DNA from: Capniomyces stellatus
Lineage: Eukaryota > Kickxellomycota > Harpellomycetes > Harpellales > Legeriomycetaceae
Assembly: GCA_001661515.1 (NCBI GenBank)
Contig: LUVW01000020.1
Location: 372,001-436,000, forward strand
DNA length: 64,000 bases
Direction of reading: 5' to 3'
The notes under the pieces were generated by a model. That model saw only the letters and a program-made list of their open reading frames with translations, ran no database searches and was not told the origin of the DNA. The translations under genes were made by a program, and so were the position numbers. Within the stretch, counting starts at the first letter, position 1. Each line of letters begins with the position of its first letter. Shown one piece after another: positions 1-64,000 of the stretch.

Positions 1-1905
1 ATCTATGCCGTTGAATTTATTTTTATTCATAAACTGAATACAGCTTGACACAAAGTTTGACCTCGCTGCCGAACTGGCCACCATCAGTGTAAACGCCTTG
101 GCTGTTGGTCCAGGATCATTGAATGCCCACCCACCTAGCGATAAAATAAGCTTCAGATTTGGATTCTTCAGCTTGAGTGCTGTCAACTCGCCTAGCTGGC
201 TGATTAGCAGACTATCCAATGTCAACTGGCCATTCGACTCAATCCCTCCAAACGCCACATGGAGATGGGTCCACTGCATCGAATCAATGTATTTGGGCAG
301 ATATTTCTTGCAGCTCCGTGTGGCTGCCCAGGACTCATAGTATCCAACCTTGATGCTCATCACATTTGAGCATACTACTGATGACGCTGGTACATTCATG
401 TTGCAGTTTGACTGGCACCCTGTTCCTGGCGCACCTGTTGGCAGTTTGCAGAACTCACTGTCAAATCCACAAAACCCCCACTTTCCGCAGCACAGCTTCA
501 ATGGACAGGACTTGTTTCCCACTGACTGAAGCCCACACTCCAAGTTAGGGTTTATGTTGGGCAAGGGTGGTTTTCCGGTGGACAAACAAATATTCTGGCT
601 AACCTGTAGTTTGGAACACCCCTCCCACATCCACGTGTTGGCATTGAGCTGTTCAATCTTTTGAACTGTCAGTTCGTGCTTGGTTGCTATCAGCGAACAT
701 CCATCACCTGCCTTAACCGTGTACAAATAACACGATCCATCGGTATTTGGTTTTGGAACCAGCGACGGCTTGGTTCCTGATGAGCAACAGACAGTCTGTC
801 CTATCTGGAGGGCGGCACAGTTTAATCCTGGATTGGCATATGAGAACTGTTCGTAGCTGCTCAGGCTGCATCTAACATTTAAAATGCTACAATAATCACC
901 TTGCACTATCTTGTATGTTTTGCAAGTCCCGTCGGTATTGGAAACAGGCAGAGGAGGTGGAGGCAGCGTTCCCTGAGTTACACACAACCTTTGCCCTACA
1001 TAAATCGTGTTGCAGTTGAGTCCTGGGTTGTAGCTGGCCAATTGGGTTGTGGTGATCCCATTTGAGTTGACAATGGCCCAGCATCCATCACCTGATTTTA
1101 CCGTATAAACCCTGCAATTGGCTCTAAGTCTTGAGACTGGCGGATCAAGAATAACAGTGTTGTTTGAGATCACTTCGCTGGCAATAGGACCCAGTGTATT
1201 ATTTGAAGCGAGAGAGCTGGTGATAGGTGTCTCGACAGTAGAGTCAGCTTTCGATGTGCTGCTAGCTGTTGGAGCAAAGGACGTGGTAGTATAACTTGAC
1301 GATACTACCGGTGGTTCAGAGGTGCTACCCAAAGTTGATTCAAACAATGCCAGATCTTCATTATCATCATCATCATCATCATTATCTTCATCTTCATCTT
1401 CATCTTCATCTTCATCTTCATCTTCATCTTCTTCTTCATCTTCTTCTTCATCTTCATCTTCATCTTCTTCATCTTCATCTTCATCTTCATCTTCATCTTC
1501 ATCTTCTTCTTCATCTTGCTCCTCAACTTCATCTTCATCTTCATCTTCATCTTCTTCTTCATCTTCATCTTCATCTTCATCTTCTTCTTCATCTTCATCT
1601 TCTTCTTCATCTTCATCTTCTTCTTCTTCTTCTTCTTCTTCTTCTTCTTCATTTTTATCATCATCTTCATCCTGAGCTACTGAAGTGGTAGATTGGTGAG
1701 TACCAGTGCTGGAAAATTGAATTACAGAGCTAAAAAGTAAGGTTTCCACAGTAGAGCCAGAGAATTCCGAGGTTGGCATGATAGTGGATGGCTCAACAGT
1801 TGATGATCTCCAACTGGTTTTACTAGTAGAGCTGCTGGAAGTTGGGTTGGTGAGCTGCGAGGAACACATGATAAACAAATGTGACAGTAATAAGACTCGA
1901 ACCAT
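1..1905 (-). CDS. Secreted chitinase (LysM x3, CBM18, GH18), truncated at window start
   Basis: Intron-free frame of 635 codons starting at ATG 1905-1903 and running off the left edge. In order: signal peptide (MVRVLLLSHLFIMCSS), Ser/Thr-rich segment, an almost pure Asp/Glu tract (about residues 79-184), a second Ser/Thr-rich linker, three Cys-bounded LysM modules (about 264-308, 328-375, 392-440; the first reads CRVYTVKSGDGC), a hevein-like CBM18 (456-497, with CCGKWGFCG), then GH18 from about 507. GH18 shows IKVGYYESW and LGGWAFND, and the window ends at FNGID, just before the catalytic Glu. The first Asp of the DxxDxDxE motif reads Asn here; the acid itself is outside the window. LysM+CBM18+GH18 is the layout of fungal subgroup C chitinases, which hydrolyse chitin outside the cell. 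The N-terminal acidic tract is not part of that family pattern. Confidence 0.93.
   Translation of the reverse strand, partial: MVRVLLLSHLFIMCSSQLTNPTSSSSTSKTSWRSSTVEPSTIMPTSEFSGSTVETLLFSSVIQFSSTGTHQSTTSVAQDEDDDKNEEEEEEEEEEEDEDEEEDEDEEEDEDEDEDEEEDEDEDEDEVEEQDEEEDEDEDEDEDEDEEDEDEDEEEDEEEDEDEDEDEDEDEDEDNDDDDDDNEDLALFESTLGSTSEPPVVSSSYTTTSFAPTASSTSKADSTVETPITSSLASNNTLGPIASEVISNNTVILDPPVSRLRANCRVYTVKSGDGCWAIVNSNGITTTQLASYNPGLNCNTIYVGQRLCVTQGTLPPPPLPVSNTDGTCKTYKIVQGDYCSILNVRCSLSSYEQFSYANPGLNCAALQIGQTVCCSSGTKPSLVPKPNTDGSCYLYTVKAGDGCSLIATKHELTVQKIEQLNANTWMWEGCSKLQVSQNICLSTGKPPLPNINPNLECGLQSVGNKSCPLKLCCGKWGFCGFDSEFCKLPTGAPGTGCQSNCNMNVPASSVVCSNVMSIKVGYYESWAATRSCKKYLPKYIDSMQWTHLHVAFGGIESNGQLTLDSLLISQLGELTALKLKNPNLKLILSLGGWAFNDPGPTAKAFTLMVASSAARSNFVSSCIQFMNKNKFNGID
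1354..1671 (-). repeat. Coding Asp/Glu tract (GAT/GAA microsatellite)
   Basis: On the minus strand this is an imperfect run of GAT and GAA codons inside the truncated chitinase, giving about 106 residues that are nearly all Asp or Glu. Interruptions are few: a Lys-Asn pair near the start, a Val and a Gln in the middle. The other frames give spurious poly-Met/Lys, poly-Ser and poly-Leu/His reading frames. Length polymorphism between strains is likely. Confidence 0.9.
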
Positions 1906-4494
1906 TCTGACAGACGAGTTTAAGACGTTAGTTAAAATATTTGGTACTATGGTATAATAATTGTTGAACGATTACTATAAATATTAGGTCTTGAAATTAA
2001 GATAGCGGATCAGAAAGCTGGCGATTCAATCCATTTAAATAGCAAAAACGTAGTGACATTTTAGTGTATGGCATGTAGTTTTTTCTATTTAGTGAACTTG
2101 TAAAACGAGTTCAGAAAAGTTGATGCCTGCTAGTAATAAAATAAAACAGTGGTGCAGTATGGTTCTTACTATGTTGCTAATCAAGTTTGCAGCAAATTTG
2201 TGAATAATTTAGAAATACTCGATTTGATAATCAACATTTGGACAGTATCATCGGTCTGATTTGTTTTTTGATTGAAGTGTAAATTTCGAATATTTTTATT
2301 GTCGAAATTGAATAAAATTGTAATTGTAAATTGGTGCTGGTTACAGTTAGTCAGTATCATCAGCTATTTTAAGATATTTCTAACAGCTGGACTAAAAGGG
2401 AAGTCTATTAGTTTCATTAAGCTCTCCGCTTCAAAGCTCAACAAAAGCATCAAGTTTATTTACTTGTGGATTTATGCAAGAACGACAGTGACAGAGCGAG
2501 TAAGTTGGTATCTTTCTAGTGTTGATGTTCTACTAGCAAGACCCGTTTCAAGTCTCAATCAGCTTATTGACTTGTATTATAAACGAAAACAGCTGTTATC
2601 GATTGTACAAAGCTACACCAACCGTTTAACTATCGAGTCAAGTTTAACTTTGGTAGTCAAAAGTAGAGTTAGTAACGCCGAAAATAATACTGACTATTTT
2701 TATTTTGTGAATCTTAATGTCCAATACACAGCTTCTAAAAACTCGGTTTATCTACCATTTATAATACCCAAAGTCGCATCAATATACTAACTATTATTTA
2801 GACAAAGCGCAGACTCGATTTGCACAGTTACGAGTTTGAAATATCGAATCAGCTATTCTTAACATCTAGGCCCAACGAACAAACGTTGATGTCTTAGGAC
2901 TCGTTTAACTTTTCAAAATACTCGGAACTTTTGTTATGAGTACAGATTCATAACTAACGACTTGTGTCGTAGATGTTCGCGTACCTACGATTGCTTAACG
3001 TATTCTTTGGTTAAGACTTTGTACCTTTTATAATTTTTATTTAAAACTATTAAACTAACAAACTACTTTAACTATTTAAACTATTAACGCTATTAAAAAT
3101 ATTAACTTACTATTAAACCTTTATAACGTCTACTTGGAACTTACTGCTGATCGAATCTTTATAAAATGTTTAATATAAACTTTATTGTTATAAAAAGAAA
3201 GACGACTTTACTATCCAAATCTGAATCTAAACATTTTAAAGTAATCTAATCTAAATTAAAATCACTGCACTATGATCTAATCTAAATTAAAATCTATAAA
3301 ATTTTGATCTAAATCCAATAAAATTATGAACTTCTACCAAAAAAAAATCCTAAAGGAAAACTGAACTAAATAAATAAACTAAATCAATACACACTGGATT
3401 GGGTTTATAAAAAAAAACCTTGTCTATGGGTAAAAAACACCCAACCCTTATGTGTATCATTATAAACTAAATAGAACTAAATTTTAAATAATAAACTAAA
3501 TAAAAAAACTTGATAAAAAATGTAAAATATACTAAATTAAAGTAAATAAATAAACATATTACCTTGTCGTATGTTTACCCTACGACACTTGTTACACCCA
3601 AATTATAATTGACAATCATTACGTTCAATACTCGCCATAATAAGCGTGTATTTACTTCTATATTTAGCTATAACAATTGCAAGCACTAAAACATTAAAGT
3701 TTTTATACTTGCATTATTATCAGTTTATATTCTACTCGCTTTTACATTAATATTAAATAATACTGAAAAAGTATGATTCTTCCTTCTTCAAATTAGTGAT
3801 AATAAAAGCCTATTATAATTTTTACTTTCAAGTTAATGTCTTAACTCTTTGGCTCGAAGAAGAAAGATTTAGACTAATTGCAAGTAGTAACGCAACGCCT
3901 AAGAATAAAATTCAGGGTTTAAATTACCAAATGTTCATCTAGTTTTCAGGTTGACTCAAAATAATTCGTCAACAGCATTTTGATCTACACTTTTGATTTA
4001 ACTTAAACCAAACGAGTAAAAGACGGAGAAAGTATTGAAGCGAGGGATTAGTAAACACTTTAGTAATATCATTTACTAAACGTTTTATTAGTAAAATTGA
4101 GAAATGGAACTGAAGTAAATGGATGAAGAAAAGAAAAGTGTAAAATATGTTGGAACTTGGTACGATGTTATTGACGTTTGAACAGAATACCCAATCAGCC
4201 AGATTCGCAACTCAACCAATGATTTCTTGGTTTGTAAATCAAACTGAATCAATTTATTGTCCAAATCTCGCACGAATTAGTCAAAATATCGTTCAAATCA
4301 GATGAGTGGAAATATTTACTGCTGGATATTGCAGAAACAATACCGAAAATAAAAATAAATGTTGAAAGTGCCAAAACTTTATAGAATCCGTTTCATTAGA
4401 AAAGCAGAGTAGACTCTTGCAATTCCAAACTCGCAAAAACTGTACAAAATAAAATGCTGTTGTTTCCATACAAATAGTCAATCTTGCCTCCTTG
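1906..4494. other. AT-rich intergenic region, no gene supported
   Basis: About 2.6 kb between the truncated chitinase (leftward) and the F-box/ankyrin gene (rightward), so it holds two divergent promoters. A 172-codon open frame at 2272-2790 has no ATG and no recognisable feature. The part from about 3000 to 3600 is very AT-rich with degenerate CTAAAT-like repeats. Nothing else is recognised. Confidence 0.6.
3244..3294. repeat. 20-bp direct repeat
   Basis: The 20-mer beginning ATCTAATCTAAATT occurs at 3244-3263 and again at 3275-3294, 31 bp apart, within AT-rich spacer. No function is evident. Confidence 0.7.
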
Positions 4495-4655
4495 CAACAA
4501 AATAAGACACAATACAGTCAGCAAAATAGGATATAAAGCTGTCAACAAAATAAGTCACAAAACAGTCAACAAAATAAGATATAAAGCAGGCAGCATCACA
4601 AAACAACAAGCAAAATAAGACACAAAACAGTCAGCAAAATAAGTTACAATACAGT
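4495..4655. repeat. 24-bp tandem repeat upstream of the ankyrin gene
   Basis: Six degenerate copies of a 24-bp unit of the form CAACAAAATAAGACACAA followed by TACAGT. Four are contiguous (4495-4590); a short insertion separates the last two. The array ends about 40 bp before the ATG of the F-box/ankyrin gene, so it lies in its promoter or 5' leader. Confidence 0.8.
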
Positions 4656-5645
4656 CAACAACACAACGCAAACACCAGAACAGATTCACTGTCAAAATGA
4701 GCGGGCCAAAACTATTTAACCAACTGAATTTTGATATCCTGTCAAAAATATTCCTGCTGTCCGAGAACCGAGAGCTGGGCTTGGTTTCGAGAGAGCTGCT
4801 GCAAATCTCAAAGTTGGTGTCGGTGCAGGCCAGGTTCCTGATAAACAAGTATGGAAAGAGGGGAATCCCATATGTATACCGTCTAAACGGGGAATACCCA
4901 CGGCTGGCGAGAAAAAAGGAGCTGATTGTCCAGCTGCTGAAAATGGGCGCATATCCTGTGAATGATGATGACTCGCTGATTAAACAGATCTGTGAAAACG
5001 GGTGGGAGGACGTGTTTGAGTTGATGATGAGCGCGCACGAGCTGACACCAGTTACCCAAAAAGTTGGCTCAAACCCCAGCGGCTCTATTGCTGAGGGTGC
5101 GGGTGAAGAGAGAGCTGAAAGTAACAGAAAAAACGTGAAGCTGGTCAAGTACACTGTATCTCCAATGGTGAAAATAAATTACCTCGAAAGTCTATTGGAT
5201 GATGCAGCAAGCAATGTTTATGTTGGAATAGCAAGAAAATTACTGGAACATACATCGTTTGAGGTGGATATCCAAGCAGAGTATGGTATTTCAGAGGACA
5301 TGACAGTTGGTGGGTCTACAAAAATCAAGCTCCATCAATACGATATCGATACACAATGTTTGGACGAAACATTAATGCGTTTCTGTGATAATATGAGTTT
5401 AGAAGGAGTCAAACTAATGTTACAGCACGGTGCAGATCCCGATGGATGGTGGGATAGCTGTGCTCGTCCTATTTTCAAGTCGCAGAATGTAGATATGATC
5501 GATATTATGATTTCACGTGGCATGGACATTCATGAGAATACAAAAGATATACTAGAAGACGCAAGCAGTGTAGGGAATCTGGACGTTGTTATGTATGTTT
5601 TGAAGATAATGACGGGGAAGTTGAAAAAAGGATATTTGTATTCCG

Positions 5646-5646
5646 N
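5646..5646. other. Single-N assembly gap between two ankyrin blocks
   Basis: One N lies exactly where the sequence jumps back into a near-duplicate of about 200 bp. The reading frame changes across it, so the gap probably hides an unknown length of sequence. Confidence 0.8.
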
Positions 5647-6595
5647 GCAAACCCCAATGGGTCATGGGGTGTTTGTGCTCGTCCTACTTTCAAGTCACAG
5701 AACGTAGATTTAATCGATCTTTTGGTGTCACATGGCGTTGACATTCATGAAGCTACAAAAGCTATACTAGAAGACGCAAGCAATGTAGGGAATCTGGGCA
5801 ATATTATGTATGTTTTGAAGATAATGACGGGGGAGTTGGAAAAGGGATATTTGTATTCCGAGTTTCTGAAACGCAAAGACAAACACGAGATGAGTCCACT
5901 TAATGCTAGGTTTTTTGAGAAGAATGGAACAAGTATTAGATATGCATTACGAAATGCAAGCAGAGGTGGACGCACTGATATTTTGGAGGTGTTTTTGAGT
6001 CTGGGGGTTGACATTAACAAATATGGTAGGGGTATTGTTTGGAGTGGAGCTGACTACTGCCATCTCGGTGTAATCAAGCTTGTTATTGAAAATGGTTATA
6101 TTATTGACTCAAAACAAATAACAGCAACAAAGTCGTATAGAAATAATGACTTGGCTACTGTAAGCTACTTGGTTGAGCATGGTGTTGATGTAGAGGTAGA
6201 TGATGGGTTCTTGATTGTCAACGCTAGCAAGGATGGCCATATCGACTTGGTTAGGCTGCTGGTAGAAAAGGGGGCCAATGTGAATGTCTCAGGCGGCCAG
6301 GCATTGATCAACGCCAGCAGAAATGGTCATTTTGAGATTTCAAGGATTTTGGTGGAAGGAGGTGCAGATGTTAATGCCTCTGAGGGAAAGGCGTTGCTGG
6401 AAGCAGTTATCAGAAACCACATTGAAATTGTGAATCTACTGATCCAAAATGGGGCAAATGTGGGGTTGATTGAACACAAGGCTCTGCCTGAGGCGAGCAA
6501 GAAAGGGGATTTGGAAATAGCCAAGATGCTAGCTGAGAACGGGGCAAAAGTTAACTGCAGAGAGGGTCGTATGAGGTGAAGAGGCTGGTTGGGAT

Positions 6596-6627
6596 CCCCC
6601 CCCCCCCCCCCCGGGGGGGGGGGGGGG
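6596..6627. repeat. C17/G15 homopolymer palindrome
   Basis: Seventeen C residues are followed directly by fifteen G residues inside the broken ankyrin gene. The run can fold into a perfect hairpin. It does not shift the local frame (Pro, Arg, Gly codons), but it has no place in an ankyrin repeat. A sequencing, amplification or gap-closing artefact is as likely as real DNA. Confidence 0.75.
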
Positions 6628-7309
6628 TTGATATGTATGCACGGAACAACATGACAATTATCAGTGCTATTCTGGCTAAACATTTTAATGTAAAGAAGTT
6701 GTTTGAGGAGCTTGGATTTGAAAAAATGCGCAATGACAAGCCGATCCTGCACTGGTTGCTTAGAAAAGGATGTGACTATGATATACTCATGATTGTTTTA
6801 TCTTGGCGAGCTGTGTGGAGCCAAGTACAACTTTATAATGTGGGGGGTGACAGGGAAAAATAAAAATATGCTGGATGTGATATTTGACAGACATCATAGG
6901 ACTGTGAATGCGTACAAGAAATCCTACAGATTGGCGAGGAAAAAGAAAGTACAAATATATCGTTTATGCATTTAAATACTACTATGAACATCATGAAGAG
7001 TGTAAAATCTACGGAAAGAATGGAAATAGTGTCTATTCATACTATCCGATTGGTGAATTTTTTGATTTGCGTGAGAACTCGGACAACCCGAACAACGAGC
7101 CTGATAAACCCGAAAATTAGTCTGCACCGCCTGTATCATTTGTACTATCTGATACTGATTCTTTTTCCGACTATAATTATGACGCCAAAGGTAACTATAG
7201 GCTTGAACCTTGTAATTTTTTAAGCTACGACTCTGATTTTGATTAAAATGATGATTATTATTATTTATTAGGTCTAAACTTTAATAAAAGTAAAAAAAAA
7301 AAAAAAAGT

Positions 7310-7313
7310 NNNN
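7310..7313. other. Assembly gap in poly(A)
   Basis: Four N residues sit inside a long A run between the ankyrin locus and VPS18. The spacer length here (7247-7367) is therefore uncertain. Confidence 0.9.
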
Positions 7314-7367
7314 AAAAAAAAAAAAAAAAAAAAAAAAAGTGATTCAATAAAAGAAAATATAATGAAG

Positions 7368-10300
7368 CTACAGGGCCCAACTGATCATTTGATCTTCGTC
7401 CCTTTCAAGCTCAAACAGAGGGGCAGAAACAAGTTTGATGTTTGGTTCGCCGCATAACACACATTCTCTGGCAACCAAGTCGTCGATTTGAGTTTTGTAC
7501 TGGGACTGTAACCGAGCCAGTTCAGAATCCTCAGATTTGAAGCCTTTTGTTGTACAGTTAGAGAAAGTACATGTCAATAACAAACCAAATGGGGGGGGGG
7601 GGGGGNNNNNNNNNNNNNNNNNNNNNNNNNNNGGGGGGGGGGGGGGGGGCAGTTCAAAGAGAATATATGCATAATTGTAGTTGTATTTGTACTTACCTGA
7701 AACAGGATGTTTTGAAGAAGATGAGTTTCTGTGTTGGTTTTCGGTAATGGTTGGGGTTGAAAGTAGTGACCCAGCGACATTTGCGAGTCTCAAGTTGCGT
7801 CTCTTTTTGGCCAATTCAGCCAGTTTGGTCTGCAGGCTTCTGATTGTGTTTGCGTTCACACGGATAGACGTGGAAATAACCTAATCACAACAATTGTGCA
7901 TGTAAATATAAAAGTGGAAAGAAGAAGAAAAAAAGACATCGGTTAGAGATTGCAGAAAAATGTGATAATACAATAATCAAGAGTTGTCAAGTTGGATAGA
8001 TTGATAGATTTGTACAAGCAAGTGTAAAAAAAAGGGGGAGGGGGAATGGCGTTTACTTTTCTGGTTATGCAGTCGCAATGGAAAACATGTTGACAAGGAA
8101 ACACGTAAATTTGGCGAAGAAGTGCAGGCTGGTTGCAGAGTTGGCACGGTTCGTTTTCAGCAACAATGGCAAAGCGAGATTTCAAGTTGTCAATGTCAGA
8201 CTGGATTACTTGAGCATTTCTGATTGACTCGTTCATGTCCAAGTACATGTTTTTAGTTTGAAGTTCATAAGACTCCAAAGTGCTGCACAGTTGTTCCTAA
8301 ACAAAAAAAAAAAAAACACATCCAAAACAGTATTAACAACAGTGTTAAGGTATCAAATTTTTATCAAAGTTAGTATGCTGTATTTATAAAGAGTGCATTT
8401 AACCAAGCACAATTAATGGTATCTTGTATATATGGCTGAGTACTAACTTTAAAGTCATCAATGCACGAGTACTCGGACAAGTAGGGAAGCAGGTCTTCGA
8501 TTCCAATCAGGTTTGTTCGTTTTGTCAATTCCATTGCCCTATTAAGATGAAATGTAGGAAAACAAAATTAGATTAGATTAGATTAGATTAGATTAGATTA
8601 GATTGACTTACGCTTTTACATCCTTTTTCTGTTCAATTATGTACTTTGCGATTTTAAGCCAGAGGGCCTTTTCCAAGTTATAGTTTGGATCGGGATCATT
8701 GGAGGAGGAAGAAAAGAGGTTGATTGAGCTGGCGCGAAGGTCAGAGTCCAGGGTGATTTTGCTGGTTTGTATGATAGCGAGTTCAATGTCGGCAACGCTT
8801 AGAGCCAGATCGACGGCCTCCTGATAGCAGTGCATCATGGAGTAGACGAGGGTGGAACTTGATATGCGCGAGTACTTTTTGCAAACGTTGAGAACAAAGT
8901 CGAGGTTGGAAATGGGATTTGAGTGGAAATGGTCGAGATACTTGAGCAGCTTTGACTCGTTTGGACCGGGTTGCTTGGCGTAGAGGACGACCAGGTAGTG
9001 GTGGACTGACTGGCAGCTTTTGAGGTCGGCAGGCGGGGCCTTGTACACTATATGTTCCAAGTACCGGATGGCCTGGTTTACGTCAGCACTTTTGTTTCCA
9101 GCGTCAACCCCATCGCCAACTGCCAAGTCCTCAGTATACTTTTTCTCGTACTGTATGAGCGCAGGAATCAGGCAGCTTGGATCAACGAGTCTTTGTCTCA
9201 TCAAAACGTCCACTAAGCGTTCTGGTAAATGGACGATAATTTCTGGCGAATACTTGTAAAAATGGGCCACATTCCCGTGCTGACTCATTGTTTGCAGGGC
9301 CAACTCGTAGTTGGATTGGGAAATGTAGTACTCGATTATTCTGTAGTAATCGCCAAGTAAAGCGGAAAAGTACAGCATTGAGGAATCTCTACCGTGGCTG
9401 CAGATCAACTGGTAAACAGTTTTTGGATCCAGTTGTTTCTACAGACAATACACAAAAAAACAGACTTCAGTTTGATATTCCAACATAAAAAAAACAAAAA
9501 AAAAAACAAAAACACCTTTCTCATATTGCACAGATTGTATGATTGTGGACTTACCAAATACGTTGACAGAAACGCGTGGAACTCGTCAGTCAGCAGTCGG
9601 AGTTCCTCGATTGCATTGTTTGCTGCGTCGTTGTACAGTCCATTTCTGGCTGTTCCTGCCATTATTTTAGAGTCGTAAGTTCCCATCATTTCCAGGTACA
9701 CCTCTACCATCCACATGGCTATCAAAGATATCTGCAGCAGGTCCTAAATCATCAACCAAGTAAACATTTATTTAACGAAAAGTTTAGTAGACATCAATCT
9801 GCGGGCTATTTTCTATTGGCTCTATTGGCTCTATTGGCTCTATTGGCTCTAATGGCTCTATTATCATTACCAAACCAATTTACCTTTTTGCGGAATGTTG
9901 CCAGCTTGCTAATCAAGTACGTTTTCAGACCTTCAATATCCTTGATGTTCATAAACTTCAAACATACGCCCTCCAGCCCCGCGGAGCTCTTGGCATAGTA
10001 GCTGGCCGACAGCACAAACCGGTTGCTCTCAAAGTATGAGTCTGCCTGTGCCAGCAAAACCATGTCCCTCTGCTTGTCATCTTTACAGTGTCCCATTGCC
10101 TGCTCAAACTTTTTGTTTTCAAGCAGAATCTGCCACACGTATCGGTCCTCATCTACCACTACAAGTTCCAGTAAGCTGTGTGTTGTTATCACCCAATACG
10201 TCCTCTTGAACGTGTCCACCGCCAACTGAATCGCCGAATCTCCTTCACCCTACAACCATTGGTTATTATTATTATTTTATTTCACTTGTTTAATTCAAGT

Positions 10301-11905
10301 CTACTATTTTTTATAATCATTTCCTTTTTGTTTGTTTATTTTATTCTTCAATTTCTAGAATTTAATTACCAATTCTATCTTCTCGTTGAACACTATTTCC
10401 CCCTTCATCCTCGACACCACTTTTATGCTCCTACTAAACAGCAGAATAACGTGAAACTCTGTCAGCACTGCATCTATCGGGAACTGCTCTGCCTCTAAGC
10501 TCGTCTCGCTTCCATCGCTGTACGGCACCAAGTTGGCACTCTCTATCACACTCCCCCCCGCTACCTGTGACCCATACACAATGTTTCCAAAGTAAATTCC
10601 GTTGCTTGTTAGCCATGAAAACGAGTTTGACGCACTCTCTACCGCAAAGTCTTGGTACTTGCTGTATACCGACAAACTCCCCGAACCCTGATCCCCATCT
10701 ATCTCCAAGAAATCTAACCCACAATAAAAAACCCTCCAGTTAATTCCGGCTGCACTAATGCACATTACGCCACATCTTACCATTCCCATCAACCAAATTG
10801 ACCAACTAGTCAAATATACAACAAAAACAAAAACAATATAATAAAAGCAATATTTTACTTACTTGGCATATCTCCGTACTGAGCGAAAAAACTCCTGTAT
10901 ACCGCCTGGCCAGTCCCCCCTATTCTCCCCAACGCTCCTGCGTGTCCAATACTTCCTATTATCTGGTAAATCCTTGTTTTCGTCGTAAGCATCACTAGTC
11001 GTTGGTTAGGTCTCCCAGGAAACGACTCTACTTCAAGCCCCGTTATTTTCTCCTTCACAACAAGCTCAAACACCTGCTGGCAATATTTCACCGCTCGCTT
11101 TCCTCCATCTCCTGGACTAAACTCTACCTCCCAAATACTCCCATTGTCAAGCCCAAGCAGTACTGCCCCGCTTAAAACACTACTATCTTCGTAAACTCGC
11201 CCGCTCTTGCTCCAACCCACCGATGTAACTCGTTTGCCCTTTAGCTGCGGGATTAAAATCGCTTTATCCCATTTCGAATACGCATAGTAGTTCTCTCCAT
11301 TGTCTACTGAAACAATTATATGTCTGGCTATCTGATCCATATACAACCTAGACTTAACCTCCCAATTCTCCCTTCTAATCGGAACGTCAATTTCTAACAA
11401 AACATTAAAAATATAAATAAAAACCACCACCAAGTTTTTCTTATTGCCTCAACTAATCTCTCTCTCTCTCTCTCTCCCTCTTTAATTCCATTTATCCTTT
11501 CTCAAATCTATTATTTTTTCTAAAATATAATTCACTAAAACTAAAATTTATCCTTACCTATTATATTGTACGACTCGCTTAAGTTGATTTTCTGTAGTTT
11601 CCCTCCTTTGAGCGATACCACAACAACGTCATTAGCCACCGCTAGTGACAGCAGCTCACTATTCACTTCGAATTGAACTGGCTCTAGACTAAACATTTGC
11701 TCCTCGCCCTCCTCCTCATTGCCAAATATTTCCGCTCCCTACATTCATTAGCATCATTTACTCCTTTAATCTCAATTCTCCTACCTTTCCTCACTTTTAT
11801 GCTTACTCTTTATGTTGCTTGTTTCGTCCAGCTTACCTTTGGCTCCGCTTTAGGGCCTGTGTTTGGATTTAAACCATAATTCAAAATATTCTTACTAGAC
11901 GCCAT
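7368..11905 (-). CDS. VPS18: Vps18/Pep3, HOPS/CORVET vacuolar tethering subunit
   Basis: Eleven exons (minus strand): 11905-11837, 11738-11558, 11393-10863, 10749-10370, 10249-9884, 9743-9555, 9438-8612, 8538-8448, 8296-8057, 7880-7697, 7543-7368. All borders are GT-AG and phases agree, giving 1077 residues, close to the family size. The N-terminal half is the Pep3/Vps18 beta-propeller (for example GAVLLGLDNGSIWEVEF). The middle is clathrin-heavy-chain-like helical repeat. The C terminus is a split RING-H2: CQLC at 929-932, then FPCQHVFHCDC, and after an insertion CVLC at 1047-1050. The FPCQHVFH signature and the late CVLCGEP pair separate Vps18 from Vps11. The protein is a core subunit shared by CORVET and HOPS, which tether endosomes and vacuoles before SNARE fusion. 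Its introns hold several microsatellites and one assembly gap. Confidence 0.95.
7606..7632. other. 27-N gap flanked by G runs in the last VPS18 intron
   Basis: Fifteen G residues (7591-7605), 27 N, then seventeen G residues (7633-7649). It lies wholly in the intron between VPS18 exons 10 and 11, so the coding sequence is unaffected. On the sense strand this is a long C tract of unknown length. Confidence 0.9.
8567..8604. repeat. (GATTA)n microsatellite in a VPS18 intron
   Basis: Six perfect GATTA units with partial units at both ends, in the intron between exons 7 and 8, immediately beside the 5' splice site of exon 7. Confidence 0.9.
9813..9860. repeat. 9-bp minisatellite in a VPS18 intron
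   Basis: Five tandem copies of CTATTGGCT, one with a C-to-A-like variant, in the intron between exons 5 and 6. Confidence 0.9.
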
Positions 11906-12955
11906 CGTCAATCTACTCTGCTAAATATACTCTGACCGCTTTTTTCAGTTCTTTTTTTTATGTTGCGTTTTGTTTTTGAGCGATTTTGCTGTTTTTTCAG
12001 CTCGGAACTTTTATTAATGCCTCGTTTCAACTCTGGATGATTCTTCTGTTGTCTCTCATTTACTATTTATTATTTACCCTGAGTTTTTGCTACTGTACAG
12101 CGCCGCTTATTTTTGGCTTTATTGGTATATCGTCAATTCCACTCTGTGTCTAAATCTTAAACTAATTGTGAGTACTACAATATCACAGTACTATTTATTT
12201 TAAAACTCCAATTCTTGCACAAAAGTATAACAGAACGTGTTTTATTCTGCTTTGGGTGAATGAATTTGACAATTTGCTGTTTGCTTTTTTGCTTGTCTGC
12301 TTGTTTTCTTGTCTGCTTGTTTTCTTGATGTGTATACTAACACTAAATGGTCCAACTCTACAAATTCAATCTTGTATAACGCAGTTTGACAAACTTTTGG
12401 CAGGTCCATAAACCTTCTTAATCCATTTTTGGGTTTCTTAACTCCACAGTAACTTTACCAACTTTGGCGAATTACTCGACAGAAAATTAAAGCTTACGGA
12501 ATAACCAGACCACAACTGGGAAGAGCAAGCAAATAGAACCAACCAATATCCAGATTACTGAAGCCAATCAACCATTGGTCAGCACTTTCCCAATTCATTT
12601 ATACAACAAATAGGCACACTTTTTCACCAACTTGCTGACCTTTTTTTCAAAACAAATAATTTACAACTCTTTGTTACATCGAAACGAAGCAAAAGTAAAT
12701 CGAATTCTCAAAGTAGAATTCAAATCACGCTTACTAAGTAATTAACATCCCAATTACTATCACAACACCAAAAGCCACTTTACTTCATTGAACTCAGTGC
12801 CAAAAAAAGGTGTATACAGATTCGACGAGTATATTCAATTGATCGATTGCGATTGAGCTTTATTCAGTCTTATTTTTAGTCACAATACTACAGCTTTGGG
12901 ACATCAGAATTAGAGCACTCTAATATTTTACTATATATTTTTTTGGTAATTCAGA
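11906..12955. other. Divergent promoter region, VPS18 and MED9-like gene
   Basis: About 1 kb of non-coding DNA between two divergently transcribed genes. It contains a short 16-bp direct repeat (TGCTTGTTTTCTTGTC, about 12288-12325). No gene is recognised. Confidence 0.6.
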
Positions 12956-13614
12956 ATGGAAAGTAATCCAGCATGGAAAGAAGTCGAGGTTTTGGACAAT
13001 GTCATTAATATTATTTCACTTTGCGAATCAGGCGAATCCTGGCAACAGTTATCCTCCCAAGTATGTCTAAACCCGTTGATACTTTAAATTATGCCATAAA
13101 TCTACACATCCTATCCTTTTGTTTTTTGCTCTTGGTGCTCCGGGCTTTACTATTCATTGAGTATATTGCCATATAAATTCAGCACCTCACTTATTCAGCA
13201 CAAAAAAAAACTGTTATAGTTAACCGAACTAAGCGACAAGCTTCAAAATTTACAGTCTCAGGTCGCCAATTTACCTGGTATCCACATGTCGATTAATGAA
13301 CAAAGACTGTTACTGGATCAAGAAAAGTATACACTGGAGGCTAAAGTGTAAGTCGTTTAAAACCCGCTCCACATTTGTTGCAATTGACCCGGTTCTGCTG
13401 CATCTGTCGTTGCAAAACTCATATTATTGATAACTCTTTCGGGTCCTAGCTATCACCACCCCACCCCCCCATTTATTCACATTGCCTAAACTTGTCTATT
13501 TGACTATTCTATTATATTTAACCATTATACTCAATATCCACCGCTGATGACATTTTGTTTGCTTTTAAAACTTATTTTTACAGGGACGACCTCATTCGGT
13601 ACACAAAAGAATAA
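12956..13614 (+). CDS. Small Mediator subunit 9-like protein (tentative)
   Basis: Three exons by frame and splice sites: 12956-13060 (donor GTATGT), 13220-13347 (acceptor TTATAG, donor GTAAGT), 13584-13614 (acceptor TTACAG), ending in TAA; 87 residues. The protein is helical: an N-terminal segment with WKEVEVLDNVINIISLCESG, then a coiled-coil-like stretch with NLPGIHMSINEQ, finishing in LEAKVDDLIRYTKE. A short helical protein with a Leu-Pro-Gly-Ile/Ser-x-x-Gln element followed by a Lys-rich C-terminal helix resembles Mediator subunit 9 (Cse2/MED9), a middle-module subunit contacting RNA polymerase II. The gene model is well supported by phase; the family name is an inference from weak similarity. 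Confidence 0.55.
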
Positions 13615-15090
13615 AAACTTGGCTTTGATATATGGTCACCAAACCGTTTGTTACCATCACTCGCCACCACCTACTGCTTGTACATTGTACTCCATCCTCC
13701 GCGCATTTCATTATATTACCATTTTATCTTGTTTTCATAATTTACAATGTACAGTTGTGTTTATTTTAGAACCACATTTACAACTACAACCAGACCTACA
13801 TTAACAAGCACAACCAAGTCGATACTGGCCCATGGCTGTCTGTCGGTTGCGCCCACCCCAACCTGCTTGTCATTTCTAGCGCTTCGTAAAACACTTTTCC
13901 CTTTTTTTTCACTATTCCTATAAAATATTGTAGCTCTGGGGAGGGGGGAGGGGGGTAAGCTTCTCGCTCTCATATTTCGTTTACCAAAAATTACAATAGT
14001 GGTTGTTTTGATCTAATTGGCTAGCCCTTTCTCTCTCTATCTCTCTCTCTCTCTCTATTTTAAAAACTCGTAACTTGTGGTTTGGTGAATAAAGCTGTTA
14101 AATCGACTATACTGTCTATGGGCACTTCATTTGCTTTTCATTTGTTTGATAGTCACTATTGTCCATCCTTTACCTTCCCGTTTTCAGTTTATTATATTTT
14201 CTTTTTAGCTCTTTTCAATTAGGCAACATTATTTAGATTGGTTTGATCTACATAGCCTACACTACTCTCTGAAATCAATCAATACTGCATCAGAATTACT
14301 TGTGGGAGAATGTTTCATCCCAGACAGAAACTGACTACACCGAACTGGAATGTTATGGCTGATTACTAGACATTATTAGCCCACCATTTACAATACCTTT
14401 GAAGCGCTTGATTCTGGTGCCTGGTTAATGGTTTACCAACAATTATCCGTTAGCGGGTGATCCAAATTTCCACATTAGTAGAAAAAAATTGACCGTAAAC
14501 AATGCGCTTTGCCAAGTGCAATTTATGCTAAACAAAAAAGCCATATTTATTACGGCTAGGCTATAAAGATCATTGCTACGATTATTTTTTCTTTTTTGAT
14601 ATTGGTACGATTTTTTTGGAAAATTGTAAATCCACTATTGTTTTGTCAACATTTCTGGTCGTGTATTTAATTTCAGCGGAGCTGATTAACAGCTAAACAA
14701 ACATTATGACATGAACTACACCTTGGAAATCGCTCGCATTGTCTTGAAATATATTTAAATGTATCGAGTGCCAACCTCTTTACTTGAACTTGAGCAAAAA
14801 GTAAGGTGCTTTGATGGAGTGACAGCATTTCTGTTTGTTTATAATGTAAAACCTGGACAACTGTATAGACGGACAAGCGAATAATTACATTGTTTGAATT
14901 GAAAGTCCAAAAAGAGTTCAATCAAAGCCAAAATCATTAACCACAGCCATCATAAACAGCCATACATACGCTTACTTGCTTTTACTCGTTTATTGAAATG
15001 AATTCAAGAAAAAAAGGCGGTAAATATGAAGAATGTCAACTTGTGAACCTTGATAGATAATATTTCTTTAAAGATCCCACAGCAGTATGT
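13615..15090. other. Intergenic region with CT microsatellite
   Basis: About 1.5 kb, with no supported gene. A (CT)n tract lies at about 14031-14057. The open frames here are short and lack family features. Confidence 0.6.
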
Positions 15091-15161
15091 CGGCTTTTGA
15101 ATAGCCTTTTGGTGTTTAGAATATAAAATCACCCACGCTAAATCCAAAACATCAAAAGCCG
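15091..15161. repeat. 10-bp inverted repeat in the chitinase promoter
   Basis: CGGCTTTTGA at 15091-15100 is exactly inverted as TCAAAAGCCG at 15152-15161, with a 51-bp spacer that contains the presumed TATA element. It could be a pair of binding sites in opposite orientation; no factor is assigned. Confidence 0.6.
15122..15129 (+). promoter_or_regulatory. Probable TATA element of the complete chitinase gene
   Basis: TATAAAAT about 134 bp upstream of the ATG. Two other secreted-protein genes in the window have a TATAAATA at a similar distance. Confidence 0.45.
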
Positions 15162-15262
15162 TGTTTACAGAACCACAGAGACTTTTCTACGTTTCAAACA
15201 TCTTTCTTGTCTAAAGAAAAATATACACATAATATATATTTATAAAGTATAGTAATAATACA

Positions 15263-16843
15263 ATGTTAGTCAACCTAATACTTCTCGCAGTGGCGAATGC
15301 GTACTGCATAACAAGAACAGTCGAGGTGGGCGATGATTACTTGTCGCTGTCAAGAAAGTGCGGTATCTCCAAATCAACGTTTATTTCAATAAACAGGCCA
15401 ATAATTGCAGAGTTAAAGCCGGGGCAAAAGGTCTGCTGCAACACAGGCGGACTCGATTCTAATAATGGATTGGCCAGAAACAACCAAAAGCAGCTCGGTA
15501 ACATTCTTAGCAATGATATAATACACCGCCAAGCCTTTCACAGGCTTGACACGGACTTCTTGGGCGGTACAGGTGGTAAAGGCGATATGTTTAAATACTC
15601 TCCTAACAATGCCAAGTCTATGCAACTATCAAGTTCTTTGCGTCGTAGAGCTGACACTGACAATTATTCCGAAGTCGAGTGCGGCGCTCAGTCTAAAGGC
15701 AAAAAGACATGTCCGTTAAATCTGTGCTGCAGTGCAACTGGCTACTGCGGATCCACACGTAGTTTTTGCGGAAATGGATGTCAGTCAAACTGCGGAGCCT
15801 CGTTTGATTTTTCCAAAAGCCCAAAGCCAAATAAATTTTTACGGGTTGGGTATTACCACACTGCTACAACATATCGAAGCTGCCACAATATAAAACCAAG
15901 CGACCTCAGTATTGGAAACTACACTCATATACACTATGCGTTTGGAAAAATGACTAGCAACTTTAATGTGACGGTGGATAGCAGGCATATGGACACTTTT
16001 ATTGAATTTACAAAGTTAAAAGACGTCAAAAAGATAGTGTCGCTGGGTGGTTGGGATTTGGGAGATTTGCCAACCAACTACTTTACACTGGTAGTGAGAA
16101 ATAACACCGAACTGTTTTTGAAAAATCTTGGAAAGTTTATCGAAAAGTACAGCCTTGATGGCGTTGATATAGACTGGGAGTACCCTGTCTATGCGGATAG
16201 AGACGGATCACCTGATGACGGAGAAAACTACCTGAAGTTTGTCAAAAGGGCTAGAGAGTTGATGCCAAAACTTTCGATTTCTATTTCGGCACCAGCAACT
16301 TACAGTGGTCTCAAGGGTTACAAAATAGCAGAGATGTCGACGTACTTGGACTATATTGTGTACATGACTTACGACTTTCATGGTTTGTGGGAAATCAACA
16401 AAGACAACAAGGATAATTTTTTGAGGTCGCATGTGGACTGGAATCAGACTATGAGCGCATTAAACATGATTTCAAAAGCCAAGGTCCCTACTAGCAAACT
16501 GCTGATGGGAATAGCGTTATACGGGTCAAGCTTTGTTCAGGAGAATCCTAACTGCTTCAACTCCACCTGCAGGTTTTCCTACAAAAAACCTAGACCCGGC
16601 AAGTGCACTAGCCAGAGCGGCGTGTTGTCATATAAAGAGATAAAAGAAATACAGTCGACTGACGAATTTAGACAGCTTGTCTATGATCCAGAAAGCGATT
16701 CGGATATTCTGCTTTACGGGGAAAAAGAGTATGTATCTTTCACCGGCCCTGAAACAATCAAAAAACGGATTGAAACCGCCAAAAAGCTAAATCTCGGGGG
16801 TATTGTTGAGTGGTCTTTAGATATGGATGATTTCACCAAGTAA
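15263..16843 (+). CDS. Secreted chitinase (LysM, CBM18, GH18), complete
   Basis: Single-exon gene of 526 residues, ATG 15263 to TAA. A short signal peptide (to about residue 14) is followed by one LysM module (about 16-60, TVEVGDDYLSLSRKCGI), a linker, a CBM18 hevein-like module (about 139-176, CCSATGYCGS), and a full GH18 domain (about 193-526). GH18 carries IVSLGGWDLG and the catalytic motif DGVDIDWEYP, with Asp299, Asp302, Asp304 and the acid Glu306 all present, so the enzyme should be active. It would bind and hydrolyse chitin in the cell wall or in prey or host chitin. It has the same module types as the truncated chitinase at the left edge, but one LysM rather than three and no Asp/Glu tract, so the two are diverged paralogues. 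Confidence 0.95.
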   Translation: MLVNLILLAVANAYCITRTVEVGDDYLSLSRKCGISKSTFISINRPIIAELKPGQKVCCNTGGLDSNNGLARNNQKQLGNILSNDIIHRQAFHRLDTDFLGGTGGKGDMFKYSPNNAKSMQLSSSLRRRADTDNYSEVECGAQSKGKKTCPLNLCCSATGYCGSTRSFCGNGCQSNCGASFDFSKSPKPNKFLRVGYYHTATTYRSCHNIKPSDLSIGNYTHIHYAFGKMTSNFNVTVDSRHMDTFIEFTKLKDVKKIVSLGGWDLGDLPTNYFTLVVRNNTELFLKNLGKFIEKYSLDGVDIDWEYPVYADRDGSPDDGENYLKFVKRARELMPKLSISISAPATYSGLKGYKIAEMSTYLDYIVYMTYDFHGLWEINKDNKDNFLRSHVDWNQTMSALNMISKAKVPTSKLLMGIALYGSSFVQENPNCFNSTCRFSYKKPRPGKCTSQSGVLSYKEIKEIQSTDEFRQLVYDPESDSDILLYGEKEYVSFTGPETIKKRIETAKKLNLGGIVEWSLDMDDFTK

Positions 16844-17923
16844 AATAACCTACGACCTACTCCACGCATTAATATACAGCCTACTCTACTATAGTCCACT
16901 CTACAATATATATCATTCACTGTTATATTATTTGTTTGACAAAACCACCACATTTTACTGCGCAAAAAGCTGTAAACATAAAAATAGACTTCAAGACATA
17001 TTTTAGTTGGTTTATCATCAAATTACAAAGCGGACACAAAACCCTGCACTTGAAACTTGCTCAAACTGCACGACTTAGCATTCCGCATATAGTTTCGAAA
17101 TTCAACACTGAGTTTAACCCGAGTTCTTGAAATCGACGAGTTTGATTGTAGCGGATGCACCAATTAGCTTGGTAATTGCACTTCTAATTATTCATTAGTT
17201 TTATTTTATGATAATTTTTTATCTTTTTTTTGCCTTTTTCTGCTTTGAATAAATAAGATATATTTTTTAGTTAGAGATATTACGCAATCTAATAAATCTA
17301 ATAACCAATTTATCTTTACTCTATGTTATAATTATTTAAAGTGGTTTGGCCAGATCAAACTGATGATAACAGATTTCTGCGTTATTTTACAAGCAGGCTA
17401 TTGGACAGGGACATCAGAATTATCATTTGCTGGAAGAAAATAATAAAGCTTTGTTATATTTTGTAGATTCCAATTAAATGGGCATTGCTGAAAGAGAAAT
17501 AAATAAATACAAAAAAAATTTTAAGCGAAAAAAAAACCAAAGCTTAACTTGGTTGTGGAAAAGGCACTAAAAGCCGACAAACTCAAAAGATGACAACTAG
17601 CCAAAAATAAGTGACAAAAAAAAATAAATGGTATTAGATAGAGTTAGATCAAAAGCTGTAAATCAATTGCGATTTCCTATAATAATCAATCAAATAACAC
17701 AGTTCCAAGTATACTATTCTAGTAGTAAGCTGAATTTTGATATTTGGGTTTGAAATTAGATCATTATTTACGGTAAAGGAAAAAAAAACTTCAAGTCACA
17801 GTTTACCAGCAAATATAACAAGTTTTGCGAGTTTCGGAAATACAGAAAGACCCGAGTATAAACTATAGAGATATTGAACAAAGTTGTTGGAAACCTTAAA
17901 CTAAATAAACCAGTTTAATAAAA
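16844..17923. other. Intergenic region
   Basis: About 1.1 kb of AT-rich DNA between the chitinase 3' end and ADE4. It holds the chitinase 3' untranslated region and the ADE4 promoter. No gene or clear motif is seen. Confidence 0.6.
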
Positions 17924-19896
17924 ATGTGTGGAATTTCAGCTCTTCTGTTAAGAAATAACAAAGATAATGCCGTTGCAGAGATTCACGAAAGTCTGAATCT
18001 GCTCCAGCACCGTGGACAGGTAAATTAATTTTCTTAATATACACGCCTGGTTGAGCAGCTTATTTCTTTTTCGCTTTTTTAATATTTAACATACTTTTTC
18101 CAAATTCCCTTTACAACAAATGGCGAGCTATCTACAAAATATCAATTTTAATAACTAAATACTTGTTGAATTTAACTTTAGGACTCAGCAGGAATAATCA
18201 CCTGCGGGCCCAAGGGACGCTTCTTCCAGTGCAAAGCAAATGGAATGGTAAATGACGTTTTCACCCAGGATAGACTCTTGGGGCTAGAAGGCTGTATGGG
18301 GATTGGGCATGTCCGATACCCAACAGCTGGCACATCAAGCATCTCTGAGGCACAGCCGTTTTATGTGAATAGTCCCTATGGAATTGCCTTTGCACACGTA
18401 AGTATAAACCTGTCAATTTTAAATAAGCAGCTTTTTTATTGGCACATTGAAGGCATGTGCTGTAAAAAACACAAAACCTGATCGATGTGCTTGACCATGG
18501 TGGTAAAATTAACCCTGGTAAACCAAAATATTAACACAGTGATAACTTTACCAAATCTTTTAATACGATAGAATGGCAATTTGACAAACTCTGAAAAGCT
18601 GTCACGGTTTTTGGACTTGGAGGCACATAGACACTTGAACACAGATTCTGATAGCGAGGTTCTGCTAAATATGTTTGCTTACAACCTTGAACGAATCAGA
18701 AAACACAGGCAAGTTTGACTTTGTGCTCCTGTTTACTTTACACTTGTTTTCACAGTATCGATATTAATTGAAATTTGTATATGCCTTGTTTTGTCACTAG
18801 AATAAATGAAGAGGATGTCTTTACAGCAATCGGTGAGCTGTACACTCAATGTACGGGTGGATATGCCTGTGTAGCTATGATTGCAGGATTCGGTATCATT
18901 GCATTTAGAGATCCTAACGCCATCAGACCTCTGTGCTTTGGCCGTCGTAAGTCTACGGTTAAGACAAAGGGAGACGAGTATGACTACATGTTTTCATCCG
19001 AAAGCGTGGTGTTGGAGGCCCTAGGGTTTAGCGACATTGAGTCGGTTAAGCCAGGAGAGGCCATAATTGTGTCAAAACACGCGTTTACCAGAAGATGTCT
19101 GGTTCCGGACGCTGTCTGCTCGCCTTGTATATTCGAGTATGTTTACTTTGCCAGACCCGACTCGATTATCGATGGGATCCCAGTCAACGATGCTAGACTG
19201 GCTATGGGTGATAAGCTTGCATACAGTGTCAAGAAGGCTCTTGGCGACAACATTGATATTGACTCGGTGATTCCAGTTCCTGACACCAGTCGTATAATTG
19301 CGCTACAGCTGTCACAAGTGCTGAACTTGCCTTACCGCGAAGGCTTCAACAAAAACAGATATATTGGCAGGACTTTTATTATGCCTGGACAAGAGAATCG
19401 CAAAAAGTCTGTTCGCAGAAAGCTCAACGCTATGCACTATGAATTTAAGGACAAGAATGTACTCATCGTCGACGACTCAATTGTTCGCGGAACAACATCA
19501 TCTGAAATCATTCAAATGGCGCGTGATGCTGGTGCTAAAAAAGTCTATTTGGCGTCTGCCGCCCCACCAGTGAGATACCAAAACGTCTATGGAATTGATA
19601 TGCCCTCAAGAAAGGAGTTGGTCGCTTACGAGCGCACTGAAGAAGAGATTGCAAAGGTTCTGGGTGCTGACAAGGTTATTTTCCAAACTTTGGATGACCT
19701 TATTGATGCTTGCCGCAGTTTAAATGTAAATATAACCAAGTTTGAAACTTCAGTCTTTGACGGTGAATATATAACTGGAGGCATTACTAGCGCATACCTA
19801 AGCGATTTGGAGGCTTTTAGAAACGATTCTACACTATCTTCAGCAAACGCAAGCCCAAACGCAACCGGTATATTCAACATCTACGAAGAGTCCTAG
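17924..19896 (+). CDS. ADE4: Amidophosphoribosyltransferase (glutamine PRPP amidotransferase)
   Basis: Four exons: 17924-18019, 18182-18397, 18572-18708, 18801-19896; 514 residues, matching the family. It catalyses the first step of de novo purine synthesis, PRPP plus glutamine to 5-phosphoribosylamine. Cys2 (MCGISALL) is the N-terminal nucleophile of the glutaminase domain, followed by [20 protein letters not shown] and the [10 protein letters not shown] and [10 protein letters not shown] segments. The phosphoribosyltransferase domain has [16 protein letters not shown] (about 370-385). The third intron (18709-18800) has a GC donor (GCAAGT). The only nearby GT, three bases downstream, would give an immediate in-frame stop, so the GC-AG border is required by the frame. 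Confidence 0.96.
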
Positions 19897-20437
19897 ATTT
19901 ACATGCTACCAGTCCTTTGCACCAGATAATTGCCACTCCAGGCACCAACAAGCACTATACTATTCACTTAAATTATATACTATAAACACTATACTCTTTT
20001 TAACCTTTAAAGCTTATTTGGAATAGACCTATTTTTTACCAAGCCTTTCCTGGGACAAAATCTGGCAATATAAAGTACCAACCAACTTTCAAATTGGTCC
20101 ACAATTCCATTATTGCTTACCAAACTCTTTATTACATTAAATCGCTTGAACACACTCAGGCCATTCCAAGACATTTTAACCATATTTATTATCCTAATGT
20201 GTCTACTAATTACAACAAAAACAACAAATCACATTTACAACAAAAAAAAAACACGCATATAAACACTGCGCATGAAGTTATAAGATACCAAGTTCAGTTC
20301 TCTAGTAGTGACTCCTTTTGCGATTGCATTCTTGATAAATATTCTTGCGAGTTAACAGCCTGTGAAATGTCCTCGTCACTATTCTTTAAACGCATTCCTA
20401 TTATTAAGAGACAACTTGTATTAATTTCTGAAATATA
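19897..20437. other. Convergent intergenic region
   Basis: About 540 bp between the 3' ends of ADE4 and the cwf18-like gene. A 129-codon open frame on the plus strand is antisense to the end of the latter gene and has no family features. Confidence 0.6.
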
Positions 20438-21243
20438 TCAAGAAGCTTTATCATTCATATCGTCATTGAGAGTGCCAAGTTGAACTAAAAATAAACAAAC
20501 ATCTTGTATCCGCTTACTAATGAGTTCGATGATGGCCTGCTGTGTTTTTAGCTCCAAAGGCTCCATTTTCTTATCCAATATTCGCTTAATGTCCCAATCC
20601 GGTTTGGTCTGAACCAGCTTGGTTACATCCTAATAGCGCAAATAAAATCTATCAGTATTGACACTGTCTGTAAAGTGATATTTAATGAATACAAGACCGA
20701 ATTAATTTTTATTGAAAACTCAAATTTCTAAACACTTGCCAGTTCCTCTTCTTGCCTCTCGGCTTCGACTTGTTCGATGGTATTTTTTACTAGACCCTCC
20801 ACAGTTTTCTCTACAGTGTTATCTCCCTGGATCGTATCAAGTCGCTCCGCATGACTATTTGCAGAATCTTTAGCACTATTTTAATTTTTTTAGATTTAAG
20901 TTTTTGGTTAATAGATTTTGGTTAATAGATTTTGGTTATAAGTTTTTGGTTATTAGATTTTGATTATAAGTTTTTGGTTATTAGATTTTGGATATTAGAT
21001 TTTGGTTATTAGATTTTGACTTAATCCAAATAAAATACCTCCAATTCAAGTCATTTTAACATACATTGGGTGTTGTAGCTATATTGGCTACATATACAAT
21101 ATATAAACGTAAGCATTACAAGATTCAGAGCTCTTGTTGTTAGTTAACAATTTTTACATTGTGAAATTTGTCACTTACACTTTTTTACGGGACTGGCGGA
21201 GTGCCTCCAGACGCGCCTTTCTCTTTTTGGTTTCCTCTTCCAT
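20438..21243 (-). CDS. cwf18: Cwf18/CCDC12 family spliceosome-associated protein
   Basis: Three exons: 21243-21179, 20875-20740, 20629-20438; 130 residues. The N terminus is a short basic coiled-coil (MEEETKKRKARLEALRQSRK) as in CCDC12. The C-terminal signature TKPDWDIKRILDKKMEPLE, then TQQAIIELISKRI, corresponds to the family's conserved Lys-Pro-Asp-Trp-Asp region followed by a helix. The protein is a component of the activated spliceosome/Prp19-associated machinery. The second intron (20739-20630) begins GCAAGT; a GT donor four bases downstream would put the conserved block out of frame, so GC-AG is again forced. The first intron carries a degenerate T-rich tandem repeat. Confidence 0.85.
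20896..21020. repeat. Degenerate TTTTGGTTATTAGA tandem repeat in an intron
   Basis: Roughly eight copies of a 14-17 bp unit related to TTTTGGTTATTAGA inside the first intron of the cwf18-like gene. Confidence 0.75.
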
Positions 21244-22346
21244 TACAGATGTCGAGCTTTACTTTTTTGCCTTATTTGGCTATTATTTATTATTTTACTG
21301 ATATATTTTAGTGAGAAAGCAAACTTGGATTGAATTTGGAATTAAAGTGGTTTCACTGTTATTTACATCCATCTTTTTGCGCTATTTCTATTTGTGTGAA
21401 AAAAATTAATGAAAAAAATTCAGTCCTACTATTTTGACCAACGGACCACCAAATCCATATGAGAATTAACTCTAGTTAAATGGGCTCTGCTTTAGTATAG
21501 CAACATTCGTAGCCTTTCAAATTTATCAACGTTTGTATTAATAAATTGCCAATAAAAAATATAAAAAAAAAGTAAAAACACATTGATTTAAGGCCAAATC
21601 AGACTTTAAACCAAGATCCGAGAATAATACAAAAAAATAAACAAATCCAAAACATTATTAGTTGTAAGATGTTCAATAGATCCCGTATGCCACGTTCAAA
21701 CCCACACAAAAAAAACCTCACTATCCTAGCTATCACCTTTGATACTAAGCGACCTTGATTCGCACACTACGTATGGACATCAAAAGGACCGATGCCTATT
21801 AACGATTAAAATTCAGTTTAGCTAGCGACTGGATTGACCAGCTCTGCTGCTATACGATGCATTTACCTGTACTTGTACTTGGGCAACTATGGTTAGCATT
21901 CAGTAACAGTAGAATGCTAAACCAAGGCTAATTTATGCTAAGCTCATATGTATAACAGTTGAACTACAGAAAACAAAGCACACATATACACATTAACACA
22001 GCCAAGCTGTGTTTAGTGGTTTGAAACACAATTGGCTTTGTAAAGACATGATCCGGTAAGATATGCTTGCGATTTAGAAAGGGTAAACAACTTATTCAGT
22101 CACTAAACTGTCGAGCTACCAAGACTCAATCTCAGATTGATGTAGACCGTTTTGGGTGTACTTTAAAGCATAAGTATGACTGTGGGATTGATATGAATTA
22201 TGGTTCATATTTCATGGATGCAAATTCCAACAACAGGATACTCAATAATTTGCTAAATGCAAGCTGATATGGCTAGTAGTGAATATTTTTTCAAAAAGTT
22301 ATTATTAGTTCAAACACAAAATTATAAAACATAATAGTTTCAAAAT
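21244..22346. other. Intergenic region
   Basis: About 1.1 kb between the cwf18-like promoter and the 3' end of RPL43. A 66-codon frame at 22067-22267 has no recognisable feature; nothing else is supported. Confidence 0.55.
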
Positions 22347-23070
22347 TTATTGTTCCAAAAGATCACGGAGACGACGGATGGTTGAACGGACAGCTGATGC
22401 TGCAGGGGTGCTGTAAATACAAAGGATAAAAAAAATTGGTTTAGCGATTACATTTAATTAATCCAAAACAAACCCAAACAGCTAGTAATAAACTTGTTAA
22501 ATCAAGGAATACTTACGATACGGTCCAGGCACCTCCAGCCAAGCACTTTCTGCATCCCTTGCACTTCCAGATACCAACTGCGGTACGCTTTACGGCGTCC
22601 TATTAAAAAAAATCGAATCAGCACAGCAATTAGATTATGTTGAAACCGGGATTTATAACTTGTGGCAAAATTGTTGGCGCACTGTGTTGTTTTTATTTAA
22701 AGAGTTATGATTCATACCTTTCCGCAGAAAGTGCAAGTGTAAGTTGCGTGTTGGGTGATTTCCATCTTTTTGATTTGTTTACGGAGGGATGAACCGTAAC
22801 GGGTTCCGTACTTTCCGGTAACTCCAACTTTCTTTGTGCGTTTGGCCTATAGTTCGAATCGTCAGGTGTTAATATACATGCGTTTTACTTTAACATTGTA
22901 CTTAATTAAAAAAAAGAGCATGGGTATAGATCGACTTTGGTTAAAGATCGAATCCGTATCGAAACAATAGTAAATCGAATCTACAGACTAGAATCCAAAC
23001 CATCCACAGTATACAGTTGCATTCAATATTCTCAATCATATATTCTATTTGTATATTTAGTACTTACCAT
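22347..23070 (-). CDS. RPL43: 60S ribosomal protein eL43 (L37a)
   Basis: Four exons: 23070-23068, 22846-22718, 22599-22517, 22410-22347; 92 residues, exactly the family length. The first coding exon is only the ATG, followed at once by GTAAGT. The protein reads [20 protein letters not shown] at the start and ends [12 protein letters not shown]. The C4 zinc ribbon is CTFC followed by CKGCRKC. It is a structural protein of the large ribosomal subunit. Confidence 0.97.
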
Positions 23071-23680
23071 CTTTATTTATGTCGATTAATACTACTGACA
23101 CGTATTTCTTGAGAGGGAGAACTATTGAATTTGGAATCTATATTTTCCTTTACACTTTTCCTCCAAAAAAAAATTAAATCACTTATTGTGCAAAAGTCAT
23201 TTCACCTAATGTTACTTTGAAGAAAAAAAAAATCAAGCTCACTCATAGTCTAGCTTTAGCTAATCTAATTTGATGCAATTTTTTAAGCTTTAAAAAAATC
23301 AATTTTTCTATTGGCTATATTTAAAGGCAGAATAGCTCGACTAAATACTCAATTTCAACAACTCAGCCAATAAATAATCCAGAGTAAAAGCTAGCACTTT
23401 AACCCAAATAATTGAGATGTTTTCGATAGAATTTCAATGTGAACTAAATTCAATGAGTCGGTAAAGTTAAATATTTCACCTTAAAACGAACATAATTATG
23501 GACCAAACCAGGAGCAAGCCCTAGAAATCAACTATAATAATTTGCGAGTTCTATACTCTAGTTAATAAAAACATAGAGCGCCAGTTTCTGTTTGGAGCAG
23601 GCAATTCAATAAAGAACATATTATAGTTTGACGATTTGTTCTGGATACTATACACCTAGAAAATCTAAACTAATTGTTGA
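23071..23680. other. Divergent promoter region, RPL43 and IMP2
   Basis: About 600 bp of AT-rich DNA between two divergent genes; no gene is seen. Confidence 0.6.
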
Positions 23681-23854
23681 ATGCCACACACCTTCTACTT
23701 TAGAATCAAACTATTAAAACGAACCGTCAAATCTTTGAAAGTTAACACTTTGCAGCCTAACGATTTTATAGATATATTCATTTTTCCACATTGGTTAAAA
23801 TACAAAGGTTGGCGAGAATTAATAACAAGCCGATTGGCCACACTTTTAAACTCG

Positions 23855-24844
23855 ATGGCGACAAATTTCAGAGAAGTGTTTATCAAAGTTGCGTTATGGG
23901 CACCAGTGTTGGTGTTTGCAAACAACCACATTGTATCGGCTACGATAGTTGATGGCAGATCTATGCAGGTAAGCTATATGCGCCAATTGTCTATCTAGGA
24001 CCAAACTTTACATTAGCAACTCGTTTTTATTCATTATTTAATAATAAAAGGGCCAGGTTATATACGCTTTTATCAACACATGTAAAAAAAGTCAGAGTTT
24101 GTGAATTAATAATTTAGCCTGCATTAAACCCAGACAAAAACAAACTGTCAAAGGATCTTGTTATTCTGAACAAATGGGTTGTTGGATCCAACAGCAAAAA
24201 GTATATCAAAAGAGGCGATATTGTTACTTTTTGGTAAGCACGCTAAATTTAAAAGTCACTGCATTTGACATGTTCAGGTTCTAACCTTTGAGGCTGTGTA
24301 TTTTTTTTGGGAAAGACAACCCAACAGCGATATTGTTTGATTAAAACGCCCTGTTTGTTTTTTGGTAACTTCGTGTGGTATGCAACCTAATAGCCAATTT
24401 GGATAATTTTGGATTTATGGGTGATGCAATAGGGCTCCAAATGATCCCGACTCGATCTTTATTAAAAGAGTTATTGGTCTCCCTGGAGATCGGATTAAGC
24501 CGTTACCCAACTCTATAGAAGATAATCTGCATCATGGGCCTATCAGGGTCCCAAAGGGCCACTGCTGGGTGGAGGGTGACGAGGGGTTCCATAGCGTTGA
24601 TAGCAACAGTTTTGGAAGTGCAAGTGAACTGGATTAGCTTTCTCTTAATTGTAATAAGTTGTGCTGTGTTATACTATTTTAAAGCTATATTAACGAGGTT
24701 CAGCGCACTTCTAACTGTTATATCTGATAGATACCACTGGGACTGATTCACGGCCGTGCTAGCTTTGTTTTATATCCCTTTTCGAATTTCGGCCCCGTAA
24801 GCAGACAGATCCCAGAGTGGAAACGGAAGCGAATACTGGTGTAG
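23855..24844 (+). CDS. IMP2: Mitochondrial inner membrane protease subunit 2
   Basis: Four exons: 23855-23968, 24118-24233, 24433-24619, 24731-24844; 176 residues, the usual Imp2 length. A hydrophobic segment (KVALWAPVLVFANN) precedes the catalytic serine box GRSMQPALNPD (Ser36). The catalytic lysine is in SIFIKRVIGLPGD (Lys88). Then come GHCWVEGD, HSVDSNSFGS and the C-terminal LGLIHGRA motif. It is a type I signal-peptidase-like enzyme that removes sorting signals from intermembrane-space proteins. The start was chosen by length; an in-frame ATG at 23681 would add 58 residues. The third intron (24620-24730) has a GCAAGT donor, required by frame. Confidence 0.93.
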
Positions 24845-26145
24845 GGATATATTTGTAATTTAGATTACTCTGTTTGCTGACTGTCGAGATTTGGTGTTGT
24901 ATATAGTGTAAAAGCTTGTAATGCTTAGACTTTCATCTTTATTTCTTCTATTTTCCTAAATAAACACTAAACAAAAAGACTGCAACCTATTTCATTCCGA
25001 ATATTGTGATCACATGGGTCAACTCTTTTAAACCTGGTATTGATACTTTATTGCAAATATTCCTCAAAACTGTTTTGTTTTTTGTTGTATAGCAAAGAAA
25101 AGTGTGCAGCCTAGAATATTCCTGGCACCCAAATCCCCAGCAGTGCGACCAAGAGCTAAAGCAGCCGATAAGCCCAGTCAGAGGAATATCACTTCAAAAG
25201 ACAACACGGCCATGATCCTGATATTAAACAAGTCGACATTGTGGTGTTCAAAATGTTTTAGGACCTCAGAACCAGTTGGTTTGTTTATTATATTTTTACA
25301 CTTTGTTTTTATATTTTGTATTTAAGTTTGTGTTTGTGTTTGTGTTTGCATCTGTGTTTATGTTCGCGTTTGGCTATTTACAGTTGACCAGCACCAGAAT
25401 AGCCTATTCCAGTCTATTGATCCTTTGCTTGGTTTATACAACCTTGTAACTCCAAGTAACGTAATTGAAGTTTCGTAGCTGCTTGTTTTAGTTTAGCCTA
25501 AAATTAGAAGTGGCAATCAGCCAACTAAAAGTCGGTGTTTATATTTACTTGGAAGCTATCAAGCACTATTTAGTAATGTCTGCTTATTTTTAGCAGCGAG
25601 AATTACTTAAGCTTGATTGCAAATCTTAGTTGAAAATATTTAATCAATTAATCGTCTATTTTTATTACAGATCAAAGCCGTTTTTTTTTCAATATTGTGA
25701 AGTTTTTTTTATCGAAATATAAATCCAAGCTATTATAGATCCAATAAAAAAAAGTCAATTTTATTTAAACCTAACGATCGATCAGTTGAGAATAATGAAT
25801 TACAAAAAAAAAATTCATATTTCAGTCAGAAAATAATAAAACATTGCAAATGAGTAAAATCAGCCCTGTTAATTTGGTAAAGTCTAAGAGATAACAGTGT
25901 AATATTAAGTATAGTTATGTTATATATTACAATATATATGACTTGAATTTATAATAATTAACATGTTCTAAATATAGAATATTCGGGCATCCACCTTTGT
26001 AAAATGAAGCAAGAGTAAGAGTAGTAATAGTGTAAGAATAACAATAAAAAAAAGAAATAATGTAAGAGTGGTTTAGGGATACCTGAATGAAAATAGAAGG
26101 ATTAGACGGTAAGGCATGAAATAGGCATATTAGTAACCACATACA
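24845..26145. other. Intergenic region with one exon-like segment
   Basis: About 1.3 kb. Positions 25093-25280 on the plus strand look coding: an acceptor-like TATAG, then an open frame with basic, non-repetitive content (RIFLAPKSPAVRPRAKAA, later LWCSKCFRTSEP). No matching start exon or clear 3' exon was found. The rest is AT-rich with a TTTGTG repeat near 25325-25350. Confidence 0.4.
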
Positions 26146-26153
26146 TATAAATA
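26146..26153 (+). promoter_or_regulatory. Probable TATA element of the pseudoprotease gene
   Basis: TATAAATA about 119 bp upstream of the ATG at 26272. Confidence 0.45.
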
Positions 26154-26271
26154 GCGTCGATTCCGTGATGAAAGTGCGACTTATCCATTTTCACTGTCAT
26201 CAAGGCAACATAGAAGCAATATCAATAAATTTAAATATAAAAATCAGCAAAAAAAAACATCACTATTCATA

Positions 26272-28134
26272 ATGATTAGACCGGTAGCAAAGAGTTTAAC
26301 ATTGATGCTCATTGCATCACAATCCATATATGGACAAGCCAGCCAGCCAAGCTTGAATGGTTATGATGTCTACACTGGAAATGACATCAACAAAGGAATT
26401 ATAAACAACAATGTTGGAACAATTAGCACTTTCAGCAATGCAGCTGCTACAATTTCTGAAGCAATTGGAATGGGATACTTTGAGGTAGCGGGATACCAAA
26501 ACTACCGATGTGTTGGTTCGCTCATTTCAGCTGGCTACTTTCTTTTGCCTGCACATTGTCTTTACGACACCAATACAGCAGGATCCAACTTGGGTAAAAT
26601 AAGTGTTGCGTTTAGCAGACAGACAGGACCAGGAGCCATTCCAGAAACGTTCATGTACAAAGTCGATTCAGTTGAAATCCACCCAAAGTACAAGCACGTA
26701 AAGCCATATGCTGTAAGTAGTGCATCGTAAATATTTATTTCTGTTTAATATATGGTCCTGAACCCATTTAGGCTAATATACCTGAATTGTCAACTGTGGT
26801 TATATTTGTTTTAGGATGACTTGGCAGTAATCAAGTTGGTTGGATGTGTTTCAGTCAACAGAAGAGGCGTACCATTCATATACACTGTAACTAAAACCGC
26901 TTCTAACGATTTAATGATAAAAAAAGGCGTTAAAAGATCATGGATCAACGAGTTACCTAGCGGGAGCACCTCCTACAGTCAACTCAAAAGCACAACAATT
27001 ACTGTAAAGAGAGACGATATTTGCCAAAAATTCTTCCCTGAAGCATTTGCAAGCGGAAAAGTACTTTGTTTGGCAAATCCTGAACCTGCAAGCTCATGCC
27101 ACGGTGGTAATGGAGAGCATCTAAGTTACTTGGGTAGTATGTTTTTGGGGATTGAGAGCTCAGTAATCAAAACCAGTGGATCAACTTGCGACTCTAGCAA
27201 CTCAGTACACGTTTATATGCTGGCAGGAGGATATCACAAGGAGTTCCTTTCTAAATACATTAATTGTATGGACTCTGGCTGCGGAGGATATTATCAGGCC
27301 TCAGGCTGTGTCCTTCCACCAGTCGCTGTCAAGCCACCTCTTACTGGACCAACCACTTCTAAACCCGCAATCACAACAACAACTGTGCCAAAAACCTCAA
27401 CTGTGCCAACAACAAGTGTGCCAAAAACCTCAACTGTGCCAACAACAAATGTGCCAAAAACCTCAACTGTGCCAACAACAAACGTGCCAAAAACAACAAA
27501 TGTGCCAAAAACCTCAACTGTGCCAACAACAAACGTGCCAAAAACAACAAATGTGCCAAAAACATCAACTGTGATTTCAACCTCGGTTGTCTCAACTACT
27601 TCAGAAACTGAATATATATCAACAGCCACGGATGATTCAAACTACGCCACAGCATGTCCATTGACATCAACTGCCTCCAACATCTCGTTGAGTTCCAGCT
27701 ACGGCAAGAAAAAATATGACATGAATAATTCTATCCAAGTTCCATGCGACGACCAAGATTTTGTGTTTACCGCACAAGTATCCTGCGATTCAGACCTGTT
27801 TGTTGCAATGATTAGCGACGAAGAGTATGGAAGCAGCAGCAATGTTGTTGAGGCCCAGTTCGGGTTGGCATCGGGAAAGAGCACAATCAAGGATAGCAAG
27901 GTATCGTTTGTCAAACGATCCAACGGACTTATCAAGCGTGCTACCAATAATACAATCAAAATTGTTTCAACACCATCCAAAGTCAAGATTTACATTGACA
28001 ACAAGCTCAAGGCCTCATACGCTGCAGATTCATTCAATGTGGATAGATTGGCGTTTAGAACAGCAGCCAACTCGGCCAGAATTATCAGACCTACATTCAA
28101 GTGCGCCAGTGTTTCAAACTGTGATGGTTATTAG
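26272..28134 (+). CDS. Secreted trypsin-fold protein lacking the catalytic serine
   Basis: Two exons, 26272-26712 and 26815-28134; 586 residues. A signal peptide (about 1-23) is followed by a chymotrypsin-fold domain with the CVGSLISAGYF and LLPAHC (His95) motifs and DDLAVIKL (Asp149). At the position of the usual C-x-G-D-S-G-G-P-L the protein reads CHGGNGEHL, so the nucleophile is Asn246 and the oxyanion-side Asp is Gly. His and Asp are kept but Ser is lost, so peptidase activity is not expected. Residues about 315-425 are a Thr/Pro/Ser-rich stalk built from repeats of the type TSTVPTTNVPK, probably O-glycosylated. The C-terminal 155 residues form a Cys-containing domain I do not recognise. 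It may be a wall- or matrix-associated binding protein. Confidence 0.87.
27389..27570 (+). repeat. Coding tandem repeat for the Thr/Pro stalk
   Basis: Tandem units built from GTGCCAAAAACC, TCAACT and GTGCCAACAACA modules, encoding Val-Pro-Lys-Thr-Ser-Thr and Val-Pro-Thr-Thr-Asn. The near-identity of the units suggests recent expansion. Confidence 0.9.
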
Positions 28135-29034
28135 TTGACGTATATTACTTGTTTAGTTTTAACCTTTGCATCGTTCTTTTTTTATGCTTTTTAAAGAAAA
28201 TACAAAAGAAATACAGTTTTGGGAGACTCCCAGCTCGTAAATCTGATTAATTGGATGATTCATTTTTTTGAATAATAAATTGTAAAAATTGATCCAAGCT
28301 TTACAGACAAGGCTGATTTTCGCGTTTTAAAAAAAGAAATAAATGTTTGGTTGTGTTGTGATTTAAGTGTTTCGGTTAGTCTTTATTCTATCTTTTTGAT
28401 TTCAAAGTCAATAGAGTAAAACCGATTTTACGGCACGAATTGCAAAACTGAGTTGGTAAAAATAAAAGTGACTTTTTCAAAACAAACAAAACTTGGCAAT
28501 ATCAGGTATACTCTGTTCCTTACGATACATACTTTACGAAATAAGAATTGAACACTTAAATTCTTGAAAAGGGGAATTACAATTTGAAATTGACTTTTTA
28601 AAACAATAAAATAAACGAGATTCCAAGCTCGAAATTGATGTCTGAACCAAGGTAAGGTGCTTGCCAAATTAAAATAACTACAAAACAAGAGTAAGAGTAA
28701 GAGTAAGAGTACGAATAAAAGAACAAATCCTAGTTGCCAAATCAATTACTCTTGAAGAAATGATTGATTCCAAGCTCGACTCCAACTTTGCTTGCTTGGA
28801 TATGCATGCTTAAACCAACACTATATCTTCTATTGAGCTGTATTACCGGTTTTAAAATGAAACAGCAGTTTGTAAATTGGATTTAGAAACTAAAAGTAAT
28901 TTCGATAGAAAAAAACTGAAATCCTTGCGATAAACAAATATTCTGTAAACTAATTGAACACGACTCCAAAAACAAAAAACAAAATAACATTATTTCGATT
29001 TTAAAAGTAAGGCGAGAAAAAGGAGAAGGTGGGA
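28135..29034. other. Convergent intergenic region
   Basis: About 900 bp of AT-rich DNA downstream of the pseudoprotease gene. A 105-codon minus-strand frame (28428-28745) has no recognisable features and is probably chance. Nothing else is seen. Confidence 0.55.
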
Positions 29035-29460
29035 TCAAGATGACACAGGCTCAGTGGTAGAGGCGTCAAACAAGTCTGTAGCCATAGGGATCGAGAGTAG
29101 CTCGAAGCCAGAGTTTGAAAAAAAGAACGCTGAATCAAAGACCCAAGAATGTAAGCCGACGGATTTCAAGTACCTCATTTTTTTATTAATTAATAAAAGT
29201 GATTGGGGAGTATTTAGGCTTATTTGGTGGTAAAATAGATTTGATAGCTGAGGCTGAGGCTGAGGGAAGTGGCGGAATGGGGATTGAAAAAAGCGGGCCA
29301 AGAACACGTTATGACCGCCCCTCATAGCCCAATCAAAGACATCTTCCTCCCTTTTTTCCAAGTCAAAGTTTTCTATAGCTTTATTTGCTGAGACTCTTAG
29401 CTCATTACAACTGGTTCGGTCGATATGTTTTCGTCTATTACGTTCTCTCACCACGTCCAT
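29035..29460 (-). CDS. Hypothetical protein, 141 residues
   Basis: An ATG-started frame that is divergent from the KH-domain gene, with about 210 bp between them. The N-terminal part looks coding: charged and helical, with NKAIENFDLEKREEDVFDWA and then GHNVFLARFF. The C-terminal half is less convincing and may include unspliced intron or untranslated sequence. I do not recognise the family. It could be a small mitochondrial or nuclear protein, but nothing in the sequence decides this. Confidence 0.35.
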   Translation of the reverse strand: MDVVRERNRRKHIDRTSCNELRVSANKAIENFDLEKREEDVFDWAMRGGHNVFLARFFQSPFRHFPQPQPQLSNLFYHQISLNTPQSLLLINKKMRYLKSVGLHSWVFDSAFFFSNSGFELLSIPMATDLFDASTTEPVSS

Positions 29461-29672
29461 CGTTAAGTTCTGTCAAAAATTTCATCATCCTAGACTTGAC
29501 TTCGGTCTCATAGCGGAACGTCGGTCTTCAAACTAAGAACTAATTAAAAGAAAAAACCCGAAACAAAAATAAGGATTAACCGGACAAATGACAAACCTAT
29601 CTATAAAGTTATTCTCCCTCCATAATAGTCTTGTTTTCGCTCCGCTCACTCCGACTCGGCGGCAACATGTAG

Positions 29673-31040
29673 TCTCAAGTGGCACCTGGTAGCGAGGCTT
29701 TAGAGCTGGCGAGCAGCATCATTGAGCAACTGCTGAGCCCAGCAGATCTACTCGACACCAGAGTGGCACCAAACGGGCAGCCCAGTGCACAGGAAACCCG
29801 TGAAAATAGTGGAGCAGAGACATTCGGTACAGGCCATTCTGGGGCCAACTATCGACCAGGAAACACGAGTTTTCGGGCAGGCCTGGTATGTGTTATGTGT
29901 GTGTTTTTGTCTAGCTTGTTTTTCTGTGTTTTGGGCCTAGCTAGATGGATTTGGGCTGAATGAACAATGTGCATGTATGTGAGTGTTTTATGTGACTAAA
30001 ACGGGTTTGTTTGGCTGTAGGGATACTCGAACTCCAAAAAGGTGTTTGTAGGGATTGATAACGAAAAGGGGTTCAATGTACGTGCAAAGCTGGTTGGACC
30101 CAGCGGCCAAAACGTCAAATACATCGAGTCAGTGACACCTGCCAAAGTTCAAGTACGTGGGCGGGGGTCTGGGTACATCGAGGGCACGTCTGGAACCGAG
30201 TCGTACGAAGCGATACACATACACATAACCAGCAACACTGAACAGGGGGTGAAGGAGGCAGAAAAGCTTTGTCAAGACTTGATTGACTCAGTAAAGCAGG
30301 ACTACGAAACGTTCAAAAAGAACAGCAGGTCTAGTGTTGGATATTCGCCGTATGGATCTGTTATAAGGCCCAGTAATGACAGCCGAATCGACCAGAACAG
30401 CCAGCCGGCATACACACAAAGCTATGGAGGCTATACAGGCTATGACGGCTACACGAGCTACCCAGACTATACAGCTGGAGTCCCAAGTGCACAGGGATAT
30501 TATCCCCAAAGCAACACGTCTTATAGTAACCAACAGCCGCTGCAGTACTTGCCAGGCTCGATCCCAAATAGCGCAGATTCTTACTACAACCACCCAGATT
30601 ACCCACTAAATACAGTGCCCGGATACTCGGAATCTAGCACAAATCAGCTCCAGTCCCAGAACCAGCATCTACCACCACCACCTCCTTCTTCTCCACCACC
30701 CTCATTGGCCACCAATCCAAACACAGATGTTTCAGGTTCTGTAACTGAAAATAGGGACATGAATGTTGGCAACTCTGAGCCGTTGCTAGAAGACACAGAG
30801 TCTAAAGGGAGCCCAAAGACCAGGCATTTGGAGACCTACGTTTCAGCAGACCCACTGTCAATGTTCTTGTCAAACCAAAAGGACGAATCAAAGTCATCCA
30901 AAAAATCCAAAAGAGCTGCTAAATCGAAATACGGGGATGGCTGTGACAGCCAGAGCGCAGGCAAGTTGGAGGACAATAGCACCAGCCGCGACTTACATGA
31001 AGAAGCACCACCCTTAGCCAAGCCGTTCTGGATGGCATGA
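29673..31040 (+). CDS. KHDC4-like KH-domain RNA-binding protein (5' end unresolved)
   Basis: Two exons are clear: 29673-29885 (donor GTATGT) and 30021-31040. The KH region starts at KKVFVGIDNEKGFNVRAKLV, then GPSGQNVKYIE, VRGRGSGYIEG and a helix ending in EAEKLCQDLIDSVK. This matches the KHDC4/BLOM7 type, which has a long RGxGSG loop and is linked to pre-mRNA splicing. The C-terminal part is disordered: Tyr/Gly/Ser-rich, a poly-Pro run, then a Lys-rich acidic end. The start is a problem: the frame is opened by TAG at 29670-29672, directly preceded by ATG at 29667-29669. The TAG probably ends an intron (acceptor ATGTAG) after an upstream start exon that I could not place. Confidence 0.8.
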
Positions 31041-31336
31041 TTCTTGCCTCCACATAGATTTCTTTTTTCTCTTAAACCACAGCTATAACATTTATTTTTT
31101 TATTTGTTGGAATAGCTATAACATTTTTATTTGATTCATTTAGCGTTCGGTTTTTACTTTTAACTTTTCACTTTATTTGATTGTTATTATTAGCTTTGTA
31201 TACTTTTATTCCTTGGCCTACACAGTGGGTGGTTATAAATAAGAGTGCAGTTGATTCTGTTTACATCAAAGCTGATCGGCGGTAAATGACCAAAACTAGG
31301 TAGAACGCAGAATCATTGAATTTTATGAATGCTCTG

Positions 31337-32254
31337 CTAAGCAAACATTACATCGGATCTCAAAATGTACTTGACTCCCTGCTTTATTATTTTGGATTCG
31401 TGGGCCAAGCAGTCTGCGCCATGCTTGTGTAACAGTAACTTTCCTGCCTCGGGAGCCACACTGATCTCGCTTTTTGGCCGAGTGGGTACGTAGAACACGG
31501 TTTCTCCACCACTGCCAGAAATACTCGGTGTGCCTGATGCGCCAGGTGTGTTTGGTGAGCTCTGGGCACTATTATACACCGAAACCAATGCTGGGTCGTT
31601 GACAGAGTTAAGGTACACTAGAAGAGTGTACTCTGTCCGCTGTCCAAGGGCGTTGATAAAATGGTCGTCGTAGTGCTTTTCAAATTTCTGCCCAACCTTG
31701 TATCTATACAGTCTGATATTCTCAAATAGTCCAACGGGCCTCTTTGTTACAAATTCATCCTCTGCACTCGCGTCAGCTTCAGATTTGGTGCCTTTGCCGC
31801 TTCTCGAGACTACTTTGCTTTTTGGAATTCTGATTTCCCAGCTTGAAAGCAGCTTTTTTAGCCCCGTATTCTCCCATAACGCCGCTGCAAAGTTGGTATC
31901 GATAAACGACAGTCGCAGATTTGTCCTAACAGCATATCCGCGCTGTCTTTTGACTTTGCTTAATTCCAATTCTGTGTTTTTTTCATGTTCTACCATTTTT
32001 AAATGAGCTTCGATTGAATCGATCAGCTCTTTGCAGTACTCTGCAGTTAGAAAATTGTCGATTGTGTAAATGTGGCCATCGAGTAGTTCATTTAAAATAA
32101 TCCTCTTGTTGCTATTTTTACTTGTCTTTTTGAGCTCAGGGAAATCAAACTCTTCGTTGCTTTTCGTTGAGGGTTTTCCTGGCTGTGGATTCGCTTCCTC
32201 TCTTGGTTTAACACTGCTTTTACTCTTTCCTTTTTCTTTTTTTTCCTTGCCCAT
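31337..32254 (-). CDS. 2-oxoglutarate/Fe(II) dioxygenase, prolyl-4-hydroxylase type
   Basis: Single exon, 305 residues, from ATG 32254. A Lys-rich disordered N terminus (1-40) is followed by a double-stranded beta-helix domain. The iron ligands are His194 and Asp196 (KHYDDHF) and the distal His285 (CLAHES). A basic residue for the co-substrate is present ten residues later (Lys295, GVKYILRSDV). TEYTLLVYLN and GGETVFY are typical strands of P4H-like enzymes. The substrate is unknown. Similar stand-alone proteins occur in fungi and plants, usually annotated only as 2OG-Fe(II) oxygenases. There is no signal peptide, so it is intracellular. Confidence 0.88.
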   Translation of the reverse strand: MGKEKKEKGKSKSSVKPREEANPQPGKPSTKSNEEFDFPELKKTSKNSNKRIILNELLDGHIYTIDNFLTAEYCKELIDSIEAHLKMVEHEKNTELELSKVKRQRGYAVRTNLRLSFIDTNFAAALWENTGLKKLLSSWEIRIPKSKVVSRSGKGTKSEADASAEDEFVTKRPVGLFENIRLYRYKVGQKFEKHYDDHFINALGQRTEYTLLVYLNSVNDPALVSVYNSAQSSPNTPGASGTPSISGSGGETVFYVPTRPKSEISVAPEAGKLLLHKHGADCLAHESKIIKQGVKYILRSDVMFA

Positions 32255-32532
32255 AATTTCGACTGTGTAAACCGGTTATTTACTTTTTGTTATTATCAAG
32301 CTACCGATATTCAACTCGAATCGCTTAACCAAAACATTAAAAAAAAGGCACTCTCGTATTGCAAACGTTTTTTGCGTACTTTTATTCAAGTAATACATTG
32401 ACAAATCTAGCACTATTGTAGCACCAATTATAAACTATTAAACCCAACACAAAAATATCTGAACCGTTTTTTTTTCAAAATATCAACCCTGTCACTTGTT
32501 GGACAGCTTTGCTTCCTTCTTGCGTTTCAGTA

Positions 32533-32871
32533 TTATTGGTTAAGTTCAGAAGCTTTGGGACTCGCACCATTTTCTTTGTGGTCTTTGTCTCTCTCTGATC
32601 GGTTTCTTTTATAGCCAGCATCTCCATGATTAGTGTGTCCTAGATTAGTACTAATAACTTTGATAATTACATCAGCATGACATCGTTCTCCCTTGCTCAA
32701 CTGTTGTATGAAAAGCACAATTTCCCTTTTTTTTTTACGTTGTAATTTTATTTTTGGTTGATTAGTTCGGTATAACTTGCTATTAATTTAAAGAATAGAA
32801 TAATTGTTTTCTTTTGGCATATCGTACAAAGCCGTTGCTTTATCGATTTTTTCAATAGATCTTTTATCCAT
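32533..32871 (-). CDS. Candidate small two-exon gene, 78 residues
   Basis: Exon 32871-32828 starts with ATG (MDKRSIEKIDKATAL). A 102-bp intron (GTACGA...AAAAAG) leads in phase to exon 32725-32533, which encodes EIVLFIQQLSKGERCHADVI and a polar charged C terminus ending in TAA. Phases fit exactly and the first half looks like helical protein, but the splice sites are weak and no family is recognised. Confidence 0.3.
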
Positions 32872-32931
32872 TATTGTAAATTATGCTAATTGAGAAGCGA
32901 CGACATTCAGTGATACGGGACATGACAACTG

Positions 32932-33326
32932 GTTTATATATCTACTTTTTGTTTGCTTTTAAACTTTGCTTTTGTGTTTAAACTCATTAATGCTACATAA
33001 ATGTATTACTGCCATTCAATACTCAACACTTGTATGATAAAGGTGTTCTGGAGGGTGCTTTGCTGACCATCACCCATTTACCTTATAATAGAAAAGTCAA
33101 GGTAAGAGTCCCGATGTCGTGCATTGCCTACGATGATTCAGTTAGAATACTCTTAGGTGAAGCCAGTTCTCAGAAGGTACATTTATCAAAATAATATTAC
33201 TTTTGGCTATACACATTTGTTTACTTTGCCGAGTTCGTTTCATATCTCGCTTCAATTTTTTTTACATCTTTGGGTTTTTACAAGTTAGATCTGGGTATTT
33301 TGTTGGCCAATGTACGCGAAGTTTAA
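32932..33326 (+). CDS. Candidate small three-exon gene, 61 residues
   Basis: Possible exons 32932-32941, 33043-33176 and 33285-33326, all in phase. The middle exon is the convincing part: GVLEGALLTITHLPYNRK, then VPMSCIAYDDSVRILLGE. The last exon would give LDLGILLANVREV and TAA. The first exon is only ten bases and its donor (GTTTAT) is poor. Without the splice, the middle frame reads on to a TAA shortly after 33176. No family is recognised. It is head-to-head with the 78-residue candidate, 60 bp away. Confidence 0.28.
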
Positions 33327-34188
33327 ATTGGTTTAAAAAAAAATAAAAAATAAAAAAATCAATGGTTTATAGTTGAAAGTAAACATTTTTTTTTTTTTTT
33401 TTTTTTTTTTGCAAACACGCTTCTTGTAATAAAGAATGACAATCAGTTAATATAATTACTATTGTACAATTACAACTACAGCCTTTAAAATCGAGTAGTT
33501 ATTTTATTGGAAATCTCCCCTTGTTAAAGCTTTGATCGTCGCTGGGTTTAAATTATAATTTTGCATTATACGAGAATACAAACCCAAAAGCCAAATCCTG
33601 TATTATAATTTATCAAAGTAATCTGCAATTGTATATAATATATACGGACAACCAAACACAGAAGGAACATAGTTTAGACAAGAAAATAGGCGGATAAAGA
33701 AGGGTAGACGCGACGAGAATAGGTTTACGAAAACACGATACATCGACAATCATACAAGGAATAACCTGGAATCAACGCAGTATTTTTTTTGTCCTTGTGC
33801 ATTGAAGCTTTGTCAGGGTGTAGAGATAAAAGTCGATTCACGTTTTTTTTTTTCATGACAGCAAGCAGGAGAAAAGTAGAGCTTCAGTAGGTATTTCGGT
33901 TAGCACAGGCGAAAAGGCGTTTTTTATATTGTAATTGCCGCTATAATAGCCTGAGCGTGAGGGAGGGGGAAACAAAAACAAAATAAAAGAATAGGATTTC
34001 GAGTTTGAATTAAGCTACCACTTTGGGCAATCTTGCAGATTAAGTAGTTTGAATTGGTGTTGGCTTGGTGTACTGGTTTGGCATTGATTGATTCTGTTCC
34101 TGTAAAAGACGTACACAAGTGGAGGATAAGGAAGAAGGAAAGAGAGAGAAAGAGAAATAGAAACTGTAGGGAAACCCTCAAACAAACA
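33327..34188. other. Upstream region of the cyclin gene
   Basis: About 860 bp, AT-rich, with a T23-type run near 33388-33410. The last 80 bp before the cyclin ATG are purine-rich (GAAAGAGAGAGAAAGAG type). No gene is recognised. Confidence 0.55.
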
Positions 34189-35034
34189 ATGCTAAAAAAG
34201 GACGAAAGTGGGTACTGGATAATAGATGTAGAGTCATTAAAAACAACACCTTCGGTTTTATCAGGATTAACGGTTGAAGAGGAAACGATTGCTCGATCTA
34301 AAGCATGCAATTTGATCCAAATGGCCTCGCACAAGCTACAACTGTCGCAGTTGGTAGCCGCTACTGCATGTGTTTTGCTTCACAGGTTCTATATGTTTAA
34401 TTCGATTAAAAAGGTTCACCAATATAATGTTGCAGCTATATGTTTATTCTGTTCTTGTAAAATTGAGGAATCGATGAGGAAACTTGAAGACTTTATCCCG
34501 GTGATAGTATACTACGTGTCGAAGGGACTAAGGAGGGCACCGCCAGGAACACCAGAGTATGAAACATGGCGAGATATAATACTGGGCGGAGAAATCGGGG
34601 TTTTGGAAGCGAGCGGATTTTCAATGGTTATTGAACACCCTTACTCTAAATTTGTTACGCTTTACAAAGAGCTAAACTTGTCGGCAAAACATGCGAAAAT
34701 GGGGTGGAGTTTTATCAACGATGCGTTCAAACACCCGCTGTGTATAATGTACCCGCCTGAGGTCATTTCAGCAGCAGCAATAACAGCGGTGTATAGAATC
34801 ACAAACTCAACAGAATCCGAGTTTATGATAATCAATGGTATTTTCACTAAACACGGAATATCGGTTGCGGCTGTACAGGAAGTGGCAAATTGGCTGTTTA
34901 CTATGTACCTGCAGGAGGCTAAACTACACGAAACTGCACGGATAGCTCATCAGTCCCGAGTCAAACCCACCCGCCACAGCACACCATCGCCTCCATCTTC
35001 GCCAATGTCAATGTCATCGGACAATAGCCAATAG
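34189..35034 (+). CDS. Cyclin of the T/K (transcriptional CDK) type
   Basis: Single exon, 281 residues from ATG 34189. The frame is open upstream without another ATG. The opening SGYWIIDVESLKTTPSVLSG is the usual N-terminal element of cyclin T/K proteins (Trp, Leu, Thr-Pro-Ser). The first cyclin box contains AATACVLLHRFYMFNS and AAICLFCSCKIEESMRKL; the second covers about residues 140-245 (IISAAAI-like helix, PPEVISAAAITAVYRI). The C terminus is Ser/Pro-rich. Such cyclins pair with CDK9 or CDK12-type kinases that phosphorylate the RNA polymerase II tail. The choice between cyclin K, T or Pch1-like is not resolved. Confidence 0.88.
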   Translation: MLKKDESGYWIIDVESLKTTPSVLSGLTVEEETIARSKACNLIQMASHKLQLSQLVAATACVLLHRFYMFNSIKKVHQYNVAAICLFCSCKIEESMRKLEDFIPVIVYYVSKGLRRAPPGTPEYETWRDIILGGEIGVLEASGFSMVIEHPYSKFVTLYKELNLSAKHAKMGWSFINDAFKHPLCIMYPPEVISAAAITAVYRITNSTESEFMIINGIFTKHGISVAAVQEVANWLFTMYLQEAKLHETARIAHQSRVKPTRHSTPSPPSSPMSMSSDNSQ

Positions 35035-35469
35035 ACAGACAGCAAAACTAACATAGATAGACTCTCCACCACCATGGCATCAGATTTGCCTACTTGGTTA
35101 ATGCCCAGCTGTTTTAATACCTTGTTTCTTTTACACTAAAGCCACAAAGATTTGCTGAACCTGCGTCCTTTTACTCTTTATTCTTTACTCTTTATTCTTT
35201 ACTCTATCTTCTTTTCTTTCTTTCTTCATTCAGTATACGTGTAAATAAAATACATTAAAAGAATAACAGCCATTGGTAGTTGGGTATGGCAAACGGTGGG
35301 AGTATATATATTTAATTGTATAAGGGTATATAAAGAAAAATAAAAGCTAAACATCTGCCATACTAATAACGGCATTGGCAATAATGGTTTAACTAGTAAA
35401 TATGATTATAAAAGCCAGTGGTTAAAAAAAAAAGAAAAAAAAAGGAATAGTGAAGGAGAAAAGAAAAAG
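35035..35469. other. Convergent intergenic region
   Basis: About 430 bp between the 3' ends of the cyclin and CHS7. A pyrimidine-rich stretch of TTTACTC repeats lies near 35169-35210. No gene. Confidence 0.6.
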
Positions 35470-37108
35470 TTAATAGTAATCGTTGTTGTTGTTGTTAGGT
35501 TTGTTTCTATAGTCTTGTGCAACTGAATGAACTGAGCTGTCATACTCGGCATGTCCTAGCTGGCCATACGTGACGCCGCCATTGTACCCAGTGGTGTTGG
35601 CCTTTCCAGCATATGGAGCAAACTCGTCATCGACATTGACAAGCTCTTTGACCTCCCAAACATTTCCTTTACCGCCAACACTGAACTCCAGATCCTCTTT
35701 CGTGATGCTGTCCCAGTACTTGTATATCATCATAACACTCAGAAGCGTGCAAATTGTTCCAAAAAACATTCCGTCGACATAATGCTTAATTGCTATACAG
35801 ATCTTGTTGCTGAGAACATACTGGATCACTTGCCCACTCACAAAGAACAGCACCGCAAATGTTATGTTTCCTAATGGCCAATACTCATCAAGCGTATTTA
35901 CCACCAGAATCACCTGCGAAATCACATAGACCAGCAATAACACTAGGTTGAAAATGTAGTATATCACAAACACTCCTATTGGGTTTGTCTTGTTAAAGAA
36001 CAAAAAGTTCTTGAATGTAGCTATCGATACTAGATATGTTAGCGCAAACACTATAAACGATGTCAACCGGAACGTCTATTACACACACATATACATATAC
36101 ATAATTATATTTATATTTATATTTATGTTTATGTTTATGTTTATGTTTACTTGGTCTTTTATTTACTATCAACTTTCGTTTTTTTTTATTTTTACTCCTT
36201 CATATTACAAACAATATACTCATTTAATTCCAACTGCTTATTACCCATAATGATGTAGCTGTTCCATCCTCTGCCCACTGGAACCCAACAAATCCGTTAA
36301 GCATTAAGCACCAACACGTTGCTGTGCAAATCGCGATATACCCTGCCACAAAGTACTACAAAACAAATCAAGTAAATCTCATTTCCGTTAATATCGCCTC
36401 ATCTACTTGGTTTAGTTATTCTCGTTTGATTCTATTCTTACTTCCTTTTAAAACATTGCCAATCTAATACTAGCAAAATAAAAATGCAACAATAATGCTC
36501 CACTTACTGGGTATACCGATAGCGAAAACTGAATAAACCCTGACACTGTCAAAATGTCCAGTACCACTTGGATCAAGAACAGATAAAACACCATAACCAT
36601 CTCCCTACGACCTATTAGTTCATTCGCAAAAACAAATACAAACATCCCCAGTTACAAACACTCTAAATTACCCCCCCCTCCCCCCGCACCAAACATACCA
36701 AACATTCTTTACCACACTGCTACTCCAGCAATTGGTTATCAATTACTACTTACCAACTGCTGTATACTTTGTTCTAACATGCCAAATCATAATCAACGTC
36801 ATTATAATAGCAATCAGGTCTACAATCAATGTAGCTATAAAGTACCACAACATACAACAACAAACCAGTATCAGTTTTGGGTTAGTATACACTTGATTCC
36901 ATTTGTCCACTTTTCTGCATAACGCCTCCGACTTATATGTCTGTCCACAGCTATAAGGCGTCTTACCTGCTTGAAAAACTATCAGACTCCCAAATTCAAT
37001 GTTCCTGGCGTAGCATGCTGGCTCCACCCCAACACTTCGATCGCCTACAAGCATGCATACTGCCAATTGCAGGTTTTGACAAACCAAATCAAATGAACCA
37101 AACTTCAT
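35470..37108 (-). CDS. CHS7: Chs7, chitin synthase export chaperone
   Basis: Five exons: 37108-36967, 36819-36754, 36611-36508, 36355-36245, 36075-35470; 342 residues, all GT-AG with agreeing phases. The start MKFGSFDLVCQNLQLAVCML with CYARNIE is the Chs7 signature. IIMTLIMIWHVRTKYTAVG crosses an exon junction, and GFQWAEDGTATSLW is the family's conserved Gly-Phe-Gln/Glu-Asp-Gly-Thr block. There are six or seven membrane segments and a soluble Asn-rich tail. It is an ER membrane protein needed for correct folding and exit of chitin synthase (yeast Chs3). A division-2 chitin synthase, the likely client type, lies about 10 kb to the right. Confidence 0.95.
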
Positions 37109-39179
37109 GTTCTGTTTTCTTTTTTACTTGTTCTTTTTTCTTTTCCCTTTTTCGCCGTTCCTGCTCTATATCGTGCTGCTAGTAGCTTCGTTCCTGATTC
37201 TTTAGATATTAATTCGCACTCTTTCACCGTCCTTCTTCCTTGTTACTGTTGCAGAATAACTTTCAATCGAATATTGTTTCTTACGTTGCCGCTTTCAAAA
37301 GTACTGCCTGCTCTGGAATAAAATTACTTTTTTCTAATAATCTTACAGGGTTCGTCTACACAGTCGATGTTTGTTTTGTCTTAAAAGTCTTCTTTCTCTC
37401 TGGTGTATTCCAATTCAGCTGCTCTGATATTGCTCCCTTGTTTTTTGTTTTTTTTGGTTTCTTTGCTTCTTTTTCTTTTGCTCCTTCTTACCCTTTTATT
37501 TAGGAATAGAACAGCTTTAACGTTGAACAAATAAATTATTTTTAACTCTAGTTAAATTCTTTATTTTAAATTTTTCGCTTTTATTTTCAATTATTCCCCC
37601 AGCTTTTAATGTTTGTTGGCGATATTGATAATATAAATAATGAAAAATATCAATTAACCAATATTAACTTTCTCAATTAACTCTTTTTTTAGCTCTAAAC
37701 TTTTTCTTTTTTTTCTTTAATACTTGGCCAATTTAAGCTCTTGTTTGTATGAATTCGTAAATTTGTTTTGCTAAACAAAAAAAAAACATACTTTATATTG
37801 CTTTTTTCTCTATGCTCAATTTCCCGACCTTTTTCTAGGATTTACTAAATTGACAAAAACACTATTCCCACATTGGCTAGGCAGTGCGCTTTGGCTCTGA
37901 TTACATAAAATGATTCAGCTACAATAGGAAAACCTATTTTCAAATTCACCTTAGTTTTGCTTGGTTGCTCAGTCAACACAAAACTCCCATGATTGCTCAA
38001 AATACATCACCATTTCGCAAAATAAAATATACTCACAGCCCTCGATGCTCTCTTATCTGACTCAAATATATCCTATTTACTAGCTGAGCATGTTGCTTTT
38101 GCCGTTTACCAGAGTCCCCCACCACATCCATCTCATCCAAAGCTAGCACAAGAAACCAACACTCCATTTATATATTTATCTATCTATTCACCAAACTATT
38201 TGCTTATTTGCTAAAAGTCTATTTTGTCTATATCAGGTTTGTTTGGTTCCTTGTGCTCCTTCATTGAACTTGATTGTTTTTGGCTGCAATTCAATTTGGC
38301 AAGGGCAGCTTAATCAAAACTTCTACTACAACACCGCTTCTCGCTTCCATTATCTTCTACATTACCACAACCAACAGCAATGCCTTTATATACTCTGTAT
38401 ACTCACCACTCTCTAAATCTTTATTGTCTTGCCTTTTGCTATTGGCTAACCCCCAAAACGTCAAACCGGCTCCCTTCATTTCCTACTGCTCTTAATAAAC
38501 AATATACACTTTGTATTTCATCTTTCGCTTCATTCAAGTTTAATTGTGAAAACCAAACCTTTTTTCTCGTTCTAATTGAACTTTGTACTTTTGTTTTAAC
38601 TACCACGTCCCTTATCGGTCAGGTTGTCAGCACAATATATGAACTCGCCAGTTATTTTTCTGGAAATTTGCTTTAGTTGTTTGTTTTTTTTTGTTGATAT
38701 GTTTACTCGCTCACACCCTCGTCATTTGCTTTGAGTTTTCGAGAGTTTATAAACACCACTTTTTTTTTTTGTTAGCGAAATTAAAATGCCAATGTTTATT
38801 CTACTTTAATTTACTTAATCTATATCACCAATTAACAATGCGGGTATTTTTGTCTCTATATGTAATTGGTAAAATAAACAAACTGAAATAGTTGGTTTTC
38901 AGGCCCTTTATAAATCTTCTCGGAAAATTGATTGGACTACTAATTAATACATTTCACCAAATAAAACATTTTGATTCTACCATTAACTGAAACTATTACT
39001 ATTATTTCTTTTTTTATTGATATTATTTCTTTCTTTTTATTGATATTATTTCTTTTATTCTTTCTTTTTATTGGCAATATTACCATTATTTTTTCTTTTT
39101 TTATTTAAATTACTATTATTATCCTATTATTACCTTGACTTTTTTACATTAAAGTTTTTGTACACGACTTGCTTCAAAG
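37109..39179. other. Long intergenic region
   Basis: About 2 kb upstream of CHS7, strongly T-rich on the plus strand. Open frames are short and low-complexity; no gene is supported. Confidence 0.55.
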
Positions 39180-39223
39180 CCACTGTACAGTGGTTTATTA
39201 GTCACCGTTGGTTTTAATAAACC
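39180..39223. repeat. Nested palindrome and inverted repeat
   Basis: CCACTGTACAGTGG (39180-39193) is a perfect 14-bp palindrome. Overlapping it, GGTTTATTA (39192-39200) is inverted as TAATAAACC (39215-39223). The pair could form two adjacent hairpins. No coding frame overlaps it. Confidence 0.6.
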
Positions 39224-40151
39224 AGAGCGAACATTTCGCTACAGTGCTGGTATAATATGAAAGCTAGTACTAAAACGGCGACCCACTTTGCAGTCTAAGG
39301 TTTATAAAACTCGCTCATTTCAAATATTACCGACTCGCGCATGTATTAAATTTTTAAAAACAAATGGTTAAATAATCAAGCTATTAAAGTTCTGCTAGTG
39401 CCGTTAGTGCTGTAAAGCTTCAATTGCATTTTTAAACCTCCGATTCGGATTTTTATTTAACCAAGTTTCACAAATTATTTTTTTAAACTCAACGCCTGCA
39501 ATGATAGTTTTTTTTTCTAGTTATGTAATTTATTGGCAACATAATCAACACAACAAAACACCAGTAATGATAGATAGGCGTAAAAAGGATATGTTGGAAC
39601 TCGTGTAAATGCGATACATTAAGCTAATAGCGTATTTAGGCTGCAACCTCAGCCTGATATTTGATATTATTTCAACTCTTACAGACATTTTACTGGTAAC
39701 TACATTATTACTCGTTTGGTGTTGAAATTTACTGAACTTTGTTTACTTTGTCTGAATAGACCCATTGTAAAAAGTCTCAAATTCATACATTGTTTGTTTT
39801 TAAATACAATAACTGTTCTTTTTTTTATTAAAGGTACAATTGATAATTCAGTCTCTTGTTTCCATAATGGCTGATATTCAGTTCAGATTCATTGTTTTTT
39901 AATTATAAAACAAATAGAAATCAGAAACTACAAAAAATAGCACAACTAAACCTCGCATTTAACCTAGTGTAGGGATGATGTCAATAAGAGTTTTATTCGA
40001 TTGATTAAAAAGAAACAAAAAAATGAAAAGAAAAAAATTAGATGCATAACGACGAAACAACTTTCCCACTTGGAATGTGTCAAACAGTAGTTTTAAAGTC
40101 ATAGTAGTTACCAACTGGATAAAATCTTTTCAAGAATACACGAAGTTTTGG
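39224..40151. other. Intergenic region
   Basis: About 930 bp of AT-rich DNA downstream of the small secreted protein gene. No gene is seen. Confidence 0.55.
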
Positions 40152-40715
40152 TTAGATACCAAGCGAGTTGAACCAGCTTCTGCGGAACCATACATCGTTG
40201 TTCCATCTTCTACGGAAGTAAAAGTCGGTATCCCATCTGTATCTAAACTGTGGAGAGTACAAGTAGAGATATTGGAAACGCTGGCCATGATAGTAGTTGG
40301 GTCTGTACCTCAAAGTCCCGATAAATCCATACTCGGGCTGATTATCCCAATACCAGTACCTTCCTCCACGGTAATGACCAGGTCTCCCGTACCTATCGTA
40401 CCTATTGTATCTCCATCTGTCCGAATCTCTACCTCTCCATCTGTCCGAATCTCTGCCTCTCCATCTGTCCGAATCTCTGCCCCTATCTCTCCATCTGTCT
40501 GAATCTCTGCCTCTGTCTCCCCATTTACTTGAATCTCTGTCTCCTCTCCTGCCCCCGTCTTGTAAATCACCTCTACGGGCAGTTTGTTCAAGTGCTGGTC
40601 CTGGTCCTGGTGCTGATCCTGGTGCTGGTCCTGGTGCTGGAACTCCTGCCTCCTGGGCTGAGGTAAATCCGATTTGGAACAGTGTAACTAACGCTGGAAT
40701 GATATGAATACGCAT
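40152..40715 (-). CDS. Small secreted Arg/Trp/Tyr-rich repeat protein
   Basis: Single exon, 187 residues. A clear signal peptide (MRIHIIPALVTLFQIGFTSA) is followed by a Pro/Gly/Ala segment (PAPGPAPGSAPGPGP), then a highly charged repeat region built on DRGRDSDRWR and GRDSDRWR units (two copies of each). The C-terminal half is rich in Tyr, Arg and Trp (RYWYWDNQ, FQYLYLYSPQ, FRRRWNNDVWFRR). There is no Cys in the mature part. I know no family like this. Secretion, small size and repeats fit a wall-surface protein or an effector candidate, but that is inference. Confidence 0.75.
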   Translation of the reverse strand: MRIHIIPALVTLFQIGFTSAQEAGVPAPGPAPGSAPGPGPALEQTARRGDLQDGGRRGDRDSSKWGDRGRDSDRWRDRGRDSDRWRGRDSDRWRGRDSDRWRYNRYDRYGRPGHYRGGRYWYWDNQPEYGFIGTLRYRPNYYHGQRFQYLYLYSPQFRYRWDTDFYFRRRWNNDVWFRRSWFNSLGI

Positions 40716-40855
40716 TGCGAATGTTTTGAATTTCTAGGATCTTGCTTAAATTGTTGAAAGTGTGATACTTTGAATAATTGTAATCAAATAAAATGATGGT
40801 TGAGTAGTTGTTTTTTTTTGCGATGGTTTGAAAAAGGTCTTTGGCTTTTGCGTCT

Positions 40856-40863
40856 TATTTATA
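40856..40863 (-). promoter_or_regulatory. Probable TATA element of the secreted repeat protein gene
   Basis: TATAAATA on the minus strand about 140 bp upstream of the ATG at 40715. Confidence 0.45.
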
Positions 40864-43800
40864 CCCAGTTTGGGCCTGGACTATTTTCCAAATTAAGACC
40901 AACACACTCTATGTTCCTTATAATAGCAGTTTATTATTAGCTGTGTCGACTGTATGTTTTACTTGTTGGGATAGAGTATCTTGAACAACAAATCAACGCT
41001 AAAGGCTGTTAGCACTATTGTTCAATCCAAGTAAATGCCGTTTATTCCTTTTTTTTCTCATGATATTGTATTGAAAAGAAGCAACCTTAGAACATACTTT
41101 TACCATTGTAAACCACGGTGTTTTAAAGTCTTCTATACAAAATAACAACCAGCATTTAGGTATTTTTCTGATATTCTCAGCAAATAAAAAATAGCAAGTT
41201 TCGTTTGTTGTTGAATCCAATTAAACGTGAGGCCTAGTTCAATACTCGATTATGTTGTGATGTGCTTGATTGTTGTTTATGTTTTTCAAGTACCTAATTG
41301 TGTGTGCATAATATGATAATCCATTGTTTTGACAAATGATGTGGTTTAAAAGCTTGATATCTTTTTAACTAAACTTCGGTTACTTTCCGAAAACAAACAG
41401 CGTACGCATACAAACAAAATGTCTAAATACGTTTAGTACTTGGCAAGCTGCTTGTATACACCATTTGGTCATGACAATCCGGTGTGAAATATTAGCTTTA
41501 ACGGGGATGTGGGGGTTCAGGAAACTAAATGTACTAAGAGTGTAGCAGCACTGTAGAAAGACATTTGCATTTTGCCAAAATTTCCCATAAATTCTTGCAG
41601 CTAAATTTGTGAGCTTACAGACAATAAATAGACCATTTTCCAGTTTTGTCTTTTTTAAAAAAGCCTACACCCTCAGTGGTGTTTGCGGGCAAATATAAAT
41701 AACACTAAATGCTTATATAAATCGTACTTTGTTAAGATTGTCAATGGGTGTTAAAAATACACAATAAATATGGGGTTTGTAACTTGGAAAACGTGTTTAG
41801 TCATTATGTACACAATCACAACAATTTCAGTTGAAATGCAATAACTCCACTTTGTTTCAGAAATATTTTGGCTGCTTGAGCTTGTTTTTTTTTAATCTTC
41901 TAAATGGCGTAATAATCAAGTATACCGCTATGAAGTCGAGGTCACCGTGGCAAAATTGATAGTATGTAGTCTGAATATACACTAATCTTACAACGGAATG
42001 TGTACTTTTATAGCCCGTTGTTTTTATTGTTGGTGGCATTGTGTTGGTGCCATATAGCCGAATCGGAATTCTTATGAGAACACTTGGGTTAACCAAAACA
42101 ATTAAATGATTGTGGTGAAAGGATGCTTTTTTTAAAATCACAATCCAAATAAACTTGACTTTCTATATTATAAATAGCATAATGGTGCACTATTGGTATT
42201 TGATACTTTGGTTCACCACCGATTATGTCGAGCATTCTAAAACAGGAATGTCATGGTTAACGGTATATATTGGTGCTGGCCATTGTCCAAGATGGATAGC
42301 TTATTAATAGGACAGTTCTCTGAATGTACAGGCTTTAGCGTTGAAAAAAGCGCGCTGTAAATCCCCCAATTCAACGCAAACGTGAGTAAAGGCGGTCATA
42401 ATCTACATGCATCATTTTTAGCCGCAATTTTTTGCAATTGTGCACCATTTCAAGTACTATGTCTCCAGCAGCATATATCATACTCGGTCTAATAACTGAC
42501 TTAACGATATTTAAAATAAAAAGTACTGCCTTTCTGATTATTGAATAACGTTATGACAAAAGTTTTAAACGGTGCATGGGTTAAAGTTAGAAAATTGGCA
42601 TACAAGCTGTTGATACCACACTTTTGCAATGTTTATGTTGGGAAGTGTGTGTCTATGTTGGCCAGCTGTCGCATTTTTTTGTTGTAGTAACAACATAGCT
42701 GTACTCGAACGGCATTCCTGCTCTTCTTCAAGCAATTGACGTGTTCAAAAACGACATTGTTCCAATATAAAAACTGCTTTGGTTTGTAGACCTTAGTGAA
42801 AAAAAAGAGCAAGAGCTAGAGAATTAACTGATCGAGCCTTTTTTTCATGTTTTAAAAGCGAGTTGTCAAAGCCTTGCCCCAAATTATAAAAACGTAATAG
42901 GAACAGGCTTTATGGTTAGCTATTTAAAGCCGATTCATTGTGTTTTCAGTAGTATACTACTGGACAGTGACTAGTGGAAACAAGTAAAAGTAACAAAAAA
43001 GTGCTGAAGGTCAGTAGGTTCATAAAAACGTATTGTATAACGTACCATCCAGTCAGCTTTTAATCAACTTGATAAATCAACAATGTGTTACGTTATAAGT
43101 TTGCAATCACTTTGAAAAATACTAAATTTATAATAATGGTAGAGTAGGAAAAAAGGGGGGAGGAACGTACGACTTTAATTAAAATACAAACATTAAATTG
43201 CACGGTTATATTTGAATAATGATTTTTTTGAAAAGTTCTGGCGTTCTGGTAAGTCTTGTAGTGTTTTGGCGTTATGTTAAGTCTTGTAGTGTTTTTGGTT
43301 TTATGTATTGGCCTTATGTTTTAGTATTTGTGCCACAGGTTTAGTGTTGCTTCCACCTCGTACTTTGTAAGCCAAGTCCACAAACACTTTTTCAGTTAAT
43401 TCCTATACCAAAAGAAAGTTTTCCTTGACAAAGCAGAATGATAAGTGTGATAACAGCGATCGAGCTTTGCTTTGCCAGAGCAAGAACCAAACATTGAAGT
43501 AATTCTAGCCAGCGTCGAGAAGGAAAGAAAGAAAGAAGCGGCAGAGAAAACCCTAAGCAAACGGCTCCTAGTAAGAGTTGGTGTTTAACCAGGAATTGGT
43601 GGTGCCAAATGGAAATATATCATGCGTTTTTCTTGTGCTTTCCTTGCGTTTACCTAGGACAATCCGACTTCAATTCGTTTTTAATTTCCTACAAAAGTTT
43701 CTCTAAAAAAGGTTGGTTTAAATCAACGAAGTGAAAAAAAAAATCCGATTAGCCAATCCAATCCTCATGAAAGCAAATTTTTTTGTAAAAATGCGATGGA

Positions 43801-44493
43801 AGAAAAAAAAAGAAAAACAAGAAATATGTAAAATCATTAGATTGCAAGTGAGAAGTGAAACATGGAAATAGTGCTTTAGAGAGTTAATTGCAACAATTAA
43901 ATTGCTATACCTTATGAAAAAAAGGAAATAAAATAGACTGATTTTGATCAGCCAAACAGATCGCAAAAAAAAAGGTTGAATTTGATTTTAACGTAAAGCT
44001 AATGTTGAGACTGACTAAACTGTGTCTATTTTCACAGTTTTTTTTTATAAAAAAGTCTGATTGACCATAGCTTTTCGTAACCAAGAATAACAAAGCCTAT
44101 TTGGTTTTTACTCGTAGCATCACCCATTTCTATTTTTTTTTCTTCAGTAGCTGTTTTTCAAAACAGTCTTGCATAGTTTTTACAGGTTCAAGATATGCTC
44201 TGAAAAAAAAAACAACAATTAAGTAACCAAACTAACAAGTTTTTTTTCTTCATCCCATTTTCTGTAAATACCAAACAAATTAGATATTTTACGAGCATAT
44301 GACTCCTTTATTGAAAAGACTAGATTTAAAAATTCTTTATATGCCAAGGCCTTCTACTCCTTGCGTTTAATAAACCCCAATAGCAATATTCCTCCTTGCT
44401 ATTATTATTTTTAGAACTTTGCACTTAAGGTACGATATTTAAAACAGCACTAAGGCTTACACCACCGAACCGCAGTCTATTTTAACAGGAAGA
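40864..44493. other. Long intergenic region between divergent genes
   Basis: About 3.6 kb without a supported gene. GCGTTGAA at 42338-42345 is inverted as TTCAACGC at 42370-42377. A 94-codon minus-strand frame at 41857-42141 has no recognisable feature. No tRNA-like fold was noticed. Confidence 0.5.
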
Positions 44494-45576
44494 ATGACAA
44501 ACACTAGACCTGAAAGTGAGGCTAGCGACCCTAGACACCCATTGTATATAGGGCTTTGGAGCAAGGATTCGAAGAAGAATGACAACAGCGGAGTATTGGA
44601 CTTTTTAGACGAGCCACACCAAAAAAGACGCAAGGCTATGCTGGAGAAGTACCCAGAGATTAAAAAGTTGTACGGAAATGAGCCATTGACAGCGGTGGTT
44701 GCTGTTGTGTTGGTGGTGGCACAGGTTTATATGGCATACTACATAAGCAAGGTTTCTCCAGACATGAACAAGTTTTTGCTTTTGGCAATCACCTACGTCT
44801 TTGGGGCAACAATTGTGGGATTGTATGGCGTTATTATCCACGAGGCGTGCCATTGTTTGATTTTCAAAAAGCCGATCTACAATCGCCTACTGGGCCTCTT
44901 TGTAAACATCCCCATGGTTGTTCCGATTTCACAAAGCTTCCGCAGATATCATCTTGAGCATCACCAGTTCCAAGGAGTTGCAGGTATGGACCCTGATCTG
45001 CCAATTGAGGCAGAGATCGAGCTGGTTTCTAATTCTACAGTTGCAAAGCTTTTCTGGGTAATGTCCTATGGAGTCATGTATATGGTTCGAGGACTCAAGT
45101 TGGGAAAGAAGCCATCATACTGGGAAATTGTCAATGCTCTTTTCATGGTTGCGTCAAACGCTCTTTTGTACATGCTTGTTGGCGGTCGAGGCTTGGCATA
45201 CTTGGGGCTTTCAGTGTTTATTGGCTACGGACTTCACCCTGGAGCAGCACACTTTATCCAAGAGCACTACATATTTGCTGATGGTCAAGAGACATACTCT
45301 TACTATGGGTCCGGAAACAAGCTATACATGAACATCGGCTTCCACAACGAACACCACGACTTCCCACAGATTCCTTGGACCAAAATGGACGACCTTGTAA
45401 ACATTTCTGGTGAATTTTACAAGACTCTTTTCTACCACACTTCCTGGATTTGGGTAATGATTGATTTCATAATCAACCCAAACCTTGGCCCTAAATCTCG
45501 ATTAGTTCGTAGCTACGACGACCACAAAATAGGCAGAAAGTATTATACTGTCCCATTAGAGTCAAAAACCAAATAA
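44494..45576 (+). CDS. DES1: Sphingolipid delta-4 desaturase (dihydroceramide desaturase)
   Basis: Single exon, 360 residues. The N terminus carries the lipid-desaturase start (HPLYIGLWSKDSKK, KRRKAMLEKYPEIKKLYG). The three His boxes that hold the di-iron centre are HEACH (from His116), HLEHH (from His153) and HNEHH (from His284), in the spacing of Des1 proteins. Hydrophobic segments lie at about 65-110 and 180-240. It introduces the 4,5-trans double bond into dihydroceramide in the ER, leading to glucosylceramides, and so points to a fungus that makes glucosylceramide. It is intact and of the expected length. Confidence 0.95.
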   Translation: MTNTRPESEASDPRHPLYIGLWSKDSKKNDNSGVLDFLDEPHQKRRKAMLEKYPEIKKLYGNEPLTAVVAVVLVVAQVYMAYYISKVSPDMNKFLLLAITYVFGATIVGLYGVIIHEACHCLIFKKPIYNRLLGLFVNIPMVVPISQSFRRYHLEHHQFQGVAGMDPDLPIEAEIELVSNSTVAKLFWVMSYGVMYMVRGLKLGKKPSYWEIVNALFMVASNALLYMLVGGRGLAYLGLSVFIGYGLHPGAAHFIQEHYIFADGQETYSYYGSGNKLYMNIGFHNEHHDFPQIPWTKMDDLVNISGEFYKTLFYHTSWIWVMIDFIINPNLGPKSRLVRSYDDHKIGRKYYTVPLESKTK

Positions 45577-46369
45577 CCAGATCGATTTATCTATCTATAT
45601 ATCTATTCTATCCTATTAAATCGTTTTTCTCAATTTCTTATCTTAGCTTTTTCTCCACCAAACCATCCTATTTGTTTTACTTTTTCCTAATTGTTTTACT
45701 CTTGACTCTTAACATCCCAAACATCTTGTTGTATTTACTACCAAAAAATATACTCTACGGTTTAGATCTAATTTCAAATCAACGCTTCCTTATTTTATTT
45801 TAGCTTAACCAAAGCAAACGACTCGTATTAGTCAAAAATTTAGTAGCTTGGCTCGTTTATCCCAAGAAAAAGAAACACTGTTTAATCAGATACCTTACTT
45901 TGAATATCACCCCCCAAAAATGGCAAGTCAAGAGAGTTATCTAACAAAAAACAAAACAATACACTGCCCAGGATACCCACAGCATCACCCCATCCCCCCT
46001 CCATCTCTCTCTCTTAATACCAAGAGAGTAAGTGTTTAGTCCAAACTTTCTAAAATCCAGTCAAGATCCATGTATACTTGAAAGCCAGCTATGGCGGTAG
46101 AGCTGCCTATATTTTTCTAGTTTAAAGCGCAAAAACACCAACACAGTATCCGCAATATCTGTAATTTTAATGTGAAATAGCGTTCATCGACGGTTTCTTA
46201 TATTCTTTAAAAGTGTCGGAAAGCTACGCATGTAATTTATCAAGCCAGATTTATATAGTATATTTCGACAAAAAATATATACATAATTGATTGAGCCAAA
46301 AAAAAAAGAAAGATATATAAAACGAGCCTCAAACCGATCAGCGCATCGACGTGTAGTAATTATTGCTTA
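45577..46369. other. Convergent intergenic region
   Basis: About 790 bp between the 3' ends of DES1 and GUK1. No gene is seen. Confidence 0.6.
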
Positions 46370-47390
46370 TTACTCGCTGTTAAATATAAACTCCTTCAAT
46401 TTAGCGTAGGCAGTGTCAAGGTCGTCGTTAACAATCTTGCAGTCAAATGAACCCGGCAACTTTGCAAATTCCATCTCCTTAACCGCTGTTTCGAGTCTTT
46501 TTTGGATTGCTTCAGCCGAGTCGGTTTTACGTCCAGTAAGTCGTTCCTTCAGGATCTCGAGTGAAGGTGGTGAAATAAAAACGTATCGAGCGTTAAGGTC
46601 GGTTTTCTTTACCTGCATCACACCTTGCTATAAAAAGGTATATAAATCAAACAAATCAACTTTACCATTCAACAAATTTTTTTTTTGTTTATACTTTTTT
46701 TCTCTCTTTCTCGTGTTATTTCTGCCGGTTTATATAAAACTTGGGGATTTTGATAATGTTTTTATGCTAGTTGGCTTGCAGATAGTTGAAAGTAACCTAC
46801 TATTTCTATGTCCAAAATGCATATTTTTCCTGAGTCGACAACATTCTTTACAGCTTGGATTGTAGTGCCGTACAAGTTGCCAGAAAATTCAGCATGCTCG
46901 ATAAACTGATTGTTATTTACTCCCTCCAAGAATTCATCTCTGCTCACAAAATAGTACGATATTCCCTCCTTTTCCCCATCACGCGGTGTTCTCGTCGTGT
47001 CTATCAAATCGAATTTACACATATTCGTTCTATTTTATTTGGTATTTTTGGCCAAGCACAAAATCAATCAAATCAACCTATATGCGGTCGAATAATCTAC
47101 AATTGTGAGTATTAAATGCGCAAAAAAAAACTGTAATTAAATGCAAAACCAAAACTCACTTGAAACGCTGAAGCCAAAATCTTTTGGGAATTCAGCAAAC
47201 AATTTGCCAAGCAACGTGCTTTTCCCACTACCCGATGGGCCGAAAAGAACGATAGGACCTAAGATTGGAATTTTGATTCACTTAAACAATTAAGTTTCGT
47301 GATTTTTGATAAGAAATAAGTGCACACCAATTTACCTAAGAAAAATATGTGTAAATTAAAACTCAACTAACGCTTTAGTATTGCAGACAT
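46370..47390 (-). CDS. GUK1: Guanylate kinase
   Basis: Four exons: 47390-47372, 47258-47160, 47000-46801, 46627-46370; 191 residues, the normal length. It phosphorylates GMP to GDP with ATP. The P-loop is GPSGSGKS (from residue 13). [11 protein letters not shown] spans a junction and is the GMP-binding Thr-Thr-Arg-x-Pro-Arg-x-Gly-Glu motif. [21 protein letters not shown] and [16 protein letters not shown] follow as in the family. All borders are GT-AG (donors GTTAGT, GTGAGT, GTAGGT). Confidence 0.96.
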
Positions 47391-47853
47391 TTTTTTATTG
47401 ATTCTTTCTTCTGATTCCTTTCTTGCTATAGATATATCGGACAAGTCGGATTTAGTTAAACAAAGAGATACAATAAACGGAAAAGTGTTGGTATTTACGT
47501 CTAGTGGCCTTGATTTTTGAGTTTAAACTTTTGGCAGCCTGAATTTTAAACTACAAATTAAAAGGGAAAAAAAAAGAAAAAATTCAAACCTCGAATAAAA
47601 AAAATATTCAACACTTTGTACTACAACTGACACCAATTATGTAATTGGCTCAAACATAGTCCAAGAACTGTGCTTTGTTTTTTTCGGTTTTTTTTTTCTT
47701 TCTCTTTTTATTCTTTTTGGCTTCGAGATACAATTCAAAAAGTCCTAGTCTAAAGTCTATTTTTAAAAATATTAAAGCAAATAGGCAAAACTAAATCTAA
47801 AAAAACACACACATCTAATTATGATGTTAGATTAAGAAGCTCAGTAGGCTAAG
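47391..47853. other. Spacer between GUK1 and the chitin synthase
   Basis: About 460 bp holding the GUK1 promoter and the 3' end of the chitin synthase gene. No gene is seen. Confidence 0.6.
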
Positions 47854-50800
47854 CTAGCTGCGCGAATTGGGTTTGTAAGAACCAAGTATTGGCGGGACCG
47901 GAATGGATACATGGGTGCTTGGCGTATATGCTCTGTTTGTAAGACCAATATTTTCGTTTATTTTGCCTGGTATTATGCCATTCTTATTACTGGTGTTCAA
48001 AGCATAGTCAAGGTGGATATATTTCTTATAGCTGCTGTAGTTGCTTGGTAAGGCTTGACCAACTCCAAACTCACTCTCCATGTGTTTTCCATTGTTATTG
48101 ATGATGTGTTGGTTATTGTTTGAGCATCTATACTTAAAGTAATCAAAGCCCGCAGCCATCTCTTCAGAGCTTGGCACCCAGCTGTAATTGTTTTTATAGC
48201 TATCGTTGTATTCACCAGCATCACCGTCTTTTAAATGGTCTAGCAGTCCTATTCTAGCTTTACTTTCGCTCAATGGAACCATATTAATGGCCGAATCTGA
48301 TATATCCGTGTCGTTTGCACAACTGCCACCGCGCACATCTTTGCGGCTTGGTTTTTTAATGAGATTCATTATTTTGTTCTTTTTAACTGTTACTTGGAAA
48401 CCTTCATTAAAATCTGACGCATAGCTGAAATTTGAAGGCAAATCGCTGTCCCCAGGCGACTCTGAAACCCCACTTACAATGCTTGTATTGCTGGATTCGC
48501 CCTTGTACCAGATTTCAAAAAAGTCCTTGAATTTTCTGAACCTACTCTTGTCGTCGTGGTTTAGTTTAAGCTCTCGGTCTATGCTACCCTTGCTATCAAC
48601 ACCCGTCTTGTGTTCATTATTGTAGAGCATACCTGGGTCTTGGATGCCAACATATTGATCATCGCCGCAATCCCCAACGGATACTGGCATGCTTGTATTT
48701 ATTACCGCGTACGAGTCTATGACTCCTTGTTGATGCTGATCGCTGTTTGTGTGTGTATCTTTGTTGTTAAATTGAAAATTTCCCATAACTTTGTTTATAA
48801 ATCCATTAAAACGTGCAACTCCTACTGCGCCTTCTCTAATACCCGGAACGCTAGCTTTGTTTAAATTATCACCACATCCCTCATCCTTGCCATTATCATC
48901 ACGTTTAAGGTAATCTAGGCCATTGTTGTCGGTTTTATTGTCGGGTTTGCTGTCAATTTTGCTGTCGATTTTGTTGTCGGGTTTGCTGTCGATTTTGTTG
49001 TCGGTTTTGTTATCGAGTTTTTTGTCAGTTGTGTTGTCAGCTGTGTTGTCAGGTTTTTTTTCGATTTTGCTGTAGTCCTTTCCTTGACTTTCAAGCACGT
49101 TGTAATCATACTTTTTGTTTCTCTCTGCTTCACTTGGGATAACCAAATCTCTGCTCATGTAGTTATTATTCTGTGCATTGCGATTGTTGCCTTCTCGAAC
49201 CCAGTCAGCCCAGTACTTTTGGGGAACTGGGCTACTAAGCATTTTGTTGGGTGCCAAGATTTTGTTTTTTGCGCTGATTCCGTTTTTTCTGGCCAAATTT
49301 TGGCCATTTTCAGCACTGTTTGTTTGGTTTTTGGAGTCCAAGGGCAAAATTAATTCATCGGTGTTTTTGTCTTCAACTTTTCCAACATTCTGGCTTTGGT
49401 TGTTTATTTTCCGTGTCTGCCCCCAAGAAAAATCATCGAACCTCCAAAAAGAGTAAACCGGAATGATTAGATTCCAGATAGGCATGGACAGGATGTACCA
49501 CAGCAGCCAGTAGAACATTATATATTTCCTAATGGGAGAGGTGAGTACAATTGCAATATGCACACCAAACACTATAACAATTGCTGAAATCAGTCCAATG
49601 TTTAGCGTAAATGTACTGTTCACTATAAGGGATATGGCAATGAAACACGTTGAAACAAAAGCTGCAGGTAGCGAAAAGTTGGCTATGAGATCAAGGAAAG
49701 CCATAAACTGCATTGAAAAGCAAAACGTGCCACAAAGTTCATTAACTAGCAGCAGCTCCATCAAGTTGTGGACAGTAGAGTTGACCCATCTTCGTCGCTG
49801 TGACATCAAGACCTTTAGAGTGTTTGGGACAATAGTGTAGCAGATTGCGTTTGGCAGGTATATAGTCTTTCTGTTGGGAAACGTTTTCAGCATCACGGTG
49901 GTTAGGAATCGGTCTTCACCAAGCAATAGAAGGTTCTTTTGGTGCAAAGTGACCACCTCGTTGCAGCTGTAGGATGATATTACATCAGGCGAGACAAACA
50001 GAGGTGTTTTGATAGTATTGGTGTTGGAGTATGCTCTATACATGGAGAAGCAACCGGGAAGGCACGTAACAGCACCCCAAACCGACTCAAAGGACTTGCT
50101 AAGGTTATGCGATATAAAATACTCAAAAACCTGGATCCTCGTTATTATGCTTTGAGACTTGTTTCCAACCCGGGTTTCACCGCATATTCCCATAATGCCG
50201 TGGTCCTTTGTCATTGCGCTAACCATTAGGCTCAGGCTTCTCTCGTTAATTATCGTGTCCGCATCGACCATAAGTACCAGCTCCAGAATATCAGGCCTGA
50301 TTCCGCAGACATCGAACAGAACTTCAGTAAGTTCAAACTCCAAGGGTGTCATTGGCTCATTCAAACATGCTTTTTTGAGCCACTGCATAACTATCAGTTG
50401 TGAGTCTCTTTTGCCTCTATTCCCAGGCTTTGCATTTTCTTGGTTGGTTTCGGCTGCAGAGCCCGTCTTGAGAACTGCAATCATTGGCATCTGGCTACCA
50501 CTGCTAGATCTGTAGCTGCCCCCGTAAACTTGCGCATTATTGAACCTATAAATACCATCACCTATTGATGTGTATGCCACATCCTTTGTGCTGTCATCCG
50601 CACAACTGCCACCCACACCACTACTGTCTTTATTCCCGATCTTGCCCCAGTTACTTTTTTGAGGTTTGTTACTATTGGCATAATTGCTTGCGCCTGCACC
50701 CATGTCTTTGCCTTTGTTATGCTTACTATTTACCTCCATAAGCTCCAATACTATCTCAGGCGTGCTTTTACTTTCTCCCTCGCCCTTCACATTTCCATCT

Positions 50801-52213
50801 GATATCACAATAAGGACCTTGTGCGATCCAGGGTAGTCCGTTTCTGCCACTGAATCAAACGTGAGCTCCAGTGACTCCCTTCCTTCAGAGTAGCATGTAA
50901 CTATCACCAAAACATACGGCAGCTTTTCGACCCCATTTGATTCAGAGCCCGACATTGTGTTTAGCTTGACCAGATCGCCACGGTATCTCCACGAAAATGT
51001 CCAGTTGAACAAAACTGCACATAGAAACTTTACCAGAGTCACCAGTCCAATGATAAACATACATGCAACCGTTAAGCCATTTGCCACTACACATCCCACC
51101 TGTGTACCATCCACCATGCCTACTAGAAACTGCGCATAAAAGCAATCAAGCATTGACAACATTTCCTTATCCCCATTTATCATTCGGGTTGCGTCTGTTC
51201 CTACAATACCATTGAGTTTTCTTGTCACTATTTTCCCACCTAAATACCCTTCCATGTCCTCAACGTCATCTAAATAAGCCTTTAAATCAAACACGCTGTT
51301 GTTGTAGACGAATAACTTGTAATTTTTGCTTTTTATGTCTTCCCACTGAAACGAAACCCATTTACGTGTTTCTAGCGACCTCATTGTTCTGCTCATGTCG
51401 CTTGGCACATGGCAAAATCCCGTTTCTATACCGATACAGCTTTGTGCTGATTTCCCGTCAGGCCACAGTCTACAACCTCGCCTTTTTGATGAGCTTGATG
51501 AAAAAAATCTGGATATATCGGTCCCATAAAGATCGCCGTCTATGCTTGGGTGTATTTGCGTCCCAAAGCCACTGGTTACGTCATAAATTTTCCCATAAAT
51601 GCCAACATACCTTTTATTGCCATCCTCACCGTACATGCTTTTCATCGATCCTAGCGTTATTGACTCCACCTCTGTGCAAAACAACTGAATCAGCCCAAAA
51701 GTAACAAAAACCACCAACCCACACATCAGCGCTATTATTATGCATAGCGTTATCTTTTCCCTCCACGCCTGCAGTCTCTCAGGCTCCTTGGTTTTTTTGA
51801 GCCTTGACAGCACAAAGTTTGGAACGTAAAACGTCACAACTTTGCTTAACACTCTCCACGTTTTAGATATCGAGCCATTGGCTGCTGTCATACCAACCAG
51901 CTCTTTCTTTTTTCTTTGCTTTTTTCTACTTTCCCGCTTTGTTCCGTCAAAAAAATTCACCATTCCTCTAAACCTTCTGTTTCTAATGCCATTTTCGGAG
52001 CTTGTTCCATTGTACCTGCTGTTTGCTGCATTTGCTGTCGACATATCCGATCTTTCACTGCCATTCATCTGTAATCCCCTCAAATCTTCTATTTTTATCC
52101 CGCTCTTCAGCTCCTTTTCCATTTCATGATTTTTTATCGCATTGTTATACACATGGTCAAAGTCGAGTATTTCAATGTCTTTACCCGTTTTCACTTTATT
52201 TCGATCAATCTTT
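47854..52213 (-). other. Chitin synthase (division 2, class IV-like) part of the fusion
   Basis: This exon encodes a processive GT2 enzyme that makes chitin from UDP-GlcNAc at the plasma membrane. An N-terminal membrane segment (LCIIIALMCGLVVFVTFGLI) is followed by the cytochrome-b5-like region typical of division 2 (YVGIYGKIYDVTSGFG). The catalytic domain has TCYSEGRESLELTFDSVAET, LVLMVDADTIIN, LLGEDRFLT and SQRRRWVNSTVHNL (QRRRW at about fusion residues 1855-1859). Three or more membrane helices follow. There is no myosin motor, so it is not class V/VII. The last 450 residues are disordered and include Lys-x-Asp-Asn repeats. Confidence 0.93.
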
Positions 52214-55200
52214 CTATAGTGGTTTATTCATCAGTGTGTATGTTTAAGTATTAAACCGAACAATCATTCTAGTAAACAAAAATAAAAACACCTATTTGAC
52301 TTTGTTATACGACTACTTAATTCCAAAATTCAACCAACTATTAATATGGTCATACCTTTCTATCTTAGGTAAGTCTGGAAGCTTTTTCGAGCTATGCTTT
52401 ATATCATCTGATTCTACCTTTGAATCCGGACTATCTATCTTAATAGTCGGCAGTGCCACCGGGAGTTTTTTTGGCACCGGGATTGGTAGTGGCTTGCTTT
52501 CCCTGGGCCCGTCTACTTTTCCAACCCTATTAACTAGCGGCAGTTCGGTTGTTGTGCTATCTTTTCTAGAGCCGCTTTTTGCCTCATCTAACGCACTATT
52601 TTTTTCGGGCTGATAACTAGCTCTCTTCTGGCTCAGCACAACCGGTGCCTTTTCCAGGCTGTTGGAATCGACTGCACCCTCTGTTTTCTTCCCACCTTCA
52701 TCCAAGTCTGTTGCTGTACTTTTGCTGGATATTTTATCCACATCCTCAATTTTACTGACTGTCTCTTGCTTGGCTCCGGCTCTATAAGCTGAATTATAGT
52801 CTTTTGGCAGAATGACTTTTATATTCTTTCCAGACTTGGCCCATTTTCTATTTAACATTGAGCTAGTATAAAAACCGTCGCCGTTTCTATCTTGTTCTAG
52901 CTCTCTGTCAGCTTTTACATCTCTGCAAATAATTGAACCGGTGCTTTTCAAATCCAAATTACGATTGCTCTGTAGACTCGGTTGCACAGCTATATTGTTC
53001 TCTGCTTTATTGTCGTTTGACAAGCCCCCACTATCACGCTTTTCTGTATTTCTGGTGTTTGATTCGTCGATGTACTTGCCATCATCAACTACAACCACGT
53101 TACCTCCTATACCATTGGTTCCGCTGCCACTCATTGTATCACCACCCAATCTCTCCATCTTAGCTGAGCTGGGTTTTTTGGAAATCGCAGGCGCGCTATC
53201 TTTAGAGATTGCAATGCTTTCATTGATATTTCTAGTTTTATCTACTTTGTCAAGACTCTTGTAAATATTGCTGCCACCTATCAGTCTGTCTGATTCAGCA
53301 TTTGAGGCTTCTTTGTTATTAACTACTAGAGCATCTTTTGGCACAATAAACCCAAGAGGCACAGCACTTGTAGCTGCCGCTTCCATATTCTCGTCAGGAA
53401 TTGGAGGTTTAGTACTATTGTCTTGTACGCATTCGGGCTTGTAGAAACCAAGTGGGCTAGGTCTAATAGGAGCTAAACTGCCCCTCTCAACAAACGTTAT
53501 AGGAGGGTTATATCTGCTTTGTTTCGATTCCGCAAATTTTTTATTTGTGGTGTTTTGTGTTTGATTCTCTTGGTCGATACCATCATAATTTCCGTATTTT
53601 ATAGAACTTGAAGCCGTACTCTCGCTGGGGTTAATTTTTAAACCGCGATTAGACTCTATATTTGAATCAGCAGTGGTTTTGCCTCTTTCTTGGAGTGTGG
53701 GAATTGTTGGTTTTGTTGGTGCATCGTTGAGCCCATCTGTTTTAGACTTGACCAATCTGTTCTTGGCTAAGCAACTGTTGGCCAAATCAACGCTATTATT
53801 GGAACAACTTTTTCCATCCAAACCCTCAGGAGTAGCCGAGTCCACCCTCTTCTCAAAAGTATATTTGCTGTTTCCGATACTCCTACCTCGCACGTTTAAT
53901 TCGACTTTTGGAATGTTGGACCTCATTCTTATTTTGGCAGACTCAACAATCAGCTTTCTTGCTGGAGATAGCTCTATTATTTTACTACTACCAGACTCAA
54001 TTTGGGCAGTATTATTCTCGTAGCTTTTGCTTATATCTCGGCTCTGAGCACGGACATTGGCCAAATTCGTATTTTCGGGGTAGTTTGCTATTGAGCCAGC
54101 GTCGTTTGTTGGAGTACTTTTAGTAAAAGTAGGCCCCTCGTTATTATTTTCGACCACTGCTGTATTCAAAACTAAACCTCTGCCAAGTGACCGGTTACCC
54201 TCATCACCTTTGGGTTTACCAACATTTTCATCTCCATTTCCATTTCCATTTTTACTGGGAAGCTTGGCTGAATCATCCGCTCCTGCAAAATACCTTTGCA
54301 ACAAGTTGAATCCCTTCCCTTTATTTTGAAAGTCGGACATCTTTTCCTCGTCTTCTTTCAAAAACAATTTACTGCTTTTTACGTCAGACTGTTCCTCCTG
54401 CTCTAAACCCCTGAACGCCAACTCGGACTTTATGCTTGGAAACTGTTTCTCTAATTTGCCCAAACTATATGTTCTTGCCTCCTCGGAACTAAAAACATTA
54501 CCTGCCACAATATCACGCACTTGGTCTTCTAAACTAATATTGTTTGCGTGTTCAGTGTTCTCAAAATCCTTTACTATGTTGGTTATTTCATGGTGCCCTG
54601 CTTTTGTAGCCAGCTCTGTAACCATTTTCTGGTGTCTTGGAGACTTTAAGCCGTGCTTCATGTCATACTCCATAAGTGCCTGACATACACCTATCCTTCC
54701 CATGTACGCCGCCAACATTAGCGCCGACCAACCCGCCTATAGTTTGCATGCAAAATCAATCAATATTATATGTTAACGTCAACTACAATATAGCCTGAAG
54801 TTTGAAATTTCATGTCTTGTTTTTGTATACACATAGTATTTGTGATCGATTAGTGTTTAGGACACCCTTGTCATTCCGTGATATGCATTTTTACATCAAC
54901 AGAGAGCAATCGACAGATCCTTAAAAGCCAATCTACATATCAAGCCCATACTTACGTTGTCGAATTTCTTGGTTTGAGCTCCTCTTCTCAGCAAAAGATA
55001 AACCACCGAGTTGTGGCCTTTATAGCTTGCCAACATCAATGCTGTCTTTCCTCCGGAATCTTTGTAGTTGATTTGCTTTTCCCCAGCAAGCAGTATAAGA
55101 TTTAGAGAATTTGGGCAACCATAGTATGCCGCCATATGAAGGGGCTTTGAGTTTTCCTAAAAGGTTTAATGTTTATATTTACACTTGTATTAAGCTCCCA

Positions 55201-56132
55201 AAACAAGAATTTCTGCAACTTAAAAGCATGGAATAAGGTTCTGATTTCTTTATTATTGATATAAAGTGCCGATCTTTTGACTAATTTCATTTTAACCCCT
55301 TGACAACTTAGTCTGTTGCTTTTGGAATATATACATAGAATCTATTCGACTCTCTTGACTTACCAGGTTCACTATGTTTATGCTTGATCCATACACAATC
55401 AAATACTCTACACACTTGTGGTGTCTTCCCGCTGAGGCATGGTGTAGTGCTGTGTTGCCCATATTATCTACTCGGTCGAATTGCACAGAATTTTTGAATT
55501 AATATTTATTTTGGCTAAACCTAACATTTAGTCGATACATTCAAAAGCTGGCCTCAGACGAGGCACACTTGTGATATTAATCGCAATGCGAACTTTTGGT
55601 TAATATAGTACCCTCATATTACTTTTTTTAAAAAAAAATTCATCTGCCACCTCAGCGCTAACTAATTACCTTTTCTGTTCAAGTCTACGTTTTTATTTTG
55701 GCACAGCCATCTAACAATTTCTGTATGGCCGTTGCTACACGCCAGGATCAATAGCGAGACGCCATTGCTATCGCATACATCTATCAGGTGTTTATTTTTG
55801 CTTGCGATTGCCACAAACTCGCTTGTATTTCCTGAAGAACAGACCTTAAATAGGCCAAGCAATACGCTATTTTCTGCGATATCTGCACCTCTCCCTTCGT
55901 CTGCGGCAACTGTTTCAAATCCATTACTACTTTTTGGTGTTACACATGTTGGATTGACGACTGAATGTGTGTTTTTGGATACTGTATTTGTATCAAGCGG
56001 TTTGCTTGTATAGTATTCCTTTACTGAGCTTGGTTTTAATATTAGTTTGTATGTTTTGTCAATGTCGCCTAGTGAGAATTTTTTTTTGCCATTAAGTATC
56101 TTGTCAACCGGTTTTATAGGACCCTTATCCAT
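47854..56132 (-). CDS. Ankyrin-repeat/chitin synthase fusion protein (predicted single gene)
   Basis: Five exons: 56132-55670, 55467-55364, 55156-54956, 54736-52356, 52213-47854; 2502 residues. Exons 1-4 give a protein starting MDKGPIKPVDKILNGKKKF with about six ankyrin repeats (roughly residues 95-330; GNTALHHASAGRHHKCVEYL, GGKTALMLASYKGHNSVVYL) and then about 700 Ser/Lys/Asp-rich disordered residues. Exon 5 is a division-2 chitin synthase. The two parts join across a 142-bp intron (52355-52214, donor GTATGA, acceptor CTATAG): GAA AG | A AAG, phase 2. The synthase frame has no ATG at its start; its first ATG is at 52122, within the frame. Only 118 bp separate the two unspliced frames. If the splice is not used, the ankyrin protein would end at 52313 with 1063 residues, and the synthase would need ATG 52122. 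Confidence 0.75.
48927..49065 (-). repeat. Coding 12-bp repeat (Lys-x-Asp-Asn/Ser) in the chitin synthase tail
   Basis: About eleven copies of a 12-bp unit encoding Lys-Pro/Thr/Ile-Asp-Asn/Ser tetrapeptides (DNKTDNKIDSKPDNKIDS). It lies in the cytosolic C-terminal tail and is probably length-variable. Confidence 0.85.
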
Positions 56133-59100
56133 ATCTCCATTACATTATAAAACGGCTGGCTGTGTCTAGATGGTTTGTGTGTAACTGGTTATAAATTAAA
56201 TATGGTATCCCTGTTATTGCTAGTTTTATTCGTGAAGTCTACTTTTTGGGATGTACATAACTATTTAACAGTATATACAACTTGGATATATTTAATTTAT
56301 ACACTCAGTTTTATAATTCAAAGAGCTGTAAAAACTTGGAAATTTTGCGAGTTTAATGTTAAAGATGTCCAACTTTGCAAACATCAAAATACATTAGAAC
56401 ACGCTAATTTTAATAGAAATTATTAGTAAATAGATAAAAGGGCTGGAAGGGTATAGATGATTAATTGTGTTTTAAGAATGCCTTGGCCATGATAACTAAG
56501 TTTTAATAATAAACCAATTATCGCTTAAAAGGATCGAATATAGACTTTTGCTACTTTATAGTTATAGCGAGGATAAATCAATGACTTGGTGAGTAGTATG
56601 AAGGTATTAGTATTCATTTCCCTACATTTCTTTTTTTTTCCCTTTCTCGCGCCTCAAATTCAGTCTATATTGAAGGATTTGATAGAAATAGGCTTAATCA
56701 TAATCTTTCGAGCGATGGCTATTTTTTTTCTTTTATTAATTTCTTTCTTTGTATTGGAAACTCGAGAACAAAAAAAATATGGATTGTGGTTCCAAGTTCT
56801 TGTCAAATCCTAGCTTAGTTGTTCCCTGGCTTTAACATTCTTTTCAACCTTGTAGTTTATTTAGTCCTGATAAATTGCATTATTGCTAAAGCAGTTTGAG
56901 CTACAAGAGTGTTCAAGCTTCTTACAATTAGAAGGTTTCCAAGCTTATTTGGACAAAACTGTTCAATGAAAAACCCAAACAGTGTGTATTTAATTGCGTT
57001 TAACAATCATCAACAGCATTTATAGTCGAAGAATTAATTATCTTGTTCCGTTTTGAAAAGTATTGTTTGAATTGTCAGAGATAAAATTGTCGAAATAGAG
57101 CTAATATCGTAGTGTGTAGTTGTGCATTTATCTCATTTGTAAAGCATTTATGTTTTTGTTTTTGTAGACTAACACTGACGGCCTTATAGTTTGTCTATAA
57201 TAGTGTTTAATTTGGCTGAACAAGTGTCAGACTATACCAGGAACTTGCAAAGTAAACTGTGCAAAGTTAATGCTAGTATGAGCTAACTAGTAAAAAGAAA
57301 AGCCCCAATTCAATAATAATAAAGGTCCAAAATATGCATAATTAAGGTGCAAATATTTGGAGAATAACACACGTGTGTGGGGAAGGAAGAAATAAATGAC
57401 GGTGAACAAGCTGTAGTATAAATCGCAAATAAGGCTGGCCTGCAAAACAAGAATAAGAAACAATGCTGGATGAAAGAAAAGAAATACAATAGTAGTACTA
57501 CCTTAACTTGTAATTCCAAAGACAAAGGACAATAAGAAAACAGCAGTTCAATTATAAAAGGTAAAAATCGGGTGAGTTTGAAATAGATTAAATCTATATT
57601 TATAATGTAGAGATGTTTATAATTAATAACAGTGCGCTTTTTAATTTAAAATAAAAAAAATTCCCCGTCCAGTTGTGAGAGTTGCACCGTAGTACATTGC
57701 TAGCCAAGTCGGGGTTGTAAATAAAATAAACAGTTGTGATGTTTGAGGTATTTTAAATTGGAAAAAATGAACACAAAAAAAAACAGTACAATTATGCTGT
57801 ATTTGTCAAATTTCAGCCCATCTCCGGTCCCAATTGTGTAGATATTGATTAAAAGAGCCAACTAAAATGTTGGTAAAGGGGAGAGGCGTGTTACTTTAGG
57901 CTGATCGTACCAATAAAAATCAATGAAATACTCTGCTTGTAACGCAATAACGTAATTATGACAATTTAAAGACTGAATTATTTTTTTTGTTTTGATTTTT
58001 ATTGAAATTTATTTTGTTTTGTTTTGTTTTTATTTTCATTAAAAAACACTGGGTTTTAGGGAGTTACATTAAGTTGGGCAGATCCAAAGGTCATGGACAA
58101 CAAAATAGACCTCCCACCCAAGAGTCAAAAGGAAACCTAAAAGCACGCAATATTGGGATTGTTGCGGAAATCGGAACGAAGTGACTTGGCGGGTAACAAC
58201 GTCATTCGACTGAAAACTGCTTGAAATCTCAAAAAAAAACAATATGCATATATATATGCCAATTACAAAGATCGCTAGACCTGTCACGACCAAGCAGAGT
58301 GGGAAAAAAAAAAAAAAAAAAAAAAAAAAAAANGGGGGAAAAAAAAAAAAAAAAACAAAAAAAAAAGGCGAGGAATATTGGTGACGTGTTGGTATTTAAA
58401 TGTTAGAAGAAAAAAAAATAGGTGGCTAATGGATGTTTATCACTTGTGAATTCTATGAGAATAAATGTAGATTGTATTAAAACAGTCAGAGCGTGGTTAA
58501 AACTCGGTGTTGGGCTAAATTAGGAATCAAATAAACTGAAGTCCCAGCGTGAAAGTAAAAGTTGATAATTTTTTTAAATGAGAAACGAATGAAATACTTG
58601 AGGTAAAGGAGAAGCAAGCGATGATGTAAAGAAAAACAACAAAAAAAGTCTGGGTCAAAGAGGTAGAAGATGGTGATTTGGTTAATAGTCATAAAACAGA
58701 AAACCAGCAATAAACGTGTTGTTAACATTTTTGCTGTTAATGTTAATATCGATGTCAGAATACCATTACAACATTTAAAAAAAGCCTTTCACGGCCAAAA
58801 CTGAAAATTTGTTTAATTTGATATAAAAAAAGTGCGTATAATTGCAGTGATTTTTATCTTTAAACGAATAAAAAGTTCCGAATTTAAAATAAATAAAAAA
58901 GTAAATGGCACAAGAGCGCAAGAAACAGAACAAGTAGAAGATAACGAGGAAAAAAAAGAACATGAGTATAAAAAAAGAAAAATACTGATTTCATTATTAC
59001 TCACTAGAAGAAGCCAATAGAAAATGAAAATTAAAAAAAATAAAAAATCAGTTGAAATAAAAAAATCCGAAAAAAAAAAAATTAGCGCTGCATTTACTGC

Positions 59101-59716
59101 GAAGTAGTAGAAACGATATAATTGAGTGAAGAAAGGATTACATTTGAAAACGGAGCATCAAAGGGGAAATATGTTAAATAATGGGAGTGTAAAAAAAAAA
59201 AAAGCACAAGGAAAAAAAAACAAAACAATTGAAGAGTATAAATAAAGAGAAATAAAGAGTATTTGCTTTATTTTTTTTGAATGAATTATATAAAACACGA
59301 TTTGCTTTACACAAAGAAAAAAATAGAAGAAAATAGAAGTGGGTAGAGTGATCTAAGGTTTGGGCATATAGGGTATATAAACACAACGAGAATCAATACA
59401 ATTGGAATAATTAGGAGGCATTTGGAAGAGATATAAGATAGAACACAATCAGACAGCTGGTAAATAAAAAAAAGGCAATAGGATTGACAAATCAAGAAAA
59501 AAAAGAAATAAACGAAGTAAAGGAAGAGGAAAGATAGAGTGGACAGGGTAGAAGAAATAAAAGAAAGAAAAAAACGTTGAAGCAGGCGAATTGGAGAAAC
59601 TAGAAATAGATAAAATAAAGACAGGAAAGCAAAGCGTAGAACTTGGAAATAGTGTGAAGGAAACAACAGAAGAACGAGATATTGAACGACTAGAGACGGT
59701 TGGACAGAAAGAGAAA
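56133..59716. other. Divergent promoter region, fusion gene and NMA111
   Basis: About 3.6 kb without a supported gene. The left part is AT-rich; from about 58.5 kb the plus strand becomes purine-rich (AAAGAAGAA type), continuing into NMA111. It contains an assembly gap in poly(A) at 58333. Confidence 0.55.
58333..58333. other. Single-N gap in poly(A)
   Basis: One N between an A29 run (58304-58332) and a GGGGG plus A-run. The true spacer length is unknown. Confidence 0.85.
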
Positions 59717-62700
59717 ATGGGGAAAGCAGAGGACATGTATGAGCTGAGTCTTGACAATCCGGGACTAGAGAACCAAGGGTTGGAGGAAATGGAGGAGGAA
59801 GGAGGAAGCTTAGGGGGGCATTTAAACAAGAAGCTGAAAAGGTACCATGGGGTGCCAGTGGTGACGAAAACTGTGGTGAATGGGATGGATAATGGCAAAC
59901 AGCAGCAGGGTGTAGAGAATGAGATGCAGGTGGATAGCAGAATGAATGAGAGTGAAAAGTGGCAAAAGACAATTGAACGGGTGGTGAGGGCAGTGGTATC
60001 GATCAGATTTAACCATGTGAACAACTTTGACACAGATCGTAAGTAGAGGGTAGAGTTTAAAAGTAGAAGATTAAAGATAAAGTTAATGTCAAAGATAAAG
60101 ATAAAAAGTAATTGGTAAATGGAGGAAGGATTGGATAGGTGATTGAAAGAAAGAATGTGGATGTGTATATGGTAAATAGCGGGAGTAACGTCGCAAGCAT
60201 CAGGATTTATAGTGGATGCAAAGCGGGGGATAATATTGACGAATCGACACGTGGTGGGAGTGGGGCCGTTTATAGGAGAGGCGGTATGTTATGACCACGA
60301 GGAGGTGGAGGTGAGGGCGATATACCGGGATCCGGTGCACGACTTTGGATTTTTGAAGTTTGACCCAGAGAAGATCAAGTATATGGAGCTGGCGGAGATA
60401 AAGTTGGACTCGACGAAGGCAAAGGTGGGGCTGGAGATACGGGTGGTTGGTAATGATAACGGGGAGAAGCTGTCTATATTAGCGGGATCGATATCGAGGC
60501 TGGACAGAAACGTGCCGGATTACGGGCCGTTGACGTACAACGATTTTAACACGGATTATATTCAAGCGGCGTCGAATTTAAGCGGGGGGAGTAGCGGGAG
60601 TCCGGTGGTGGACATGGAAGGAAATGCGGTGGCGTTGCAGGCGGGAGGGGCAGACTTTGCGGCAACGAATTTTTTCGTTCCACTGGGGCGGGTGGAGAGA
60701 GTGCTGAAGTGTATCCAGGAGGGGAGGGAGGTGACCAGGGGGACGATTCAGACGCAGTTCCTGTACCATCCGTTTGATGAGGTGCGCAGGCTGGGGCTGA
60801 ATGCAGAGACAGAGCGGATGGTGCGAAAAAGCAAGAAGGACGAGATAGGGATGCTGGTGGCGAAGGTGGTGGTGCCAAAGGGGCCGGGGAGCAGAGCGGG
60901 ACTGGAGGCGGGAGATGTACTGGTGTCGGTGGGGGGAAGACTGGTGACAAAGTTTGCGGAGCTGGAGGAGATACTGGATGGGAGTGTGGGGGAGGAACTG
61001 GAGATGAAGGTGGAGAGGGGGGGCAAAGAACTGGAGATCCGGGCGGGGGTGCAGGACCTGCATGGAATTACGCCGTGGAGGTTTGTGTCGATAGGAGGGT
61101 CAATTGTGCACGACCTGTCGTACCAGCTGGCAAGGTCGCACTCGATAGCGGTGGAGGGCGTGTACATGGCAGATGCGGGAGGGATGTTCAACCTGAGCAC
61201 AAAGAAGAACGGATGGATTCTGACGAGTCTGGACGCAAAAGAGATAGGAGGGCTGGACGACTTTATTGAGGTGGTGGGGCAGCTGGCAGACAAGCAGCTG
61301 GTGGCAATGTCGTACCGGGGCGTGCTGGACATGCACACAAAGTACGGGGGGCTGGTGCGCATAGACAGGCACTGGTCGCTGGCAAAACTGTACACGCGAA
61401 ACGACACAACGGGGCTGTGGGACTCACAGCTTCTGAGCGCACCGCCACAGCCCAAACCGCAGCAGCCCAAGACCGCCAAGTTCATCAGTCTGCAGCAGGA
61501 TAAACCAACGCCAGTAGGCGATCTGGTGCGGTCGATGGTGAAGGTTGGCTACTACATGCCGTTCCACATTGACGGGTTCTACCACAACCGGAGACAGAGC
61601 TACGGACTGGTGATGGATGCCGCGCTAGGCCTGGTCGTGGTTAGCAGAAATACCGTCCCGATCAACCTGGGCGATTTGTTCATCACTGTTGCGGGATCTA
61701 TCCTGATTCCCGCAAAGGTTGTGTTTATGCACCCCAACCACAACTTTTCTGTCCTCAAGTACGACCCGCACCTGCTGGGCGACACTCCCGTGTGTTCTGC
61801 GCCTCTTTCCTCGGTTGCGCCCAGCCAGGGAAACCACGTGACCTTGCTGGCCTACACGCGCCAGGACCGTCTAGTCTGCGTCGACACCAAGATTACAGAC
61901 GTCACGTCGTTCCAGATCCCCTGCTGCCCGTACCCCAGGTGGCGCAGCATCAACAACGACCTCGTGGTGGTTGACTCCACCGTGTCGCAGCAGTGTCCAA
62001 GTGGCGTGCTTGCTGACTCTGAAGGCCGCGTTGTTGCCATGTGGCTGTCGTACCTCGGCTACTCCAACATCAGCTATGAGGACCGCGAGTCGTACATGGG
62101 TCTGCCCATATCCACAATTGCTCCCGTCATCCAGTCTATCCGAAACGGGTCCATTACCAACCTCACCAGTCTCAACATCGAGGTGTCGCCTATCCAGATT
62201 GTTTCTGCCCGCCAGCTCGGTGTCAGCGACGAGTGGATCCGCATGGTTGAGGACGAAAGTCTGTTCCGTCACCAGCTGTTCTGGATCACCCGTATTGAGT
62301 CTGACAGTCTTGCTGCAAACGTCCTTAAAGAACTCGACATTATTCTTTCTATTAACGGCAAAATCCTCACCCGCATCGACCAGCTCGACGTTCAGTACAA
62401 CTCTGATTCTGTTGAAATGGTCGTTGTTCGCGACAAGCAGATCGTCAACCTTCATGTCCAAACCTCCAATGTTCTCACTACCGGCACCAACAGGCTTGTC
62501 TTCTGGGCTGGTGCCACTTACCAATCCCCACACAAGGCTGTTCTGCAGCAGTCCAAGCTTGTTCCCTCCAAAATATACTTAAGCACTATTGTCGAGGGAA
62601 CTCCTGCTTCCATGTACGAGCTTGAGGAAAACAGCTGGCTCATGTCCATCAACGACATTCCTCTTCTTGACCTTGACCACTTTATTTCTGTCATCAAAGA

Positions 62701-62857
62701 CCTTCCCAAAAACTCATACGTCCGCGTCAAGCTCATCTCCTTTGACAATGTCCATATTGTCAAAACCTTGAAAACCAACTGCCACTACTTTCCCTCTGTT
62801 GAAATGCTTATGGACCCATCTGTAGATTGTGGCTGGAAATCAACTCCTATTGTTTAA
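59717..62857 (+). CDS. NMA111: Nma111, nuclear HtrA-like serine protease
   Basis: Two exons, 59717-60038 and 60180-62857; 999 residues, the family length. ATG 59717 was chosen by length; the frame is open further upstream without another ATG. An acidic N terminus precedes WQKTIERVVRAVVSIRF. The first protease domain has an intact triad: His131 (LTNRHVVG), Asp162 (HDFGFLKFD) and Ser246 (SGGSSGSPVV). PDZ domains follow (about 285-370 and 380-450), then a second, degenerate protease-like half with more PDZ-like sequence, as in yeast Nma111. It is a pro-apoptotic nuclear serine protease that cleaves inhibitor-of-apoptosis proteins. Synonymous codons are G-ending in the first half and C-ending in the second. 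Confidence 0.95.
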
Positions 62858-63003
62858 CTATTTCCTATTTTACTTTTCATTCTTTTTTTTTTTTTTTTAT
62901 ACTCTCCTTTCTTTCCAATATATATATATATTTAATTATACAATCTGATAAAAAAAAATCCAAACTAAACCAACTCGACAACTTAAATAAAATAAATAAA
63001 TTT

Positions 63004-64000
63004 CTAGTACTGTGTTGTTTCTTGGTTGATGTTGTAATCCAGCAACTCTTCGTTTACCTTTCTTATTTTTAGCTTTACAAGTAAAGTGTTGACGTTTTTT
63101 TTGGCCTTGTCTCTTCTAAACGATTGTCTAATGATCGGATCCAAAACTATAGCAAACAAGATGAACACTCCTTCGACTCCTCGAACAGAGTAAAACACCA
63201 TAGCAAGAAGGTACTTTTCCTTTTGTGTTGCAAAAGTTGTCGTGTAATATATTATTGCAATTACCGATGTTAGCAATGGAATCAATGGGTAGTAGAACCC
63301 ACGCCAAATAAGTTTTTTGACAAGCGTGTTGTTGTACTTGTTTGTGTTTTGTTGAATCAGAGATTTCAGGTTAGTGTTGTGGCCGCTGATTGCTGCGATT
63401 TGGTTATTGCCAAAACTGCTGTTTTCCGTATCAACAATGCTGCCGGTTCCAACATACTCTGTTTTTATTGGGTTTAGCATCAGTTTGTTGGAGTTTACAA
63501 GCGATGAATTGTTGATTTCTGGAAACCTGTCGTCTTTGTTGACTATTGCTATTGGCCGAGAAATAACCGTTTTGTCGCTTATCTTCTGCTTGCTAATCGT
63601 CAATATCACCAATACCATCGCTACAACCGAAACAACCGACCCAACCAACAACCAAAACAAATATCCTACCCATAAACTCACGTATCCCAACACTGACCCC
63701 GGGTAAATAAACAAACATCTACTTGACATCTCAACATCAACACGTCCACTACCCAAATTTACCCAGTTGCTATCCTCTACCTTGATAATCCCTTGTTCAT
63801 TCAGCTTCTTTTGGTACAAAGTGCTTATCAACACAAACACTGGAATAATTATCGATACAGTTCCACTAACCACATAATAAACCCGCTCATATTCAACCCC
63901 CGCCTTAACCTTGTACCGAAACAGTAACAACAAATGAATTGTCACCAATACACTCATAAACAAAGCAAATATATCCGTCACCACCATAAAATACTTTATT
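63004..64000 (-). CDS. Fungal seven-helix receptor (GPCR-like), truncated at window end
   Basis: The frame is open from 63004 to the right edge. An ATG at 63987 is in frame but probably internal, because the hydrophobic helix around it (FMVVTDIFALFMSVLVTIHLL) continues upstream. Further helices are VVSGTVSIIIPVFVLISTLY, a paired segment around WVGYLFWLLVGSVVSVVAMV, and after a long polar loop (about 95 residues) PLIPLLTSVIAIIYYTTTF and VFILFAIVLDPIIRQSFRR. The layout of a long third cytoplasmic loop and a seventh helix ending in DPIIRQ fits the fungal Git3/cAMP-receptor-like GPCR group, which senses nutrients through G proteins. The ligand is unknown and the N-terminal helices lie beyond the window. 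Confidence 0.72.
   Translation of the reverse strand, partial: IKYFMVVTDIFALFMSVLVTIHLLLLFRYKVKAGVEYERVYYVVSGTVSIIIPVFVLISTLYQKKLNEQGIIKVEDSNWVNLGSGRVDVEMSSRCLFIYPGSVLGYVSLWVGYLFWLLVGSVVSVVAMVLVILTISKQKISDKTVISRPIAIVNKDDRFPEINNSSLVNSNKLMLNPIKTEYVGTGSIVDTENSSFGNNQIAAISGHNTNLKSLIQQNTNKYNNTLVKKLIWRGFYYPLIPLLTSVIAIIYYTTTFATQKEKYLLAMVFYSVRGVEGVFILFAIVLDPIIRQSFRRDKAKKNVNTLLVKLKIRKVNEELLDYNINQETTQY

Follow-up and report, generated by a model that had tools for sequence, protein, structure and literature searches.

The locus discussed here raises the question of whether an ankyrin-repeat protein and a division-2 chitin synthase, encoded one directly behind the other in the fungus Capniomyces stellatus, are two proteins or one. 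It lies in a window of 64,000 nucleotides (contig LUVW01000020.1, positions 372,001 to 436,000) of a genome of 24.5 Mb in 59 contigs. The ankyrin exons occupy positions 56132-52356 of the window and are followed by the synthase frame at 52213-47854, both on the minus strand. A first-pass annotation had placed both frames at these positions, which was confirmed, and both are real. It had also proposed that they are spliced into one fused enzyme. This proposal is strongly supported by the relatives of the protein, i.e., by the 35 ankyrin-synthases among the 120 listed matches, by the clade to which the synthase belongs and by the origin of the ankyrin block, whereas the arguments originally put forward for it do not carry it.

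The first four exons encode the ankyrin part. Exon 1 (55670-56132) begins with the ATG at 56132 and contains the start of the ankyrin block; it matches Ank_2 and Ank_3, the joined frame is open, and a match to DUF249 stays below the cut-off of that family. Exon 2 (55364-55467), with the donor GTAAGT, encodes an ankyrin repeat that was read from the sequence and is collinear with the blocks of the relatives. This exon was not called by the self-trained gene finder. Exon 3 (54956-55156), also with the donor GTAAGT, adds further repeats (Ank, E 3.6e-10) that are again collinear with those of the relatives, and is, besides exon 1, the exon in which ankyrin families were detected. Exon 4 (52356-54736) encodes the final repeats, the end of which aligns with the relatives, followed in the same open frame by a long low-complexity tether; when scanned singly against Pfam, this exon gave no match. 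The three introns upstream have the donors GTAATT, GTAAGT and GTAAGT and the acceptors GAGTAG, TTTTAG and CTATAG. The first and second of them are based on reading of the sequence and alignment with the relatives, and the gene finder recovered the third intron only.

Exon 5 (47854-52213) encodes membrane segments, assigned by comparison with the structure model of a relative (P0021, see below), a cytochrome b5-like and a CHS4-like segment, the Chitin_synth_2 domain and a C-terminal tail up to the stop codon. The open frame that holds Chitin_synth_2 runs from 52227 to 47854 and is the second long frame of the locus. Its match to Chitin_synth_2 (PF03142) is very strong (E 1.5e-183; 611.7 bits against a cut-off of 27), that to the CHS4-like domain PF22997 is clear (E 1.7e-10), and that to the cytochrome b5-like domain PF00173 is weak (20.7 bits, below the cut-off of 23.7). 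The translation contains MVDADT, GEDR and SQRRRW, which correspond to the GT2 catalytic motifs DAD, EDR and QRRRW, and it is matched by solved chitin synthases with a best E of 3.9e-16. The domain scan gave no match to DEK_C in the synthase, and no myosin head was found upstream of it in exons 1, 3 and 4, each scanned singly (exon 2, of 104 bases, was left out).

Between exons 4 and 5 lies a candidate in-phase intron of 142 bases (52355-52214, GTATGA...CTATAG), and most of what the first-pass annotation had reported of this junction is indeed present. The donor context AGAAAG/GTATGA is found at 52361-52350 and the CTATAG acceptor just before 52213. Excision of the intron joins 54736-52356 to 52213-47854, restores an AGA codon, keeps the frame and yields 2502 residues without an internal stop. 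The distance of 118 bases between the stop of the unspliced ankyrin frame (stop codon 52313-52315) and the first in-frame GTG of the synthase frame (52194) was also correct. The claim that the synthase frame has no ATG at its 5' end was mistaken: an in-frame ATG is located at 52120-52122, about 80 codons upstream of the block to which most relatives can be aligned (from residue 1162 of the fused protein), and a separate synthase of 1422 residues is, therefore, possible from the sequence alone. The locus could thus also be read as two adjacent genes that arose when an old fusion was split in this lineage, with the ankyrin gene ending at 52313, the synthase starting at 52122, and a short promoter in between.

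A splice and coding model that was self-trained on this genome (33 sequences, 313,638 bases; coding part, 59 frames and 107,898 bases) was used to score these possibilities, with the tested intron excluded from the re-estimated splice tables and the tested region from the coding training. The model is crude, as two of the three upstream introns of the gene were not recovered. The scores of 20.3 nats for an intron at 52338-52194, 19.0 nats for an intron at 52355-52214 and 20.2 nats for two genes are in effect tied, and the window by itself cannot separate one gene from two. The 91 bases that precede the ATG in the open frame (52213-52123) are equally indecisive. A score at least as high as their 0.9 nats is obtained for 18% of 2583 open non-coding stretches; of the coding windows from the two exons, 18-20% score no higher. 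Hence, the openness of this head is unremarkable, and it scores like weak coding sequence.

As to where the junction lies, the self-trained gene finder merged both frames, at 52338-52194 (GTTGGT...AAG) rather than at 52355-52214. Such other splice sites would alter the tether slightly and represent a variant of the fusion rather than an alternative to it. The advantage of 1.3 nats for 52338-52194 is within noise, and AAG acceptors are rarer than TAG acceptors, which are the commonest among the 50 called introns (7 and 26 of them, respectively). Moreover, CTGAT, presumably a branch-like motif, is found about 18 bases upstream of the competing acceptor at 52214. The sites at 52355 and 52214 are themselves weak: 14 of 50 called donors score no higher than the former, and the acceptor before 52213 is outscored by all but four of 50 called acceptor contexts. 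The exact junction is somewhat more likely than not 52355/52214, as first proposed, and a fused gene with sites elsewhere is less likely.

The first-pass annotation had suggested that ankyrin repeats and PF03142 should be sought together in single proteins of related genomes. When the synthase frame was used to search for relatives, 5547 were found, and in 35 of the best 120 a single predicted protein contains PF03142 together with ankyrin families. Those filed under an organism name belong to Coemansia, Basidiobolus ranarum, Entomophthora muscae, several Glomeromycotina, Endogone, Calcarisporiella, Blastocladiella and Sorochytrium. All fusions in the relatives are predicted proteins, but as these entries derive from a variety of organisms and sources, a single faulty gene model is unlikely to be their cause. 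In 30 chosen rows that were rescanned, PF03142 was found in all and Ank_2 in 29, the exception being, by its database entry, P0029. Many of the ankyrin-synthases carry the name ATP-dependent RNA helicase in the database. Five matches without ankyrin repeats were kept outside the tree discussed below, i.e., P0006, P0007 and P0018 of Coemansia, P0023 of Thamnocephalis, and P0040; of these, P0006, P0018 and P0023 are marked as partial in the database.

The highest identity among the matches listed, 49% over the aligned part, is to P0029 of Zancudomyces culisetae, which also belongs to the Harpellales (Kickxellomycotina). The annotation of this protein has no ankyrin repeats and gives it a start methionine of its own, which would fit two genes. 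The model is poor, however, as it omits the equivalent of fused residues 1710-2014 and continues into a guanylate kinase. A synthase-guanylate kinase fusion of this kind was rejected for the window, where reading by eye shows a possible first exon for the kinase itself (MSAILKR...). Three guanylate kinase matches were found in the host genome, and all are exons of this kinase gene. Apart from P0029, no Harpellales name appears among the 120 listed synthase matches or among the 120 listed of 301 matches of 1376-4378 residues. Similarly, no free-standing ankyrin protein named as Harpellales was found among 71 matches to the ankyrin half; the same search also failed to pick up Coemansia fusions that are known and would have fitted in length, so that its negative result cannot be read as absence.

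The phylogenetic position of the synthase was determined in a tree of 72 rows, comprising 32 of the 35 ankyrin-synthases (not P0003, P0015 and P0035), 31 hand-picked ankyrin-less proteins, eight other division-2 synthases of the host genome (L001-L008) and the window protein. The 33 ankyrin rows, including the window, form one group together with four ankyrin-less rows. In a 66-row tree, from which five Coemansia rows and the long-branched P0229 had been removed, the ankyrin clade with the window and the same four rows lies on one side of a branch with support 99/89, which is present in 100% of 200 bootstrap trees. Within it, a clade of 31 rows that contains the window has support 100/97. Thus, the synthase domain of the window belongs inside the ankyrin-headed clade. 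The four ankyrin-less rows are P0029, already discussed; P0026 and P0037, which begin just before or within the conserved block; and P0047, which has 687 other residues upstream and no ankyrin family listed. Because these rows sit inside the clade, ankyrin as the sole label requires five changes on the 72-row tree. The synthases L001-L008 all fall outside the clade, and the window gene is, therefore, its sole member among the nine division-2 synthases of the genome that were placed (weaker genome matches on contigs C48, C21 and C1 were left out of the trees).

The ankyrin part was traced separately. In a comparison among the proteins collected for this analysis, the top 26 of 107 matches to the ankyrin block (fused residues 91-320) are ankyrin-synthases, ahead of any generic ankyrin, even though the generic ankyrins were drawn from the 71 proteins found using the ankyrin half of the window. 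In the reverse direction, the window outranks all generic ankyrins when P0001, P0016 and P0021 are used as queries; with P0115 of Blastocladiella, some generic ankyrins rank before it. The blocks of the window and the relatives are collinear and can be aligned repeat by repeat (two short rows of 30 were dropped from this alignment). A shared origin of the ankyrin block of the window and the blocks of the ankyrin-synthases is, therefore, well supported.

As both halves belong, each by itself, to one fused family, and are found in the same order with an in-phase junction, the locus is best read as one gene. It is thus highly likely that five exons form a single gene here and that its product, a chitin synthase with ankyrin repeats and some 2500 residues long, belongs to an old orthologous class within division 2. 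The fusion itself is very likely real and old, and not peculiar to this fungus. The reading as two genes can draw on the in-frame ATG, on a score that equals those for one gene and on the fact that seven of 26 pairs of neighboring long frames on the same strand are at most 190 bases apart, although one of these, at 190 bases, is evidently this very pair, and others may be exons of one gene. It is nevertheless quite improbable, since it would require a lineage-specific split of a layout known from Blastocladiella to Coemansia, would make the in-phase junction a matter of chance, leans on the poor model of P0029, and leaves 190 bases for a promoter, which is tight considering that none of the eight divergent pairs of long frames sampled is separated by less than 1934 bases.

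The product of this gene is, very probably, a chitin synthase that builds the cell wall and carries an integral ankyrin head. Its layout, i.e., an ankyrin solenoid, a low-complexity tether, membrane and CHS4-like segments, the GT2 domain and membrane helices, is well supported. A structure model of the relative P0021 from Paraglomus (based on 30 sequences; mean pLDDT 75.2, pTM 0.55) contains seven helix pairs at residues 37-261 (block pLDDT 85-96), followed by a disordered tether (267-368), long helices at 400-434 and 638-677, both interpreted as lying in the membrane, the catalytic domain and further helices at the C-terminus. In Foldseek searches, one part of the protein was matched to chitin and hyaluronan synthases with probability 1.00, with TM-scores by query length of 0.23-0.29, which are low because the matched region is a part of the chain; another part was matched to DARPins and ankyrins. 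The distance from the end of the ankyrin block to the QAWREK motif is 883 residues in the window, longer than in all 32 of the 35 ankyrin-synthases that were measured (86-450 residues; P0003, P0015 and P0078 were not included).

A rigid binding solenoid with a long and loose tether ahead of the first membrane helix suggests a docking module in the cytosol. Class V synthases are docked by an N-terminal myosin head, and for yeast Chs3 this is done by separate adaptors. By analogy with the myosin head, a cytosolic docking role is plausible for the ankyrin head: it would remain in the cytosol and may dock the enzyme, or the vesicle that carries it, onto a partner where the wall grows, while the tether would allow it to reach this partner without constraining catalysis. 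Tethered repeat domains are also known to hold some enzymes in check, and the CHS4-like domain may hint at built-in regulation. It is, however, unlikely that the head acts within the molecule to regulate catalysis rather than as a docking module, a reading that concerns its role alone and does not conflict with the fusion. The wide range of tether lengths in the relatives, the even longer tether of the window and the lack of confident packing of the whole chain in the P0021 model all speak against it, if not decisively.

With the myosin-headed (myosin XVII) synthases of classes V and VII, the window protein shares PF03142 and the principle of a membrane enzyme that bears a protein-binding module at its N-terminus. 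It differs from them in that ankyrin repeats take the place of the myosin head, DEK_C is not matched and the clade is a separate one. Five paralogues in the genome (L004-L008) form a distant clade in the 66-row tree and appear to be of the myosin type, to judge from the frames of 1966-2267 residues of four of them. The weak cytochrome b5-like domain, the CHS4-like domain and the catalytic family are shared with class IV, the type of yeast Chs3. In contrast, P0279 of Yarrowia (Chitin synthase 3), the rows of its clade and L001 and L002 of the host genome are all outside the ankyrin clade, and no ankyrin family is listed for the class IV-type database rows of the tree. The ankyrin-synthases of Coemansia, Basidiobolus, Glomeromycotina, Endogone, Calcarisporiella and Blastocladiella share with the window both the order of the domains and the origin of both halves.

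The first-pass annotation knew of no chitin synthase with N-terminal ankyrin repeats, which agrees with the main text of three surveys of chitin synthases, where the word ankyrin is absent (PMC4734345, PMC5353729, PMC5122149); the layout is, however, plain in databases. In one of these surveys, some early-branching synthases are labelled as 'others' (PMC4734345). Passages of another paper describe Chitin_synth_2 in combination with myosin, cytochrome b5 and DEK_C, and mention ankyrin for other families only (PMC8778642). A link between ankyrin and chitin synthase was not found in the passages of PMC8778642, PMC13391722, PMC3942036, PMC4471660 and PMC4023604, nor were any literature titles on ankyrin chitin synthases; subscription papers were mostly outside the scope of this search, so that a description may exist. 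Thus, the class is apparently undescribed in the literature covered, although the combination of domains can already be seen in the Pfam columns of the database.

Since the layout is common to many early-diverging fungi, the enzyme appears to belong to an old class and not to be an isolated case. Tentatively, the ankyrin-headed synthases could represent a separate ancestral class that predates the split between Blastocladiomycota, Zoopagomycota and Mucoromycota and was lost or became headless in Dikarya, with the head docking the enzyme like the Chs3 adaptors or the myosin head do. The distribution considered here is that among the best 120 of 5547 matches, and the absence from Dikarya and Chytridiomycota is that among the hand-picked rows of the tree. 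Most of what is known about how chitin synthases reach the growing wall comes from Dikarya. In early-diverging lineages, a conserved class of these enzymes that has its own protein-binding head would offer a direct handle on this delivery, and recognition of the class would correct the database names that now hide it.

Outside the clade of ankyrin-headed synthases, the genome search and the tree revealed eight more strong matches to division-2 chitin synthases (L001-L008). In the tree, L001 and L002 form a Chs3-like pair, L003 groups beside basidiomycete forms, and L004-L008 are five members of a distant clade, among which two pairs are located ~50 kb apart on contig C36 and ~30 kb apart on contig C7, respectively.

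Among the best 120 of 5547 database matches to the synthase frame, many of the ankyrin-headed chitin synthases bear the name ATP-dependent RNA helicase in their NCBI records (P0001-P0005, P0008-P0017, P0019, P0034, P0071, and P0115). The Pfam lists of these records contain no prominent helicase family. P0071, from Sorochytrium, also showed MIF4G and Upf2 matches in a Pfam rescan; perhaps, this record is a merged gene model from which the helicase name originated.

Within the catalytic region encoded by exon 5 (minus strand), a low-complexity insert at about 50590-50740 separates two stretches of the Chitin_synth_2 match. P0029, the closest listed relative, from Zancudomyces culisetae, has an insert at the same place, but it is shorter and different. 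Downstream of the synthase and on the same strand lies a guanylate kinase gene (46370-47390), the sole one found in the genome search. In P0029, a single model continues from the synthase into guanylate kinase, which suggests that this gene model is faulty and that the neighbourhood of the two genes is conserved.
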